The notes under the pieces: model-generated
The model's database searches: none
What the model was told of the DNA's origin: nothing
The model's input: only the letters and a program-made list of their open reading frames with translations
Translations under genes and position numbers: made by a program
Assembly (NCBI GenBank): GCA_019509985.1
Contig: JAEKLF010000044.1
Location: forward strand, 1-64,000
DNA: 64,000 bases
Source of the DNA: Burkholderiales bacterium
Lineage (GTDB): Bacteria; Pseudomonadota; Gammaproteobacteria; Burkholderiales; Burkholderiaceae_C
Direction of reading: 5' to 3'
Shown: piece after piece, positions 1-64,000 of the stretch
Numbering within the stretch: position 1 is the stretch's first letter
Layout of the letters: the number at the start of each line of letters is the position of its first letter

Positions 1-1240
1 GCACGACGCCGTTCTCCGTGCGCTCGAAGCGGGCGGCGTCCGCGGCCGCGTCTTCGCCGACCACCAAACCATCGGGGATCTCGCAGCCACGGTCGATGAT
101 GGCCTTGGTCAGCCGGCAGTGCCGTCCCACGCTGACGCCGGGCAGCAGCACGCTCTGGTGGATGTTGCAGAAGGAGCGGATGCGCACGTTGTTGAACAGC
201 ACCGACTGCACGACGTGCGAGCCGGACACGATGCAGCCGGCGCTGACGATGGTGTTGACCGTCATGCCGTGCATGCCGTTGTGGTCGGGGATGAACTTGG
301 CCGGTGGCAACTGACGCTGGTAGGTCCAGATCGGCCAGTCGGTGTCATAGATGTCGAGCTCGGGGCTGATGGAGGCGAGGTCCAGGTTGGCGGCCCAGAA
401 GGCGTCGAGCGTGCCGACGTCGCGCCAGTAGGGCGTGGCGCCGTTGGGGTTGGTGATGCAGCTCATGCCGAAGGGGTGGGCCACGGCGCGGCCTTCGCCG
501 ACGACCTTGGGGATCACGTCCTTGCCGAAGTCGTGGCTGGAGTTGGGGTCGGCCAGATCCTCGGCGAGCAGGCGATAGAGGTAGTCGGCATTGAAGACGT
601 AGATGCCCATGCTGGCGAGGCACACGCCCTCGCGGCCGGGGATGCAGGGCGGGTCGGCGGGTTTTTCCTGGAAGGACGTGATGTGGCGTTCATCGTCCAC
701 AGCCATCACGCCGAAGGCGCTGGCCTCGCCCTTGGCCACCTCGATGCAGCCGACGGTGCAGCCGGCGCCCAGCTCGGCAAACTTCTCGACGTGGTCCACC
801 AGCATGCTGGAGTAGTCCATCTTGTAGATATGGTCGCCGGCCAGCACGACGATGTAGTCGGCGCCGGTGCTCTGGATGATGTCCAGGTTCTGGAACACCG
901 CGTCGGCCGTGCCGCGGTACCAGCTCTCTTCGTCCACGCGCTGCTGGGCGGGCATCAGGTCGACCGTCTCGTTCAGCTCGGCGCGCAGGAAGCTCCAGCC
1001 GCGCTGGATGTGGCGCAGCAGCGAGTGGCTCTTGTATTGCGTGACGACGCCGATGCGGCGTATGCCGCTGTTGACGCAGTTGCTCAGCGCGAAGTCGATG
1101 ATGCGGAACTTGCCACCGAAATAGACCGCCGGTTTGGCGCGCGTGTCGGTGAGCTGCTTGAGCCGCGAGCCGCGCCCGCCGGCCAGGACGAGGGCGATGG
1201 CGCGGCGCGCGAGCTGGTGGGGCGAGGCGACGGGGGGCAT
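1..1240 (-). CDS. glgC: Glucose-1-phosphate adenylyltransferase (3' end cut off by window edge)
   Basis: Makes ADP-glucose from ATP and glucose-1-phosphate, the committed step of bacterial glycogen synthesis, in the cytoplasm. Reading from the ATG at 1240, about 413 codons are present before the left edge; family members are about 420-430 residues, so only a short C-terminal tail is missing. The N-terminal nucleotidyltransferase loop LAGGRGSRL is at residues 19-27, with RAKPAV just after it, WYRGTADA at 107-114, [11 protein letters not shown] at 133-143 and the sugar-phosphate motif FQEKPADP at 190-197. A left-handed beta-helix follows (HGM..N.IVS.GCIVSGS). A GGAG ribosome site lies 7 nt before the ATG. 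No other glg gene is in the window; neighbours may lie beyond position 1. Confidence 0.96.
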
Positions 1241-1259
1241 GACCGATCTCCGCTGGGTC

Positions 1260-1273
1260 TGCAAACGCTTGCA
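1260..1273. promoter_or_regulatory. LacI-type operator-like palindrome upstream of glgC
   Basis: TGCAAACGCTTGCA, a 14-bp imperfect palindrome (12 of 14 symmetric) with the central CG typical of LacI/GalR-family operators. It sits 19-32 bp before the glgC start codon, a position suited to repression. The regulator is unknown and no LacI-family gene is visible in the window. The assignment is inference from the motif alone. Confidence 0.35.
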
Positions 1274-1314
1274 GTTTGCGCCGAGTGTCCCACCGCTCCC
1301 CAGCGGGCTTCCCC

Positions 1315-2490
1315 TCAGGAGGTGATCGCAACCTCGGCGGCCTGGGCCAGTGCACGCTCGAAGGCGCTGCGGCTGGGCGTGTCGACGAAGACGCAGCGCT
1401 TGTGGTGCCGCTTGCAGTGGTCCTTCACGCGCCAGTAGGCGTCGTGGCTGATGCAGCCGGTCTGGCAGATGACGAGGTCGGCCGCGGCGAGCTGGGGCTC
1501 CAGCTGCGCCGGCTTGTGCTCGCTGCCACCGTCGTGGTGCAGGAACTGCGCGCCACAGCCCTCCACCGCCTGCCGGTACTGCGGCACGCTGCCGCCGCGG
1601 CCGCCGACGCAGAGCACGACGCGATGTTCCAGTGTCACGGGCATGAGCTGGGGCGGTGCTGCGCTCAGGGGCGGTGCGGGCTCGACCGCTTCGACCACAG
1701 GCTGTGCCCGGGACGCAAGGCGGTTGATCTCGCGCTGCAGCGCCTGGTTGCGCTCCAGCTGCTCGGCCAGGCGATCACGCAGCGCCTCGCGCTCGGGCAG
1801 GTCGGGCCGCGCGGCCTGCCAGTGCGCCAGTTGCTCCTGCACTTGGGCGAGCTGGGTTTGCAGGCCGATCTGCGCGGCGCGGGCCCGCATGCGCTCCCGC
1901 TCCCAGGCCTGCTGCTCGCGGGCGCGCTCCAGGCTCCAGGCCGTCACGCGCTGCTGTACCTCGGCGTAGTTGCGCGCCAGCGCCTGGTGCTCGGCGGCCA
2001 GCTCGCGGTGGGCAGCCAAGTCCACGCGCTGCGCGGCGCCCACCTGGTGTTGCAGCATGTGCACCTGGCCCAGCACACGCATCTCCAGCCATTCGTCGCA
2101 GCGTGCGTGCGTCAGCGTCGCCCACAGCGCACCGGCGATTTCGCCCTGGCCGGCGCGGTGCCGCCACCAGGTCATCAGCGACTCGCGGCACTTGGCCTGC
2201 GAGGCCGCGCGCACGTCGAGGGCGAAGCGCTGCTCCAGGTCGCGTTGCACCGCTTCGGCCGGCGCATTGCGGCGCGCGGCGGCCGTGACCAGACTGCAGT
2301 GCAGCGTGTAGTCATCCTCGTCGCCCTGCAGCACGAGCAGCTTCTTCGCCAGCTGCCGCACGCGCTCCAGCGGCACGCACACGCCGATGACGGGGCAGTG
2401 GGCGTGGCTACCCAGCTCCCACAGGCGGCGCCGGCGCGAGCCGGTGGTGGGCGGGATGGTGGCATGCGCGGCGCAACAGCTTTCGGCCAT
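1315..2490 (-). CDS. DUF2325 domain protein downstream of hemP
   Basis: 391 residues. The last ~100 residues form a DUF2325 domain: [17 protein letters not shown], a His-rich HHDGG segment, [17 protein letters not shown] with a conserved Cys, and a [15 protein letters not shown] end. The middle (about residues 150-265) is rich in Gln, Glu, Arg and Ala in heptad-like runs and should be a long coiled coil. The N-terminal region has several Cys and His ([18 protein letters not shown]). The biochemical role of the family is not established. It starts 65 nt after hemP on the same strand with a GGAG ribosome site, so it is probably co-transcribed and iron-regulated; a metal or haem link is inference. 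Confidence 0.85.
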
Positions 2491-2555
2491 GCGAGGTCTC
2501 CGAAGGAAGCGCGGGCGGGCGGCGGCTGGCTGGCGCGGTGGAAAGTGAAGAAGAG

Positions 2556-2732
2556 CTACTTGGTCAGGATCAGCTTGCCTTGCGCCGTGACGCGCAGGCG
2601 GTAGACCTGCTGCTGGTGCACGATGAACACCTCGCCGCGCGGGCCGAGCAGCGTGGCGCTGTCGATATGGCGGGCCGGGGTCGCAACCGAAGCAGGTTGC
2701 GGCGGCTTGGACGGGTGGGGCTCGGCAAGCAT
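2556..2732 (-). CDS. hemP: Hemin uptake protein HemP
   Basis: A 58-residue gene that is easy to miss because it overlaps false ORFs. The C-terminal half carries the HemP signature: IDSATLLGPRGEVFIVHQ followed by VYRLRVTAQGKLILTK. HemP (HmuP in some species) is a small cytoplasmic protein tied to haem uptake and expressed under iron limitation; in Burkholderia and Bradyrhizobium it works as an activator of haem-receptor genes. The first ~20 residues are Pro-rich and poorly conserved. The Fur box at 2746-2760 lies 14 bp before the ATG. No haem receptor or TonB genes are in the window. The ATG at 2732 has no clear Shine-Dalgarno sequence. Confidence 0.93.
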   Translation of the reverse strand: MLAEPHPSKPPQPASVATPARHIDSATLLGPRGEVFIVHQQQVYRLRVTAQGKLILTK

Positions 2733-2738
2733 GCCAAC

Positions 2739-2767
2739 AATGTAATGAGAATCATTCTCAAATACAA
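2739..2767 (-). promoter_or_regulatory. Fur-controlled hemP promoter (Fur box 2746-2760)
   Basis: TGAGAATCATTCTCA at 2746-2760 is a perfect 7-1-7 inverted repeat and a close match to the Fur consensus TGATAATNATTATCA. On the minus strand it fills the 17-bp spacer between a weak -35 (TTGTAT, 2767-2762) and a -10 (TACATT, 2744-2739), so Fur with Fe2+ would block RNA polymerase directly. The predicted transcript start falls on or next to the hemP ATG. Confidence 0.85.
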
Positions 2768-2795
2768 GCCCGATGCCCCAGGAAGCCCAAGGGAT

Positions 2796-3566
2796 TCAGC
2801 CGCGCTGGCGTTCGCTTTCGTAAAGGCAGATGGCTGCGGCGGCGGCCACGTTCAGCGACTCCTCGCCGCCCGGCTGCGGGATGCCCACCGTCAGCGCGCA
2901 GCGGGCCATCAACTCGGCCGACACGCCCTGCCCTTCATGGCCCATGACCCATGCGCAAGGCGAGGGCAGCACGACGCGGTTCAGCGCGTGCTCGGTGTGC
3001 GAGCTGGTCGCGACCAAGGGCACGGCCAGCGCGGCGAGGTCGTCGGCCGCGAGGCCTTCGATCAGGCGCAGACCGAAGTGCGCACCCTGCCCCGCGCGCA
3101 GCACCTTGGGTGACCACAGCGCGGCCGTGCCCTTGAGCGCGAGGACCTGGCGCACGCCGAAGGCCGCCGCGCTGCGCAGGATGGCGCCGACGTTGCCGGC
3201 GTCCTGCAGCCGGTCCAGCACGATGCTGGCAGCGCCGGCCTCGATCTCCGGCGTGGCGGGCAGCGTCAACTCGGCGCCGATCTGCGCGGGCGACTCCAGC
3301 CCGCTCAGACCCTTGAACAGCGCCACGGGCACGACGAGCACGCGCGCGGCGGATTCGGCCAGCGCGGCCAGTGCTGCGTCCTGCATGGCCGCTTCGGTGA
3401 TGACGACCAGGGCCGGCCGCCAGCCGCGCTGCAGCGCCGCGCGCAGCAAATGGTCGCCCTCGATCCAGACGCTGCCGGTCTTGCGGTAACCGCTGGCATC
3501 GGCGCCCAGCTTGCGCAGCCGCACCAGGGCCGGGTTGTCGCGCGACGTGATGTGTTCGAGCTTCAT
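2796..3566 (-). CDS. SpoU/TrmH-family RNA 2'-O-ribose methyltransferase
   Basis: 256 residues, a SAM-dependent ribose methyltransferase with the trefoil-knot (SPOUT) fold. The three family motifs are present: motif 1 [20 protein letters not shown] near residues 120-139, motif 2 [10 protein letters not shown] near 208-217, and motif 3 [14 protein letters not shown] near the C-terminus. The N-terminal ~100 residues form the RNA-binding substrate domain ([20 protein letters not shown]). It resembles 23S rRNA methyltransferases of the RlmB/TsnR type, but the exact target cannot be read from sequence. Its ATG overlaps the rnhB stop by 4 nt, so it is the last gene of the long lpx operon. Confidence 0.92.
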
Positions 3567-4252
3567 GCCAGCGGGTTGATCGTCACGTCCATGCAGACTT
3601 CACGAGCCGGCGAAGGGCCGCCCCGAGGCGGCTCAGCCCCCGCGGGGGGCAGCGGCGTACTCGCAGCGTGGGGGCAGTCTCTGACCGGCCCGAAGCTGCG
3701 GCGGTGCCAGGGGCTGGCGCCGTGCTCGCGCAGCGCGGCCAGGTGCTCGGGCGTGCCATAGCCCTTGTGCGTGGCGAAGCCGTATTGCGGATGGCTGGCA
3801 TGCATCTGCTCGCAGAACAGGTCGCGCGCGACCTTGGCGAGGATGGACGCGGCCGAGATGGCCTGCACGGTGGCATCGCCCTTCACGATCGCCTCGGCGG
3901 GCACCGACAGCACGGGCAGGCGGTTGCCGTCGATGCGCACGAGGGCCGGCTTGAGCCTCAGGCCCGTGACGGCGCGCTGCATGGCCAGCATCGTGGCCTG
4001 CAGGATGTTGATGCGGTCGATCTCCTCGTGGGTGGCGTGTGCGATGCAGCAGCACAGCGCCTTGGCACGGATCTCGTCGTACAGGCGCGCGCGCTTCTGC
4101 GGCGTCAGCACCTTGGAGTCCGCCAGGCCTTTGATGGGCTGCAGGTCGTCGAGGATGACGGCGGCGGCGAACACCGGCCCCGCCAGCGGTCCGCGGCCGG
4201 CCTCGTCCACGCCGGCGATGAGGCCGCTGGTTGGCGTCCAGTCGAGTGACAC
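3563..4252 (-). CDS. rnhB: Ribonuclease HII with a repeat-derived C-terminal tail
   Basis: Removes RNA from RNA-DNA hybrids, including single ribonucleotides, in the cytoplasm. The GTG at 4252, 4 nt after the lpxB stop, is chosen as start; the open frame continues upstream into lpxB but that part is not family-like. This gives 229 residues with the catalytic set D16, E17 ([13 protein letters not shown]), D108 (VRIDGN) and D126 (VKGDATVQ). Homologues normally stop soon after the SFGPVR segment; here about 35 extra residues (Pro/Ala/Gly-rich) are read from a palindromic repeat at 3611-3676. The stop overlaps the start of the methyltransferase gene. Confidence 0.93.
3611..3676. repeat. GC-rich palindromic (REP-like) element inside the 3' end of rnhB
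   Basis: Contains two adjacent hairpins, CCGCC-CCGA-GGCGG at 3618-3631 and GCCCCC/GGGGGC at 3636-3650, followed by a G-rich run. The arrangement looks like the short mosaic palindromes common between genes in Burkholderiales genomes. Copy number cannot be judged from one window; 6242-6303 is similar in kind but not in exact sequence. Confidence 0.4.
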
Positions 4253-4256
4253 CTGC

Positions 4257-5384
4257 TCAGGCTTGGAGGAGGTTCGCGATCGCATCGCTGGCACGCAGCG
4301 CGGTGTCTTGCCGCAGCAGCTCATGGAGTTGGACAAAACGCGCCTGCAGGGCCGCGCGGCGCGGTACATCGGCGAGCAGGGCCTCGCCCTCGCGCGCAAG
4401 ATTTTCGGGCGTGCAGTCGTGCTGGATCAGCTCGGGCACGAGGAACTCGCGCGCCAGGATGTTGGGCAGGCCGACCCAGGGTTGCAGGCCGCGGCCCTTC
4501 ATGCGCCACCAGTTCAGCGCGTTCATGCGGTAGGCGATGACCATCGGACGCTTGAACAGCGCCGCTTCGAGCGAGGCCGTGCCGCTGGCCAGCAGCGTCA
4601 GGTCGCAGGCGGCGAGCGCTGCGTGGGACTGGCCGTCGATCAGCTGGATGTCGGCACCACCGAGCAGCGGCTCGACGAGGCCGCGCAAGCCGGGCACGAT
4701 GGGCATGACGAAGCGCCGGCCGGGCCGCTGCATCAGCCTGGCCGCGCCGATCAGCGCCGGCGCGATGTAGTTGATCTCGCTCTTGCGGCTGCCGGGCAGC
4801 AGCGCGATGACGGTGTCGCCTTCGAGCAGGCCCAACGCCTCGCGGGCTGAGGCGCGCGGCGCTTCCATCGGGATCGCATCAGCGAGCGGATGACCGACAA
4901 ACGTCGCGCCGATGCCGGCCTTGTGCAGGATCTCCGGCTCGAAGGGGAACAGGCAGAGCACATGGTCGGCCGAGCGGCGGATCTTCTCGACGCGCTCGGG
5001 CCGCCAGGCCCAGATCGACGGGCAGACGAAATGCACGGTCTTGATGCCCGCCTTGCGCAGCCGGGCCTCCAGGCCGAAATTGAAGTCCGGCGCATCGACA
5101 CCGATGAAGACATCGGGCCGGTTTGAAATGAGCCGCGTGCCGAGCTGCTTGCGGATGGACAGCAGTTCGCGGATGTTCATCAGCGCATCCACGTAGCCGA
5201 AGATCGAAAGTTTGCTGTGCGGCCACCAGGTCTCGAAGCCCTGCGCGATCATCTTCGGGCCGCCGATGCCCTGCGCCGTCAACGCCGGCCAGCGCGCGCG
5301 CAGGCCTTGCAGCAGCAGGCCGGCCAGCAGGTCACCGCTGGCCTCGCCGGCCACCATGCCGAAGCGGGGCGCGGACTCTGTCAT
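4257..5384 (-). CDS. lpxB: Lipid-A-disaccharide synthase
   Basis: Condenses UDP-2,3-diacylglucosamine with lipid X to form the lipid A disaccharide at the inner face of the inner membrane (GT19 family). The 375-residue length is normal. The N-terminal [10 protein letters not shown] motif is at residues 13-22. The central [13 protein letters not shown] and the C-terminal [13 protein letters not shown] segment, which supports membrane contact and donor binding, are typical. It starts 4 nt after the lpxA stop and ends 4 nt before rnhB, the usual lpxD-fabZ-lpxA-lpxB-rnhB order. Confidence 0.97.
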
Positions 5385-5388
5385 CGGC

Positions 5389-6180
5389 TTATCGGACGAT
5401 GCCGCGGGTGGAGGCGGCGAGGAAGTTCAGCATCAGATCGATGTCACCGTCGGCCGCGCCACCATCGCTGCCGCGCAGCGCCGCGATGCCGGCCTTGGCC
5501 TCATCCAGCGTGTGGCCGCTGCGGTAGAGCAGCTTGTAGATCTGGCGAATGACGGCGATGCGCTCGCTGCTGAAGTCACGGCGCTTCAGGCCGACGACGT
5601 TGACGGCGCGCGCTGTCAGCGGATTGCCATCGACGGTCATGAAGGGCGGCACGTCCTGCGAGACATGGGCCTGGAAGCCGATCATCGCGTGGTCGCCGAT
5701 GCGCATGCGCTGCAGGATGCCGGTCAGGCCACCGATGGTGACCCAGTCGCCGACCTGCACATGGCCCGCGAGCGTCGCGTTGTTGGCCAGCACGCATTCG
5801 TTGCCGATGACGACGTCATGCGCCAGGTGGCAGTAGGCCATGATCCAGTTGTCGTTGCCGACCGTGGTCTCGCCGCGGTCCTGCACGGTGCCGATGTTCA
5901 GCGTGCAGAACTCGCGCACCGTGTTGCGGTCGCCGATGACCAGCGTGGTGGGCTCGCCGGCGTATTTCTTGTCCTGGTTGGCCGCGCCGATGGAGCTGAA
6001 CTGGAAGAAGCTGTTGTCGCGACCGATGGTGGTGTGGCCTTCGATGACGACATGCGGGCCGACCTTGGTGCCGGCGCCAATCTTCACATGCGGGCCGATC
6101 AGCGTGTAGGCACCGACCTCGACCGACGAGTCCAGCTCGGCGGCGGGATCAATCAATGCGGTGGGATGAATCAAAGCCAT
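5389..6180 (-). CDS. lpxA: Acyl-[ACP]--UDP-N-acetylglucosamine O-acyltransferase
   Basis: First step of lipid A synthesis: transfers a 3-hydroxyacyl chain from ACP to UDP-GlcNAc. 263 residues, mostly imperfect hexapeptide repeats of a left-handed beta-helix (residues 1-190), then a C-terminal helical domain. The catalytic His is H121 in [13 protein letters not shown], matching His125 of E. coli. Next come [10 protein letters not shown] and the GLKRR segment that opens the helical domain. The ATG at 6180 follows a 127-bp gap after fabZ that carries palindromes (6242-6303). Confidence 0.97.
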
Positions 6181-6241
6181 GCCAGCTCCAGGGAAGCGCG
6201 CGCCGGGCGCGTGCTCGAGGCCTCCAGCGGCACCCGTGGAA

Positions 6242-6303
6242 CTGGCTTTGCCAGGCCATTGGGTGCGCCGCCTCGATGCGGAGCGCCGAAGGCGCTGCGG
6301 GGG
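6242..6303. repeat. Palindromic intergenic element between fabZ and lpxA
   Basis: The only sizeable gap in the lpx operon. It holds two hairpins, CTGGC-TTT-GCCAG at 6242-6254 and AGCGCC-GAA-GGCGCT at 6282-6296, and a G-rich run ending at the fabZ stop. It looks like a Burkholderiales-type intergenic palindrome. It could slow or stabilise the transcript between the two genes; there is no U-run, so it is unlikely to be a strong terminator. Confidence 0.4.
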
Positions 6304-6307
6304 TGGG

Positions 6308-6787
6308 TCATGACTCGATGCGGCGCATCGTGCACATCAGCTCGGCTTCGGCGGCGAGCTGCTCACCCACCAGCGCACGAGCGTTGAATTTGTAGATGCC
6401 AGCCTTGGCGCGGCCCAGCGTCACTTCCAGCACCAGCTGGTCGCCCGGCTCCACCGGGCGCTTGAAGCGGGCACCGTCGATGCCGGCGAAGTAGACGACC
6501 GACTTCTCGTCCAACACGATGCCCACGGTTTCGATGGCCAGCAGCGTGGCCGCCTGCGCCAGCGCTTCCAGCACCAGCACGCCGGGCATCACCGGGCGGT
6601 GCGGGAAGTGGCCGAGGAAGAAGGGCTCGTTGATCGAGACGTTCTTGATTGCACGGATGCGTTCGCCCTTGATCAGCTCGACGACGCGGTCCACCAGCAG
6701 GATGGGGTAGCGGTGCGGCAGGCGCTTGAGGATGTCGTGGATGTCCATCGTCATCGGGGCAGAGGTCGTCGGGGTCGGTTCGGTCAT
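6308..6787 (-). CDS. fabZ: 3-hydroxyacyl-[ACP] dehydratase FabZ
   Basis: Dehydrates 3-hydroxyacyl-ACP in fatty acid elongation and competes with LpxA and LpxD for hydroxyacyl chains, hence its place between their genes. 159 residues in the chosen frame; the family core begins at [15 protein letters not shown] (residue 14), and the first 13 residues are an extra Thr/Pro-rich leader whose ATG overlaps the lpxD stop by 4 nt. The catalytic pair is H60 and E74 in [18 protein letters not shown]. The true start may be the internal ATG. Confidence 0.96.
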
Positions 6788-7815
6788 TCTTTCTTCTCCA
6801 GCGCGCGCACGCGGTCGCGCAGGGTGTGGAGCTGGCGCAGCGTGGCCGCGTTCTTCTGCCAGCTCGAATTCTCTTCGAAGGGATGCGGGCCGCTGTACAC
6901 GCCCGGCGAGGCGATGCTGCGCGTGACAGTGGTGGCGGCCGAGATGTGCACGCCGTCCGCCAAGGTCAGGTGGCCGATGATGTTGGCCGCGCCGCCGATG
7001 GTGCAGTTGGCGCCGATGCGCGTCGAGCCGGCAACGGCTGCGCAGCCGGCCATGGCCGTATTGCGACCGATGTGCACGTTGTGGGCAATCTGGATCAGGT
7101 TGTCGAGCTTGACGCCGTCCTCGATGACGGTGTCGGCCAGCGCACCGCGGTCGATGCAGGTGTTGGCGCCGATCTCGACGTCGTTGCCGATGGTCACGGC
7201 GCCCAGTTGTTCGATCTTCACGTAACCCTGCTTGGACGGCGCGAAGCCGAAGCCATCGGCGCCGATGACCACGCCGCTGTGCACGATGCCGCGCGAGCCG
7301 ATGCGGCAGCCGTAGCCCAGCACGACGCGCGGAGCAAGGCGGGTGTGGTCACCGACGACGGCACCGCGCTCGACGACGCAGTGCGCACCGATGCGCGCAT
7401 GGTCGCCGATGACGGCGCCGGGCTCGACGACGGCCAGCGGGCCGATCTCGACGCCCTGCCCCAACGTCGCGTCAGGCGACACCATGGCGCTCGGGTGCAC
7501 GCCCGCCTGGCCTTGAGGGCGCGTGCGCGCCGCCCACCACTGCGTCAGGTGCGCGAAGTAGAGGTAGGGATCGGGCGTGACGATGGCGGCGCCACGGGCC
7601 GCCGCCGCATCGGCCTGCGCCGGCGCGACGATGACGCAGGCGGCCGCGGTCGTGGCGAGCTGGGCCTGGTAGCGCGGGTTGGCGAGGAAGCTGATGCTCT
7701 GCGCATCGGCCTCGTCCAGCGGTGCAATGCCCGCGATGCGGACATCGGACCCACCAAGCAAATCGCCGCCCAAGGCGGCGATCAGCTCGGTGAGCGCGAC
7801 GGGAGTCGGGCTCAT
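6784..7815 (-). CDS. lpxD: UDP-3-O-acylglucosamine N-acyltransferase
   Basis: Adds the second 3-hydroxyacyl chain, to the amine of UDP-3-O-acylglucosamine, in lipid A synthesis. 343 residues. An N-terminal uridine-binding domain has the expected [21 protein letters not shown] stretch (residues 29-49, read in two parts). The left-handed beta-helix runs from about residue 105 to 310. The catalytic His is H245 in [12 protein letters not shown]-terminal helix ends in a charged ALEKKE. Its stop overlaps the fabZ start and it begins 13 nt after skp. Confidence 0.97.
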
Positions 7816-7828
7816 GGAAGCACGCGAC

Positions 7829-8338
7829 TTACTTCTGCGCGTTCAACGTGTCGATCACCTTCTTGGTGATGTCCACGCGGGCGCTGAAGTGGATTGCGTC
7901 CTGCAGGATCAGGTCGTACTTCTCGGCGTCGAAGATCTGCTTGATGACCTTGTTGGCCTTCTCGACCACGACCGACAGCTCTTCGTTCTTGCGCTGGGTC
8001 AGGTCTTCCTGCCACTCGCGGCGCTTGCGCTGCAGGTCACGTTCCTGTTCGACCACGTCACGCTGACGGCGGTTGCGCTCGGCTTCGGACAGCGTGGGGG
8101 CCTCCTTCTCGAGCTTCTCCGCCGCGCCACGCAGCTTGGCTTCCAGGTCGCGCAGGTCCTTCTCGCGCTTGCCGAACTCCGCTTCCAGCTTGACCTGCGC
8201 CGCCTTGGCGAGGTTGGCCTCGCGCAGCACGCGCTCGCTGTTGACGTAGCCGATCTTCAGTTCCTGGGCCTGCACCGCCGTGGCGGCCAACATCATCGAC
8301 GCGGCCAAAGCCACCGATTGCAAGAGCTTGCTCATCAT
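7829..8338 (-). CDS. skp: Periplasmic chaperone OmpH/Skp
   Basis: Holds unfolded outer-membrane proteins in the periplasm for delivery to the Bam complex. 169 residues with a signal peptide (about 1-24, cleaved near AVQA/QELK), then the conserved [11 protein letters not shown] strand. The rest is long charged helices (about residues 45-135) that form the tentacles of the trimer. The start overlaps the bamA stop by one base (TGATG), indicating coupled translation with its main partner. Confidence 0.93.
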
Positions 8339-10659
8339 CAGAATGCAGTCCCGATCTGGAATTGGAATTTCTCGATTCTATCCGTGGGTTCCTTGCGGAT
8401 GGGTTTGCCGTAGCTCAAGCGCAGCGGGCCCATCGGCGAGATCCAGGACAGACCAATACCGGCCGACACGCGGATGCTGTCGAACTTCAGCTTTTCGTGG
8501 GAGCCCCAGACGTTGCCGGCGTCCCCGAACAGGAAGATGCGGAAGCTCTTGTCGTTGCCGCTGCCGGGCACCGGCAGGTAGAGCTCGGCATTGGTGTTGA
8601 AGCGGCGGTTGCCGCCCGTGTAGGAGCCGGTCACGTCGACCGGGCCGAGCGAGCCGGCCTCGAAGACGCGCACGGAACCCAGGCCGCCGCCGTAGAAGTT
8701 CTTGAAGATGGGATAGGGCTTGCCGCCCAGACCCACGCCCCAGCCGAGTTCGCTGTTGATGCCCAACGTGATCTTGTTCGTGACGTCGAAGTACTGCTGG
8801 TATTGCAGGTTCAGGCGCGCGAACTGGGCGTCGCCGACCGGGCTGGCTTCGACGTTGACGCGCGAGTAGCGGCCCTTCAGCGGCGAGATGACGCTGTCGC
8901 GGCTATCGCGCTGCCAGCCGATGGTCAGCGGGATGGAATTGCTGCGCTGGCCGAACTGGTTGACGAACAGCAGATAGCTGTTGGGCAGGCCCTTGGACGT
9001 CGTGATGTCGGTCTGCTCGTAGCCGATGCCGAAGAAGACGGTGTCGACCTCGGAGAAGGGCACGCCGAAGCGGATCGCACCGCCCTTGGTGACGTACTGG
9101 TACTCCTCGCCCAAGGTGTTGATCGGGCGGGTCGTGCGGTAGAACACGTCGACCGAGCGCGACACGCCATCCACCGTGAAGTAGGGGTCCACCGTGCTGA
9201 TCTGCACCTGGCGGCCGGTGCGCGCCGTGGCGAGGTCGATGCCAAGGTAGTTGCCCGAACCGAAGACGTTGTCCTGGCGGATGGAGCCGGTGAAGGAGAG
9301 CTTCTGCTGGCTGGAGTAGCCGGCACCGACCGTGATCGCGCCGGTGGGGCGCTCGACGACGGTCAGGATCACATCGACCTGGTCCTGGGCGCCGGGCACC
9401 TCCTGGGTGTCGATGGTGACTTCCTTGTCCTTGAAGTAGCCCAGGCGCTCGACGCGGTCGCGCGAGGCCTTGATCTTCTGGCCGTCGTACCAGGCCGCCT
9501 CGAACTGGCGGAACTCGCGGCGGATGACCTCGTCCCGCGTGCGCGAGTTGCCCGAGATGATGACCTTGCGCACATAGACGCGGCGCTGCGGCTCACCGAC
9601 GAAGGTGACGACGACCTGGCCGGTGGCGCGGTCGATGTCCGGGCGGCTGTCGACGCGCGCGAAGGCATAGCCGTAGGTGCCGTACAGGTCGCTGAAGGCG
9701 CGCGTCGTCTGCGCGACGGCCTCGCCCTGGTAGGCCTGGCCGGGCTTGAGCATGACGAGGTGGCGGAAGTCCTCCTCGCGGCCCAGGAAGTCGCCTTCGA
9801 GCTTGATGCCCGTGACGGTGTAGGGCTGGCCTTCGCTGATCGTGATGGCGATGCTGATGCTCTGCTTGTCCGGCGAGATCGTCACCTGCGTGGACGTGAC
9901 GTTGAACTCGAGATAGCCGCGGTTCAGGTAATAGCTGCGGATGGTTTCCAGGTCCGCGTTCAGCTTGGCGCGCGAGTAGCGGTCGGTCTTGGTGTACCAG
10001 GTCAGCCAGCCGGTCGTCGTCTGCTCCAGCAGGCCCTGCAGCGTGCTCTCCGAGAACACCTTGGTGCCGAGGATGCGGATCTCGGCGATCTTGGCCGGCT
10101 CACCCTCGGTCACGTTGAAGCTGACGTTGACGCGGTTGCGCTCGATGGGCGTGATCGTCGTCGTGACCTCGGCGCCGTAGAGGCTGCGCGTGAGGTACTG
10201 GCGCTTCAGTTCCTGCTCGGCGCGGTCGGCCAGCGCCTTGTCGAAGGGCTTGCCTTCGCCAATGCCGACGTCCTTCAGCGACTTGGTCAGCGCCTCGGTG
10301 TCGAATTCCTTCAGGCCGACGAAGTTGACGTTGGCGATGATGGGGCGCTCGTCGATGATGACGACGACGGCATTGCCGTCGATGCTGATGCGCACGTCCT
10401 TGAACAGGCCGGTCGCGAACAGCGCGCGCAGCGCCGCGGCGCCCTTCTCGTCGTTGTAGGTGTCGCCGATGCGAAAGGGCAGCGACGCGAACACCGTGCC
10501 CGGGTCGGTCCGCTGCAGGCCTTCGACACGGATGTCCTTGAGCACGAAGGGATCGACGGCCCAGGCCAGGCCCGACTGGAACATCCCCGTGACAGCCAGA
10601 GCCAGCAAGCCGAGGCGGAAGGGGCGACGCTTCGCTCCCGAACTGAAATTAGAGGACAT
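8338..10659 (-). CDS. bamA: Outer membrane protein assembly factor BamA
   Basis: Core of the machine that inserts beta-barrel proteins into the outer membrane. The ATG at 10659 is chosen because the protein then begins with a signal peptide (about 1-36, ending GLAWA) and reaches mature VDPFVLKDIRVEGLQR; the open frame extends far upstream into rseP but that part is not family-like. 773 residues. Five POTRA repeats fill about residues 38-360, and a 16-strand barrel follows to a C-terminal Phe (FQIGTAF), the standard outer-membrane ending. BamD and BamB are encoded elsewhere in the window. Confidence 0.97.
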   Translation of the reverse strand: MSSNFSSGAKRRPFRLGLLALAVTGMFQSGLAWAVDPFVLKDIRVEGLQRTDPGTVFASLPFRIGDTYNDEKGAAALRALFATGLFKDVRISIDGNAVVVIIDERPIIANVNFVGLKEFDTEALTKSLKDVGIGEGKPFDKALADRAEQELKRQYLTRSLYGAEVTTTITPIERNRVNVSFNVTEGEPAKIAEIRILGTKVFSESTLQGLLEQTTTGWLTWYTKTDRYSRAKLNADLETIRSYYLNRGYLEFNVTSTQVTISPDKQSISIAITISEGQPYTVTGIKLEGDFLGREEDFRHLVMLKPGQAYQGEAVAQTTRAFSDLYGTYGYAFARVDSRPDIDRATGQVVVTFVGEPQRRVYVRKVIISGNSRTRDEVIRREFRQFEAAWYDGQKIKASRDRVERLGYFKDKEVTIDTQEVPGAQDQVDVILTVVERPTGAITVGAGYSSQQKLSFTGSIRQDNVFGSGNYLGIDLATARTGRQVQISTVDPYFTVDGVSRSVDVFYRTTRPINTLGEEYQYVTKGGAIRFGVPFSEVDTVFFGIGYEQTDITTSKGLPNSYLLFVNQFGQRSNSIPLTIGWQRDSRDSVISPLKGRYSRVNVEASPVGDAQFARLNLQYQQYFDVTNKITLGINSELGWGVGLGGKPYPIFKNFYGGGLGSVRVFEAGSLGPVDVTGSYTGGNRRFNTNAELYLPVPGSGNDKSFRIFLFGDAGNVWGSHEKLKFDSIRVSAGIGLSWISPMGPLRLSYGKPIRKEPTDRIEKFQFQIGTAF

Positions 10660-10685
10660 GCCTGAGAGAGATTCGGGAGGGGAGT

Positions 10686-12056
10686 TCAATGCCAACCCGC
10701 GAAACGGGCGACGTCGTTGGAAAGGGCCAAGGCCATCATCAGCATCAGGATCAGCGCACCGGCGCGCTGCAGTTGCCGTTGCCACCATTCGGAGACGGGG
10801 CGGCCACTCAGACCCTCGAAAAGATGATACATGAGGTGCCCGCCATCGAGCATCGGCAGCGGCAGCAGGTTCAGGACCGCCAGGCTCATGGAGATCTTGG
10901 CGAGGAAGTCGAGGAAGGGCGCCAGGCCCGCCTGGGCCGATTGACCGGCGTAGTCTGCAATCGTCAGCGGGCCGCTGAGATTCTTTACCGAGGCTTCGCC
11001 GATCAACATGCGGCCGATCAGCCGGACCGTCGTCGATGCCATGTCCCAGCTTTGCTGCGCGCCGCGCCACAACCCTTCGACCGGGCCGTAGCTGACCGAG
11101 ACGCGCTCCAGCGGCGAGCCGACGCCGATCTCCAGCCGCGCGATGCGCTGGCCGGCGTCGTCCACGATGCGCGGCGTCGGCGCCAATTCGACGGTCTGGC
11201 CGGCACGTTCGACACGCCAGGTCATCGCGCGCGGCTGATCGCCATCATGCGCACGCCGGATGGCATCGCGCAGAAAGCTGGCATCCGGCACTGCCTGGCC
11301 GTCGATGGCCAGCACGCGGTCGCCGGCCAGCAGGCCGGCCGCGGCACCGGGTCCGCCCGGGCTGACTTCGCGGATCAAGGGCTCGGCGAGCGGCGTGAGG
11401 CCGATGTCGTTGAACAGTTGGGGGCCGGCAGTGCGACCAGCCAGCCGCTCGGTCTCCAGGCGCAGGCTGCGCGAGGCGCGGCCGCGGGTGTCGGTGACGG
11501 ACAGGTACAGAGTCTCGCCCAGGGCCTGGGCGCGTGCGACGGCGGCTTGCAGGTCGGGCAGGGATTCGACGTCGTCCCATTGCTGACCGTCGCTGGAGAC
11601 GGCACGCACCCAGTCGCCCGCGTGCAGGCCGGCGCGCTCGGCCAGCGACGCACCGGGCGGCGTGCCCAGCAGCGCCTTGGGCTGCTCGCTGCCCAGCCAG
11701 GCCACCGCGGCGAACAACAGGATGGCCAACAGCCAGTTGGCCGCCGGGCCGGCCGCCAGAATGGCGGCGCGCTGGTACACCGGGCGATGGCTGAAGGCCT
11801 GCTCGCGTTCGTGCGGTGCAACCGGGTCGTCGCTCATGCCCAGCATGCGCACATAGCCGCCCAGCGGCAAGGAGCTGATCGCGAACTCGGTGCCACCGCG
11901 GCCGACGCGGCTCCACAGCACGCGGCCGAAGCCGATGGAGAAGCGCAGCACCTTGACGCCGCAGGCGCGTGCGACGCGGTAGTGACCCCACTCGTGAACG
12001 GGCACGAGGATGCCGATCGCGATCAGGAACCAGAAGGCCTTGAGGATCAGGTCCAT
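10686..12056 (-). CDS. rseP: Site-2 intramembrane metalloprotease RseP
   Basis: Cuts anti-sigma factor RseA within the inner membrane to release sigma-E when outer-membrane assembly fails. 456 residues. The zinc motif HEWGH is at residues 21-25 in the first membrane helix. Two PDZ domains occupy about residues 120-330; the second is clear (SPGGPGAAAGLLAGDRVLAIDG). The LPLPMLDGGHL motif with the third zinc ligand is near residue 400, followed by two membrane helices. The start overlaps the dxr stop by 10 nt and bamA follows 26 nt after its stop. Confidence 0.96.
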   Translation of the reverse strand: MDLILKAFWFLIAIGILVPVHEWGHYRVARACGVKVLRFSIGFGRVLWSRVGRGGTEFAISSLPLGGYVRMLGMSDDPVAPHEREQAFSHRPVYQRAAILAAGPAANWLLAILLFAAVAWLGSEQPKALLGTPPGASLAERAGLHAGDWVRAVSSDGQQWDDVESLPDLQAAVARAQALGETLYLSVTDTRGRASRSLRLETERLAGRTAGPQLFNDIGLTPLAEPLIREVSPGGPGAAAGLLAGDRVLAIDGQAVPDASFLRDAIRRAHDGDQPRAMTWRVERAGQTVELAPTPRIVDDAGQRIARLEIGVGSPLERVSVSYGPVEGLWRGAQQSWDMASTTVRLIGRMLIGEASVKNLSGPLTIADYAGQSAQAGLAPFLDFLAKISMSLAVLNLLPLPMLDGGHLMYHLFEGLSGRPVSEWWQRQLQRAGALILMLMMALALSNDVARFAGWH

Positions 12057-13231
12057 GCGAGCACCTGCCGTTGCGCCAGCTCACGCACGCGGCCATCCAG
12101 GGCGAGCAGGTCGTCAATGCTTCCGGTGTCGGCCGGGCTGGGGCTGATGGCGCCAAGGCAATGGGCATTCAGCGCCTGAATCCGGTCAAAACGCAGCCGG
12201 CCATTCAGGAAGGCGTCGACGGCGATCTCGTTGGCGGCATTCAGCACCGTCGTGCTGCCCTCCGGCGCACGCAGCGCCTGCCAGGACAGGTGCAGGCCAG
12301 GGAAGCGCACGGCATCGGCTTCCTCGAACGTGAGGCTGTGCGTGGTCAGCAGGTCCAGCCGGCTGGCGCCCGAGGTGATGCGCTCCGGGAAGGACAGGCC
12401 GTAGGCGATGGGCACGCGCATGTCGGGTGTGCCGAGCTGCGCCAGCACCGACTGGTCACGGCAGACCACCATCGAATGGATGATGCTCTGCGGGTGGATC
12501 AGCACCTTGATCTGCTCGGGCTTGAGGTTGAACAGCCAGCGCGCCTCGATGACCTCGAGCGCCTTGTTCATCATCGTCGCCGAGTCGACCGAGATCTTGC
12601 GACCCATGACCCAGTTGGGATGGGCGCAGGCCTGGTCGGGCGTCACGTCGGCCAGCGTCTGCGGGTCGCGGCTGCGGAACGGGCCGCCGGAGGCCGTCAG
12701 CACGATGTGGTCGATGCGCTCCTGCCAGGCGGCACGATCCTCGGGCAGGCACTGGAAGATGGCTGAGTGCTCGCTGTCGATGGGCAGCAGCGTTGCGCCG
12801 CCCTCTTCCACCGCATGCATGAACAAGGCGCCGCCGACCACGATGGCCTCCTTGTTGGCGAGCAGCAGGCGTTTGCCGGCGCGGGCCGCGGCGATGGCCG
12901 GCGCCAGGCCTGCGGCGCCGACGATGGCCGCCATGACGGTGTCGACATCCGGATGCGCGGCGATGTCGGCCAGCTTCTCGGCGCCGTCCAGCACCTCGGT
13001 GCGGCTGCCGGCTTCGCGCAGGCGCTCGCACAGCTTCGCGGCGGCGTCACGTTCGGGCATCACCGCAAAGCGCGGCTGCCAGGTCAGGCACTGCTGCAGC
13101 AGCTCGTCGACACGGCTCATCGCGCTCAGGGCGACGACCTCGTAGCGCTCGGGGTGGCGAGCGATGACGTCCAGCGTGTTGACGCCGATGGAGCCGGTCG
13201 AGCCGAGGACGCAGACGCGTTGGCGGTTCAT
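12047..13231 (-). CDS. dxr: 1-deoxy-D-xylulose 5-phosphate reductoisomerase
   Basis: Second step of the MEP isoprenoid pathway: NADPH-dependent conversion of DXP to MEP. The ATG at 13231 gives 394 residues, the usual length; a longer open frame runs back through cdsA but is not conserved. Seen here: the NADPH loop VLGSTGSIGVNTLDV near the N-terminus, LLANKEAIVVGG, the metal and substrate site DSEHSAIFQCL, and ASGGPFR. ATGA overlap with cdsA upstream. IspG, from the same pathway, is encoded at 35.2-36.5 kb, and UppS, which uses the product, is two genes upstream. Confidence 0.97.
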   Translation of the reverse strand: MNRQRVCVLGSTGSIGVNTLDVIARHPERYEVVALSAMSRVDELLQQCLTWQPRFAVMPERDAAAKLCERLREAGSRTEVLDGAEKLADIAAHPDVDTVMAAIVGAAGLAPAIAAARAGKRLLLANKEAIVVGGALFMHAVEEGGATLLPIDSEHSAIFQCLPEDRAAWQERIDHIVLTASGGPFRSRDPQTLADVTPDQACAHPNWVMGRKISVDSATMMNKALEVIEARWLFNLKPEQIKVLIHPQSIIHSMVVCRDQSVLAQLGTPDMRVPIAYGLSFPERITSGASRLDLLTTHSLTFEEADAVRFPGLHLSWQALRAPEGSTTVLNAANEIAVDAFLNGRLRFDRIQALNAHCLGAISPSPADTGSIDDLLALDGRVRELAQRQVLAWT

Positions 13232-14064
13232 AAGCTGATCAGCGCGTGCGCGAGGGGAAAGACCGGCAGCAGCGCGTCGATGCGATCGAGCACGCCACCA
13301 TGGCCGGGCAGCAGACCACTGCTGTCCTTGACGCCGACGGCGCGCTTGACGAGGGATTCGAACAGGTCCCCGACGACGCTCATCGCACCCAGGAAGACCA
13401 GGGCCAGCAGCGAGACGATGCCATGGCGCTGCACCAGCAGTGTGTAGAGGCTGGGCGAGTCGACGGCAAGCTTCACGTCGATGACGTGGACCCAGACGAC
13501 GCCAAGCAGGATCACGCCGACCAGGCCGCTCCAGACACCCTCCCAGCTCTTGCCGGGGCTGATGCTCGGCGCCAGCTTGCGCTTGCCGAACGTCCGGCCA
13601 CCGAAGTAGGCCGCAATGTCGGCCATCCACACCAGGCAGAAGACGGACAGGATGAAGTTGATGCCATGCACCTTGGCCTGGACGATGGCCAGCCACGCGC
13701 CCCAGAGCAGCAGTGCGCCCAGCGCCAGCCGGCCACCTCGCGCGATGCGCGGCCAGCCGGCCGGCCCGGCGCGCAGCGCGTAGGCGCCGCCAAGCACCCA
13801 GACCAGGCTGGCCAGAGACCAGATCCAGGCCGGCGGCGCGTTCAGGCCGCCGAGCACCAGCGTCCAAACGCAGGCCAGGGCCAGTGCAACACCGGCCGCG
13901 ATGGCGCCGGTGCCGGGCAGGCCGTTGAGCCGTGCCCATTCCCAGCCGGCGGCGCCGATCATCAGCACGGTGAGCCCGGCGAAGTACCAAGGCGAAGCCG
14001 CAAAAAGCGCCGGCAGCAGGACGGCCAACAACACGACGGCAGTGATGACACGGGTCTTAAGCAT
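13228..14064 (-). CDS. cdsA: Phosphatidate cytidylyltransferase
   Basis: Makes CDP-diacylglycerol from phosphatidate and CTP in the inner membrane, the branch point for all phospholipids. 278 residues with about seven or eight hydrophobic helices. The C-terminal family signature is complete: SLVKRAVGVKDSSG followed by LLPGHGGVLDRID. It begins 21 nt after uppS and its stop overlaps the dxr start by 4 nt. Confidence 0.96.
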   Translation of the reverse strand: MLKTRVITAVVLLAVLLPALFAASPWYFAGLTVLMIGAAGWEWARLNGLPGTGAIAAGVALALACVWTLVLGGLNAPPAWIWSLASLVWVLGGAYALRAGPAGWPRIARGGRLALGALLLWGAWLAIVQAKVHGINFILSVFCLVWMADIAAYFGGRTFGKRKLAPSISPGKSWEGVWSGLVGVILLGVVWVHVIDVKLAVDSPSLYTLLVQRHGIVSLLALVFLGAMSVVGDLFESLVKRAVGVKDSSGLLPGHGGVLDRIDALLPVFPLAHALISL

Positions 14065-14085
14065 GGCGGCAGTGTCCGGCTGCGG

Positions 14086-14808
14086 TCAGGCCGCGGCGGG
14101 AGCTTCTTTCACACCCCCGAAACGGCGGTCGCGCTCGTGGAAGGCCGCGATGGCCGCGTCCAGTTCACGCTCGCCAAACTCGGGCCACAGGCAGTCCGAG
14201 AACACGAATTCGGTGTACGCCGCCTGCCAGAGCAGGAAGTTGCTGATGCGCACCTCGCCGCCCGTGCGGATGAAGAGGTCGGGGTCGGGCGCGTAGTTCA
14301 TCGCCATGAACTCCGACAGCTTGGCCTCGGTCAGCGCGGCCGCGGGCACGCCGGCTTCGATGGCCTTGCGGCAGGCCTGCACGATGTCCCAGCGCCCACC
14401 GTAGTTGAAGGCGACGTTCAGCGTCAGCTTGGTGTTGTGAGCCGTGCTGGTCTCGGCCTCGTTCCAGGCGTTGCGCAGCTTGTCGGACACGGCATCGCGG
14501 TCGCCGACGATGCGGATGCGCACGCCCATCGCGCCCATCTTGGCCAGGTAGCGGCTCACCGCGGCGAGCACCAGACCCATCAGGCCCGAGACCTCGTCGC
14601 TGGGCCGCTTCCAGTTCTCGCTGGAGAAGGCGAAGACGGTGACGTATTCGATGTCGCGGTCGATGCAGGCCTGCACGACCTTGACGAGGGAGTCCACGCC
14701 CGCCTTGTGGCCGAAGAAGCGCGGCAGAAAGCGCTTCTTGGCCCAGCGGCCGTTGCCGTCCATGACGATGGCCACGTGGCGCGGCGGCGCCGGGCGATCT
14801 TGAGCCAC
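14086..14808 (-). CDS. uppS: Undecaprenyl diphosphate synthase
   Basis: cis-Prenyltransferase that makes the C55 carrier for peptidoglycan and polysaccharides. With the GTG start at 14808 the protein has 240 residues and begins a few residues before HVAIVMDGNGRWAKKR; D17 is the catalytic Asp. VFAFSSENWKRP and the C-terminal RISNFLLWQAAYTEF are typical. The usual RTSGE is RTGGE here. No ATG is available: the alternative is a TTG at 14826 whose TTGA overlaps the frr stop, adding six residues. Neither has a strong ribosome site, so the start is uncertain. Confidence 0.94.
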   Translation of the reverse strand: MAQDRPAPPRHVAIVMDGNGRWAKKRFLPRFFGHKAGVDSLVKVVQACIDRDIEYVTVFAFSSENWKRPSDEVSGLMGLVLAAVSRYLAKMGAMGVRIRIVGDRDAVSDKLRNAWNEAETSTAHNTKLTLNVAFNYGGRWDIVQACRKAIEAGVPAAALTEAKLSEFMAMNYAPDPDLFIRTGGEVRISNFLLWQAAYTEFVFSDCLWPEFGERELDAAIAAFHERDRRFGGVKEAPAAA

Positions 14809-14822
14809 GACAGGGAGAGCGC

Positions 14823-15383
14823 TCAAACCGCGAGGATCTCGGCTTCCTTGCCCGAGATCAGCTTGTCGATCTCCGAGATCACCCGGTCGGTGAGCTTTTG
14901 CACTTCGTCGAGGCTGCGGCGCTCGTCGTCCTCGCCGATTTCCTTGTCCTTGAGCAGCTTCTTGGCCTGCTCGTTGGCGTCGCGGCGCAGGTTGCGCACG
15001 GCCACCTTGGCGTCTTCGCCGGCGTTGCGCACGACCTTGGTCAGATCCTTGCGGCGCTCTTCGGTCAGCGGCGGCATCGGCACGCGGATCAGGTCGCCCT
15101 GGCTGGCGGGGTTCAGACCCAGGTCCGACTCGCGGATGGCCTTCTCGATCTTGGCGCCCATGCCCTTTTCCCAGGGCTGGACGGAGATGGTGCGAGCGTC
15201 CAGCAGCGTGACGTTGGCGACCTGCGAGATCGGCACCATGGAGCCGTAGTAGTCGACGCTGACCTGGTCCAGGATGCCAGGGTGGGCACGGCCGGTGCGG
15301 ATCTTGTGCAGTTCGTTCTTCAGGGCTTCGACCGACTTGGCCATCTTGGCCTCGGCGTTCTTCTTGATGTCTGCAATGCTCAT
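14823..15383 (-). CDS. frr: Ribosome recycling factor
   Basis: Splits the post-termination ribosome together with EF-G. 186 residues, the usual length. Conserved features seen are the [20 protein letters not shown] helix, [14 protein letters not shown], the hinge region [11 protein letters not shown], and the long C-terminal helix with [11 protein letters not shown]. It sits in the standard place between pyrH and uppS, with a 75-nt gap after pyrH that contains an inverted repeat GGGACAG/CTGTCCC with a long loop. Confidence 0.97.
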
Positions 15384-15458
15384 GATCGATACCTCTTGTT
15401 CTTGCGGGACAGGCCGCCCGAGCGTCCGCGAGCCGCTCTGTCCCCCACTGACTGTGGC

Positions 15459-16169
15459 TTAGACGTGCACCAGCGTGCCCTCGTCCTCGCCCTGCACGAC
15501 GCGCTTGAGCGCGCCCGGCTTGAAGATGCTGAACACCTTGATCGGCAGCTTCTGGTCGCGGCACAGCGCGAAGGCTGCGCCGTCCATGACCTGAAGATTG
15601 CGCGAAATGGCCTCGTCGAAGGTGATGCTCGAGTAACGGGTCGCTTCGGGGTTCTTCTTGGGGTCGGCCGTGTAGACACCGTCGACCTTGGTGGCCTTCA
15701 GCACGATCTCGGCGCCGATCTCGGCGCCACGCAGCGCGGCTGCCGTGTCGGTCGTGAAGAAGGGATTGCCGGTACCGGCCGCGAAGACGACGACCTTGCC
15801 TTCTTCCAGGTATTGCAGCGCCTTGGGGCGCACATAGGGCTCGACGACCTGCTCGATGGCGATGGCGGACATGACGCGCGCGGTCATGCCTTCCTGGCGC
15901 ATCGTGTCGGCCAGGGCCAGCGAATTCATCACCGTGGCCAGCATGCCCATGTAGTCGGCCGTGGCGCGATCCATGCCGACCGCACCGCCGGCGACACCAC
16001 GGAAGATGTTGCCGCCGCCGATGACGACGGCGACTTCCACGCCCATCTGCGTGATCTCACGGACCTCCTGCACCATGCGCACGATGGTCGCGCGGTTGAT
16101 GCCGTAGGCGTCGTCGCCCATGAGGGCTTCGCCGGAGAGTTTGAGCAGGATGCGTTTGTACGCAGGCAT
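15459..16169 (-). CDS. pyrH: UMP kinase
   Basis: Phosphorylates UMP to UDP; bacterial hexameric amino-acid-kinase fold, normally activated by GTP and inhibited by UTP. 236 residues. N-terminal [13 protein letters not shown] is followed by the glycine loop [11 protein letters not shown], and the C-terminal half has [20 protein letters not shown] and [12 protein letters not shown], the nucleotide-binding segments. A ribosome site AGGA precedes the ATG. Lies between tsf and frr as in most bacteria. Confidence 0.97.
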
Positions 16170-16212
16170 GGTGTCCTCGGAAGTCTGGGGGCCGCTGGTG
16201 GCCCAGAAGTTT

Positions 16213-16244
16213 AAAGGGCGCCTCGGTGTTGTTCCGGGCGCCCT
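16213..16244 (-). terminator. Hairpin between tsf and pyrH
   Basis: On the minus strand an 8-bp stem AGGGCGCC/GGCGCCCT (16244-16237 with 16222-16215) and a 14-nt loop are followed by TTTAAACTT. It looks like a partial terminator or processing hairpin separating the rpsB-tsf message from pyrH-frr. The U-run is broken, so read-through is expected. Confidence 0.45.
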
Positions 16245-16263
16245 GGGGGTCAGCTAAAAACCT

Positions 16264-17157
16264 TTACTGGCCCTTGGCTGCAGCGACCTGGGCCGCCACT
16301 TCGGCCGCGAAGTCGTCAACCTTCTTCTCGATGCCTTCACCGACGACGTAGAGCGTGAAGCCCTTCACCGTCGTGGCCTTGTCCTTGAGCATGGCAGCGA
16401 CGGTCTGCTTGCCGTCGGCGGCCTTCACGAAGACCTGGTCCAGCAGCGAGACTTCCTTCAGGAACTTCTGCACCGAGCCTTCGACCATCTTGGCGACGAT
16501 GTCGGCCGGCTTGCCGGATTCGGCCGCCTTTTCGGTGGCGATGCGGCGCTCCTTGTCGACCAGCTCAGCCGGGACGTTGGCGCTGGACAGCGCGGCCGGC
16601 TTCATCGCGGCCACGTGCATGGCGACGTCCTTGGCGGCGACGTCGTCGCCCTCGAACTCGACCATCACGCCGATGCGGGTGCCGTGCAGGTAGGACGCCA
16701 GCTTGCTGCCGGTGTAGCGCTGGAAGCGGCGGATCGTCATGTTCTCGCCGATCTTGCCGATCAGGCCCTTGCGCACGTCTTCCACGGTCGGGCCGAAGCC
16801 TTCCTGGGACAGCGGCAGCGCCGACAGCGCGGCCACGTCGGCCGGGTTCTGTTCAGCGACCAGGCCAGCCAGCGCGTTCACGAAGGCCAGGAAGGCGTCG
16901 TTCTTGGAGACGAAGTCGGTCTCGCAGTTGACCTCGATGAGTGCGCCGTTGCCGCCGACGACGGTCGCGGCGACCACGCCCTCGGCCGTGATGCGCGACG
17001 CCGCCTTGCCAGCCTTGTTGCCCAGCTTGACGCGCAGGATCTCTTCAGCGCGGGCCAGGTCGCCCTCGGCTTCAGTCAGCGCCTTCTTGCATTCCATCAT
17101 CGGCGCGTCGGTACGGGCGCGGAGTTCGCCGACCATGCTTGCGGTGATTGCAGCCAT
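16264..17157 (-). CDS. tsf: Translation elongation factor EF-Ts
   Basis: Exchanges GDP for GTP on EF-Tu. 297 residues. The N-terminal UBA-like domain has the conserved [20 protein letters not shown] stretch, then [17 protein letters not shown]. The core domain carries [15 protein letters not shown], the Asp/Phe pair that contacts EF-Tu's switch region. A GGAGAA ribosome site precedes the ATG. It follows rpsB after a 69-nt gap with a terminator-like hairpin. Confidence 0.97.
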
Positions 17158-17182
17158 TTATCTTCTCCAGATCTCAGTTGGC

Positions 17183-17205
17183 AAAAAGGGGCGCGAGGCC
17201 CCTTT
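17183..17205 (-). terminator. Intrinsic terminator/attenuator between rpsB and tsf
   Basis: On the minus strand the stem AAAGGGGC / GCCCCTTT (8 bp, 5-nt loop) is followed directly by a TTTTT run. A partial terminator between rpsB and tsf is known in E. coli and sets a higher yield of S2 than EF-Ts; the same role is likely here. Confidence 0.7.
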
Positions 17206-17226
17206 CGATACAGGGTCGAAGGGCGA

Positions 17227-17973
17227 TCAGGCCTCTTCGGAAACCTCGACGAATTCGTCGCCAGCCGGGGCAACCGCAGCCAGGACTTCGTTCGTGGCGT
17301 TGGCCTTGCCTTCCAGCACGGCGTCAGCGACGGCGCGGGCATACAGCGCCACGGCCTTGGCCGAGTCGTCGTTGCCGGGGATGACGTAGTCGATGCCGAT
17401 GGGCGAGTGGTTGGTGTCGACGATGCCGATGACGGGGATGCCGAGCTTCTTGGCTTCGGCGACGGCGATCTTGTGATAGCCGACGTCGATGACGAAGATG
17501 GCGTCAGGCAGCGCGGTCATGTCCTGGATGCCGCCGATGTTCTTTTCCAGCTTGGCGATGTCGCGCTGGAACATCAGGGCTTCCTTCTTGATCGCGGGCT
17601 GGGTGCCGGCATCGATCTGGGCCTGCATGTCCTTCAGGTTCTTCAGCGAGGTCTTGACCGTCTTGAAGTTGGTCATCATGCCGCCGAGCCAACGCGAGTC
17701 GACGTAGGGCATGCCGGCGCGCTGGGCTTCAGCAGCGACGAATTCGCGGGCCTGGCGCTTCGTGCCGATCATCAGGATGGTGCCGCGCTTGGCAGCCAGC
17801 TGGCGCACGAACTTCATCGCATCGTTGAACGCGGGCAGCGTCTTCTCGAGGTTGATGATGTGGATCTTGTTGCGATGGCCGTAGATATACGGGGCCATCT
17901 TGGGATTCCAGAAGCGGGTTTGGTGGCCGAAATGGACGCCGGCTTCCAGCATCTCGCGCATCGTGACAGACAT
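17227..17973 (-). CDS. rpsB: 30S ribosomal protein S2
   Basis: Small-subunit ribosomal protein that docks late in assembly and also binds S1. The ATG at 17973 gives 248 residues starting [18 protein letters not shown], the conserved N-terminus; the frame stays open upstream but without family similarity. [15 protein letters not shown], the coiled-coil segment around residues 110-160, and [17 protein letters not shown] are all typical. It is the first gene of the long minus-strand supercluster and is preceded by a 327-bp gap that must hold its promoter and leader. Confidence 0.98.
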
Positions 17974-18300
17974 GGGTCTTACTCCGAAGGTTGTGTCTAA
18001 AATCCGGCCCGAATTGCGTTGCAGCATCTGGAAACGCTTGTTTCTCAAGCGAAATCCAGGCCGCAAACCACAACACCTTTGTGGGCCGGTTTGCGATTTG
18101 TTGCGACGAGTGGCGACCGAAGGCTTCAGCCACAACACCCCTCACAACCGTTCTTGCCGATTCATGCAGCGCTGCAAAAGCACTGACCCGTACGGCAAAA
18201 CCTGCAGAGTATACACAAGTCCAATGGCCCACCCCCGCCGACGCCGAGCAGCGGCCACCGCTTCCACGCCCGCTCCATCCTCCCGCCTCCAGGTGCGCGC
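17974..18300. other. Intergenic region: rpsB promoter and leader, divergent gene upstream
   Basis: 327 bp between the divergent rpsB and the FAD oxidoreductase gene. No gene is seen. The best minus-strand -10 is TATACT at 18213-18208, without a good -35; it would give an rpsB leader of about 225 nt. Long rpsB leaders that S2 uses to repress its own translation are known in E. coli; whether this leader folds that way is open. The plus-strand gene may share the same AT-rich patch (18208-18216). Confidence 0.4.
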
Positions 18301-19557
18301 GTGAGCCGCCGCGTCGCCGTCGTTGGCGCCGGTCTCGCAGGCGTGGCGACGGCCTACGAGCTGGCCGCGCTGGGGCTGAAGGTGCAGGTCTTCGAGCGCG
18401 GCGGCAGCGTCGCCGAGCAGGCCAGCTTCGCGAGCAGCGCCCTGCTCTCCCCCTTTCTGCCCGATTTCGCCGACGCCGCCTCGCCGGCACCGCTGGCCTG
18501 GCGTTGGCGCCGCTGGCGCGCCGGCCGCCGCGGCGGCGATGCGGCGTCAAGCCTGCCGGCTCTCAGCCAGCTCAGCCTCGCCCGCACGGCCGAGCTGCGC
18601 CGCAGCCTGGGGCTGGACGACGAGGCCGCGGACGGTCTGCTTGTCGCGCTGACGGACGCCCGCCGAATCGCCGCCGCCGAGGCTCAGCTGGAAGCCTGGA
18701 AAGGCCTGGGCCTGCAGCTGGAACTGCTCGACGCGGAGCAGGCGCGCCGCCGCGAACCGGGGCTGAACAACGACGCGCCCCTGGCCGGCGCGCTGGCCCT
18801 GACCCATGGCGGCACGGGCAATGCCCGCCTGTTCGCGCAGCAATTGCGCCACCAGGCCCAGCGCCTTGGTGCGGGCTTTCGTTTTCACACGACCGTGCGC
18901 GCCATCGCCGCCGATGGCGCCGGCCTGACGTTGCGCCACGAGTACACGCCGCCGCTGGAAGCACCGACGCGCGCGCAAGGGGGCGAGCGCGAGGCCGGCG
19001 ACACCGTGCCGCAATCGCTGGGTCCGCAGGATGAGCGCTTCGACGCCGTCGTGCTGTGCAATGGCCTGGATGCCGCTGGCCTGCTGGGCCATGGGCTCAA
19101 GCTCGCCGCCCGGCACGAGACCTCGGTCACCGCGCCGTTGCGCCTGCTCGAAGCCCACCCCGACCTCGGGCCCAAGGCCGGTTGGATCGACCCCACGCTC
19201 GGCCTGGCCGTGGCGCGCATCGGTCAGCGTGTGCGCGTGACCGGTGGTTTGGCCGTGACGGATGCCCGGGCCAAGGTCAACGCTGATTTCGAGGCCCTGC
19301 ACCGCGGCCTGCAACATTGGTTCCCGGGCTCGGTGCTGCATCAGCAGGTGCAGCAAGGCCAGAGCCGGCGCGCGCTGCCGGCCGACGGTCTGCCGCTGCT
19401 CGGCGCCAGCGCCAAGCCGGGCGTCTGGCTCAATGTGTCGCCCGGCGGCAGCGGCTGGGGCCTGGCCTGCGGCAGCGCCCAGGTGCTGGCCCAGCGGATC
19501 GCCGGCCTGACACCGGCTCTCGACATCACGGCACTCGGCCCCGAGCGGCTGACCTAA
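18301..19557 (+). CDS. FAD-dependent oxidoreductase of the D-amino-acid dehydrogenase (DAO) family
   Basis: 418 residues from a GTG start. The N-terminus is a clean FAD-binding Rossmann fold, VAVVGAGLAGVATAYELAAL (residues 5-24) with the acidic residue E35 (VFERGGS) for the ribose. ASFASSALLSPFLPDF and a C-terminal RRALPADGLPLLGASAKPGV..GGSGWGLACGSAQ close the FAD site as in glycine/D-amino-acid oxidases and DadA. A non-conserved insert lies around residues 215-245 (TRAQGGEREAGD). Substrate unknown; it is not visibly linked to an alanine racemase. The next gene follows after 10 nt, so the two are probably co-transcribed. Confidence 0.85.
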   Translation: MSRRVAVVGAGLAGVATAYELAALGLKVQVFERGGSVAEQASFASSALLSPFLPDFADAASPAPLAWRWRRWRAGRRGGDAASSLPALSQLSLARTAELRRSLGLDDEAADGLLVALTDARRIAAAEAQLEAWKGLGLQLELLDAEQARRREPGLNNDAPLAGALALTHGGTGNARLFAQQLRHQAQRLGAGFRFHTTVRAIAADGAGLTLRHEYTPPLEAPTRAQGGEREAGDTVPQSLGPQDERFDAVVLCNGLDAAGLLGHGLKLAARHETSVTAPLRLLEAHPDLGPKAGWIDPTLGLAVARIGQRVRVTGGLAVTDARAKVNADFEALHRGLQHWFPGSVLHQQVQQGQSRRALPADGLPLLGASAKPGVWLNVSPGGSGWGLACGSAQVLAQRIAGLTPALDITALGPERLT

Positions 19558-19567
19558 GCTCGCGGGC

Positions 19568-20920
19568 ATGCAACTGCTGCTGCCCACGACCTCCCTGCTG
19601 CCACTGTTCGACGTCGCCGCCAGCCGGCGCATCGAAGCCCGCGCCCTCGTCGACTCACCCGACCTGATGGCGCGTGCGGGCCTGGCCGTCGCCAAGCTTG
19701 CGCTGGCACTGCGACGCGGTGACGGCCCGGTGTGGGTCGCCTGCGGGCCGGGCAACAACGGCGGCGACGGCCGGATCGCCGCACAACGGCTTGCGGAGCA
19801 TGGCCTGCCGGTCCACGTCGGCCATGACGCGCCCGCACACCCGTCGTTGGTCATCGACGCGCTGCTCGGCCTGGGCCTGAACCGCGCGCCATCAGCCGAG
19901 TTGCTCGCAACGATGGCGGCGATGCAGGCCTGTGGCGCATCCATCCTGGCCGTCGATCTGCCCAGCGGCCTGCTCGCCGACACCGGCCAGCCCGCCGGCG
20001 AGTGCGCCGTGCGCGCCGACCATACGCTGGTGCTGCTGACGCTCAAGCCCGGCCTGCTCACCGGCGAGGGCCGCGCACATGCGGGGCGGCTGTGGTTTGA
20101 CGACCTTGGCATCGCGCCCGACGAGGCGGCGACGGCCGACCTGCTCGGCCCCGCACCGGCGCCGCCGCGCAGCCCGACCAGCCACAAGGGCAGTCGCGGC
20201 CAGGTGCTGGTCGTGGGCGGCGCGGCGGGCATGCAGGGCGCGGCGCGGCTGGCGGCGCGCGCGGCCCTGGCCTGCGGCGCCGGCCGCGTCTATGTCGACC
20301 TGCTCGGCCTGCCCGTCGGCGAACCCGCCGACCCTGGCCAGCCCGAGCTGATGCGTGGCGCGCTGGCCGAACTGCCTCAGGCCGTTGGCGTCATCGGCTG
20401 CGGCGCCGGGTCGGGCATCGCGGCGGCGTTGCCGGCGTTGCTGCGGCAGTTGCCGCGCGCCGTCATCGATGCCGACGCATTGAACGCCATCGCTGCCGAC
20501 GAAGCATTGCAGGACCTGCTGCGCGCCCGCCCGGCGGGTTCGACGCTGCTGACGCCACATCCGCTCGAAGCCGCACGCCTGCTGGGCCGCGACACGGCCA
20601 GCCTGCAGGCCGACCGGCTGGCGGCGGCACGCGATCTGGCCGAGCGCCTCGCCTGCACGGTCGTGCTCAAGGGCTCGGGCAGCGTCATCGCGTCACCCGG
20701 CGAGCGACCGGCGATCTGCGCCAGCGGCGGGCCGGCGCTGGCCACCGCCGGCAGCGGCGACGTGCTGGCCGGCTGGCTCGGCGGGCTGTGGGCCCAGCAG
20801 CCGCGAATGAGTGCGCACGCCATCGCCTGCGCCGGCGTGGATGCGCATGGCCGCGCCGGCGAAGTCGACGGGGTGCTGCGCGCCGGCGATCTCATCGAAC
20901 GCCTGGCCGCGCAGCGCTGA
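19568..20920 (+). CDS. nnr: Bifunctional NAD(P)H-hydrate epimerase / ADP-dependent NAD(P)H-hydrate dehydratase
   Basis: Repairs hydrated NADH and NADPH. 450 residues in two domains: the YjeF_N epimerase domain (about 1-195) with the phosphate loop CGPGNNGGDG at 59-68, and the ribokinase-like dehydratase domain (about 200-450) with KGSRGQVLVVGGAAGMQGAA, LTPHPLEAARLLG, KGSGSVIASP and the catalytic loop AGSGDVLAGWLGG (Asp at 398). The epimerase half has a Leu-rich start, and the catalytic Asp region of the family around VIDALLGLGLNR is present. Convergent with rnr, whose stop is 4 nt away. Confidence 0.95.
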   Translation: MQLLLPTTSLLPLFDVAASRRIEARALVDSPDLMARAGLAVAKLALALRRGDGPVWVACGPGNNGGDGRIAAQRLAEHGLPVHVGHDAPAHPSLVIDALLGLGLNRAPSAELLATMAAMQACGASILAVDLPSGLLADTGQPAGECAVRADHTLVLLTLKPGLLTGEGRAHAGRLWFDDLGIAPDEAATADLLGPAPAPPRSPTSHKGSRGQVLVVGGAAGMQGAARLAARAALACGAGRVYVDLLGLPVGEPADPGQPELMRGALAELPQAVGVIGCGAGSGIAAALPALLRQLPRAVIDADALNAIAADEALQDLLRARPAGSTLLTPHPLEAARLLGRDTASLQADRLAAARDLAERLACTVVLKGSGSVIASPGERPAICASGGPALATAGSGDVLAGWLGGLWAQQPRMSAHAIACAGVDAHGRAGEVDGVLRAGDLIERLAAQR

Positions 20921-20923
20921 CGC

Positions 20924-23248
20924 TCAGCGGCGCTTGCGCGGCGCCGCCTTGGCGGCCGTCTTCTTGGAGGCCTTGCTCGCCGCCCGCTTGGCCGCCTGCT
21001 GCGCCGCCTTGACGGGGTGCAGCGCAGCCACGACGGCCTTGCGGCTCTGCTTCACGTCGCGGTCGGTCTGGCGCACATCCTCCAGCGTCTCGACGGCCGT
21101 CTTGGGCGTGCGCTTCTTGGCCGGCGCCCTGCTCGAGCTCTTGCCCGACGGCTTGGCCGCGGCGCCGCGGCTCGGCGGCCTCGCCTCGTCGCCATCGCGC
21201 ACGAGGCGGAAGTCGATGCGGCGGCCATCGAGGTCGACACGGCTGACCTGCACCTGCACGCGCGCACCGGTGGCGTAGCGGATGCCGGTGCGCTCGCCAC
21301 GCAGCTCCTGGCGCACGTCGTCGAAGCGGTAGTACTCGCCGCCGAGTTCGGTGATGTGCACCAGGCCTTCGACGTAGAGCGCATCCAGCTGCACGAACAG
21401 GCCGAACGACGTGACCGCGCTGACGGTGCCGGCGAACTCCTCGCCCAGGCGATCGCGCATGTAGCGGCACTTCAGCCAGGCTTCGACGTCGCGGCTGGCC
21501 TCGTCGGCGCGGCGTTCGTTGGCGCTGCAATGCGCACCGACGACTTCCCAACGCTCGGCCTCGTTGCGGGCCTCGGCGGGGTTGGGCGGCGCGGCGCGGC
21601 CGGGGCGCTTGGGCGCCTGCGGCACGTTCATCTTGGCCGCATCCAGCGTGTAGCGCTTGCCCGCCAGCAGGCATTTGATGACGCGGTGGACGAGCAGGTC
21701 GGGGTAGCGCCGGATCGGGCTCGTGAAGTGCGTGTAGGCCGGATAGGCCAGGCCGAAGTGGCCGGAGTTGACGCCCGTGTAGATGGCCTGCTGCATGGAG
21801 CGCAGCAGCATGGTGTGGATCTGCTGCGCGTCGGCGCGGTCCTTGGTGGCCTCGGCGAGCTGCTGGAACTCGCGCGGCGTCGGGTCGTCGGAGACACCCA
21901 TGCCGATGCCGAGCGAGCGCAGGTAGTTCTGCAGCGTCTGGCGCTTCTCGGGCGTCGGGCCTTCGTGCACGCGGAACAGCGAGTGGTGCTTGGAGCCCTG
22001 GATGAAGTCGGCCGAGCAGGTGTTGGCGGCCAGCATGGCCTCCTCGATCAGCCGGTGCGCGTCGTTGCGCGTGCGCGGGATGATCTTCTCGATGCGGCCG
22101 TTGTCGTCGCAGACGATCTGCGTCTCGGTGGTCTCGAAGTCGATGGCGCCGCGGCGATGGCGCTCGGCGAGCAGTGCACGGTAGACCTCGTGCAGATGCA
22201 GCAGATGCGGCACCAGCTCGCGACGCTTGGCGGCCTCGGGTCCGTGCGTGTTGGCCAGGACGGCCGCGACCTCGGTGTAGGTGAAGCGCGCGTGCGAGCT
22301 GATGACGGCCGGATAGAACTGGTAGGCGCTGACGGTGCCGTCGCTGGACACCAGCATGTCGCAGACCATGCTCAGGCGGTCCTCGTACGGGTTCAGCGAG
22401 CACAGGCCGTTGGAGAGCTTCTCCGGCAGCATCGGGATGACGCGGCGCGGGAAGTAGACCGAGGTCGCGCGCTCGTAGGCGTCGGCGTCCAGCGGCTCAC
22501 CGGGCTTCACGTAGTGCGACACGTCGGCAATGGCAACGAGCAGGCGCCAGCCTTCGATGGCCTTCTTGCCGCGGCCCTGCTTGAAGGGCTCGCAGTAGAC
22601 GGCGTCGTCGAAGTCGCGCGCGTCCTCGCCATCGATGGTGACCAGGGGCACGTCGCGCAGGTCGATGCGGTGTTTCAGGTCGGCGGCGCGCAGCTTCTCG
22701 GGCAGCTTGGCGCTCTGCGCCAGTGTGTCGGGGCTGAAGCGGTGCGGCACGTCGTACTTGCGCACGGCGATCTCGATCTCCATGCCCGGATCGTCGATCT
22801 CGCCGAGCACCTCGACGACGCGGCCCACGGGCTGCGAATACAGCGACGGCGGCTCGGTCAGTTCGACGGCAACGACCTGGCCCGCGGTCGCGTTGGCGAT
22901 GCCGTTCTTCGGGATGAGGATGTCCTGGCCCATGCGCCGGTCTTCGGGCGCGACCAGCCAGATACCGGACTCGAGCAGCAGGCGGCCAATGAGGGGCCGC
23001 TTCTTGCGCTCGAGGATCTCCAGCACCTTGCCTTCCGGGCGGCCGCGCTTGTCGAAGCGCGTGACGCGCACGCGCAGGCGGTCGCCGTGCATGACGGCAT
23101 GGGTTTCCTGCGCGGACAGATAGATGTCGGCAGAGCCGTCGTCGGGGATCAGGAAACCATGTCCGTCGCGATGGCCTTGCAGCGTGCCTTCGACCTCGCC
23201 CAGCAGGCCCGCACCGTCGCCCGTAGGCGATGCATTTGTGTTCTTCAA
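20924..23248 (-). CDS. rnr: Ribonuclease R
   Basis: Processive 3'-5' exoribonuclease able to digest structured RNA. 774 residues. Order: two cold-shock OB domains (about 15-180; GTLQGHRDGHGFLIPDD), the RNB catalytic domain with the Asp-rich active site DGEDARDFDDAVYCEP and VPHLLHLH/ RRGAIDF, an HFTSPIRRYPDLLVHR motif, then an S1 domain (FAGTVSAVTSFGLFVQLD). The last ~95 residues are very rich in Lys, Ala, Arg. There is no in-frame ATG: the only usual start near the N-terminus is a TTG at 23248, without a ribosome site, so the N-terminus is uncertain. The classical N-terminal HTH of E. coli RNase R is absent. Confidence 0.94.
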   Translation of the reverse strand: MKNTNASPTGDGAGLLGEVEGTLQGHRDGHGFLIPDDGSADIYLSAQETHAVMHGDRLRVRVTRFDKRGRPEGKVLEILERKKRPLIGRLLLESGIWLVAPEDRRMGQDILIPKNGIANATAGQVVAVELTEPPSLYSQPVGRVVEVLGEIDDPGMEIEIAVRKYDVPHRFSPDTLAQSAKLPEKLRAADLKHRIDLRDVPLVTIDGEDARDFDDAVYCEPFKQGRGKKAIEGWRLLVAIADVSHYVKPGEPLDADAYERATSVYFPRRVIPMLPEKLSNGLCSLNPYEDRLSMVCDMLVSSDGTVSAYQFYPAVISSHARFTYTEVAAVLANTHGPEAAKRRELVPHLLHLHEVYRALLAERHRRGAIDFETTETQIVCDDNGRIEKIIPRTRNDAHRLIEEAMLAANTCSADFIQGSKHHSLFRVHEGPTPEKRQTLQNYLRSLGIGMGVSDDPTPREFQQLAEATKDRADAQQIHTMLLRSMQQAIYTGVNSGHFGLAYPAYTHFTSPIRRYPDLLVHRVIKCLLAGKRYTLDAAKMNVPQAPKRPGRAAPPNPAEARNEAERWEVVGAHCSANERRADEASRDVEAWLKCRYMRDRLGEEFAGTVSAVTSFGLFVQLDALYVEGLVHITELGGEYYRFDDVRQELRGERTGIRYATGARVQVQVSRVDLDGRRIDFRLVRDGDEARPPSRGAAAKPSGKSSSRAPAKKRTPKTAVETLEDVRQTDRDVKQSRKAVVAALHPVKAAQQAAKRAASKASKKTAAKAAPRKRR

Positions 23249-23256
23249 GTTTTTGA

Positions 23257-23265
23257 TGATATAGT
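23257..23265. promoter_or_regulatory. Overlapping divergent -10 boxes for tRNA-Leu and rnr
   Basis: On the plus strand TATAGT at 23260-23265 is a good -10 about 52 nt before the mature tRNA; a TTGTGT lies 18 bp upstream. On the minus strand the same patch reads TATATC (23262-23257), which could serve rnr and would start its message a few bases before the TTG codon. Assignments come from motif matching only. Confidence 0.4.
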
Positions 23266-23316
23266 CTCTGTTTTCCTGAAACGGCTCAGGACTTCAGCGG
23301 AAGTTTTGAGCACCTT

Positions 23317-23378
<62 letters not shown>

Positions 23379-23401
<23 letters not shown>

Positions 23402-23469
23402 AAATAAAAGCAAAAGGCCGGCGCGAAAGCGCCGGCCTTTTGCTTTTGGTGCCCAGGTGAGGACTCGAA
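23379..23469. repeat. Long inverted repeat: reverse copy of the tRNA-Leu 3' end across its terminator
   Basis: The left arm (23379-23424) contains the T-loop, T-stem, acceptor and CCA of the tRNA plus the terminator stem; the right arm (23429-23469) is its reverse complement. Apart from one T/A mismatch and a 5-nt TAAAA present only on the left, 40 of 41 positions pair around a GAAA loop. The right arm therefore carries a complementary copy of the last ~23 nt of the tRNA. No gene function is needed to see the repeat. Confidence 0.85.
23406..23447 (+). terminator. Terminator of tRNA-Leu (works in both directions)
   Basis: A 19-bp perfect stem with a GAAA tetraloop: the left arm 23406-23424 is A-rich then GGCCGGCGC, the right arm 23429-23447 ends CCTTTTGCTTTT. 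U-rich ends are present on both strands (CTTTTATTTT on the minus strand), so it can also stop transcription coming from hpt. Confidence 0.85.
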
Positions 23470-23584
23470 GGGCGTGTCGTCGTGGACCGAGGACAAGCCA
23501 GTGGCTTGTCCGACGCCTCGACGAAGGCTTCGCGCCTGTGGCGCGGGGCCGGCCGCCGGGGTCGCGGGACGTGACCGAGTCCCC

Positions 23585-23613
23585 GCTGAAGCGCCCTCGA
23601 TGGGCGCTTCAGC
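23585..23613. repeat. 12-bp hairpin downstream of hpt
   Basis: GCTGAAGCGCCC, a TCGAT loop, then GGGCGCTTCAGC. There is no U-run on either strand. A second hairpin, GACAAGCCA-G-TGGCTTGTC, lies at 23492-23510. Together they are the only structure in the 190-bp stretch 23470-23662, which otherwise shows no gene. They may protect the 3' end of the purA-hpt message. Confidence 0.5.
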
Positions 23614-23662
23614 GAGCGGTGGCACAAACCGAGCTTCTTCGATCCGCGCCACAAGCCCAACC

Positions 23663-24184
23663 TCAAACGACGAACTTCTTCGCCAACGCCTCCGGGCCCA
23701 TGCCGTCGTACTCCTCGAACGGCTGATGGATCCATGGCGAGGTTTCCAGCATCTCGACGTAGTAGTCCGGCGTGTAGGCCGAGACCTTCTTCGTCCAGAT
23801 CACGGCCGAGCGCAGCTCCGAGATCGACGGCATGCCGCGCAGCCGCTCGACCACCGCACGCAGCGTCACGCCTGAATCCGCCAGGTCATCCACCAGCAGC
23901 ACGCGGCCCGCGAGCTCGCCCTTGGGCATGGTGATGTACTTGGCGATGTCCAGGCGACCCTGGATGGTGCCGGCTTCGGCGCGGTAGGAACTGGTCGACA
24001 TGATGCCCAGCGGCTTGTCGAAAACGCGCGACAGCACGTCGCCCGGGCGCATGCCGCCGCGGGCCAGGCACAGGATCTGGTCGAACTGCCAGCCCGAGGC
24101 GTGCACCTTGAGTGCGAGGCGTTCGGTCAGCAGGTGGTACTCGTCCCAGGACACGTAGAGATGTTTGCCGTCGTCAGTCAGCAT
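23663..24184 (-). CDS. Phosphoribosyltransferase, hypoxanthine/xanthine type
   Basis: 173 residues from the ATG at 24184; the frame continues upstream into purA but without family similarity. The PRPP-binding motif VLLVDDLADSGVTL is at residues 95-108, and ILCLARGGMRPGDVLSRVFD is the N-terminal loop region (37-56). The length and the SWDEYHLLTERLA start fit the small purine or xanthine/guanine phosphoribosyltransferase group that salvages bases to nucleotides. Being 35 nt downstream of purA supports a purine role, but the base used cannot be told from sequence. Confidence 0.85.
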   Translation of the reverse strand: MLTDDGKHLYVSWDEYHLLTERLALKVHASGWQFDQILCLARGGMRPGDVLSRVFDKPLGIMSTSSYRAEAGTIQGRLDIAKYITMPKGELAGRVLLVDDLADSGVTLRAVVERLRGMPSISELRSAVIWTKKVSAYTPDYYVEMLETSPWIHQPFEEYDGMGPEALAKKFVV

Positions 24185-24219
24185 GGTGCGAAAGTCTCCG
24201 TGGAATCGGATGTGTAGTT

Positions 24220-26762
<2,543 letters not shown>

Positions 26763-26835
26763 GAGCGCGGGCAGGCGGTTAAAAACGGCATTGTACCGGC
26801 GCCCTCCCCCGCTCAAGGCCGCCCAAGCGTTCGGA

Positions 26836-27018
26836 TCAGCGCAACCAGAGCAGTCCGAACACGCCCATCAACAGGCTGGCCAAGCCGATGAAACGGATCT
26901 GGCCATCGCTCATCGCAAGGATGCGGCTGAACACCTCACGCCAGCTCTTGGGGCTGATGAGGGGCATCAGCCCCTCGATGACCAGCATCAGCGCGAATGC
27001 GGTCAGCAGCTCGTTCAC
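26836..27018 (-). CDS. DUF2065 family small membrane protein (YjeT-like)
   Basis: 60 residues with two hydrophobic helices (about 3-21 and 41-58) and a short polar loop between them ([20 protein letters not shown]). This is the DUF2065/YjeT family, normally found directly after hflC as here; the start overlaps the hflC stop by 4 nt. Its function is not known; the constant pairing with hflKC suggests a part in that inner-membrane complex. Confidence 0.85.
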
Positions 27019-27908
27019 TTGTGCGCAGGCGCGGCAGAGGGAGCGGAGCCGGCGCCACGCATGGCCTTGAAGAAATCACTGCTGGGGTCGACGACCATCA
27101 CGTCGCTCTTGCTCCTGAAGCTGGCCCGGTAGGCTTCCAACGAGCGATAGAACTGCGCGAACTGCGGGTCGCGGCCGAAGGCTTCCGCGTACAAGGCCGA
27201 CGCCTTGGCATCGCCCTCGCCCTTGATCTTCTGCGCGTCGCGATAGGCCTCGGAGACGATGATCTCGCGCTGCCGGTCGGCGTCGGCGCGAATCTTGTCG
27301 CCTTCGGCGGCGCCGGTGGAGCGTGCCTCATTGGCGACGCGCTTGCGCTCCGATTCCATGCGGCGGTAGACGGCGTCAGTGATGTTGGAGGCGAAGTCGA
27401 CGCGCTTGATGCGCACGTCGACGACCTCGATGCCGAACTGCTTGGCTTCGTCCGCCAGCCGCTTGCGCACGTCGTTCATGACCTTCTCACGCTCGGTCGC
27501 CAGCACGGCGATGACGGTGCGCTTGGTCACCTCCTCGTTGAAGGCCGCCTGCACGACGGGCGAGAGGCGGTTCTCGACGTTGCGAATGTCGACGCCGTTG
27601 TTGCGGATGAACTGGCGCGGCTCGGCGATGCGCCACTTGATCAGCCAGTCGATGACGAGGCTCTTCTTCTCGGCCGTGAAGACCGGACGCGACTCGGGGC
27701 TGTCCAGCGTCTGCACGCGGCGATCCAGCAGCACGACGTTCTGCACCAGCGGCAGCTTGCCCTTCAGGCCCGGCTCGGTGATGACTTCCTTGATCTCGCC
27801 CAGCGTGTAGATGACGGCGAACTGGCGCTGGTCGACGACGAAGAGCATCGACGACAGCAGCATCAGGATGACGAGGGCGCCGGCGACGATGGCGGCAATA
27901 CGGTTCAT
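27015..27908 (-). CDS. hflC: Modulator of FtsH protease HflC
   Basis: 297 residues: one N-terminal membrane anchor (about 5-24), then an SPFH/band-7 domain (VDQRQFAVIYTLGEIKEVITEPGL) and a charged coiled coil (about 175-260) ending in an Ala/Pro-rich tail. With HflK it forms a large periplasmic cage around FtsH in the inner membrane. Starts 15 nt after hflK. Confidence 0.96.
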   Translation of the reverse strand: MNRIAAIVAGALVILMLLSSMLFVVDQRQFAVIYTLGEIKEVITEPGLKGKLPLVQNVVLLDRRVQTLDSPESRPVFTAEKKSLVIDWLIKWRIAEPRQFIRNNGVDIRNVENRLSPVVQAAFNEEVTKRTVIAVLATEREKVMNDVRKRLADEAKQFGIEVVDVRIKRVDFASNITDAVYRRMESERKRVANEARSTGAAEGDKIRADADRQREIIVSEAYRDAQKIKGEGDAKASALYAEAFGRDPQFAQFYRSLEAYRASFRSKSDVMVVDPSSDFFKAMRGAGSAPSAAPAHK

Positions 27909-27923
27909 TCGGATGGTCCTCGG

Positions 27924-29167
27924 TCAGCGGCCGTCGCGGCTGCGCTGGTTGTCACGGCTGCGCAGGTCGTTCGCATTGGCGGCCGCATCGGCCGGCGCGC
28001 TGGTCGGCTGCGGCGGCGACACCGTCACGCTGCCCGTGCTGCCCTGCTGCAGCAGCTTGTCCAGCGGCAGGTAGAGCAGGTTGGAGCCGCTCTTGCTATC
28101 CACCATGACCTTGCTGACATTGCCGTAGACCTGCTGCATCGTGTCGATGTAGATGCGGTCGCGCGTGACCTGGGGCGCCTTCTGATACTCGGTCAGCACG
28201 CTCTTGAAGCGCTGCGCGTCACCCTCGGCGCGCGCGATGACGCTGGCCCGGTAGCCTTCGGCCTGCTCGCGCAGCTTGGCGGATTCGCCCTGCGCACGCG
28301 GGATCACGTCGTTCGCGTAGGCCTGGGCATCGTTCTTCAGCTGCTCGCGGTTGGCGTTGGCCTTGAACGCGTCGTCGAAGGCAGCCTGCACCTGCTCGGG
28401 CGGCTGCACGCTCTGCACGTTGACGTTCTTGATCTGGATGCCCGCCTTGAGCCGGTCCAGCTGGGCCTGAACGGACTTGGCGAGCTCGACGGCAATCATG
28501 TCGCGCTGCTCGTAGAGCACCGAATCCATCGTGCCCTTGCCGACGATCTCGCGAACGGCCGATTCGGCGGCCAGCATGACGGCCTGCTCCGGGTCGCGGT
28601 TCTCGTACAGGAAATCGCGCGCGTCCTTGATCGTGAACTGCACGGTGAAGCGGATGTCGACGATGTTCTCGTCCTGGGTCAGCATGGACGAATCGCGCAG
28701 GCCCGTGGCGGCGACGATGGAGTTGCGGCCCACGTCGATCTGCTGCAGCCGCGTGACCGACACGATCTCGTGCTGCTGGAACGGATAGGGCAGGCGCCAC
28801 TGGAAGCCCGCTTCGACAGTCTTGCTGTATTTGCCGAACGACGTGATGACGCCCTGCTGGCCTTCCTGCACGATGAAGAAGCCGCTGGACAGCCAGCCCA
28901 GCGCGACGACGCCGGCGATGAGGCCCAGGCCGATGCCGGCGCCCTTCATGTCGGGCGAGCCGCCCGAGCTGCCGCCGGAACCGCTGGAGCGGCCCCCGAA
29001 CATGCCCGAGAGCTTGCGGTTGAAGTCGCGCCAGAGTTCGTCGAGATCGGGCGGACCATCGTTGCGGCCATTGTTCAGCAGCCGGCCCATCGCGTGAATC
29101 ACGCGGGCGACCGGCGTCAACAGACGCTGCACCCAGGTGCTGCGGGGCGGTGTGTGAGAAGTGCTGC

Positions 29168-29171
<4 letters not shown>
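27924..29171 (-). CDS. hflK: FtsH protease activity modulator HflK
   Basis: Partner of HflC. The ATG at 29171 overlaps the hflX stop (ATGA) and gives 415 residues. The N-terminal cytoplasmic part (about 1-75) has DELWRDFNRKLSGMFGG and a Gly/Ser-rich linker, as in other HflK proteins; one membrane helix follows (about 80-98) and then the SPFH domain (VQEGQQGVITSFGKYSKTVE) and a long helix with PRAQGESAKLREQAEGYRA. The C-terminus is a disordered Pro/Ala/Asn/Arg tail. Confidence 0.96.
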
Positions 29172-30421
<1,250 letters not shown>

Positions 30422-30430
30422 GGCTGCGGG

Positions 30431-30673
30431 TCAGGCGTCAGCGGGGCCGTCGGCCGCGTGGAAGTTGACCGCGCGGCCCGGCACGACGGTCGAGATCGCG
30501 TGCTTGTAGACCATCTGCGTCACGGTGTTGCGCAGCAGCACGACGTATTGATCAAAGGATTCGATATGGCCTTGAAGCTTGATGCCGTTGACCAGATAGA
30601 TCGAGACGGGCACATGCTCTTTGCGGAGCAGGTTCAAAAAGGGATCCTGCAAAAGTTGGCCTTTGTTGCTCAT
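30431..30673 (-). CDS. hfq: RNA-binding protein Hfq
   Basis: RNA chaperone that pairs small RNAs with mRNAs; a homohexamer. 80 residues. The Sm1 motif is seen in [20 protein letters not shown] and [16 protein letters not shown], and the Sm2 motif as [10 protein letters not shown] with the conserved KH. The C-terminal tail is short and Ala-rich ([14 protein letters not shown]), typical of betaproteobacteria. Promoter sequences in the 80-bp gap after der were not clear. Confidence 0.98.
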
Positions 30674-30753
30674 CGGTATGCTCCGAGTTATTCGGGGGTT
30701 GGGGACTACGGGTAAGACCTTAACACAGCGTCCCGATGGCGCCGGTCGTCACC

Positions 30754-32091
30754 CTAGGTCTTTTCGTTGAAGGGATTCTTCGACGAGCGCAGCTCGATCT
30801 TCAGCGGCGTTCCGACCAGCTTGTAGTGGGCGCGGATGCGGCCCTCCAGGTAGCGCTTGTAGACCTCGGTGACGCCTTCCAGCGCGTTGCCGTGGATGAC
30901 GACGATGGGCGGGTTCTGGCCGCCCTGGTGGGCATAGCGCAGCTTGGGGCGCGACACGCCGGCTCGCTTGGGTTGCTGGTGCTCGACGGCCTCGGCAATC
31001 AGGCGGGTCAGCACCGGCGTCGTCATCTTGCGATAGGCCGAGGCATAGGCATCGGCCAGCGAGTTCCAGACCGCCGACAGACCCTGGCGCTTCAGCGCCG
31101 AGATGTTGTGCATGGGCGCGAACTTCAGGAAGGCCAGGCGCGTCTCGATGGAGCGCTGCAGCGTCTCGCGCTGGTAGCTGTCGACGGCGTCCCATTTGTT
31201 GACGGCCAGCACCACGGCGCGGCCGCTGTCGAGGATGTAGCCGGCGATGTGGGCGTCCTGGTCGGTCACGCCCTGCGTCGCGTCCAGCAGCAGCAGCACG
31301 ACGTGAGCGTCGGCAATGGCCTGCAAGGTCTTCACGACCGAGAATTTCTCGATGGCCTCGAAGACCTTGCCCTTGCGGCGCAGGCCGGCGGTGTCGATGA
31401 GCTTGAACTTCTGGCCGTTGCGCTCGAAGTCCACGGCGATGGCGTCGCGCGTCGTCCCCGGCATGTCGAAGGCGACGAGGCGCTCCTCGCCCAGCCAGGT
31501 GTTGATCAGTGTGCTTTTGCCGACGTTCGGGCGGCCAGCCACGGCGAGGCGGATGACGCCGTCCTGCTGAGGGCCGGCACCGAACTCCTCGCTGGTGTCC
31601 TCGAAGGGCTCCAGCACGGCATCCAGCAGGCTGCGGATGCCCTGGCCGTGCGCGGACGAGATCGGGTGCGGCTCGCCCATGCCGAGTTCGTGGAACTCGG
31701 CCAGCAGCGGCGACTCGCTCATGCCCTCGGCCTTGTTGACGGCCAGGTGCACGCGCTTGTTGACGCTGCGCAGGTAGCGGGCGATGTCGCTGTCGTGCGC
31801 CGAAAGCCCCAGGCGGATGTCGACGACGAAGATGACCGCGTCCGCTTCGGCGACGGCCTGCTTGGTCTGCTTGGCCATCTCCTTGACGATGCCGGTCGTC
31901 GAGTCGGGCTCGAAGCCGCCGGTGTCGATGCAGATGAACTCGCGGTCACCCAGACGGCCGTCGCCGTAGTGGCGGTCGCGCGTCAGCCCGGCGAAGTCGG
32001 CCACGATGGCGTCGCGGGACTTGGTCAGCCGGTTGAACAGCGTCGACTTGCCCACATTGGGGCGGCCGACGAGAGCGATGACAGGTTTCAT
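30754..32091 (-). CDS. der: GTPase Der (EngA)
   Basis: Essential GTPase for 50S subunit assembly. 445 residues with the defining tandem of G domains: [14 protein letters not shown] near residue 8 and [14 protein letters not shown] near residue 183, with DTGGF and [10 protein letters not shown] switch motifs and NKAEG and NKWDAVD specificity motifs. The C-terminal KH-like domain contains RVSRPKLRY and [14 protein letters not shown]. The start overlaps bamB by 4 nt. Confidence 0.97.
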
Positions 32092-33224
32092 TCGCCCTTG
32101 ATCGCGAACAGGCCGCCGCTCTTGGTCGCGACCAGGGCCGTGTCGCCCTGCAGCGCGACGGCGATGACCTGCGAGCCGTCGGTGGCCAGGCGCGAGCGCG
32201 TCTTGCCGGTGTCGCGGTCCAGCAGATGGACCTGGCCTTCGAAGTCGCCGACCAGCACCTGCTTGCCCAGCAGTACGGGCTCGGAGAGCTTGCGCAGCTG
32301 GAACTGATCACCCGACCAGGCCAGGTCGCCGTTGGCCAGCTTCCAGGCCGACAGGCGGTCCGACGCATCGCCGGCGACGACGACCTGGTCGTCCGCGCCG
32401 ATGCCATTGGTGCCGCCGACGACACGGTTCCACAGCGGGCTGCCGCGCTCGGCGTTCACACAGCCGACCGAGGACTGGAAGGCGCGCGCGCAGATGACCT
32501 CGCCCTGGCGCACGGCCGGGCCGACCAGGTCGGCCAGGCGCTCGACCTCGTTGGTGCCGCGCGGCGTGGCCACGCTGGCCTCCCAACGGAGCTGGCCTTT
32601 CAGCGGGTCGATGCCGGCCAGGCGCGGGCCTTGGCCGACGACCAGCGTGTCCTTGTAGGCCAGCAGCACGCCGGCCTTGGCCAGCGTCAGCGGCTCGCCG
32701 GGGCGCTTCAGCTCCCAGATCTTGCGGCCATCCAGCGCGTCGTAGGCCAGCACCTGGCGGTCCAGCGTCAGCGTGAAGACGCGTTCACCTGCCACCAGCG
32801 GCGCGGCGACGACGGGCGTCGGCAGGGTCTTCTTCCAGACCACGCGGCCCGCATCCAGCACGACGAGTTCGTTGTCGCGGTTGACGACGGCGGCAAAGCG
32901 GCCATCGCTGCCAATGCCGGCCAGCAACTTGCCGCCAGCGTCGCCACGCCAGATCTCGCGGCCATCAGTGGCGGCCAGCGCGCGCACGCTGCCGTCCGTG
33001 CCGGCGACGACGAAGCTGTCAGCCGGCGTCGCGATGCTGAGCGGGAAGTTGATGGAGTCGCCCTTGGCGCTCCAGAGGATGCGACCCGTGGCCGGGCCGG
33101 ACAGGGTCTCCAGCACCGCGGGCTTGTTCTTGTCGCTGCCGAACCAGGAGTTCCAGGTCGAGCTAATCGTCGAGCAACCCGACAGCGAAGCGGCCAGCAG
33201 GGAAATCAGGACGGCGCGCTTCAT
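32088..33224 (-). CDS. bamB: Outer membrane assembly lipoprotein BamB
   Basis: Eight-bladed beta-propeller lipoprotein of the Bam complex that binds BamA. 378 residues. Lipobox LSGC with the lipid-attached Cys17 after a short signal peptide. PQQ-like repeat segments recur ([57 protein letters not shown]). yfgM-bamB-der in overlapping order is widespread. Confidence 0.95.
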
Positions 33225-33889
33225 TGCGGGGCTCCGGTGGCGTCGACGGCAGTGGGCACGCCCAGCGTCGCGAGCTTGGCCTCGACGATGCGGCGGTAGT
33301 CCTGGTTCTTCTCCAGGCCCGCCAGTGCCTTCTGGTACTCGGCCTTGGCGGCCTCGCGCTTGTCCTGCAGCAGCAGTGCGTCGCCGCGGCGGTCGGCCAC
33401 CAGGGCCGCGAACTCGGGCGACTTGACGGCGTCCAGCGTTTTCGCGGCCTCGTCATAGGCCTTGGCATCGATCTGCAGGCCGGCCAGCCGGATGCGGGCG
33501 AGATCGCGGTAAGGGCCTTCCGAGCCCTGCTCGGCCACCCAGCTCAGGCTCTGCTTGGCGTCGTCGGCCTTGCCCTTCTCGAGCTGCAGCTTGGCGATCT
33601 GCAGATTGGCCTGCGCGGTGTAGCCGGTGCCGGCGAAGCGCGAACGCAGGTCGCCCGCGGCGGCGCCGGCCTTGTCCAGGTCCTGGGCGGTGAGCGCGCG
33701 GTCGAATTCGTCGTACATCGCGGCGGCCTTGGCGGCCTGGTCGCGCTGGTACATGCCCCAGCCCTGCCAGGCGGCAAAGGCCGCGAGCACGGCGGTCAGC
33801 ACCCAGGTGATGAGATTGCCCCAGCGCTTCCAGAACGCTTTGACTTGTTCGAGTTGTTCTTGTTCTTCGAGGTCGAGATGCGATGCCAT
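33221..33889 (-). CDS. Ancillary SecYEG translocon subunit (YfgM-like TPR protein)
   Basis: 222 residues: a charged cytoplasmic start (MASHLDLEEQEQLEQVKAFWKRWGN), one membrane helix (about 25-44) and a periplasmic TPR-like domain (about 60-210). This is the YfgM/DUF2133 type, which in E. coli joins PpiD at the Sec translocon and helps pass secreted proteins to periplasmic chaperones. The stop overlaps the bamB start (ATGA) and hisS is 35 bp upstream. Confidence 0.9.
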   Translation of the reverse strand: MASHLDLEEQEQLEQVKAFWKRWGNLITWVLTAVLAAFAAWQGWGMYQRDQAAKAAAMYDEFDRALTAQDLDKAGAAAGDLRSRFAGTGYTAQANLQIAKLQLEKGKADDAKQSLSWVAEQGSEGPYRDLARIRLAGLQIDAKAYDEAAKTLDAVKSPEFAALVADRRGDALLLQDKREAAKAEYQKALAGLEKNQDYRRIVEAKLATLGVPTAVDATGAPQ

Positions 33890-33924
33890 GAGAGGGAAAC
33901 AGCTGTGCGGGGCAGGGCCCGGGA

Positions 33925-35241
33925 TTATGCGGTGCGGAGTTCGGCGGCCCAGTCGGCCACCGAGGCGAGGGAGCGGCTGGCCTGTTCGGTGCCGTCGCGA
34001 AGTGATTTCAGGCCGACCTCGCCACGCGCGAGTTCGTCGCCACCGAAGACCAGCGCGAAGCGGGCGCCCGAGGCGTCGGCTTTCTTGAACTGCGACTTGA
34101 ACGAGCCGCCGCCGGCATGCATCTGCACGCTGACGCCGGCAGCGCGCAGGGCTTCCAGCACGCCGAACGCCTGGGGTAGCGCGCTCGCGTCAGGCAGGAT
34201 GGCGTAGGCGTCCGGTGCCGACGAGGGCACGGGCAGGCCCAACTCGTCGATCAGCAGCAGCAGGCGTTCGATGCCCAGGCCAAAGCCTACGGCCGGCGTC
34301 GGCTTGCCGCCGAGCTGCTCGAAGAGGCCGTCGTAGCGGCCGCCGCCACAGACCGTGCCCTGCGAGCCGAGCTGGTCGGTGACCCACTCGAAGACGGTCA
34401 GGTTGTAGTAGTCCATGCCGCGCACGAGGCGCGTGTTGACGCGGTATTCCAGGCCGGCGGCGTCGAGGATGGCGCGCACCGCGTTGAAGTGGGCCAGCGT
34501 CTCCTCGCCGAGGAAGTCCATCAGCTTGGGCGCCGCCTCGATGACGGGCTGCATCGCCGGGTTCTTGCTGTCCAGGATGCGCAGCGGGTTGCTGTGCAGA
34601 CGCTTCCTGCCGTCCTCATCCAGCTTGTCGGCATTCGCCTCGAAGTGGGCGATCAGCGCGGCGCGGTGGGCGGCACGCTCGGGTGGCTGGCCCAAGGAGT
34701 TCAGCTCCAGGCGCACGTGCTCGCCCTCGACGAGGCCCAGCTCCTTCCACAGGCGGCGTGCCATCAGGATGATCTCGGCGTCCACGTCCGGGCCGGCGAA
34801 GCCCAGCGCCTCGACGTCCAGCTGGTTGAACTGGCGGTAGCGGCCCTTCTGCGGGCGCTCGTGGCGGAACATCGGGCCCATGGTCCACAGGCGCAGCGGC
34901 CCGTTGTAGAGGGCGTTGTGCTCGACCATCGCGCGCACGATGCCGGCCGTGGCCTCGGGACGCAACGTCAGCTTGTCGCCATTCATGCTGTCGGTGAAGG
35001 AGTACATCTCCTTCTCGACGATGTCGGTCACCTCGCCGAGGCCACGCACGAACAGGGCCGTCGGCTCGACGACGGGCGTCAGCATGTACTGGTAGCCGTA
35101 GCGCTGCATGACGCCGCGCAGCGTGGTCTCGAACCAGCTCCACAGCTCGCTGCTCGGGAGCTTGTCCTTGCGGGTGACGCTGCTTGGGAGGATGTCGTTC
35201 ATCCCCTTCACGGCGGGGAGGATCTTGGGCTTTTCGCTCAT
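33925..35241 (-). CDS. hisS: Histidine--tRNA ligase
   Basis: Class II synthetase. 438 residues. Motif 2 [19 protein letters not shown], the histidine-specific [15 protein letters not shown] and motif 3 [20 protein letters not shown] are clear, with [15 protein letters not shown] earlier. The C-terminal anticodon domain has [18 protein letters not shown]. The start overlaps the ispG stop by 4 nt. Compare HisZ at 25.6 kb, its non-charging relative. Confidence 0.97.
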
Positions 35242-36500
35242 GCAGCAGCTGTGGCGCCGAAGCGCTTCTCGATGTAGTTCTCGACCAGCGCGTGGAACTC
35301 GTTGGCGATGTTGTCGCCGCGCAAGGTCAGCGCCTTCACGCCGTCGATGAAGACGGGCGCCGCCGGGGCCTCGCCGGTGCCGGGCAGGCTGATGCCGATG
35401 TCGGCATGCTTGCTCTCGCCCGGGCCGTTGACGATGCAGCCCATGACGGCCACCTTCATCTCCTCGACGCCCGGGTACTTGCCGCGCCAGATCGGCATCT
35501 GCAGGCGCAGGAAGTCGTCGATCTGCTTGGCCAGTTCCTGGAAGGTCGTGCTGGTCGTGCGGCCGCAGCCAGGGCAGGCGGTCACGCTGGGGTTGAAATG
35601 GCGCAGGCCGAGCGCCTGCAGGATCTCCAACGCGACGACGACTTCCTGCGTGCGCGACTCGCCCGGCTGCGGCGTCAGACTGACGCGGATGGTGTCGCCA
35701 ATGCCCTCCTGCGCCAGGATGCCCAGCGCGACGCTGGACGCCACCGTGCCCTTGGTGCCCATGCCGGCTTCGGTCAGGCCCAGGTGCAGCGCGTAGTCGC
35801 AGCGGCGGGCCAGTTCGCGGTAGACCGAGATCAGGTCCTGCACGCCGCTGACCTTGCAGCTGATGATGATGTTGTCGGGGTTCAGCCCCAGCTCGGCGGC
35901 GTAGGCGGCCGAGGTCAATGCGGACTCGACGAGGGCCTGGTACATGACCGGCTTGGCGTCCCAGGGCACCGCGCGCCTGGCGTTCTCGTCCATGAACTGC
36001 GCGAGCAGCTCCTGGTCCAGGCTGCCCCAGTTGACGCCGATGCGCACGACCTTGTCGTACTTGGCCGCGGCCTCGACCATCATCGCGAACTGGCGGTCCT
36101 TCTTGTCGCCCTTGCCGACGTTGCCGGGGTTGATGCGGTACTTGGACAGGGCCTGGGCCATCGCCGGATGCTCGGTCAGCAGGCGGTGGCCGTTGTAGTG
36201 GAAGTCGCCCACCAGCGGCACGTCGATGCCCATGCGGTCCAACTGCTCGCGGATGTAGGGCACCGCGTCCGCCGCCTCGGGCGTGTTGACGGTGATGCGC
36301 ACCATCTCCGAGCCGGCAATCGCCAGCTCCTTGACCTGGATGGCCGTGCCGATGGCGTCCACCGTGTCGGTGTTGGTCATGGACTGCACGCGCACCGGAG
36401 CGTCGCCGCCGACGGTGACGACACGGTTGCCCCAGACGACGCGGGCCTGGCGGCTGCGGCGCGGGGCGGGGAAGGCTTCGGGAATGAGGATGTCGCTCAT
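35238..36500 (-). CDS. ispG: 4-hydroxy-3-methylbut-2-en-1-yl diphosphate synthase (IspG/GcpE)
   Basis: Iron-sulfur enzyme of the MEP isoprenoid pathway converting MEcPP to HMBPP. The ATG at 36500 shares its A with the rodZ stop and gives 420 residues starting [27 protein letters not shown]-barrel motifs [12 protein letters not shown] and [15 protein letters not shown] are present, and the C-terminal [4Fe-4S] domain holds Cys in [10 protein letters not shown] and [12 protein letters not shown]. Same pathway as dxr in this window. Confidence 0.96.
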
Positions 36501-37387
36501 CAGTTCAACTCCAGTCGGGCGACGTTGTCCTTGGCGCGCTCGGCCAGGTTCACGGCCGTACCACGCCATTCGACGCGGGTGCCGTGCACATTGCCAACAC
36601 GCAACTTGTAGGGCGCGGCGCCGCTGAATTCCTGCTGCTCACCCGTGCGCAGCACGCGCGACAGCAGCATCTGGCCCTTGGCATCGACGACCTCGACCCA
36701 GCTGTCGGCCGTGGCCGTGACACGCAAGGGCTGGCCGGCAGGTGCCGAGGCCGCCTTCGCTACCACCGTGGGTGGCGGCGCGACGTCGCGAACCTGCAGC
36801 GGCGCGGAGGCCACGGGCTCGGGCACCGCGACGGCCACCGACACCGATGATGCCGGCTCGGAGGCCGCCAGCGGTGCGGGGATGAATTCGACGACGGGCG
36901 CACTCGCCGCGGCGACGACACCCGACGCAGCCGGGGCCGAGGCCGCCGTGTCGCGCTCGGGCAGCCAGCCGGCGGGAATCCAGTAGACGGCCGCGGCCGC
37001 CGCCAGCAGCAGCAGCGGACCCCAGACGACCGGCCGCACCAGCAGGGCGAGCAGGCCGCCGTCGACCGGGCCACCGCGCTCACGGAAGGGCTGGTTCAGG
37101 CCTGGGCGCACGTCGAACTCGCGGCTGTCGGTGCGCGGCAGCAGGGCGAGCACGGGCGCCGGGTCGACCTTGAGCGCGCGGCACATGGCGGTGGCCAGGG
37201 CGCGGGCGAAGGTCGCGTCGGGCAGCTCGTCGTGGCGGTCGGCCTCCAGGGCTTCCAGCTTGGCCTGGGGCACCTTGAGCATGACCGCCAGCGCGGCGAT
37301 GTGCAGGCCGCGCTGCTGGCGTGCATTCCTGAGCCAGGCACCGGCGGTGGCCGCCTGGCTGGCACGTCCCTCGGAGATGGGTTCCAT
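36500..37387 (-). CDS. rodZ: RodZ-like cytoskeletal helix-turn-helix membrane protein
   Basis: 295 residues. N-terminal HTH_25 domain (about 12-80: [34 protein letters not shown]), one membrane helix (about 113-133), a Ala/Val/Pro/Ser-rich periplasmic linker, and a C-terminal beta domain (DUF4115; [19 protein letters not shown]...[17 protein letters not shown]). RodZ links MreB filaments to the inner membrane for rod shape. The position between pilW and ispG is the usual one. Confidence 0.92.
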
Positions 37388-37403
37388 CGTCTTGTTCTTG
37401 TTC

Positions 37404-38189
37404 TCAGTCTTCGTATCGACCGGCGTCCAGCGCCTGGGTCTCCGGCGCTTGCGGGTACTTGCGGCGCATCTGCAGGGCCAGGTCGTCCATCAAGTCATGC
37501 TTGCCGAGCTTGCGCTCGATGCGCAGCTGCAGCCACAGGCTCTGCGCGTTGACCTGCTCGGGCTGGTCGTTGACGCGCTTCACGTAGAAGCGCGCACGCT
37601 CCAGTTCGTGGTTGCGGAACAGCACCTCGGACAGGTTGACGGCGACGGCCGGGCTGCCGGGGTCCAGCTCGAAGGCGCGCGACAGCGTCTTCTCGGCCAC
37701 CAGCATGCGGCCCGAGCGCGCCTCGCAGACACCCTTGGCCAGCAGCGTGCGCGCCGGCGCGCGGTAGGTGGACTGGGCCAGCGCCTGGTCGAACAGCGAA
37801 TCGGCCGTCTGCCAGCGTTGCTGCTGGCACATGAACCAGCCGTAGTTGTGCAGCGTGTCGGGGTCGTTGGGATAGACGGCCAGGGCGCGGCGGAAGGCGT
37901 CCTCGGCGAGCTGGTTGTCGCCCATGGCCGCGTAGACGAGGCCGCGCAGGTTCACCGCCTCGCGCATGTCGGGCTTGGCCTGCAACGTGAGCTTGAGCTC
38001 GTCCAGCGCCGTGTTGAACTGGCCGCGCGAGAAATAGCCCTGGGCCAGCTCCAGGCGGATGCCGGCGCGGCGGTCGGCGTCCGTCTGGTCGGAGTCGGTC
38101 TTGATCTCGCGGTCGGTGGCGGGCGCGGTGCCATTGCTGGCGCAGGCGGCGAGCAGCGTGGCGGTCAGAACGATCAGCAGTCGCTTCAT
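37404..38189 (-). CDS. pilW: Type IV pilus biogenesis/stability lipoprotein PilW (PilF)
   Basis: Outer-membrane lipoprotein needed for PilQ secretin assembly. The ATG at 38189 gives 261 residues with a lipobox LLAAC (Cys16) after an 15-residue signal. Six TPR-like repeats follow (ELAQGYFSRGQFNTALDELK; NLRGLVYAAMGDNQLAEDAFRRAL; NYGWFMCQQQRWQTADSLFDQAL and so on, each quoted in part). The order rlmN-pilW-rodZ-ispG is conserved in beta- and gammaproteobacteria. No other pil genes are present. Confidence 0.92.
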   Translation of the reverse strand: MKRLLIVLTATLLAACASNGTAPATDREIKTDSDQTDADRRAGIRLELAQGYFSRGQFNTALDELKLTLQAKPDMREAVNLRGLVYAAMGDNQLAEDAFRRALAVYPNDPDTLHNYGWFMCQQQRWQTADSLFDQALAQSTYRAPARTLLAKGVCEARSGRMLVAEKTLSRAFELDPGSPAVAVNLSEVLFRNHELERARFYVKRVNDQPEQVNAQSLWLQLRIERKLGKHDLMDDLALQMRRKYPQAPETQALDAGRYED

Positions 38190-38218
38190 CAAATCCTCGA
38201 GGTTAGGCACCCAGCGTG

Positions 38219-39331
38219 TCACGGGGTGGATTTGGCCACCGTGACGGGTGCCCTGACCATGCGGATATGCGCGCGGGTGCGGTCCTGCACCTCGCCGGCC
38301 AACTGGCCACAGGCGGCGTCGATGTCGTCGCCGCGCGTCTTGCGCACCGTCGTGACGATGCCGGCCTGGATCAGCACCTCGGCAAAGGCCTGCACGCGTG
38401 CATTCGTGCTGCGCGTGAGGCCCGACGCCGGGAAGGGATTGAACGGGATCAGGTTGATCTTGCACGACACCCGGCCCTTGAGCAGCTTGACCAGCGCTTG
38501 GGCCAGCTCCGGCGTGTCGTTCACCTCCTGCAGCATGCAGTACTCGAAGGTGATGAAGTCGCGCGGCGCCTTCTCGAGGTAGCGGTTGCAGGCATCCAGC
38601 AGCTCGGCGATGGGGTATTTCTTGTTCAGCGGCACGAGCTGGTCGCGCAGCGGGTCAGTCGGCGCGTGCAGGCTGACGGCGAGCGCCACCGGGCAGTCCT
38701 CGCGCAGGCGGTCGATCATGGGCACGACACCCGAGGTCGACACCGTCACGCGGCGACGGCTCAGGCCGTAGGCGTGGTCGTCCAGCATGGTCTTGAGCGA
38801 CGGCACGAGCTGGTCGTAGTTCTGCAGCGGCTCGCCCATGCCCATCATCACGACGTTCGAGATCACCCGTTCGTCAGTGTTCAGGCGCTTGCGCAGGTTG
38901 TGCTCGGCAAACCAGAGCTGGGCCGTGATCTCGGCCGTCGTCAGGTTGCGGCTGAAGCCCTGGTGGCCCGTGGAGCAGAAGCGGCAGCCGACGGCGCAAC
39001 CGGCCTGGCTGGAGATGCACAGCGTGCCGCGGTCGTCCTCGGGGATGAAGACCGCTTCGACGGCGTTGCCGGCGCCGACGTCGAAAAGCCATTTGATGGT
39101 GCCGTCCGTCGACACATGCTCGGAAATCACCGACAGCGCGGCGATGTGAGCGCGGCCCTTGAGCTTCTCGCGCAGGGACTTGGCCAGGTCGGACATCTGC
39201 TCGAAGTCCGACGCGCCCTTTTGGTGGATCCAGCGGAACAGCTGGGTCGCACGGAATTTCTTTTCGCCCAGTTGCTCGCAGTAGGCGGCCAGGCCTTGCA
39301 GATCGAATCCGAGCAGGTTGACCGCATCCAT
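38219..39331 (-). CDS. rlmN: Dual-specificity 23S rRNA A2503 / tRNA A37 C2-methyltransferase
   Basis: Radical SAM enzyme. The ATG at 39331 gives 370 residues starting [17 protein letters not shown]. The [4Fe-4S] motif CAVGCRFC is at residues 112-119 (C112, C116, C119). A methyl-carrying Cys is expected near the C-terminus, where [12 protein letters not shown] is seen. [12 protein letters not shown] and [12 protein letters not shown] are the SAM-binding strands. A 40-bp gap separates it from ndk upstream and 29 bp from pilW. Confidence 0.97.
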
Positions 39332-39371
39332 CGCGAGCTCCCGGGCCGGGGTCACCGACCCCGTTGGGGGT

Positions 39372-39800
39372 TTACTTGGCAGCGTAGACGTTCATGCCCG
39401 GGAAGAAGAACGCCACTTCGACGGCGGCCGTTTCGGCGGCGTCGGAGCCGTGCACGGCATTGGCGTCGATGCTGTCGGCGAAGTCGGCACGGATGGTGCC
39501 CTTCTCGGCCTTCTTCGGGTCGGTCGCGCCCATTAGGTCACGGTTCTTCAGGATGGCGCCTTCGCCTTGCAGGGCCTGGATCATCACCGGGCCGGAGATC
39601 ATGAAGCTCACCAGGTCGTTGAAGAAGGGGCGCGCCTTGTGCACGGCGTAGAACTGCTCAGCCTCGCCACGCGACAGGTGGACCATCTTGGCGGCCACGA
39701 TCTTCAGGCCGGCGCCTTCGAAACGGGCGTAGATCTGGCCGATGACGTTCTTCGCCACGGCATCGGGCTTGATGATGGACAGGGTGGTTTCGATCGCCAT
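39372..39800 (-). CDS. ndk: Nucleoside diphosphate kinase
   Basis: Balances NTP pools by phosphate transfer through a histidine. The ATG at 39800 gives 142 residues, the usual length; an in-frame extension upstream is not conserved. The active-site H117 lies in [22 protein letters not shown] and [16 protein letters not shown] are family hallmarks. A GGAG ribosome site precedes the ATG. Confidence 0.98.
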
Positions 39801-39838
39801 GGGGTTCTCCTGAAGGGGCGTATTGGACAAAGCCTGTG

Positions 39839-39878
39839 ATTGTAGCGGGCAGGGATGACCCTAGTTGTGGGTCATCCC
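39839..39878 (-). promoter_or_regulatory. Hairpin after rluB and -10 box for ndk
   Basis: A perfect 10-bp stem GGGATGACCC/GGGTCATCCC (39852-39878) lies just past the rluB-type gene; without a U-run it is at best a weak terminator. On the same (minus) strand TACAAT at 39844-39839 is a good -10 for ndk, giving a leader of about 32 nt. The -35 would lie inside the hairpin and is poor. Confidence 0.4.
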
Positions 39879-39887
39879 GCCAGGGCG

Positions 39888-41921
39888 TCAGCGGTGCCGG
39901 CCGCCAAAGCCGCCACCCGAACGACCGCCGCCACCGCCGCCGCCCTTGCCGCCGCGGCCACCACCGCCGCCGCCGCGGCGCAGGAAGGCATCGCCGCCGA
40001 TGTAGCCCACCGAGGTCTGCAGCGGATCAGGCTCGCGCGGGCCGCCGCCCTTGTTGCCACCGCCCTTGGGGCGATCGTCCTGCTGGCTGCCACCGGCGCC
40101 GAAGCCCTGGGGAAGGCCGCGCTTGCCACTGGTGGCATGACGGCGGTCAAAGGTCTGCTCCAGCGGATTGACGTGGTGAGGGATGAAGCCGTCATCCTCC
40201 TCGTCGTTGTCGCGGCGCACGGCACGCTCCTCGCGCGGCGGGCGGGCCTGCTGAGGCTGCTGGGCCTCAGGGGGGCGGCTGGGGCGCGGGCCGACACCGC
40301 TGTGGCGGTCGTCGGGGCGGCGCTTGTTGCGGTCGTTCTTGTTGGCCTGCTGCTGTTGCGGCTGGCCTTTGCCCGGCCCCTGGTTCTGGCCCTGCTGGCC
40401 TTGACCCTGGTTGGACGTGTGGCCGGCCAGGCGGCGGATGACGCGCACATCGTCGTCACCCAGTTCGACCCAGACGCCACGCTTCAAGCCACGCGGCAGC
40501 ACGACGGTGCCGTAGCGGATGCGGATCAGGCGGCTGACCACCATGCCGACGGCCTCGAAGAGCTTGCGCACTTCGCGGTTGCGGCCTTCGGTGATGACGA
40601 CGCGGTACCAGCGGTTGGCACCCTCGCCGCCGCCGTCCTCGATGCTCTTGAACGACGCGACCTGGCCTTCCACGTTGACGCCTTCGAGCAGCTTGGTGCG
40701 CTGCTCGTCGCTCAGCGCGCCCAGCACGCGGGCCGCGTACTCGCGCTCCACGCCGAAGCGCGGGTGCATCAGCTGGTTGGCCAGTTCGCCGGAGTTCGTG
40801 AACAGCAGCAGGCCTTCGGTGTTGATGTCCAGACGGCCGACGGATTGCCACTTCTGGCCCTGCACGCGCGGCAGCGTGCGGAACACGGTCGGGCGACCCT
40901 CGGGGTCGTTGAAGGTCGACACCTCGCCGGTGGGCTTGTGATAGGCCAGGATGCGCGGATTCGGCGGCGAGATGCGCACGCGCACCTCCTTGCCATTGAC
41001 GCGCACACGGTCGCCAAACGAGATGCGCTGGCCGACGTGGGCAACCTCGCCGTTCACCTCGATCTTGCCGTCAGCGATCCAGTCCTCGATGTCGCGGCGC
41101 GAACCGATGCCAGCCTGGGCCAGCACCTTCTGCAGCTTGGGCGCGTCGACGTCAGCCGCCAGCACGCGCTTGGTCTCGCCCTCGGCCTCCTCGGCTTCAT
41201 CCTCGGCCGCTTCGGCCGCCGGCGCGGCGGCGAGCACGGGAGGCTCGCCGTCCGGCGCTTCGGATTCGGCGTCCAGACTGCCCGACAGCACATCGGCGAA
41301 GCGCGCCCCCGCGGCTTCGACGAGCTCCGGCGCCAGCCCGGGGCCGGCCGGTTCGCTCGCACCACCTGCGCCCTGCACAGCCGCCTCGCGCTCGGCGCGT
41401 TCCTTGCGGTTGCGACGGCGGTTGCGGCTGCGGCTGCCCCGCTCGTCACCGTCGCCGCCTTCACCCTCGTCGCCCCCGTCCTCGTCGCCGTCGCCACCAT
41501 CGCCCGCCGCGACTGCCGGTGCCGGCGCGTCCTCGGCCAGCGTGAAGATCGGCACCTGCACCGGAACCGGCGCAGGCGCGGGAGCCGGCACGAGCGCCTC
41601 GGCGGCAACGGGAGCCGGTGCGGCCTCCTCGCTGGCGGCCGTCTTGCGCGGCGCGCGCTTGCGAGCCGGTGCGGGCGTGTCCTCATCCAGCGCGGCCGCT
41701 GCCGCCGGGGCCGTCGGGCGCTCCCCTGCCACGGCCTCAGCCGGCGCCTCGGCCTTGCGGCGGGTGCGCTTCACGGGCGCCGCCACGTCGGCGGCTGCGG
41801 GCTCCGGTGCGGTCTCGGCCACGGCCTTGGCCGTCGTGCGGCGTCGCTTGGGCGCGGCGGGCGCCTCGGCATCGTCAGCAGTGGGAGGCAGGGGCTTGTC
41901 TTGGTCGGCAGCGTCGTTCAT
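39888..41921 (-). CDS. rluB: Ribosomal large subunit pseudouridine synthase (RluB type) with long disordered ends
   Basis: Isomerises a uridine in 23S rRNA helix 80-90. 677 residues, more than twice the catalytic unit. Residues ~265-500 hold the S4 RNA-binding domain ([20 protein letters not shown]) and the synthase domain with catalytic Asp in [30 protein letters not shown] follows. The first ~260 residues are Ala/Pro/Glu/Arg-rich and lack order; the last ~170 are Gln/Asn/Gly-rich and end in a run of glycines with Arg and Lys, like an RGG RNA-binding tail. The start overlaps the scpB stop by 4 nt, the usual scpB-rluB link. Confidence 0.92.
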
Positions 41922-42661
41922 GCGGGTTCGGACTGGGGTTGCGGGGGCGGATCGGAGGGATCGGGATTGGGGAGTGCCGGCGTGCCATCGTCACCAAAGA
42001 GGCTCTGCGTCGGGGCAGGCTCCGCGGCGGGCACTTCGGTAGGCATTTCGGCAGGCGTTTCGGCAGGCGTTTCGGCTGGTATGCCGGTGGGCAGGTCGTC
42101 GGGAGCGTCCAGCAGCTGGCCTTGCAGGGCCTCGAAAGCCGGCGCCTCGCCGCTGACATCCAGCGCGGGCAGTTGCTCCAGGCTGGCCAGGCCGAGGTCG
42201 TCGAGAAAGGACTTGGTCGTCGCGTACAGCGCCGGGCGGCCTGGGGTCTCGCGGTGGCCGATGGCCTCGATCCAGCCGCGGTCCTCGAGCTGCTTGACGA
42301 TCTGGCTGGCGACGACGACGCCGCGGATGTCCTCGATGTCGCCACGCGTGACGGGCTGGCGGTAGGCAATGATGGCCAGCGTCTCCAGCACGGCCCGCGA
42401 GTAGCGCGGCGGCTTCTCGGGGTGCAGGCGGTCGAGGAATTCGCGCAGCTCGGGGCGGCTCTGGAAGCGCCAGCCCGAAGCCAGTGCCACCAGTTCCACG
42501 CCGCGACCGTCCCAGTCGCGGGTCAGTTCGTCGAGCAGGCTGCGCAACGTGTCGGCGCCGAGTTCGTCGGCGAACAGGCTGCGCAGCTCGCGCAGCGTCA
42601 GCGGTTGCGAGGCACAGATCAGCGCGGTCTCGAGGACGCGCTTGGCATCCTGGGTGTTCAT
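41918..42661 (-). CDS. scpB: Segregation and condensation protein B
   Basis: Kleisin-associated subunit of the Smc-ScpAB condensin. The ATG at 42661 gives 247 residues beginning [21 protein letters not shown], as in relatives; a GTG at 42760 would add 33 polar residues and cannot be excluded. Two winged-helix domains fill about residues 5-165 ([41 protein letters not shown]). The last ~70 residues are a Pro/Glu/Ala tail with short repeats ([16 protein letters not shown]). The 256-bp gap upstream (42662-42917) shows no gene. scpA is not in the window. Confidence 0.93.
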
Positions 42662-42917
42662 GAACTCAAACTTCGCACCCTCAATGGGCAGAGCTCTGGC
42701 GTTGGCCCCGGCCTGGACGCTGTGGTCGCGTTCGTCAGGCGGCTGGGGCGGGTTCTTCACCGGGCGCAGTCCCTGCCTTCAAACGGCGGGGTGCACCAGC
42801 GGGGTGGTTGGCGGTTTCCGGGGTGGACTGCAAATCCCGCGACGGGCTGCTGCGCCCCGTCTCATGAGGCCGGGCACGGTGCTCAGGTCCGACAACCTGG
42901 GGCGCATTGTAGCCCTG

Positions 42918-43916
42918 TCAATCGGGCAGTTCGCCGGCACCGGTCTGCGCCCACGCACCGGCGAGGTCGGCCGGCAGCGGCGCCCGCAGCGACAAGGCCT
43001 TGCCGGTGACGGGATGCACGAAGCCCAGCCGCGCCGCATGCAGGGCCTGGCGCGTCAGGCCCAGGGCCGGCGCGCCGCCGTAGAGGGTGTCGGCCAGCAG
43101 CGGATGGCCGCGGTGCATCAGGTGCACGCGGATCTGGTGGGTGCGGCCGCTGTGCAGCACGCAGTGCACGGCGCTGACCGCGCGGCCCTGCACCTCGCCA
43201 ACGCCGAGCGGGAAGACATCCGTGCGCGCCGGCTTGCCCAGGTTGGCGGGCGCGACGGCCATCTTCACGCGCGAAATCGGGTCGCGGCGCATCGCCTGCT
43301 CGACGGTGAAGGCCTCCTCGATGCGACCCCAGGCCAGGGCCAGGTATTCGCGATGCACCTCGCGCGCGGCGATCTGCCGCGTCAACGCCGTGACCGCTTC
43401 CAGCGTCTTGCCGACGACCATCACGCCGCTGGTGTCCTTGTCCAGCCGGTGCACGATGCCCGCGCGCGGCAACGTCGCCGCGGCCGGGTGATGGGCCAGC
43501 AGCCCGTTCATCAGCGTACCCGACCAGTTGCCCGCGGCAGGATGCACGACGAGGCCGGCCGGCTTGTTGACGACGAGCAGGTGCTCGTCCTCGAAGACAA
43601 AGTCCAGCACCATCGCCTCGGCGCGGAAGGCGCGGCTCTCGTCGGTCGGCAGCAGCTCGACGTCGACGCGCTGGCCGGCGCGCAGCTTGTGCGCGGCCTT
43701 CTCAAGCGGCTTGCCGTCCAGCGTCACGCAGCCGCGCTCGATCAGCGACTGCAGATGGTTGCGCGAGAACTCCGGCGCCAGGCGCGTCAGCCAGCGGTCC
43801 AGGCGTTCACCATGGCCGCTGGCATCGACTTCGGCACCGCGCCGCTCGGCGTCGCCACCGTCATCGGCTTCCTGCTCGAAGTCGTCCTGACCCCCCACCC
43901 TATACTCCGCGTCCAT
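42918..43916 (-). CDS. rluD: 23S rRNA pseudouridine(1911/1915/1917) synthase RluD
   Basis: 332 residues from the ATG at 43916, chosen because AAGGA sits just before it; the next upstream ATG (43961) lies within the bamD start codon and has no ribosome site. An acidic N-terminus is followed by an S4 domain (LDRWLTRLAPEFSRNHLQSLIERG) and the RluA-type catalytic domain with the active Asp in HRLDKDTSGVMVV. HSGRTHQIRVHLMHRGHPLLAD and ARLGFVHPVTGK complete it. Divergent from bamD, the same arrangement as in many proteobacteria. Confidence 0.95.
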   Translation of the reverse strand: MDAEYRVGGQDDFEQEADDGGDAERRGAEVDASGHGERLDRWLTRLAPEFSRNHLQSLIERGCVTLDGKPLEKAAHKLRAGQRVDVELLPTDESRAFRAEAMVLDFVFEDEHLLVVNKPAGLVVHPAAGNWSGTLMNGLLAHHPAAATLPRAGIVHRLDKDTSGVMVVGKTLEAVTALTRQIAAREVHREYLALAWGRIEEAFTVEQAMRRDPISRVKMAVAPANLGKPARTDVFPLGVGEVQGRAVSAVHCVLHSGRTHQIRVHLMHRGHPLLADTLYGGAPALGLTRQALHAARLGFVHPVTGKALSLRAPLPADLAGAWAQTGAGELPD

Positions 43917-43959
43917 TGTTCCTTGTGACCAGCCGGCAGCATCGCCGTCGACTTCAGAC

Positions 43960-44775
43960 ATGTTTGTTGAGAAATTCAAGGCCGGCCGCATCGTCGCCGG
44001 CGCTGTCCTGATGGCGTTCGCGCTTGGCATGAGCGGCTGCGGCTCTACGGCCAAGGAGGACCCAAATTCCCAGGCGGCGCTGGACAAATTGTATGCAGAC
44101 GCCAAAGACGACCTGAACTCGGGCAGCTATGACCGGGCGATCAAGTCGCTGGAGAAGATCGAGGGCCGCGCCGCCGGCACGACGATGGGCCAGCAGGCGA
44201 CGCTGGACCTGGCCTGGGCCTACTACAAGACGGCCGAGCGCGCCCAGGCGATCGCGACGCTGGACCGCTTCATCAAGCTCAACCCGTCCAGCCCGGCGAT
44301 GGACTACGCCCTCTACATGAAGGGCATCGTCAACTTCAACGAGGACTTGGGCCTGTTCGGCCGCCTGGCGAACCAGGACGTCGCCGAGCGCGACCAGCAG
44401 GCCTCGCGCGAAGCCGTGCTGGCTTTTCGCCAGCTCGTCGAGCAGTTCCCCGAGTCCAAGTACGCGGCCGACGCCAGCACGCGGCTGAACTTCATCACGA
44501 ACACGCTGGCGGCCTACGAGATCCACGTCGCCCGCTACTACTACAACCGCAAGGCCTATGTGGCCGCGGCGAACCGCGCGCAATCGGCGGTTGCCGAGTT
44601 CCAGTACGCGCCGGGCATCGAGGAAGCGCTCTTCATCATGGGCGAGAGCTACGACAAGCTCGGCCTCACGCAACTGCGCGACGACGCCCGCCGCGTGCTG
44701 GACAAGAACTTCCCCGACAGCGCCTACGCCAGCGGTGGCGCCGCGCGCAAGAAGCGTTGGTGGCAGCTCTGGTGA
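43960..44775 (+). CDS. bamD: Outer membrane assembly lipoprotein BamD
   Basis: Essential Bam complex lipoprotein (ComL). 271 residues with a lipobox MSGC (Cys27) after a signal peptide, then five TPR-like repeats (LYADAKDDLNSGSYDRAIKSLE; ATLDLAWAYYKTAERAQAIA; FRQLVEQFPESKYAADA). The Tyr-rich segment HVARYYYNRKAYVAAANR and the C-terminal KLGLTQLRDDARRVL are typical. A possible -10 (TATACT near 43901) precedes it but no good -35 is seen. Its stop codon directly abuts the dinG stop (TGATCA). Confidence 0.95.
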   Translation: MFVEKFKAGRIVAGAVLMAFALGMSGCGSTAKEDPNSQAALDKLYADAKDDLNSGSYDRAIKSLEKIEGRAAGTTMGQQATLDLAWAYYKTAERAQAIATLDRFIKLNPSSPAMDYALYMKGIVNFNEDLGLFGRLANQDVAERDQQASREAVLAFRQLVEQFPESKYAADASTRLNFITNTLAAYEIHVARYYYNRKAYVAAANRAQSAVAEFQYAPGIEEALFIMGESYDKLGLTQLRDDARRVLDKNFPDSAYASGGAARKKRWWQLW

Positions 44776-46869
44776 TCAGAGCAGTGCGGCGCGTGAGGCG
44801 CTGAGCGCCTCCAGCCAGGCCAGAGCCTCAGCCTCGTTGGCCACCGGCGTCATTGGCGGCAGTGCCGCGCGCAGGCGCCGGCCATAGTTCATGCCTGCCA
44901 TGCGCGGGTCGCACACCACCAGCAGGCCGCGGTCGGTCTCCGTGCGGATCAGGCGACCGGCCCCCTGCTTCAAGGCGATGGCCGCCTCGGCGACGAAATA
45001 CTCCGAGAACGCATTCCGTCCCTGGGATTCCAGGCGCTGCACGCGCGCCTCCACGAGCGGATCGTTCGGCGGCGGGAAGGGCAGCTTGTCGATCAGCACG
45101 CACTGCAGCGCATCGCCCGGCACGTCGATGCCCTCCCAGAAGCTGGCCGAGCCGACCAGCACCGCCGCCGGGTTGTCCAGGAAGCGCTGCAGCAGCACGC
45201 GCTTCGGCAGAGCGCCTTGCTGCAGCACGGCGATCGCATCGCCCGCCTCCTCGAAGCGTTCGCGCAGCGCGTCGGCCACGGTCTGCAGATTGCGCAGCGT
45301 GGTCGTCAGCACAAAGGTGCGGCCGCCAAGCGCCCGCGCCAGGCGCGAGGCCAGCAGCGCGACGCTGGTCGGATGGCCGGGCTCGCTGGGCTTGGGGAAG
45401 CCGCGCGGCACATACAGGCGCGCATGGCTCGGATAGTCGAAGGGGCTGCCGACGCGCAGCACCTCGGCCTCGGTCAGGCCGGCCGGCTCGGTGAACCAGG
45501 TCAGGCCCTCGTCGTCGCCGAGCGTGGCTGACGTGAACACCCAGGCCTTGGGCGGACCTTCGAGCTGCTGCTGCATGGCCTCGCGAATGTCCAATGGCGA
45601 CTCGACGAGGCGGGCCGCGTGCGGGCTGATGTCGATCCAGCGCACATCGCCGGGGTCCGGGTCGGCGGCAAAGGCCTTGGCCAGATCGCGCAACTGCTGG
45701 GCGCGCTCGCACAGGCGGGCGAAATCGGGCGCCGCCTCGCGCACGGCGGTCAGCGCTTCGAGCGCCTGCGTGGTGGCCTGCTCGACGCCCACGAGCGCCG
45801 CACCGAAGGCGGGCTGGCTGGCGCGTTCCTTCCAGCCCAGCTTGAGCGTGCCGCGCAGTTCGCGGCCTGCCGTGGCCAGCGGCCCGGCGGCGGCCAGGCG
45901 CAACTCGCGCGCGGCTTTCTCGACACCCGCGTGCAGGCCTTGCCAGTCGTGCACGCCGCGCGCATGGGCCAGGCCCTGGGCCAGCATGTCGCGCGCGAAG
46001 TCCAGCAGCGCCGCCGTGCCCAGCAGCGTGCCAAGGAACTGCACGCCGGCCTCGGCGAGCTGATGGGCCTCGTCAAAGATCGCGACCTCCACGCTGGGCA
46101 GCAGCTCGGCCACGCCGGTGTCGCGCAAGGTCACGTCGGCAAAGAACAGGTGATGGTTGACGACGACGACATCCGCTTCCATCGCCTCGCGCCGCGCCTT
46201 GACGACGTAACAGGCCTTCCAGTCCGGGCACTCCTGACCCAGGCAGTTTTCGCGACTGCTGCTGACGATGGGGATGATGGGCGAGCGCTCGTCCAGGCCG
46301 TCGATCTCGGCGAAGTCGCCGGTCGTCGTGCCCAGCGCCCAGCGCTCGATGCGGGCCAGCGACAGCGCCGTGCGCCGGTCCGGGAACTCGCCGGACACGC
46401 GCGCCTCCTTCATGCGGTGCAGGCAGAGGTAGCTGCTGCGGCCCTTCAGCAGCGCCAGGCGCACGGGCATCTGCAGCGCCTTCGTCAGCCGCGGCAGATC
46501 GCGCAGGAAGAGCTGGTCCTGCAGGCTTTTCGTTGCCGTGCTGATCAGCGCGCGGCTGCCGGCCAGCAGCGCGGGCACGAGGTACGCAAACGTCTTGCCG
46601 ACGCCGGTGCCGGCCTCGACGACCAGCGCCTGGCGCCGCGCCAGTGCGCGGGCCACCGCACGACTCATCTGCAACTGCTGCTCGCGCGGCTTGTAGCCGG
46701 GGTCCAGGCGCGCCAACGGGCCGTCCATGTCGAAGGCCGCGACGACGGCCTGTTCCAGCTCGTCGGCGGCGGGCGCGGCGGGTGGCGTCGCGCCGTCCAG
46801 GGCGTCCAGCCAGTCGTCGAGGTCAGCGTCGCCCTGCTGCACCGGCTCGGCGGTTTCAGGCGAGGTCAT
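44776..46869 (-). CDS. dinG: ATP-dependent DNA helicase DinG-type (XPD-like)
   Basis: 5'-3' superfamily 2 helicase with an iron-sulfur cluster that unwinds R-loops and other structures. The ATG at 46869 gives 697 residues. Walker A AGTGVGKT at 86-93, DEAH box in VAIFDEAHQL, four cluster cysteines (YLCLHR; NCLGQECPDWKAC), and C-terminal motifs GSASFWEGIDVPGD and KQGAGRLIRTETDRG. VVVVNHHLFFAD is motif Ib-like. YoaA and DinG cannot be cleanly told apart here. Starts inside the 3' end of the YdcH gene (14-nt overlap). Confidence 0.93.
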   Translation of the reverse strand: MTSPETAEPVQQGDADLDDWLDALDGATPPAAPAADELEQAVVAAFDMDGPLARLDPGYKPREQQLQMSRAVARALARRQALVVEAGTGVGKTFAYLVPALLAGSRALISTATKSLQDQLFLRDLPRLTKALQMPVRLALLKGRSSYLCLHRMKEARVSGEFPDRRTALSLARIERWALGTTTGDFAEIDGLDERSPIIPIVSSSRENCLGQECPDWKACYVVKARREAMEADVVVVNHHLFFADVTLRDTGVAELLPSVEVAIFDEAHQLAEAGVQFLGTLLGTAALLDFARDMLAQGLAHARGVHDWQGLHAGVEKAARELRLAAAGPLATAGRELRGTLKLGWKERASQPAFGAALVGVEQATTQALEALTAVREAAPDFARLCERAQQLRDLAKAFAADPDPGDVRWIDISPHAARLVESPLDIREAMQQQLEGPPKAWVFTSATLGDDEGLTWFTEPAGLTEAEVLRVGSPFDYPSHARLYVPRGFPKPSEPGHPTSVALLASRLARALGGRTFVLTTTLRNLQTVADALRERFEEAGDAIAVLQQGALPKRVLLQRFLDNPAAVLVGSASFWEGIDVPGDALQCVLIDKLPFPPPNDPLVEARVQRLESQGRNAFSEYFVAEAAIALKQGAGRLIRTETDRGLLVVCDPRMAGMNYGRRLRAALPPMTPVANEAEALAWLEALSASRAALL

Positions 46870-47059
46870 CGGGTTCGGTGTTGGCTTCGAGCCGGGCAAT
46901 GATGTCGCGCAGCACCAGGCGGCGCTTCTTGAGGCGCTGCAATGCCAATTCGTCCACGGGCGCCCGTTCAACCAGTCGGTCGATCATCGCGTTCAGGTCG
47001 GCATGCTCCATGCGCAACTCGATGAGCCGCCGCGGCAACGAGTGAAGTTGTTCATCCAT
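46856..47059 (-). CDS. YdcH family protein (DUF465)
   Basis: 67 residues beginning MDEQLHSLPRRLIELRMEHADLN and ending in an acidic tail; a single helical hairpin with the conserved LKKRRLVLRDIIARLEA motif. The family is short, helical and of unknown function (SlyX-like). It overlaps dinG by 14 nt and is probably expressed with it. Divergent from the PP2C gene, with a 62-bp gap containing TATAGT at 47109-47114. Confidence 0.85.
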   Translation of the reverse strand: MDEQLHSLPRRLIELRMEHADLNAMIDRLVERAPVDELALQRLKKRRLVLRDIIARLEANTEPDDLA

Positions 47060-47121
47060 CCGAGGGTTTATGGGGCGGGTTGCAGCGGGGCCTGAGCTCA
47101 CCGCCCAGTATAGTTTTCGGC

Positions 47122-47892
47122 ATGCCTTCCCCCACCGCCGTCGGATTCCGACTCACCGCCGCCACCGGCACCCATCGCGGTGACCGCGCCTACCAGCAGG
47201 ACCAGGTGGCCGTCATCGCGCACCCTCGCATCGAGGGTTGCATGATGGGCATCGTGGCCGACGGCATGGGCGGCAAGAGCGGCGGCCGCAAGGCGGCGGA
47301 CCAGGTCATCCTGACCGCGCAACAGCTCTTCGAACGCTATTCCCCAGGGGACGAATCACCGGCCGAGCTGCTCGGCCAGATCACGGCCGAGGCGCATCTG
47401 ATGATCAAGCTGACGGCCATCTCCGCCGAGGAGGAGCCGCACAGCACCATCGCCAGCTTCGTCATCACCAGCGACCGTTGCGTGCACTGGATCCACTCCG
47501 GCGATTCGCGCATCTACTGGTTTCGCGGCGCGCGGCTCGTCAAGCGCTCCATGGATCATTCCTACGTGCAGCGCCTCGTCGACGAAGGCCAGTTGACCGA
47601 GGCCGAGGCGAGCTCGCATCCGCAGAGCAATCTGCTGACGGCGTGCCTGGGCACCGTGCAGGACCCGACCTCGACGTCGGAGCGCTTCGAAGGCCTGGAA
47701 GTCGGCGACACGCTGATGTGCTGCAGCGACGGCCTGTGGCACTACTTCACCGCCCAGGAGCTGGGCAGCGTGCTCTACAGCCTGCCACCGCGCGAGGCGG
47801 CGGAGCTGCTCGTCAGCAAGGCACGCCAGCGCGCCCGTGGCGGCGGCGACAACCTGTCGGTCGCCATCGCCAAGCTCGAAAACCTCGACTGA
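47122..47892 (+). CDS. PP2C-family serine/threonine phosphatase
   Basis: 256 residues, a single PPM domain without membrane helix. Metal-binding Asp are D27 (AYQQDQVAV, an unusual form of the normal NED motif) and D47 (VADGMGGKSGG), plus Asp in CSDGLWHYF and GGGDNLSVAIAKL. HSGDSRIYWFRG and MDHSYVQRLVDEGQLT are standard. The cytoplasmic phosphatase presumably opposes a Hanks-type kinase, but none is encoded nearby, so its partner is unknown. Its stop abuts the stop of the next gene (TGATCA). Confidence 0.92.
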   Translation: MPSPTAVGFRLTAATGTHRGDRAYQQDQVAVIAHPRIEGCMMGIVADGMGGKSGGRKAADQVILTAQQLFERYSPGDESPAELLGQITAEAHLMIKLTAISAEEEPHSTIASFVITSDRCVHWIHSGDSRIYWFRGARLVKRSMDHSYVQRLVDEGQLTEAEASSHPQSNLLTACLGTVQDPTSTSERFEGLEVGDTLMCCSDGLWHYFTAQELGSVLYSLPPREAAELLVSKARQRARGGGDNLSVAIAKLENLD

Positions 47893-48480
47893 TCAGTTCA
47901 CGCCCGAGGCCGCGGGAAGCGGCAGCGGCGCCGCGGCCGGCTTGGTCCTAGCCTTCTCCTTGGCCTCGTGGTCGGCGATGCGCTTCTGCTGGCGTTGCTC
48001 TCGTGCCTGCGCCTGCGCGCGCCGCTTGGCCGCATCGCCTTCCGCCTTTTGCTCGGCCTGCCGGCGCGCGCGCTCGACGTCCTCGGGGCTGCGCGCTCGG
48101 ATGGGACGCGAGGCCGGCGCGGACGGTGGCAATGGCGTTGCGGCGATGAGCGCCTTCTCGCGGCGTTGGCCCTCGTCCTGAGCCGCACCGAGCTCGCGCT
48201 CGCGCACGCGCTCACGTTGGGCCACGGCACGGGCATTGCGCTCCTCGGCGGCCAGTTCGTTCTCGCGCCTCACCAGCGGCGCGAGCGCATCGTGGCGGCG
48301 CTGGCGCAGTTCGTCCAGGCAGGCGCTGACGCTGAAGCGCTGCTCGCACTCGGCCTTCTCCAGCGCGAAGCGCCGCTCCAGCGCGGCGCGCTGCGTGGCG
48401 ACTTCGGCGCGCGTGGCCGGCTGGATCGAAGGCGCCGAAGCGGCCGCGGCGGCGAGCAGGATCAGGAGGGCGGGGGTCAT
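47893..48480 (-). CDS. Secreted, highly charged coiled-coil protein of unknown function
   Basis: 195 residues. A signal peptide (about 1-16, TPALLILLAAAAASA) is followed by charged helix-forming sequence rich in Arg, Glu, Ala and Gln (about 25-110 and 130-180) and a Pro/Ala-rich end. Cys44 and Cys53 (ECEQRFSVSAC) may form a disulfide. I do not recognise a named family. One base separates its ATG from the zapE stop (TGACATG), so translation is probably coupled to zapE. Confidence 0.7.
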   Translation of the reverse strand: MTPALLILLAAAAASAPSIQPATRAEVATQRAALERRFALEKAECEQRFSVSACLDELRQRRHDALAPLVRRENELAAEERNARAVAQRERVRERELGAAQDEGQRREKALIAATPLPPSAPASRPIRARSPEDVERARRQAEQKAEGDAAKRRAQAQAREQRQQKRIADHEAKEKARTKPAAAPLPLPAASGVN

Positions 48481-48481
48481 G

Positions 48482-49582
48482 TCAGGTCAGCGAGGTGTCG
48501 ACTTCTCGACGCGCCAGCGCAAGGTACTCCGCCGAGCGCATCTCCTGCAAGCGTGACACCGTCCGCGGGAACTCGTGGGCCAGCGGTCCGTCGGTGTAGA
48601 GCTGCTCGGCCGGCACCGCCGCGGAGATGATGAGCTTGACGCGGCGGTCGTAGAGCACGTCCACCAGCCAGGTGAAGCGGCGCGCCTCGCTGGCCAGGCG
48701 CACCGGCATCTCGGGCACGTCGGACAGGATGACGGTGTGGAACTGGCTGGCCAGCTCCAGATAGTCGTTCTGCGAGCGCGGACCGCCACAAAGGGTTGCG
48801 AAATCGAACCAGACGACACCACCCGCGCGACGCCGGGCATAGATGGCGCGGTGCTCGATCATCAGCTTGCGGTCCTCGTCCTGGGCCTCGGCGAGCGACT
48901 CGAAGGCCTGGGTGAGCGCCGCCTCGGTGTGCTCGTTCAGCGGCGTCAGGTAGAGGTTCATGTCCTCCAGCGTGCGACGGCGGTAGTCGGTGCCGGCGTC
49001 GACGTTGATGACCTCGAGGTTGGCCTTCAGCAGCGCTATCGCCGGCAGGATGCGGTCGCGGTGCAGGCCATTGGGATACAGCTCGTCCGGATGGAAGTTG
49101 GACGTCGTGACGATGCTGACGCGGTTGCGGAACAGCGCGTCCAGCAGCCGGTGCAGGATCATCGCGTCGGTCACGTCGGCGACGTGGAACTCGTCGAAGC
49201 AGATCAGCCGAAAGCGCCGTGCAATGCGCTTGCCGAGTTCGTCCAGCGGGTCGGCGATGCCCTTGAGGTCCTGCAGCTCGCGGTGCACCTCGCGCATGAA
49301 CTCGTGGAAGTGCAGGCGTGTCTTGCGCGTCAACGGCACGGCCTGGAAGAAGCAGTCCATCAGGAAGCTCTTGCCGCGGCCCACGCCGCCGTACATGTAG
49401 ACGCCGCGCGGGATGGGCGGGCGCACCAGCAGCTTGGTCACGGCGTTGGCGCGGCGGGCCTTGTAGCTGGCCCATTCGTCCTGGCAGCGCTGCAGCGACG
49501 CGACGGCGCGCAGCTGCGCCTCGTCGGCCTGGTAGCCGCGCTCGGCGAGTGTTTGCTGGTAGAGCTCGCTAACTGACGGCAT
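48482..49582 (-). CDS. zapE: Cell division ATPase ZapE (AFG1 family)
   Basis: AAA-like ATPase that destabilises FtsZ rings; its mitochondrial relative AFG1/LACE1 acts in protein quality control. 366 residues. Walker A GGVGRGKS at 65-72, Walker B in LICFDEFHVADVTDAMIL, and the conserved SNFHPDELYPNGLHRDRILPA and FTWLVDVLYDRRVKLIISA segments. In many beta- and alphaproteobacteria it sits beside the 2-oxoglutarate dehydrogenase genes, as here, with a terminator in between. Confidence 0.95.
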   Translation of the reverse strand: MPSVSELYQQTLAERGYQADEAQLRAVASLQRCQDEWASYKARRANAVTKLLVRPPIPRGVYMYGGVGRGKSFLMDCFFQAVPLTRKTRLHFHEFMREVHRELQDLKGIADPLDELGKRIARRFRLICFDEFHVADVTDAMILHRLLDALFRNRVSIVTTSNFHPDELYPNGLHRDRILPAIALLKANLEVINVDAGTDYRRRTLEDMNLYLTPLNEHTEAALTQAFESLAEAQDEDRKLMIEHRAIYARRRAGGVVWFDFATLCGGPRSQNDYLELASQFHTVILSDVPEMPVRLASEARRFTWLVDVLYDRRVKLIISAAVPAEQLYTDGPLAHEFPRTVSRLQEMRSAEYLALARREVDTSLT

Positions 49583-49598
49583 ACGGGCTGGTCATGGA

Positions 49599-49630
49599 AG
49601 AAAAAGGGGCGACTGTCTGGCCGCCCCTTT
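49599..49630 (-). terminator. Rho-independent terminator of the odhA-odhB-lpd operon
   Basis: On the minus strand: AAAGGGGCG (49630-49622), a 10-nt loop, CGCCCCTTT (49611-49603), then TTTCT. It falls 18 nt past the lpd stop and just before zapE, so zapE needs its own promoter or read-through. Confidence 0.85.
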
Positions 49631-49647
49631 CATCACGCTTCGCGCGA

Positions 49648-51069
<1,422 letters not shown>

Positions 51070-51086
51070 GCTGATCGTTCCTTGGC

Positions 51087-52349
<1,263 letters not shown>

Positions 52350-52439
52350 GGTGGGAGGCTCCGTGTCTTCTATTTGGGTGTGATGTGGCGCAGGCGCGAA
52401 CGAACGCAGCGCCGGGACGGGCGCTGCGTTTGAGCGGTC

Positions 52440-55295
52440 TTATTTGGTGAGGATGAAGCCCTTGAGCTTGGCGAACGCCTGGTCCAGCAGCGCCTTCTGC
52501 TGCTCCTGGTGCAGGTGGGCGTAGCCGCAGGCGGGGCTGGCGCTGGCCGGGCGGCCGGCGTAGCCGAGTTTCTGGCCTTCGGTCATGTTCTCGTGCACGT
52601 AGTGCTGCACGAAGAACCAGGCGCCCTGGTTCTGCGGCTCGTCCTGGCACCAGACGATGTCGGTGGCGTGCGGGTACTTCTTGAGCTCGGCTGCGAAGGC
52701 CTTGTGCGGGAAGGGATAGAGCTGCTCGACGCGGATGACGGCCACGTCGGCTGACTTCTTCTCGGCCCGCGCCTTGACGAGGTCGTAATAGACCTTGCCC
52801 GAGCAGACGATGACGCGCTTGACCTTGTCGGCCGCGATCTCTGCACTTTGCTCGCCGATGACGGTCTTGAAGTCACCTTTGGTGAAGTCGGCCAGCGGCG
52901 AGGTGGCGTCCTTGGCGCGCAGCAGGCTCTTGGGCGTCATGATGACCAGGGGCTTGCGGAACATGCGCAGCATCTGGCGGCGCAGCACATGGAAGATCTG
53001 CGCGGCGTTGGTCGGCTGCACGACCTGCATGTTGTTGTCCGCGGCCAGCTGCATGAAGCGCTCCAGACGGGCCGAGCTGTGCTCGGGGCCCTGGCCTTCG
53101 TAGCCATGCGGCAGCATCATCGTCAGGCCGTTGGAGCGGCCCCACTTCACTTCGCCGGAGGCGATGAACTGGTCGATGACGACCTGGGCGCCGTTGACGA
53201 AGTCGCCGAACTGCGCTTCCCAGATGGTCAGCGTGTTGGGTTCGGCGGCGGCGTAGCCGTACTCGAAGCCCAGCACCGCCTCTTCGCTCAGGATGGAGTC
53301 GATGACGGTGAACGGAGCCTGGCCTTCGGCCACGTTCTGCAGCGGGATGTAGGTGCCGGCGTCCCAGTTGGCGCGGTTCTGGTCGTGCAGCACGGCGTGG
53401 CGGTGCGTGAACGTGCCGCGGCCGCTGTCTTCGCCGGACAGGCGCACCGGGTAGCCCGAAGCCACCAGCGACGCGAAGGCCATGCTCTCGCCCATGCCCC
53501 AGTCGATGTTCGTCTCGCCGCGGCCCATCGCGGCGCGGTCCGCATACAGCTTCTGCACCAGGTTGTGGGCGGCGAAGTCCTTGGGGATGGTCGTCAACTT
53601 CTCGGCCAGGCGCTTCCACTCGGCCACCGGGATGGCGGTGTCGCAGCTGTCCGTCCACTTCTTGCCCAGGAAGGGCGACCAGTCGGTGGCGAACTTGCTC
53701 TTGAAGTTGGTCAGAACCGGGTCCACCGTGTGGCGGCCTTCGTCCATGGCGGCGCGGTAGGCCTTGACCATGTCGTCCGGGCCTTCGGCCGGCAGCACGT
53801 TCTGCGCCACCAGCTTGTCGCCGTAGACCTTGCGCGTGCCGGGGTGGGCGGCGATCTTCTTGTACATCAGCGGCTGGGTCAGCGCTGGTGTGTCCTGCTC
53901 GTTGTGGCCGAGCTTGCGGAAGCAGACGATGTCCAGCACCACGTCCTTCTTGAACTCGGCGCGGTAGTCCATGCACAGCTGCGTGGCCCACACGACGGCC
54001 TCGGGGTCGTCGCCGTTCACATGCAGCACCGGCGCCTCGATCATCTTGACGACGTCGGAGCAGTACCAGGTGGAGCGCAGGTCGCGCGGGTCGCTGGTGG
54101 TGAAGCCGATCTGGTTGTTGATGACGATGTGGACCGTGCCGCCGGTGCGGTAGCCACGGGTCTGGGCCATCGCCAGCGTTTCCTGCACGACGCCCTGGCC
54201 ACCGAAGGCCGCATCACCGTGCACCAGCACGGGCAGCACTTGCGCGCCGACGCTGTCGCCACGGCGGTCCTGGCGGGCGCGCACGCTGCCTTCGACGACC
54301 GGGTTGACGATTTCGAGGTGGGACGGGTTGAAGGCGAGCGACAGGTGCACCGGGCCGCCCGACGTGGACACGTCGGAGCTGAAGCCCTGGTGGTACTTCA
54401 CGTCGCCGGCCGGCAGGTCTTCGGCGGCCTTGTGCTCGAACTCGGCGAACAGATCGGCGGGCATCTTGCCCAGCGTGTTGACCAGCACGTTCAGGCGGCC
54501 GCGGTGCGCCATGCCGATGACGATCTCCTGCACACCGCGCTCGCCGCCGCGCTGGATCACCTCGTCCATCGCCGCGATGAAGCTCTCGCCGCCTTCCAGC
54601 GAAAAGCGCTTCTGGCCGACGTACTTGGTGTGGAGGAAGCGCTCCAGGCCTTCGGCCGCGGTCAGGCGGTCGAGGATGTGCTTCTTCTCGTCGGCCGTGA
54701 AGGTCGGCTTGCCACGCGCCTTCTCCAGCCGCTCCTGCCACCAGCGCTTCTCGGCCGGGTCGGAGCCGTGCATGAACTCGGAGCCGATGCTGCCGCAATA
54801 GGTCTCGCGCAGGGCTTGCACGATCTGGCGCAACGTCATCGTCTCGCCGCCGAAGTAGCTGTTCACGGCGCTGAACGAGATGTCCATGTCGGACTCGGTC
54901 AGGTCGTAGAACGCGGGGTCGAGTTCGGGAATCTTGGGGCGCTCGGCGCGCTTGAGCGGATCCAGCTCGGCCCAGCGGTTGCCCAGGAAGCGATAGGCCG
55001 CGATCAGCGACTGGACGTGCACCTGCTTGCGGGCGACGGCCAGGTCGGCGCTGGAGGCTTTGTTGGCGAAGGCGTTGGCCTTGGCGCGCTGGGCGAAGGA
55101 TTCGACGACCGGGGCGTGGGCCACGTCGCGGGCCTCGCTGCCGTCGACCGCCGGCACATGCTGGAGCGCGTCGAAATAGGCGCGCCAGTTGTCCGGGACG
55201 GAGCCCGGGTTGTCGAGGTAGGCCTCGTACATCTCCTCGACGTACGGGGCATTGCCGCCGAACAGATAGGAGTTCGACTGGTATTGCTGCATCAT
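52440..55295 (-). CDS. odhA: 2-oxoglutarate dehydrogenase E1 component
   Basis: Also called sucA. Thiamine-diphosphate enzyme of the TCA cycle. 951 residues. The N-terminus carries the E2-binding helix seen in this family (SYLFGGNAPYVEEMYEAYLDNP); then GSEFMHG, GMAHRGRLNVL, HYHQGFSSDV-like KYHQGFSS, the ThDP/Mg2+ segment GDAAFGGQGVVQETLAM and NNQIGFTTSD, and the C-terminal half with LPHGYEGQGPEHSSARLERFM. Two adjacent ATG codons; either could start. A GAGGTGAG ribosome site precedes them. Confidence 0.98.
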   Translation of the reverse strand: MMQQYQSNSYLFGGNAPYVEEMYEAYLDNPGSVPDNWRAYFDALQHVPAVDGSEARDVAHAPVVESFAQRAKANAFANKASSADLAVARKQVHVQSLIAAYRFLGNRWAELDPLKRAERPKIPELDPAFYDLTESDMDISFSAVNSYFGGETMTLRQIVQALRETYCGSIGSEFMHGSDPAEKRWWQERLEKARGKPTFTADEKKHILDRLTAAEGLERFLHTKYVGQKRFSLEGGESFIAAMDEVIQRGGERGVQEIVIGMAHRGRLNVLVNTLGKMPADLFAEFEHKAAEDLPAGDVKYHQGFSSDVSTSGGPVHLSLAFNPSHLEIVNPVVEGSVRARQDRRGDSVGAQVLPVLVHGDAAFGGQGVVQETLAMAQTRGYRTGGTVHIVINNQIGFTTSDPRDLRSTWYCSDVVKMIEAPVLHVNGDDPEAVVWATQLCMDYRAEFKKDVVLDIVCFRKLGHNEQDTPALTQPLMYKKIAAHPGTRKVYGDKLVAQNVLPAEGPDDMVKAYRAAMDEGRHTVDPVLTNFKSKFATDWSPFLGKKWTDSCDTAIPVAEWKRLAEKLTTIPKDFAAHNLVQKLYADRAAMGRGETNIDWGMGESMAFASLVASGYPVRLSGEDSGRGTFTHRHAVLHDQNRANWDAGTYIPLQNVAEGQAPFTVIDSILSEEAVLGFEYGYAAAEPNTLTIWEAQFGDFVNGAQVVIDQFIASGEVKWGRSNGLTMMLPHGYEGQGPEHSSARLERFMQLAADNNMQVVQPTNAAQIFHVLRRQMLRMFRKPLVIMTPKSLLRAKDATSPLADFTKGDFKTVIGEQSAEIAADKVKRVIVCSGKVYYDLVKARAEKKSADVAVIRVEQLYPFPHKAFAAELKKYPHATDIVWCQDEPQNQGAWFFVQHYVHENMTEGQKLGYAGRPASASPACGYAHLHQEQQKALLDQAFAKLKGFILTK

Positions 55296-55441
55296 CTTTC
55301 GCTCACCTCATGCCCCGGCTTCCAGGGAGTTGGCTGGTTGAAGAACCTTCCGCGACACGGCTCGACCGGTTGGCGGATTGCGACCCACCTTCACTGCTGC
55401 CAGTAAAAGGGACGGGAAGGATTAAAAGTATCAGGGGACGG

Positions 55442-55469
55442 ACTCTAGCACCGCGGGTTTGCCCGACAA
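55442..55469 (-). promoter_or_regulatory. Candidate promoter of odhA
   Basis: On the minus strand TTGTCG (55469-55464), a 16-bp spacer and TAGAGT (55447-55442) give a plausible sigma-70 promoter with a leader near 140 nt. It lies in the 275-bp gap 55296-55570 that separates odhA from the divergent oxygenase gene; no gene is seen in that gap. A plus-strand TTGACT at 55491 has no matching -10. Confidence 0.4.
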
Positions 55470-55570
55470 GGCCGAAAGGGTGCATCAAAGTTGACTGCCC
55501 CGTAAACTTGGCGCTCCCGCCGGCCCCGAGATTGAATGGCCGAGCGGGAGGGACATTCAGGAGATCCCAG

Positions 55571-56413
55571 ATGCAAGTCCAGGTCGTCGACTACCGCGCC
55601 GCTGATGCGGCTGAGAAGTTCACCCGCTCCCTGCACGAGACCGGCTTCGGCGTGCTGACCCACCACCCGATCCGCCAGGCCCTGGTCGAGAAGATCTATG
55701 CCGACTGGCTGGCCTTCTTCAACGGCGACTCGAAAAACGAGTTCGCGTTTTCCAAGGAAACGCAGGACGGCTACTTCTCGACGGCCATCTCGGAAACCGC
55801 CAAGGGCTCCAAGCAGAAGGACATCAAGGAGTACTTCCACGTCTACCCCTGGGGCCGCATCCCCGAGCCGCTGAAGGCCGACGCCCTCACCTATTACCGC
55901 GAGGCCAATGCGCTGGCCGAAGAGCTGCTGGGCTGGGTGGAGCGCTACACGCCGCCGGAGATCGCCGCCAAGTACCGCGAGCCGCTGTCGAACATGATCC
56001 AGGGCAGCAGCAAAACGCTGCTGCGCGTGCTGCGCTACCCGCCGCTGACGGGCGAGGAGCCGGTGGGCTCGATCCGGGCCGCGGCGCATGGCGACATCAA
56101 CCTGCTGACCATCCTGCCCGCCGCCAACGAGCCCGGCCTGCAGGTGCTGGGCACGGACGGCGCCTGGCACGACGTGCCCTGCGACTTCGGCACGCTGACC
56201 ATCAACATCGGCGACATGCTGCAGGAAGCCTCGGAGGGCTATTACCCGTCGACGCAGCATCGCGTCGTCAACCCGACCGGCGAAGGCGCGAAGAAGAGCC
56301 GCGTGTCGTTGCCGCTGTTCCTGCATCCGCGCGACAACGTGGTGCTGAGCGACCGCTACACGGCGGACAGCTACCTCAACGAGCGGCTGCGCGAACTGGG
56401 CGTCAAGACCTGA
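55571..56413 (+). CDS. 2-oxoglutarate/Fe(II)-dependent oxygenase, isopenicillin N synthase family
   Basis: 280 residues from the ATG at 55571, which has GGAG before it. The iron ligands are H173 and D175 (AAHGDINLLTIL) and H230 (STQHRVVNP), and R244/S246 (KSRVSLPLF) would hold the 2-oxoglutarate carboxylate. The N-terminal domain (FTRSLHETGFGVLTHHP) is typical of the 2OG-FeII_Oxy family. The substrate is unknown; despite the family name, an antibiotic role is not implied. It diverges from the 2-oxoglutarate dehydrogenase operon, which consumes the same cosubstrate. Confidence 0.88.
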   Translation: MQVQVVDYRAADAAEKFTRSLHETGFGVLTHHPIRQALVEKIYADWLAFFNGDSKNEFAFSKETQDGYFSTAISETAKGSKQKDIKEYFHVYPWGRIPEPLKADALTYYREANALAEELLGWVERYTPPEIAAKYREPLSNMIQGSSKTLLRVLRYPPLTGEEPVGSIRAAAHGDINLLTILPAANEPGLQVLGTDGAWHDVPCDFGTLTINIGDMLQEASEGYYPSTQHRVVNPTGEGAKKSRVSLPLFLHPRDNVVLSDRYTADSYLNERLRELGVKT

Positions 56414-56430
56414 TCGTTCCCACGGGCCGG

Positions 56431-57012
56431 TCAGGCCCGCGTATCGACCGCGATCCAGTTCGTCTCCCACGTCGCGCCGGCGTCGGCCGAGAACGCCTGC
56501 TCGAAGCGGCAGCGGTCGGCATTGGTGGATTCGATGACGAAGCGCACCAGGATCTGCCGGCCGTTGAACTCTTCGACGCTGTAGAACAGGCCATGTGGGC
56601 TGCCGCCGAAGCCGCCCGACATGGGTGCGGCGAGTGTGCCCGACGCCAGGTTGGAGAAGTTGAGCGTCCACCGCTGCCGCTCGGCCTCGAACAGCCGCAG
56701 CGACAGGCCCTGGATGCGCCCCTGAGGGCCGGTCACATCGAGCTCGACGAGATTCGCACGGCCACCCAGCACCGGGCGCACGAGGGTCGTGCCCGCGTAT
56801 TCGATCCAGACATCGGACCCACTCAGCGGTCGCAGCCGGCGGCGCAGCGCCGTGTGCCAGCTGCCGTGCTCGAAATCGAAGTCGTGCGGCGAGCCCACCG
56901 GCGTTGCGGGCAGCGCGGGTGCGGTGGCGGTGGAAGCCGGCGCGGCGAAGGCACCGGTCCCGGCGGCAATGAACGCGGCGGCAGCCGTGCGTCGGGTGGG
57001 GCGTGAGGGCAT
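56431..57012 (-). CDS. Secreted protein of unknown function (DUF1579-like beta protein)
   Basis: 193 residues from the ATG at 57012. Twin-Arg-like start SRPTRRTAAAAFIAAGTGAFA suggests a signal peptide, cleaved near FAAPAS. The mature part looks all-beta and begins HDFDFEHGSWHTALRRRLRP, close in style to DUF1579 proteins; GGFGGSPHGLFYSVEEFNGR follows. No function is known. It diverges from an HxlR regulator across 46 bp and is probably its target. Confidence 0.75.
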   Translation of the reverse strand: MPSRPTRRTAAAAFIAAGTGAFAAPASTATAPALPATPVGSPHDFDFEHGSWHTALRRRLRPLSGSDVWIEYAGTTLVRPVLGGRANLVELDVTGPQGRIQGLSLRLFEAERQRWTLNFSNLASGTLAAPMSGGFGGSPHGLFYSVEEFNGRQILVRFVIESTNADRCRFEQAFSADAGATWETNWIAVDTRA

Positions 57013-57058
57013 GTTCCGTTGGATGGCTAGACTGACCCGGTTCACTCTAAGCAGCGCC

Positions 57059-57523
57059 ATGTCCACTGCCAAGAAGGCACCTGCAGGTAACCGCTCTCGC
57101 CCGGCGCGCGGCAACGCGATCCCCGGCTGCGCGCTGACGGCCGCGCTCGCGGCCATCGGCGGGCGCTGGAAGCTGTTCGTCGTGTATCGGCTGGCCGACG
57201 GTCCGCGGCACTTCGCCGCGTTGCGGCGCAGCCTGCCGGACGTATCGGCGAAGGTGCTCGCGGAGCAGTTGCGCGAGCTGCAGGCCGATGGCCTGGTGAG
57301 CCGTGAACGCGGTGGACCGGTGCCCGCCCCCGTCCACTACGCACTCACGCCGCACGGACTGTCCGTGCTGCCGGTGGCCGAAGCCATCCGTCGCTGGGGC
57401 GCGGCGCATCAAGCTGCCTGCGCAACCGCCCCACTGGACGTCGGCGTCGACGCTCGCGCGATCTGCGGCGTCACCTCGCCATCACCACATGCATCGCCTG
57501 CCCCGAGCTTTCGCGCTCAGTGA
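57059..57523 (+). CDS. HxlR-family winged-helix transcription regulator
   Basis: 154 residues. HxlR domain at about 20-115: PGCALTAALAAIGGRWKLFVV, RHFAALRRSLPDVSAKVLAEQLRELQADGLVSRE (quoted in parts) and VHYALTPHGLSVLPV. HxlR proteins often sense aldehydes, quinones or other reactive electrophiles. A poorly conserved tail of ~35 residues (VDARAICGVTSPSPHASPAPSFRAQ, in part) runs 53 nt into the opposite-strand reductase gene. Likely regulates the divergent secreted-protein gene and perhaps itself. Confidence 0.88.
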   Translation: MSTAKKAPAGNRSRPARGNAIPGCALTAALAAIGGRWKLFVVYRLADGPRHFAALRRSLPDVSAKVLAEQLRELQADGLVSRERGGPVPAPVHYALTPHGLSVLPVAEAIRRWGAAHQAACATAPLDVGVDARAICGVTSPSPHASPAPSFRAQ

Positions 57524-58112
57524 CGCACCAGCCAAAGGCCGGCATGTCCAGGCCACCCAGCAGCGACTCGCCGCTGCCCAGCAGCACCGGCGAGATGGCC
57601 AGGTGCATCTCGTCAATCAGGCCGGCCTGCAGGTACTGACGGATCGTCTGAGCGCCGCCGCCGATGCGCACGTCCCTGCCCGCGGCGGCCTGCTTCGCCT
57701 GCCGCAACGCGGCCTCGATCCCGTCCGTCACGAAATGGAAGCTCGTGCCGCCTTCCATCTGCAGCGGCGGCCGGGCGTGGTGGGTCAACACGAACACGGG
57801 TACGTGATAAGGCGGATTGGCGCCCCACCAGCCTCTCCAGGTCTCGTCGGGCCAGGGGCCGCGCACGGGGCCGAACATGTTGCGGCCCAGGATCCAGGCG
57901 CCGACCCGTTCGAAGCTGCGCGCCGCGAAGCGATCGTCGACGCCGGTGCTACCGCCTTCGCTGCCGACCATCTGCTTGAAGGTACGCGTCGGGAACATCC
58001 ACTCGTGCAGTTGCTCGCCGCCTGCGCCCAGCGGCGCCTCCAGGCTCTGACGCGGTCCCGCCGCGAAACCGTCGATGGAAATGCTGAAGGCGGCGACTCT
58101 GACCTTGGACAT
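57471..58112 (-). CDS. Dihydrofolate reductase/RibD C-terminal-like oxidoreductase
   Basis: 213 residues from the ATG at 58112, GGAG 8 nt upstream. The RibD_C fold is shown by KVRVAAFSISIDGFAAGP at the start, GAWILGRNMFG, VFVLTHHARPP and RDVRIGGGAQTIRQYLQAGLIDEMHLAISPVLLGSGESLL (in parts), ending in a short beta strand. These are NADPH-dependent reductases of mostly unknown substrate related to riboflavin and folate enzymes; not true FolA. It is convergent with, and overlaps, the HxlR gene. Confidence 0.88.
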   Translation of the reverse strand: MSKVRVAAFSISIDGFAAGPRQSLEAPLGAGGEQLHEWMFPTRTFKQMVGSEGGSTGVDDRFAARSFERVGAWILGRNMFGPVRGPWPDETWRGWWGANPPYHVPVFVLTHHARPPLQMEGGTSFHFVTDGIEAALRQAKQAAAGRDVRIGGGAQTIRQYLQAGLIDEMHLAISPVLLGSGESLLGGLDMPAFGWCVTERESSGQAMHVVMAR

Positions 58113-58185
58113 CTTGGACTCTCCTGTCATGCAGTGTGGTGGGAGGGACGGTGCCTGCGCGGAGCCTGGCGTCTCGCAGCATGGC

Positions 58186-58518
58186 TCAAGCGCCAGCCAG
58201 GCGCAGGCCGCACAAGCCGGCCACAGCGAGCGTCGACACCGCGGCCGCGGCGATCGAACCCGCCATCCAGCCGCGATTGACCAAGACCGGCCGCCAGCCG
58301 TGCGCCAGCAGCACGCTGCGCAAGCCGCAGCACAGATGGGCGAGCACGCAGAACACGCCCAGCGCATAGTGCGGCAGCAGGCGGATGTTCCAGGCGTCCA
58401 GCAGCAGGCCCTGCGGCGCGCCTGAGGCCCAGGCCCAGTCGGTCTCGATGCCTTGCAAGGTACGCGCCGACACCAGGGCCGAGTTCCCTGTCGGCAGAAG
58501 TCGAAGCTGCGTGTCCAT
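58186..58518 (-). CDS. Small membrane protein, possibly the C-terminal remnant of a cytochrome b-like protein
   Basis: 110 residues from the ATG at 58518 (GGAG ten nt upstream). Two membrane helices are predicted, about residues 50-73 (RLLPHYALGVFCVLAHLCCG) and 84-108. The PHYALGVF.VLAHLCCGLRSVLLAHG stretch resembles the last part of four-helix, SDH/FRD-like membrane proteins, which would make this a truncated copy; this rests on memory of the family style, not on a search. Neighbouring DNA holds another broken gene, which supports decay. Confidence 0.5.
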   Translation of the reverse strand: MDTQLRLLPTGNSALVSARTLQGIETDWAWASGAPQGLLLDAWNIRLLPHYALGVFCVLAHLCCGLRSVLLAHGWRPVLVNRGWMAGSIAAAAVSTLAVAGLCGLRLAGA

Positions 58519-58584
58519 GGCTCGAACTCTCCCGCAGAATGGCTCGGCCAAACAGAGCCAAATCATCGCGAATCGACTGGGCCA

Positions 58585-58930
58585 TGATCCAACCGCCTCC
58601 GCTGCCCTCCTGCAGGCTGCGCTGCGCCTGCAGGCCGCGTCGGCACAGCCGCTGCAGGAGCAGGTCTACCAGCGCATCCGCGAGGCCATCGCCGATGGCC
58701 GGCTGGCGCCTGGCCAGCGCCTGCCGTCCACGTGCAGCCTGGCCGCCCAGCTCAACGTGGCCCGCGGCACCGTCGACGCCGCCTACGGGCGGCTGGCGAG
58801 CGAGGGTTGCATCCCTCGGCCGCGGCGCGGCCGGCACCGTGGCCCGGCAGCGTGGCGCCAAGCCCGTTGGCGACCGTCGCACAGCGCGACCCGTTCACGC
58901 TGCCCGACGACGCTCGACGCGGCCCGGGCC
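58585..58930 (+). pseudogene. Frameshifted N-terminal remnant of a MocR/GntR-type regulator
   Basis: The frame from about 58606 reads LQEQVYQRIREAIADGRLAP, GQRLPSTCSLAAQLNVARGT, VDAAYGRLASEG, a clear GntR winged helix of the MocR group. A likely start MIQPPPLP (ATG 58585) is in a different frame, needing one shift near 58606; past 58812 the expected hinge GRGAAGTVARQRGAKP is in yet another frame; and PFTLP appears in the third frame near 58907. The large aminotransferase-like domain is missing. So the gene is broken at least twice and truncated. Confidence 0.7.
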
Positions 58931-58953
58931 CTCTTCTGGCCGATGATGGATTC

Positions 58954-59244
58954 ATGGGCCAGACACGGGTCATCCAAATCCACTCCGACGCGCCACCCAA
59001 GCCCGCGCTCGGCGAGCCGTGCAATGGTTGTGGCGTCTGCTGCCTGGCTGAGCCCTGCCCGCTGGGCGTCATCCTGAGCCGGCGCTTCAAAGGTGCGTGC
59101 GTCGCACTGCGCTGGGACGGCGCACGCTATGTGTGCGGCGCGCTGACGGCGCAACCCAGCGGCGTGCGTGGTTGGCTGGTGCGACGCTGGATCGCCGCCG
59201 GCGCCGGTTGCGATTGCTCACTCGAACCCGCGGGCAAGCCCTAG
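58954..59244 (+). CDS. Small cysteine-cluster protein (YkgJ-like metal-binding family)
   Basis: 96 residues with nine cysteines. The core motif GEPCNGCGVCC (C23, C26, C29, C30) followed by C35, then C49, C61 and a C-terminal C86-x-C88, matches the CxxCxxCC proteins that bind zinc or an iron-sulfur cluster. An Arg/Trp-rich segment (GWLVRRWIAAG) lies near the end. The chosen ATG follows immediately after the regulator remnant, so its promoter must lie inside that remnant. Function unknown. Confidence 0.75.
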   Translation: MGQTRVIQIHSDAPPKPALGEPCNGCGVCCLAEPCPLGVILSRRFKGACVALRWDGARYVCGALTAQPSGVRGWLVRRWIAAGAGCDCSLEPAGKP

Positions 59245-59303
59245 CGGACACGGCCCAGGCGGCGGCTAGCATTTTTGGCTTCTGGTGCACCCAAGGAAGC
59301 CGC

Positions 59304-60872
59304 ATGAAATCCCTGCTCCGACTCCTGCCCCTGCTGGCCGCGCTGATGCTGGGAGCGGCCAGCGCCGCGCCGCTGCGCTGGGCCGCGCAGAACGACATCC
59401 TGACGTTGGACCCCCACTCGCAGGACCACAACACCTCCAACGCGATCGGCACCCACATCTACGAGGGCCTGACGCGCCTGGGCCAGAACTACCGGCCCGA
59501 ACCCTCGCTCGCGACCAAGTGGACCTATGTCTCGCAGACGCAAGTGCGCTTCGACCTGCGCAAGGGCGTCAAGTTTCACGACGGCTCGCCATTCACGGCC
59601 GACGACGTGGTCTTCAGCTTCGGCCGCATCACCCAGCCGCAGGGCACCAAGCAGACCTATGTGTCGGGCATCAAGGAGGTCAAGAAGATCGACGACCACA
59701 CGGTCGACTTCATCCTTGAGGCACCCACGCCGATGCTGCTGCAGAACATCATCAGCTTCCCGATCATGAGCAAGGCCTGGTCGACCAAGAACAACACGAC
59801 CAACACGCAGGACTACAAGGCCAAGGAAGAGAACTACGCGTCACGCAACGCCAACGGCACCGGGCCCTACAAGCTCATCAGCTGGCAGCCGGACCAGGCC
59901 GTGAAGATGACCATCAACAAGGACTGGTGGGACAAGAACCCCGGCAACATCACTGAGCTGAGCTACCTGCCGATCAAGTCCGCGCCGACGCGCGTGGCCG
60001 CGCTGCTGTCGGGCGACGTCGACATCGTCACCGACCTGCCACCGCAGGACTTCTTCAAGCTCAAGGAGGAAGGCAAGGTCAAGCTGCTCGAGGGTGCCGA
60101 GATCCGCACCGTCTTCTTCGTCATGGATGAGGGCAGCGAGGAGCTGCGCGACTCCAACGTGAAGGGCAAGAACCCGTTCAAGGACAAGCGCGTGCGCGAG
60201 GCCATGAACCTGGCGCTCGATCGCGAGGCCATCAAACGCAGCATCATGCGCGGGCTGTCCGTGCCGGCCGCTTTGATGGTGCCGCCCGGCGTCAACGGCT
60301 ACGACGCGGCGCTGGATGCGCCCATCAAGCCCGACCTCGACAAGGCCCGCAAGCTGCTGGCCGAGGCCGGCTATCCGCAGGGTTTCGAGGTGCCGCTGCA
60401 CTGCCCCAACAACCGCTACGTGAACGACGAGCAGGTCTGCCAGGCCGCGGTGTCGATGTGGGCCAAGATCGGCGTGAAGACCCGCCTCATCGCGGCGCCC
60501 TTCGCCACGCACAGCCAGACCTTCCAGCGCGGCGAAGCCGCCTTCTACATGCTGGGCTGGGGCGTGTCGACCTACGACGCCCTCTACGCAATGCAGGCCT
60601 GGGGCCACACGCGCACGAATGGCGCGGATGGCAACTTCAACTTCGGCAAGGTCAGCGACGCGACGCTGGACGCGCTGATCCAGAAGATCAAGTTCGAGCC
60701 CGACGTGCCCAAGCGCAACGCGCTGATCAAGGAGGCACTGCTGCGCATCCGCGACGAGTCGCTGTTCATTCCCATCCACCATCAGATTCGGCCTTGGGCG
60801 ATGAAGCCCAACGTGGACACCATCCACCGCTCGAACGACTACTTCGAAGCGCGCTACACGACGATCAAGTAG
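59304..60872 (+). CDS. ABC transporter periplasmic substrate-binding protein, peptide/nickel (SBP_bac_5) family
   Basis: 522 residues from the ATG at 59304, with AAGGAAG ahead of it. A signal peptide (about 1-22, ending ASA) leads to a mature start APLRWAAQNDILTLDPHSQD. Family features: YEGLTRLGQNYRPEPSLATKW, FDLRKGVKFHDGSPFTADDVVFS, NANGTGPYKLISWQPDQ and KDKRVREAMNLALDREAI (each partly quoted). Dipeptide, oligopeptide or other solutes are possible. No permease or ATPase genes follow; the next gene is a channel, so it would work with a transporter encoded elsewhere. Confidence 0.92.
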   Translation: MKSLLRLLPLLAALMLGAASAAPLRWAAQNDILTLDPHSQDHNTSNAIGTHIYEGLTRLGQNYRPEPSLATKWTYVSQTQVRFDLRKGVKFHDGSPFTADDVVFSFGRITQPQGTKQTYVSGIKEVKKIDDHTVDFILEAPTPMLLQNIISFPIMSKAWSTKNNTTNTQDYKAKEENYASRNANGTGPYKLISWQPDQAVKMTINKDWWDKNPGNITELSYLPIKSAPTRVAALLSGDVDIVTDLPPQDFFKLKEEGKVKLLEGAEIRTVFFVMDEGSEELRDSNVKGKNPFKDKRVREAMNLALDREAIKRSIMRGLSVPAALMVPPGVNGYDAALDAPIKPDLDKARKLLAEAGYPQGFEVPLHCPNNRYVNDEQVCQAAVSMWAKIGVKTRLIAAPFATHSQTFQRGEAAFYMLGWGVSTYDALYAMQAWGHTRTNGADGNFNFGKVSDATLDALIQKIKFEPDVPKRNALIKEALLRIRDESLFIPIHHQIRPWAMKPNVDTIHRSNDYFEARYTTIK

Positions 60873-60903
60873 CCGGCTGGCCGAACGATGGAATGATGCG
60901 CGG

Positions 60904-61554
60904 GTGAAACCGCCCGTCATCAACTTCTCGACGCTGCAGGCCGCCGTCGAGATCACTGCCACCCTTGCCTTCGCGCTGTCCGGCCTACTGGCCGGCGCGC
61001 GCAAGCAGCTCGACGTCGTCGGCCTGTGCGTCGTCGCCGGCCTGTCGGCCTTTGGCGGCGGCACGCTGCGCGACGTGCTGCTGGACCGCAGGCCCTTCTT
61101 CTGGGTCGAGCAGGCGGACTGGCTGTGGGCGCTGATGGCGCTGTCCTTCGCGGCCATGCTCTTCCTGCGCCGGCGCCATCTGGCGCTGACCGAGAAGGCC
61201 ATCCAGTGGCCCGATGCCCTCGGCCTGGGCCTCTTCACGGCCAACGGCACGCTGATCGCGCTGGACATGGGTCAGCCGGCCATCGTCGCCGTGCTGATGG
61301 GCGTCATCACGGCCACCTTTGGTGGCGTGCTGCGCGACATCGTCTGCAACGAGATCCCCGCCGCCTTCCACGACCATCGGCCCTACGCGCTGTGCAGCTT
61401 CGTCGGCGGCTGGGTGCTGGTGGCGGCGGTGGCGCTGAACGCGCCGCAGTGGGCTGCCATCAGCGCAGCGGCCGCGACAGCCGTGCTGCTGCGCGGCCTG
61501 GGCTTGTGGACGGGCTGGACCTTGCCGGTCTGGCGCATCAACCAGAAGCGTTGA
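60904..61554 (+). CDS. TRIC-type cation channel family membrane protein (UPF0126, YicG-like)
   Basis: 216 residues from a GTG start. About seven membrane helices in two repeated halves, each with the family loop: LSAFGGGTLRDVLLDRRPFFW near residues 48-68 and ATFGGVLRDIVCNEIPAAF near 138-157. Prokaryotic members are trimeric cation (K+/Na+) channels of the inner membrane; the physiological role in bacteria is unclear; some relatives may carry glycine. Convergent with the glucanase gene. Confidence 0.92.
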   Translation: MKPPVINFSTLQAAVEITATLAFALSGLLAGARKQLDVVGLCVVAGLSAFGGGTLRDVLLDRRPFFWVEQADWLWALMALSFAAMLFLRRRHLALTEKAIQWPDALGLGLFTANGTLIALDMGQPAIVAVLMGVITATFGGVLRDIVCNEIPAAFHDHRPYALCSFVGGWVLVAAVALNAPQWAAISAAAATAVLLRGLGLWTGWTLPVWRINQKR

Positions 61555-61572
61555 CGCGCCAGCCGCGTCGGC

Positions 61573-63339
61573 TCACCAGCCAATCGTGAAGGTCACGGTC
61601 GTCGGCGCCGCCGTGTGGATGGACGGGCTGAAGCCGCCCACGTCGTCGTAGGCGAAGCCGTAGGCCAGCTTGTTCAGGCTGTGGTCGTGCCAGAACTTGG
61701 AGTACCAATTGCTCACCTGTCCCGCCGGGTGGTGGGCGGACTGCACGTACCAGTTGGCCGGCGTCTCCAGCACGTGGCGGTTCAGCGCGGCGCAGATCTG
61801 GGCCTGGATCTGCAGCTGGGTGCCGGTGTTGGTCGGCCCGCCGCTGGCGTCGGCCAGCAGGCCAGAGCCGAGCAGGACCATGGCCGTGTCGGGCTTGCCG
61901 TTGATGTAAAAGGTGCCGGCCGGCGAGCCGCCCGTGAATGTGAAGCGGTCACCGCTGACGCGGCCCCGGAATGTGCCCAGGTTCTGCAGCGTGAAGACCA
62001 GGTCCTCGTTGCGATAGCGCGCCCAGACCGCGTCGATGTAGGCCTGCAGATAGTTGGCATTGACCTGGCCGGGTTTGAAGGTGCCGTGCGCCGGCGCGAT
62101 GATGCGATAGGGTGAATAAGGCGCCTGCGCCAGGTCATGGAACTCGGCCGGCGTCTCGGTCTGGTAGCGGCTGACGAGCTGGTCGCGCGTCTCGGTCAGC
62201 GGCTCGCCCACGGTCTGGTCAAAGCCGCCCAGACCCTGCACGCGCAGCTTCACGGGGAAGCCGAACTGGTCCACCCGCGTCGTGTTGACGAAGATGCCGG
62301 GGTTGGCATTGCCCTGCGGCAGGATGGCCATCTCACCGAAGTCGAAGTAGACGTCGATGTTGGGATCGCTCGCGTTCTCGATGTTGGCGCCGGCATAGCC
62401 GATGTTGCCGTTGCCGTCGACGACGACCCGGATGTACATCGGCGAGCCCACCGACATCATCACGCGCGCCGAGTCCAGCGCCGGGATGGTGATGGAGCGC
62501 GTGGCGCTGAGCTTCTGGAAGTAGTTCGTGTAGGTCACGCCACCCTTGCTCAGCGCACCGTTGTCGGCGGTTGACATGGGCACCAGGTTGCCCGCGGCGT
62601 CCACGTGCACGAAGCGGCCCGTGGCCCAGTCGCGGCCGATGATGGCCCAGTAGACCTGGTCATCGGTCCAACGGCCGCCGGTCTGGTTGACGATATTGAA
62701 GGTCGTGCGGCCGTTCCAGCTGCCGGTGCCGGTGTTCGTGCCCACACGGTAGGACGAGGTCAGGTCGTTGAAACCACGGTTGACGAGGTTGGGCTCGTCG
62801 CCCGTCATCACGAGGGACGCGCCGCCGTAGCTGACGTCATTGAACAGCGTAGCCTGGTAGCCCGACTGCACCTTGACGGACGACACGCGGTCGTTCCAGG
62901 CGGCGCCGATCCAGCTCGAATCCGAGCTGGCGCAGAAGCTGTCGCCGGTGTAGTTGATGTCGGCGTAGAAGCAGACCGGCCCGGTCGCCGTGCTGCTGCC
63001 CACCGTGTAGCTGAACTTGGGCGTGTCGTAGGCCGGCGTGCCGTTGTTGTAGGTGAACCAGTAGCCGATCACGTTGCCGGTGGCGACGGTGAGCTTCTGC
63101 TCGTAGCGGCCATTGGCGGCCGTCATGCGGATGTTCTGCTGCGGGCCGTTGTTGACGGTGTAGTGGGCGTCGACCCATGTGGTCGACACATTGGATTTGA
63201 ACCAGATCGTGGCGGTGGCGCCGCTGACCTCGACGCCCTGGGTGTAGTCCTGGGCCAGTACCGGGGTGGTGCCCAGCAGGCTCGAGGCCAGCAGGCAACA
63301 AGCGCCGAGAAGGCGCAAGCAACGCAAAACAAGATTCAC
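61573..63339 (-). CDS. Secreted GH64 beta-1,3-glucanase with CBM56 and beta/gamma-crystallin domains
   Basis: 588 residues from a GTG start with AAGGAG ahead. Signal peptide about 1-29 (ending VLA). Residues ~33-112 form a CBM56-like beta-glucan-binding domain (TIWFKSN, WVDAHYTVN, IGYWFTYNNGTPAYDTPKF). Residues ~120-200 form a beta/gamma-crystallin-like domain (VCFYADINYTGDSFC; SSVKVQSGYQATLFNDVSYGG). Residues ~205-588 form the GH64 catalytic domain, thaumatin-like; E336 (DFGEMAI) and D357 (TTRVDQFG) are the best candidates for the acid and base. GH64 enzymes cut beta-1,3-glucan to laminaripentaose, so fungal wall or curdlan/laminarin is a likely substrate. Two LacI-type palindromes lie upstream. 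Confidence 0.92.
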   Translation of the reverse strand: MNLVLRCLRLLGACCLLASSLLGTTPVLAQDYTQGVEVSGATATIWFKSNVSTTWVDAHYTVNNGPQQNIRMTAANGRYEQKLTVATGNVIGYWFTYNNGTPAYDTPKFSYTVGSSTATGPVCFYADINYTGDSFCASSDSSWIGAAWNDRVSSVKVQSGYQATLFNDVSYGGASLVMTGDEPNLVNRGFNDLTSSYRVGTNTGTGSWNGRTTFNIVNQTGGRWTDDQVYWAIIGRDWATGRFVHVDAAGNLVPMSTADNGALSKGGVTYTNYFQKLSATRSITIPALDSARVMMSVGSPMYIRVVVDGNGNIGYAGANIENASDPNIDVYFDFGEMAILPQGNANPGIFVNTTRVDQFGFPVKLRVQGLGGFDQTVGEPLTETRDQLVSRYQTETPAEFHDLAQAPYSPYRIIAPAHGTFKPGQVNANYLQAYIDAVWARYRNEDLVFTLQNLGTFRGRVSGDRFTFTGGSPAGTFYINGKPDTAMVLLGSGLLADASGGPTNTGTQLQIQAQICAALNRHVLETPANWYVQSAHHPAGQVSNWYSKFWHDHSLNKLAYGFAYDDVGGFSPSIHTAAPTTVTFTIGW

Positions 63340-63486
63340 CTTTGTCTCCTTTGCCCGCTCGCGGATGGCGGGTCGTTCAGGGGCCCAACGATTGAAGGAA
63401 TTGCAAGGCCGGTGTCTGGATTGCGAAGACCTACTGCGTGCCCCGGCATGCAGCCGCTGCCGGGCCAGGTCGCGATTGCGAGGGCA

Positions 63487-63502
63487 ATGAAAGCGCTTTC
63501 AT
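63487..63502. promoter_or_regulatory. LacI-family operator upstream of the glucanase gene (site 1)
   Basis: ATGAAAGCGCTTTCAT, a perfect 16-bp palindrome with central GCGC, the shape of carbohydrate-responsive LacI-family operators. It is 148 bp before the glucanase start codon. A LacI regulator is not encoded in the window. Confidence 0.7.
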
Positions 63503-63530
63503 ATTTGCGTCGCATCGTCCTGGGAGAGGG

Positions 63531-63546
63531 GAGAAAGCGGTTTCAT
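63531..63546. promoter_or_regulatory. LacI-family operator-like site upstream of the glucanase gene (site 2)
   Basis: GAGAAAGCGGTTTCAT matches site 1 at 13 of 16 positions. The centres are 44 bp apart, close to four turns of the helix, so the same protein could bind both on one face or form a short loop. Confidence 0.5.
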
Positions 63547-63601
63547 GGAAAACCCGCGGCGAGGCGGTTCACGAGTCGCCCGCTTCTGGGACAGGAAACC
63601 C

Positions 63602-63634
63602 ACAAAAGGAAACGGCCGCCTCGCGGGCGGCCGT
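63602..63634 (-). terminator. Terminator of the nitronate monooxygenase gene
   Basis: On the minus strand ACGGCCGCC (63634-63626), a 5-nt loop, GGCGGCCGT (63620-63612), then TTCCTTTTGTG. A 9-bp GC-rich stem with a broken U-run, 24 nt past the stop codon. Confidence 0.7.
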
Positions 63635-63658
63635 CTACGGGCAGGCCTTGCTAACCGG

Positions 63659-64000
63659 TCAGCCCAGCGCCAGCCGCGCCCGCGCCGCCACGTATTCGCG
63701 CTTCAGGCGCGCCACCAGCTGCGCCGCTGGCAGCACCTCGCGCACCGCACCGATGCCCTGGCCGCTGCCCCAGATTTCCTTCCAGGCCTTGGCCGCGCCG
63801 CCGCCAAAGTTCATCGCGCTGGGGTCGCTCTCAGGCAGGTTGTCCGGGTCCATGCCCGCCGCGACGATGGAGCCGCGCAGGTAGTTGCCGTGCACGCCGG
63901 TGAAGAGGTTGCTGTAGACGATGTCGTCGCTGTTGCTGGCGACGATCATCTGCTTGTACTCGTCGCTGGCGCGCGCCTCATCGGTGGCGATGAAGGCCGA
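63659..64000 (-). CDS. Nitronate monooxygenase family protein (C-terminal part; cut by window edge)
   Basis: The last 113 codons of a minus-strand gene that continues past 64000. The visible part reads FIATDEARASDEYKQMIV, SDDIVYSNLFTGVHGNYLRGS, and ends AKAWKEIWGSGQGIGAVREV plus a Leu/Arg-rich helix, matching the FMN-dependent nitronate monooxygenase/2-nitropropane dioxygenase family. These enzymes oxidise alkyl nitronates such as propionate 3-nitronate; some members act on other substrates. The FMN-binding and catalytic N-terminal part is outside the window. Confidence 0.88.
   Translation of the reverse strand, partial: SAFIATDEARASDEYKQMIVASNSDDIVYSNLFTGVHGNYLRGSIVAAGMDPDNLPESDPSAMNFGGGAAKAWKEIWGSGQGIGAVREVLPAAQLVARLKREYVAARARLALG

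Follow-up and report, generated by a model that had tools for sequence, protein, structure and literature searches.

Conserved LacI-type palindromes upstream of a GH64 beta-1,3-glucanase gene as predicted operators of a scattered beta-glucan regulon

The window, by which we mean the whole 64,000-nucleotide stretch of DNA analysed, carries at its right-hand end a secreted-type glucanase gene, the leader of that gene and part of a second gene:

61573..63339, minus strand: GH64 beta-1,3-glucanase gene, secreted-type, with CBM56 and an I36/beta-gamma-crystallin-type domain (Pfam; 588 amino acids, GTG start)
63346..63351, minus strand: AAGGAG ribosome-binding sequence of the glucanase gene (read directly)
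63487..63502, no strand given: predicted operator site 1, ATGAAAGCGCTTTCAT, a perfect palindrome 147 bp 5' of the GTG start
63531..63546, gene strand reads ATGAAACCGCTTTCTC: predicted operator site 2, GAGAAAGCGGTTTCAT, a 13/16 match 191 bp 5' of the start
63610..63636, minus strand: terminator-like hairpin 3' of the upstream gene (1 found vs 0.7 expected in shuffles)
63659..64000, minus strand: nitronate-monooxygenase-like gene, 3' part (Pfam NMO), with no regulon link

The glucanase was recognized by Pfam matches to GH64 (E 2e-79), CBM_56 (E 4.2e-26) and Inhibitor_I36 (E 2.5e-12), and by a PDB match to a GH64 chain (E 4.6e-149); the NMO match of the upstream gene (E 1.9e-4, 21.3 bits) falls below the Pfam cut-off of 28. 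Because the terminator-like hairpin immediately follows the nitronate-monooxygenase-like gene, the two sites appear to be within the glucanase's own leader. No sigma-70-like promoter was detected between positions 63300 and 63700, nor by eye in an alignment of ten related leaders.

The original prediction described two LacI-type palindromes 44 bp apart upstream of the glucanase, one a perfect 16-mer and the other matching at 13 of 16 positions, with centers near four helix turns apart. Both sites are exactly where they were placed, with a start-to-start spacing of 44 bp, and the match counts were reproduced; four turns is a fair approximation but not exact, as 44 bp makes ~4.2 turns with a helical repeat of 10.5 bp. 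Both are even palindromes with a central CG, in keeping with LacI-family operators (16-22 nt). There were no further matches to ATGAAAGCGCTTTCAT in the 64-kb window at up to three mismatches, a threshold at which shuffled sequence yielded 0.09 matches per window on average (100 shuffles; largest, 1).

We scanned the source genome (6.5 Mb, 358 contigs) for the 14-base core, TGAAAGCGCTTTCA, with the core read backwards as a control. Seven perfect copies were found and no backwards controls; at up to two mismatches, there were 26 places in the whole genome vs 5 backwards controls. The seven perfect copies are distributed upstream of six transcription units, the extents of which were inferred from gene order. 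Four of the copies are clustered on one contig, C208, together with a LacI-family gene:

window: perfect core in the GH64 leader, upstream of the GH64 gene
C208:10594: perfect core next to an SBP/ABC-permease/GH1 operon; a divergent GH18+CBM5/12 gene is ~290 bp away
C208:12852: perfect core 5' of a GH16+CBM6 gene
C208:14516-15565: LacI-family gene (349 amino acids), within the operator cluster
C208:15725 and 15937: two perfect cores 5' of a TonB receptor unit
C160:40741: perfect core 5' of a PEP-CTERM operon, paired with another site at a distance of 13 bp
C278:42367: perfect core 5' of thioredoxin-like and MFS genes

Four of the six units contain glucan, chitin or oligosaccharide genes, one is the TonB receptor unit (receptor, then halogenase, SapC, cupin and a second halogenase-like gene), and one is the thioredoxin/MFS pair, in which a role related to glucan is not evident. 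Among solved structures, the best match to the SBP carries the name cellobiose-binding protein (E 2e-25) and the best matches to the GH16 protein are laminarinases and endo-1,3-glucanases; the C160 operon encodes two PEP-CTERM proteins and a protein with CBM56 and a SKN1/KRE6 match (GH16-like, 39 bits). Against the concern that such sites might prove frequent and unrelated to carbohydrate genes, they are rare and mostly at carbohydrate targets. One imperfect site, on C304, falls inside a glyoxalase-family gene; we judge the other places with one to three mismatches to be mostly chance, and weak true sites may be among them.

The pair 5' of the PEP-CTERM/CBM56 operon overlaps, with the sites 13 bp apart (L017:7729-7755, equivalent to G000:C160:40728-40754); the same overlapping pair occurs in regions from five relatives (L109, L114, L116, L118 and L121) and is absent from L104. 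At the SBP gene (L016:10589-10607), the operator core begins 4 bp before the picked ATG, and the situation is similar in several relatives. Since this leaves no room for a ribosome-binding site, either the start is leaderless or the true start lies later.

A LacI-family regulator encoded elsewhere in the genome had been anticipated, and the C208 gene, situated among four perfect copies of the site, is a candidate for it. Its product has an N-terminal LacI helix-turn-helix (Pfam LacI, 56.1 bits; cut-off, 27) followed by a periplasmic-binding-protein-like sensor domain (Peripla_BP_3, 130 bits; Peripla_BP_1, 118.4 bits), as in LacI/GalR proteins, and its recognition pair is Pro-Ser (PS), in SPSTVSR. 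The protein aligns to the LacI chain up to position 329 at most and ends ~5 residues beyond, short of the LacI tetramerization helix, which we take to be at about 340-357, indicating that it has no tetramer tail and that tetramer-based looping is unlikely. The source genome contains five LacI matches at E 1e-40, the C208 protein included. An operator-like sequence with three mismatches is present inside the first codons of the C208 gene (L016:14540-14555), and one-mismatch sequences fall within the LacI reading frames picked in G009 and G015; these could be either autoregulatory or a coding coincidence.

We compared the occurrence of the sites with that of C208-type LacI genes. Among 60 relatives, perfect sites were present in 19 of the 20 genomes encoding a LacI with ≥60% identity vs 1 of the 40 others. 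Across 160 genomes of the family, they were present in 22/24 encoding a LacI with ≥55% identity vs 5/136 others, with a Fisher p of 3e-20 that is indicative only, because the genomes are related, the two samples share genomes, and the 55% line was set after the table had been seen. When all LacI matches at E 1e-88 were counted instead, the figures for the 160 genomes were 22/28 vs 5/132. Backwards controls were found in none of the 160 family genomes and in one (G042) of the 60 relatives. Three genomes have the LacI and no perfect site: G011 (62% identity; genome 83% complete), G167 (60%) and the Albitalea genome G144 (56%). G144 has imperfect sites only, and the stretches around the LacI genes of G011 and G167 contained no site at up to three or two mismatches. 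Conversely, five genomes have sites and no C208-type LacI (G149, G113, G091, G157 and G035). The G149 sites are at a GH81 gene; the sites in G113 (within a thioesterase gene), G091 (a SelO gene lies 221 bp away) and G157 (at no recognized gene) have no glucan link.

To survey targets in relatives we used 40 regions, comprising the surroundings of LacI orthologues and other perfect sites. The survey covers the fetched regions (the G035 site and one of two G014 sites, which lie outside the C53 and C230 stretches, were left out), and gene starts, both in these and in the further regions below, were assigned by simply taking the longest ORF, which places some sites within frames that are too long. 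With a single exception (L105), the perfect sites in these regions were at target types seen in the source genome (SBP or GH1, GH16, GH18, TonB receptor, GH64, the PEP-CTERM operon or its GH16-like gene, and thioredoxin/MFS) or at a GH30 glucanase, namely an endo-beta-1,6-glucanase-like gene in G026. Two regions, L142 and L143, had no perfect site. A site precedes the LacI gene itself in four genomes (G003, G004, G006 and G007). The nearest site is 4-5 bp from the start codon of the SBP gene in several genomes and ~46-52 bp from that of the TonB receptor in most. The exception, in G016 (L105:3922-3935), is a perfect operator where an ADP-ribosylglycohydrolase-family gene begins; such a target was not expected.

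A further 16 regions, most of them belonging to other genera within the family, were drawn from fetched genomes only; sites in these were at SBP, GH1, TonB receptor, LacI, GH30, GH64 and GH81 genes. GH30 recurred in G159, and sites were found at Ig-like-domain proteins in G181 and G124; nine of the unassigned neighbor proteins in these regions were scanned. GH81 beta-1,3-glucanase genes lie behind paired sites in G181, G140 and G149 (L194:4187-6487, L195:16485-18917 and L202:6365-8662), with the operators of a pair 114-146 bp apart. The presence of the operator at GH81 genes in other genera suggests that it outlives any particular glucanase family, and the target types across relatives suggest beta-1,3/1,6-glucan as their common denominator.

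A GH64 protein search over the genome contigs returned 28 loci. Both sites are present in all nine Roseateles/Pelomonas-type loci, and the Albitalea locus has two cores, each with one mismatch, 48 bp apart; the remaining 18 loci, all more distant, are without these sites, 5 of them having another operator and 13 neither. The prospect that the sites would be absent upstream of orthologues is therefore borne out for the more distant loci and not for Roseateles/Pelomonas and Albitalea. GH64 was found in 10 of 60 relatives, counting the source genome, all within the genus. A search of the 350 bp upstream of the 13 operator-free loci (L070 and L072-L083) for any LacI-like palindrome with at least 6/7 pairs found none in ten; weak palindromes were present once each in L074 and L075 and twice in L080. 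One Roseateles-type locus (L059:4001-5752) comes from a record titled Methylotenera sp.; its match is at the same place as that of G014, a genome of the same genus, and the record is probably a misnamed bin.

We aligned the leaders of the window and the nine close loci over positions 63340-63602. Both sites are kept in all ten, 44 bp apart in nine and 43 bp apart in one. No 14-base window of the alignment is fully invariant except those overlapping the two sites, and mean column identity was 0.93 in site 1 and 0.96 in site 2 vs 0.78 in the 228 other leader columns. The 14-base core of site 1 is invariant in 10/10 leaders, as are 14 of the 16 columns of site 2, its off-consensus C among them. 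Also invariant across the ten is AGGAGACA, at the ribosome-binding sequence of the glucanase.

The other operator is found in the leaders of Lysobacteraceae GH64 genes (assigned by the origin labels on the GH64 tree), where TGACARCGCTGTCA or a one-base variant is present in 5/7 loci; the two Pseudoxanthomonas loci have neither operator, and the TGACARCGCTGTCA pattern had no match in the Albitalea genome. A LacI with the recognition pair MK is encoded near three of the five loci (L066-L068), and in G065 and G060, the genomes of the other two, an MK-pair LacI is encoded on another contig, beside a site of the TGACARCGCTGTCA type. Operator type tracks the recognition residues, with PS accompanying TGAAAGC and MK or IK accompanying TGACARC. 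PS is present in all 18 C208-type LacI genes in which the helix was read (that of L140 was not picked up), and in a LacI relative of 52% identity in G057, where a variant site, TGAAAACGATTTCA, is 23 bp upstream of the gene. A GH64 tree was built from the window and every locus but L081 (27 of 28); among its labelled rows, the loci of each operator type fall into a single group with full support, the 12 unlabelled rows being uncounted. The source genome contains the other type too: TGACAGCGCTGTCA is present at L174:2380-2393, beside an IK-pair LacI and GH1, and at L175:5820-5833, at a TonB-receptor-like gene. These sites perhaps represent a parallel beta-glucoside regulon.

Two recognition-helix residues, 15 and 16, have been reported to set operator nucleotides 4 and 5 (PMC2978694). 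At the level of sequence the PS/MK operator pattern agrees with this rule, in a comparison that uses the loci of this analysis, since the parts of PMC2978694 drawn on here give no PS entry. Because orthologous GH64 leaders differ in operator where LacI proteins of matching type differ in recognition residues, the two lineages form a natural experiment on which the LacI recognition code can be tested.

Taken together, our data make it very probable that the palindromes are operators of the C208 LacI-family repressor, which would control a scattered beta-glucan regulon. The regulon would comprise the GH64 gene; the SBP/ABC transporter/GH1 operon, possibly with the divergent GH18 gene; the laminarinase-like GH16+CBM6 gene; the TonB unit; the PEP-CTERM/GH16-like/CBM56 operon; and the thioredoxin/MFS pair. 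When substrate is lacking, a LacI dimer would most likely occupy both GH64 sites and transcription would be blocked; an imported glucan oligosaccharide, the presumed inducer, would then release LacI. Binding, repression as opposed to activation, operon structure and the identity of the inducer are all putative in this scheme. It is the content of the target genes that points to beta-1,3-glucan as the signal and from which we infer induction by glucan products. The conserved 44/43-bp spacing may hint at cooperativity of the pair, but the 48-bp spacing in Albitalea is about half a turn out of phase with 44 bp; as the C208 protein has no tetramer tail, cooperative action would have to come from contact between dimers or from a plain double block. 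Overall, the system appears to be a genuine bacterial gene switch of a conventional kind.

Palindromes can form hairpins, and a chance or hairpin element that is no operator at all is one alternative. Chance palindromes are ruled out by the 0.09 matches expected per window and the backwards control of zero perfect matches in the genome; with the near-fixed spacing kept in ten leaders and the recurrence of the target genes, we consider the likelihood of this alternative negligible. It is also quite unlikely that a different LacI-family paralogue of the source genome binds both sites. There are several such paralogues, one of them beside TGACAGCGCTGTCA, the second operator type, and sites are present in 5 of 136 family genomes without a C208-type LacI, in one case at a GH81 glucanase; however, it is the C208 protein that is encoded among four perfect sites and whose orthologues the sites track over 160 genomes, and the C229 paralogue has the pair IK and a different adjacent palindrome. 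That the LacI protein acts at GH64 as an activator or dual regulator has somewhat more to recommend it, given the distance of the sites from the start codon (147 and 191 bp) and the room that the lack of a detected promoter leaves for activation, but at other targets the nearest site is often near the start codon, which fits repression, and a long 5' leader would account for the GH64 distances. We therefore regard activation as unlikely and repression by the C208 protein as the best explanation.

A broader hypothesis has two parts that would have to hold jointly: that GH64 genes have passed between LacI regulators, each change of operator being accompanied by one in the recognition helix (in Roseateles and Albitalea, TGAAAGCGCTTTCA and PS; in 5/7 Lysobacteraceae loci, TGACARCGCTGTCA and MK), and that the Roseateles GH64 gene belongs to a regulon for fungal-type walls (beta-1,3/1,6-glucan plus chitin) that commands PEP-CTERM surface proteins. 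We put this forward tentatively, leaning slightly against the conjunction. Among the papers returned by searches of open-licence literature, none describes this beta-glucan regulon in its title or in the opening of its abstract; our analysis provides the beta-glucan regulon of Roseateles/Pelomonas and relatives with a likely regulator, together with an operator and a set of targets.

The predicted switch bears similarity to several known systems. LacI regulons reconstructed by comparative genomics (PMC4052901) likewise have even palindromes with a central CG, carbohydrate targets and, in some cases, tandem sites; of the spacing peaks given there (13, 22 and 32 bp), the 13-bp pair of the PEP-CTERM operon matches one, and 44 bp does not match any. 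BglR1-3 of Caulobacterales, linked to beta-glucosides, are named in that paper, in the main text of which the words glucan, laminarin and Comamonadaceae are absent, and a laminarinase operon described in PMC3750489 is under a BglR of the ROK family, not the LacI family. The core TGAAAGCGCTTTCA is the cre operator as quoted in PMC5171806 and the optimum CcpA sequence in PMC5483248, and the solved structures closest to the C208 protein include CcpA chains. The C208 protein is nevertheless not CcpA by its TIGR01481 score (188.7 bits vs a cut-off of 442.35), and differs from CcpA in its recognition helix (PS vs MA in CcpA) and in its glucan regulon. E. coli LacI belongs to the same family and has two operators at one leader, but those operators are looped, whereas the C208 protein is without the tetramerization helix. 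The closest functional precedent is GlyR3 of Clostridium thermocellum, a LacI-family repressor of the glucan-degradation genes celC-glyR3-licA that is released by laminaribiose (PMC5483248); by analogy, laminaribiose is our guess for the inducer of the C208 protein. GlyR3 comes from another phylum and controls a single local operon plus manB, and its own operator, TGAACGCGCGTACA, differs from the one described here. GlyR3, and by prediction the C208 protein, pairs a CcpA-like 14-bp operator with genes for glucan degradation.
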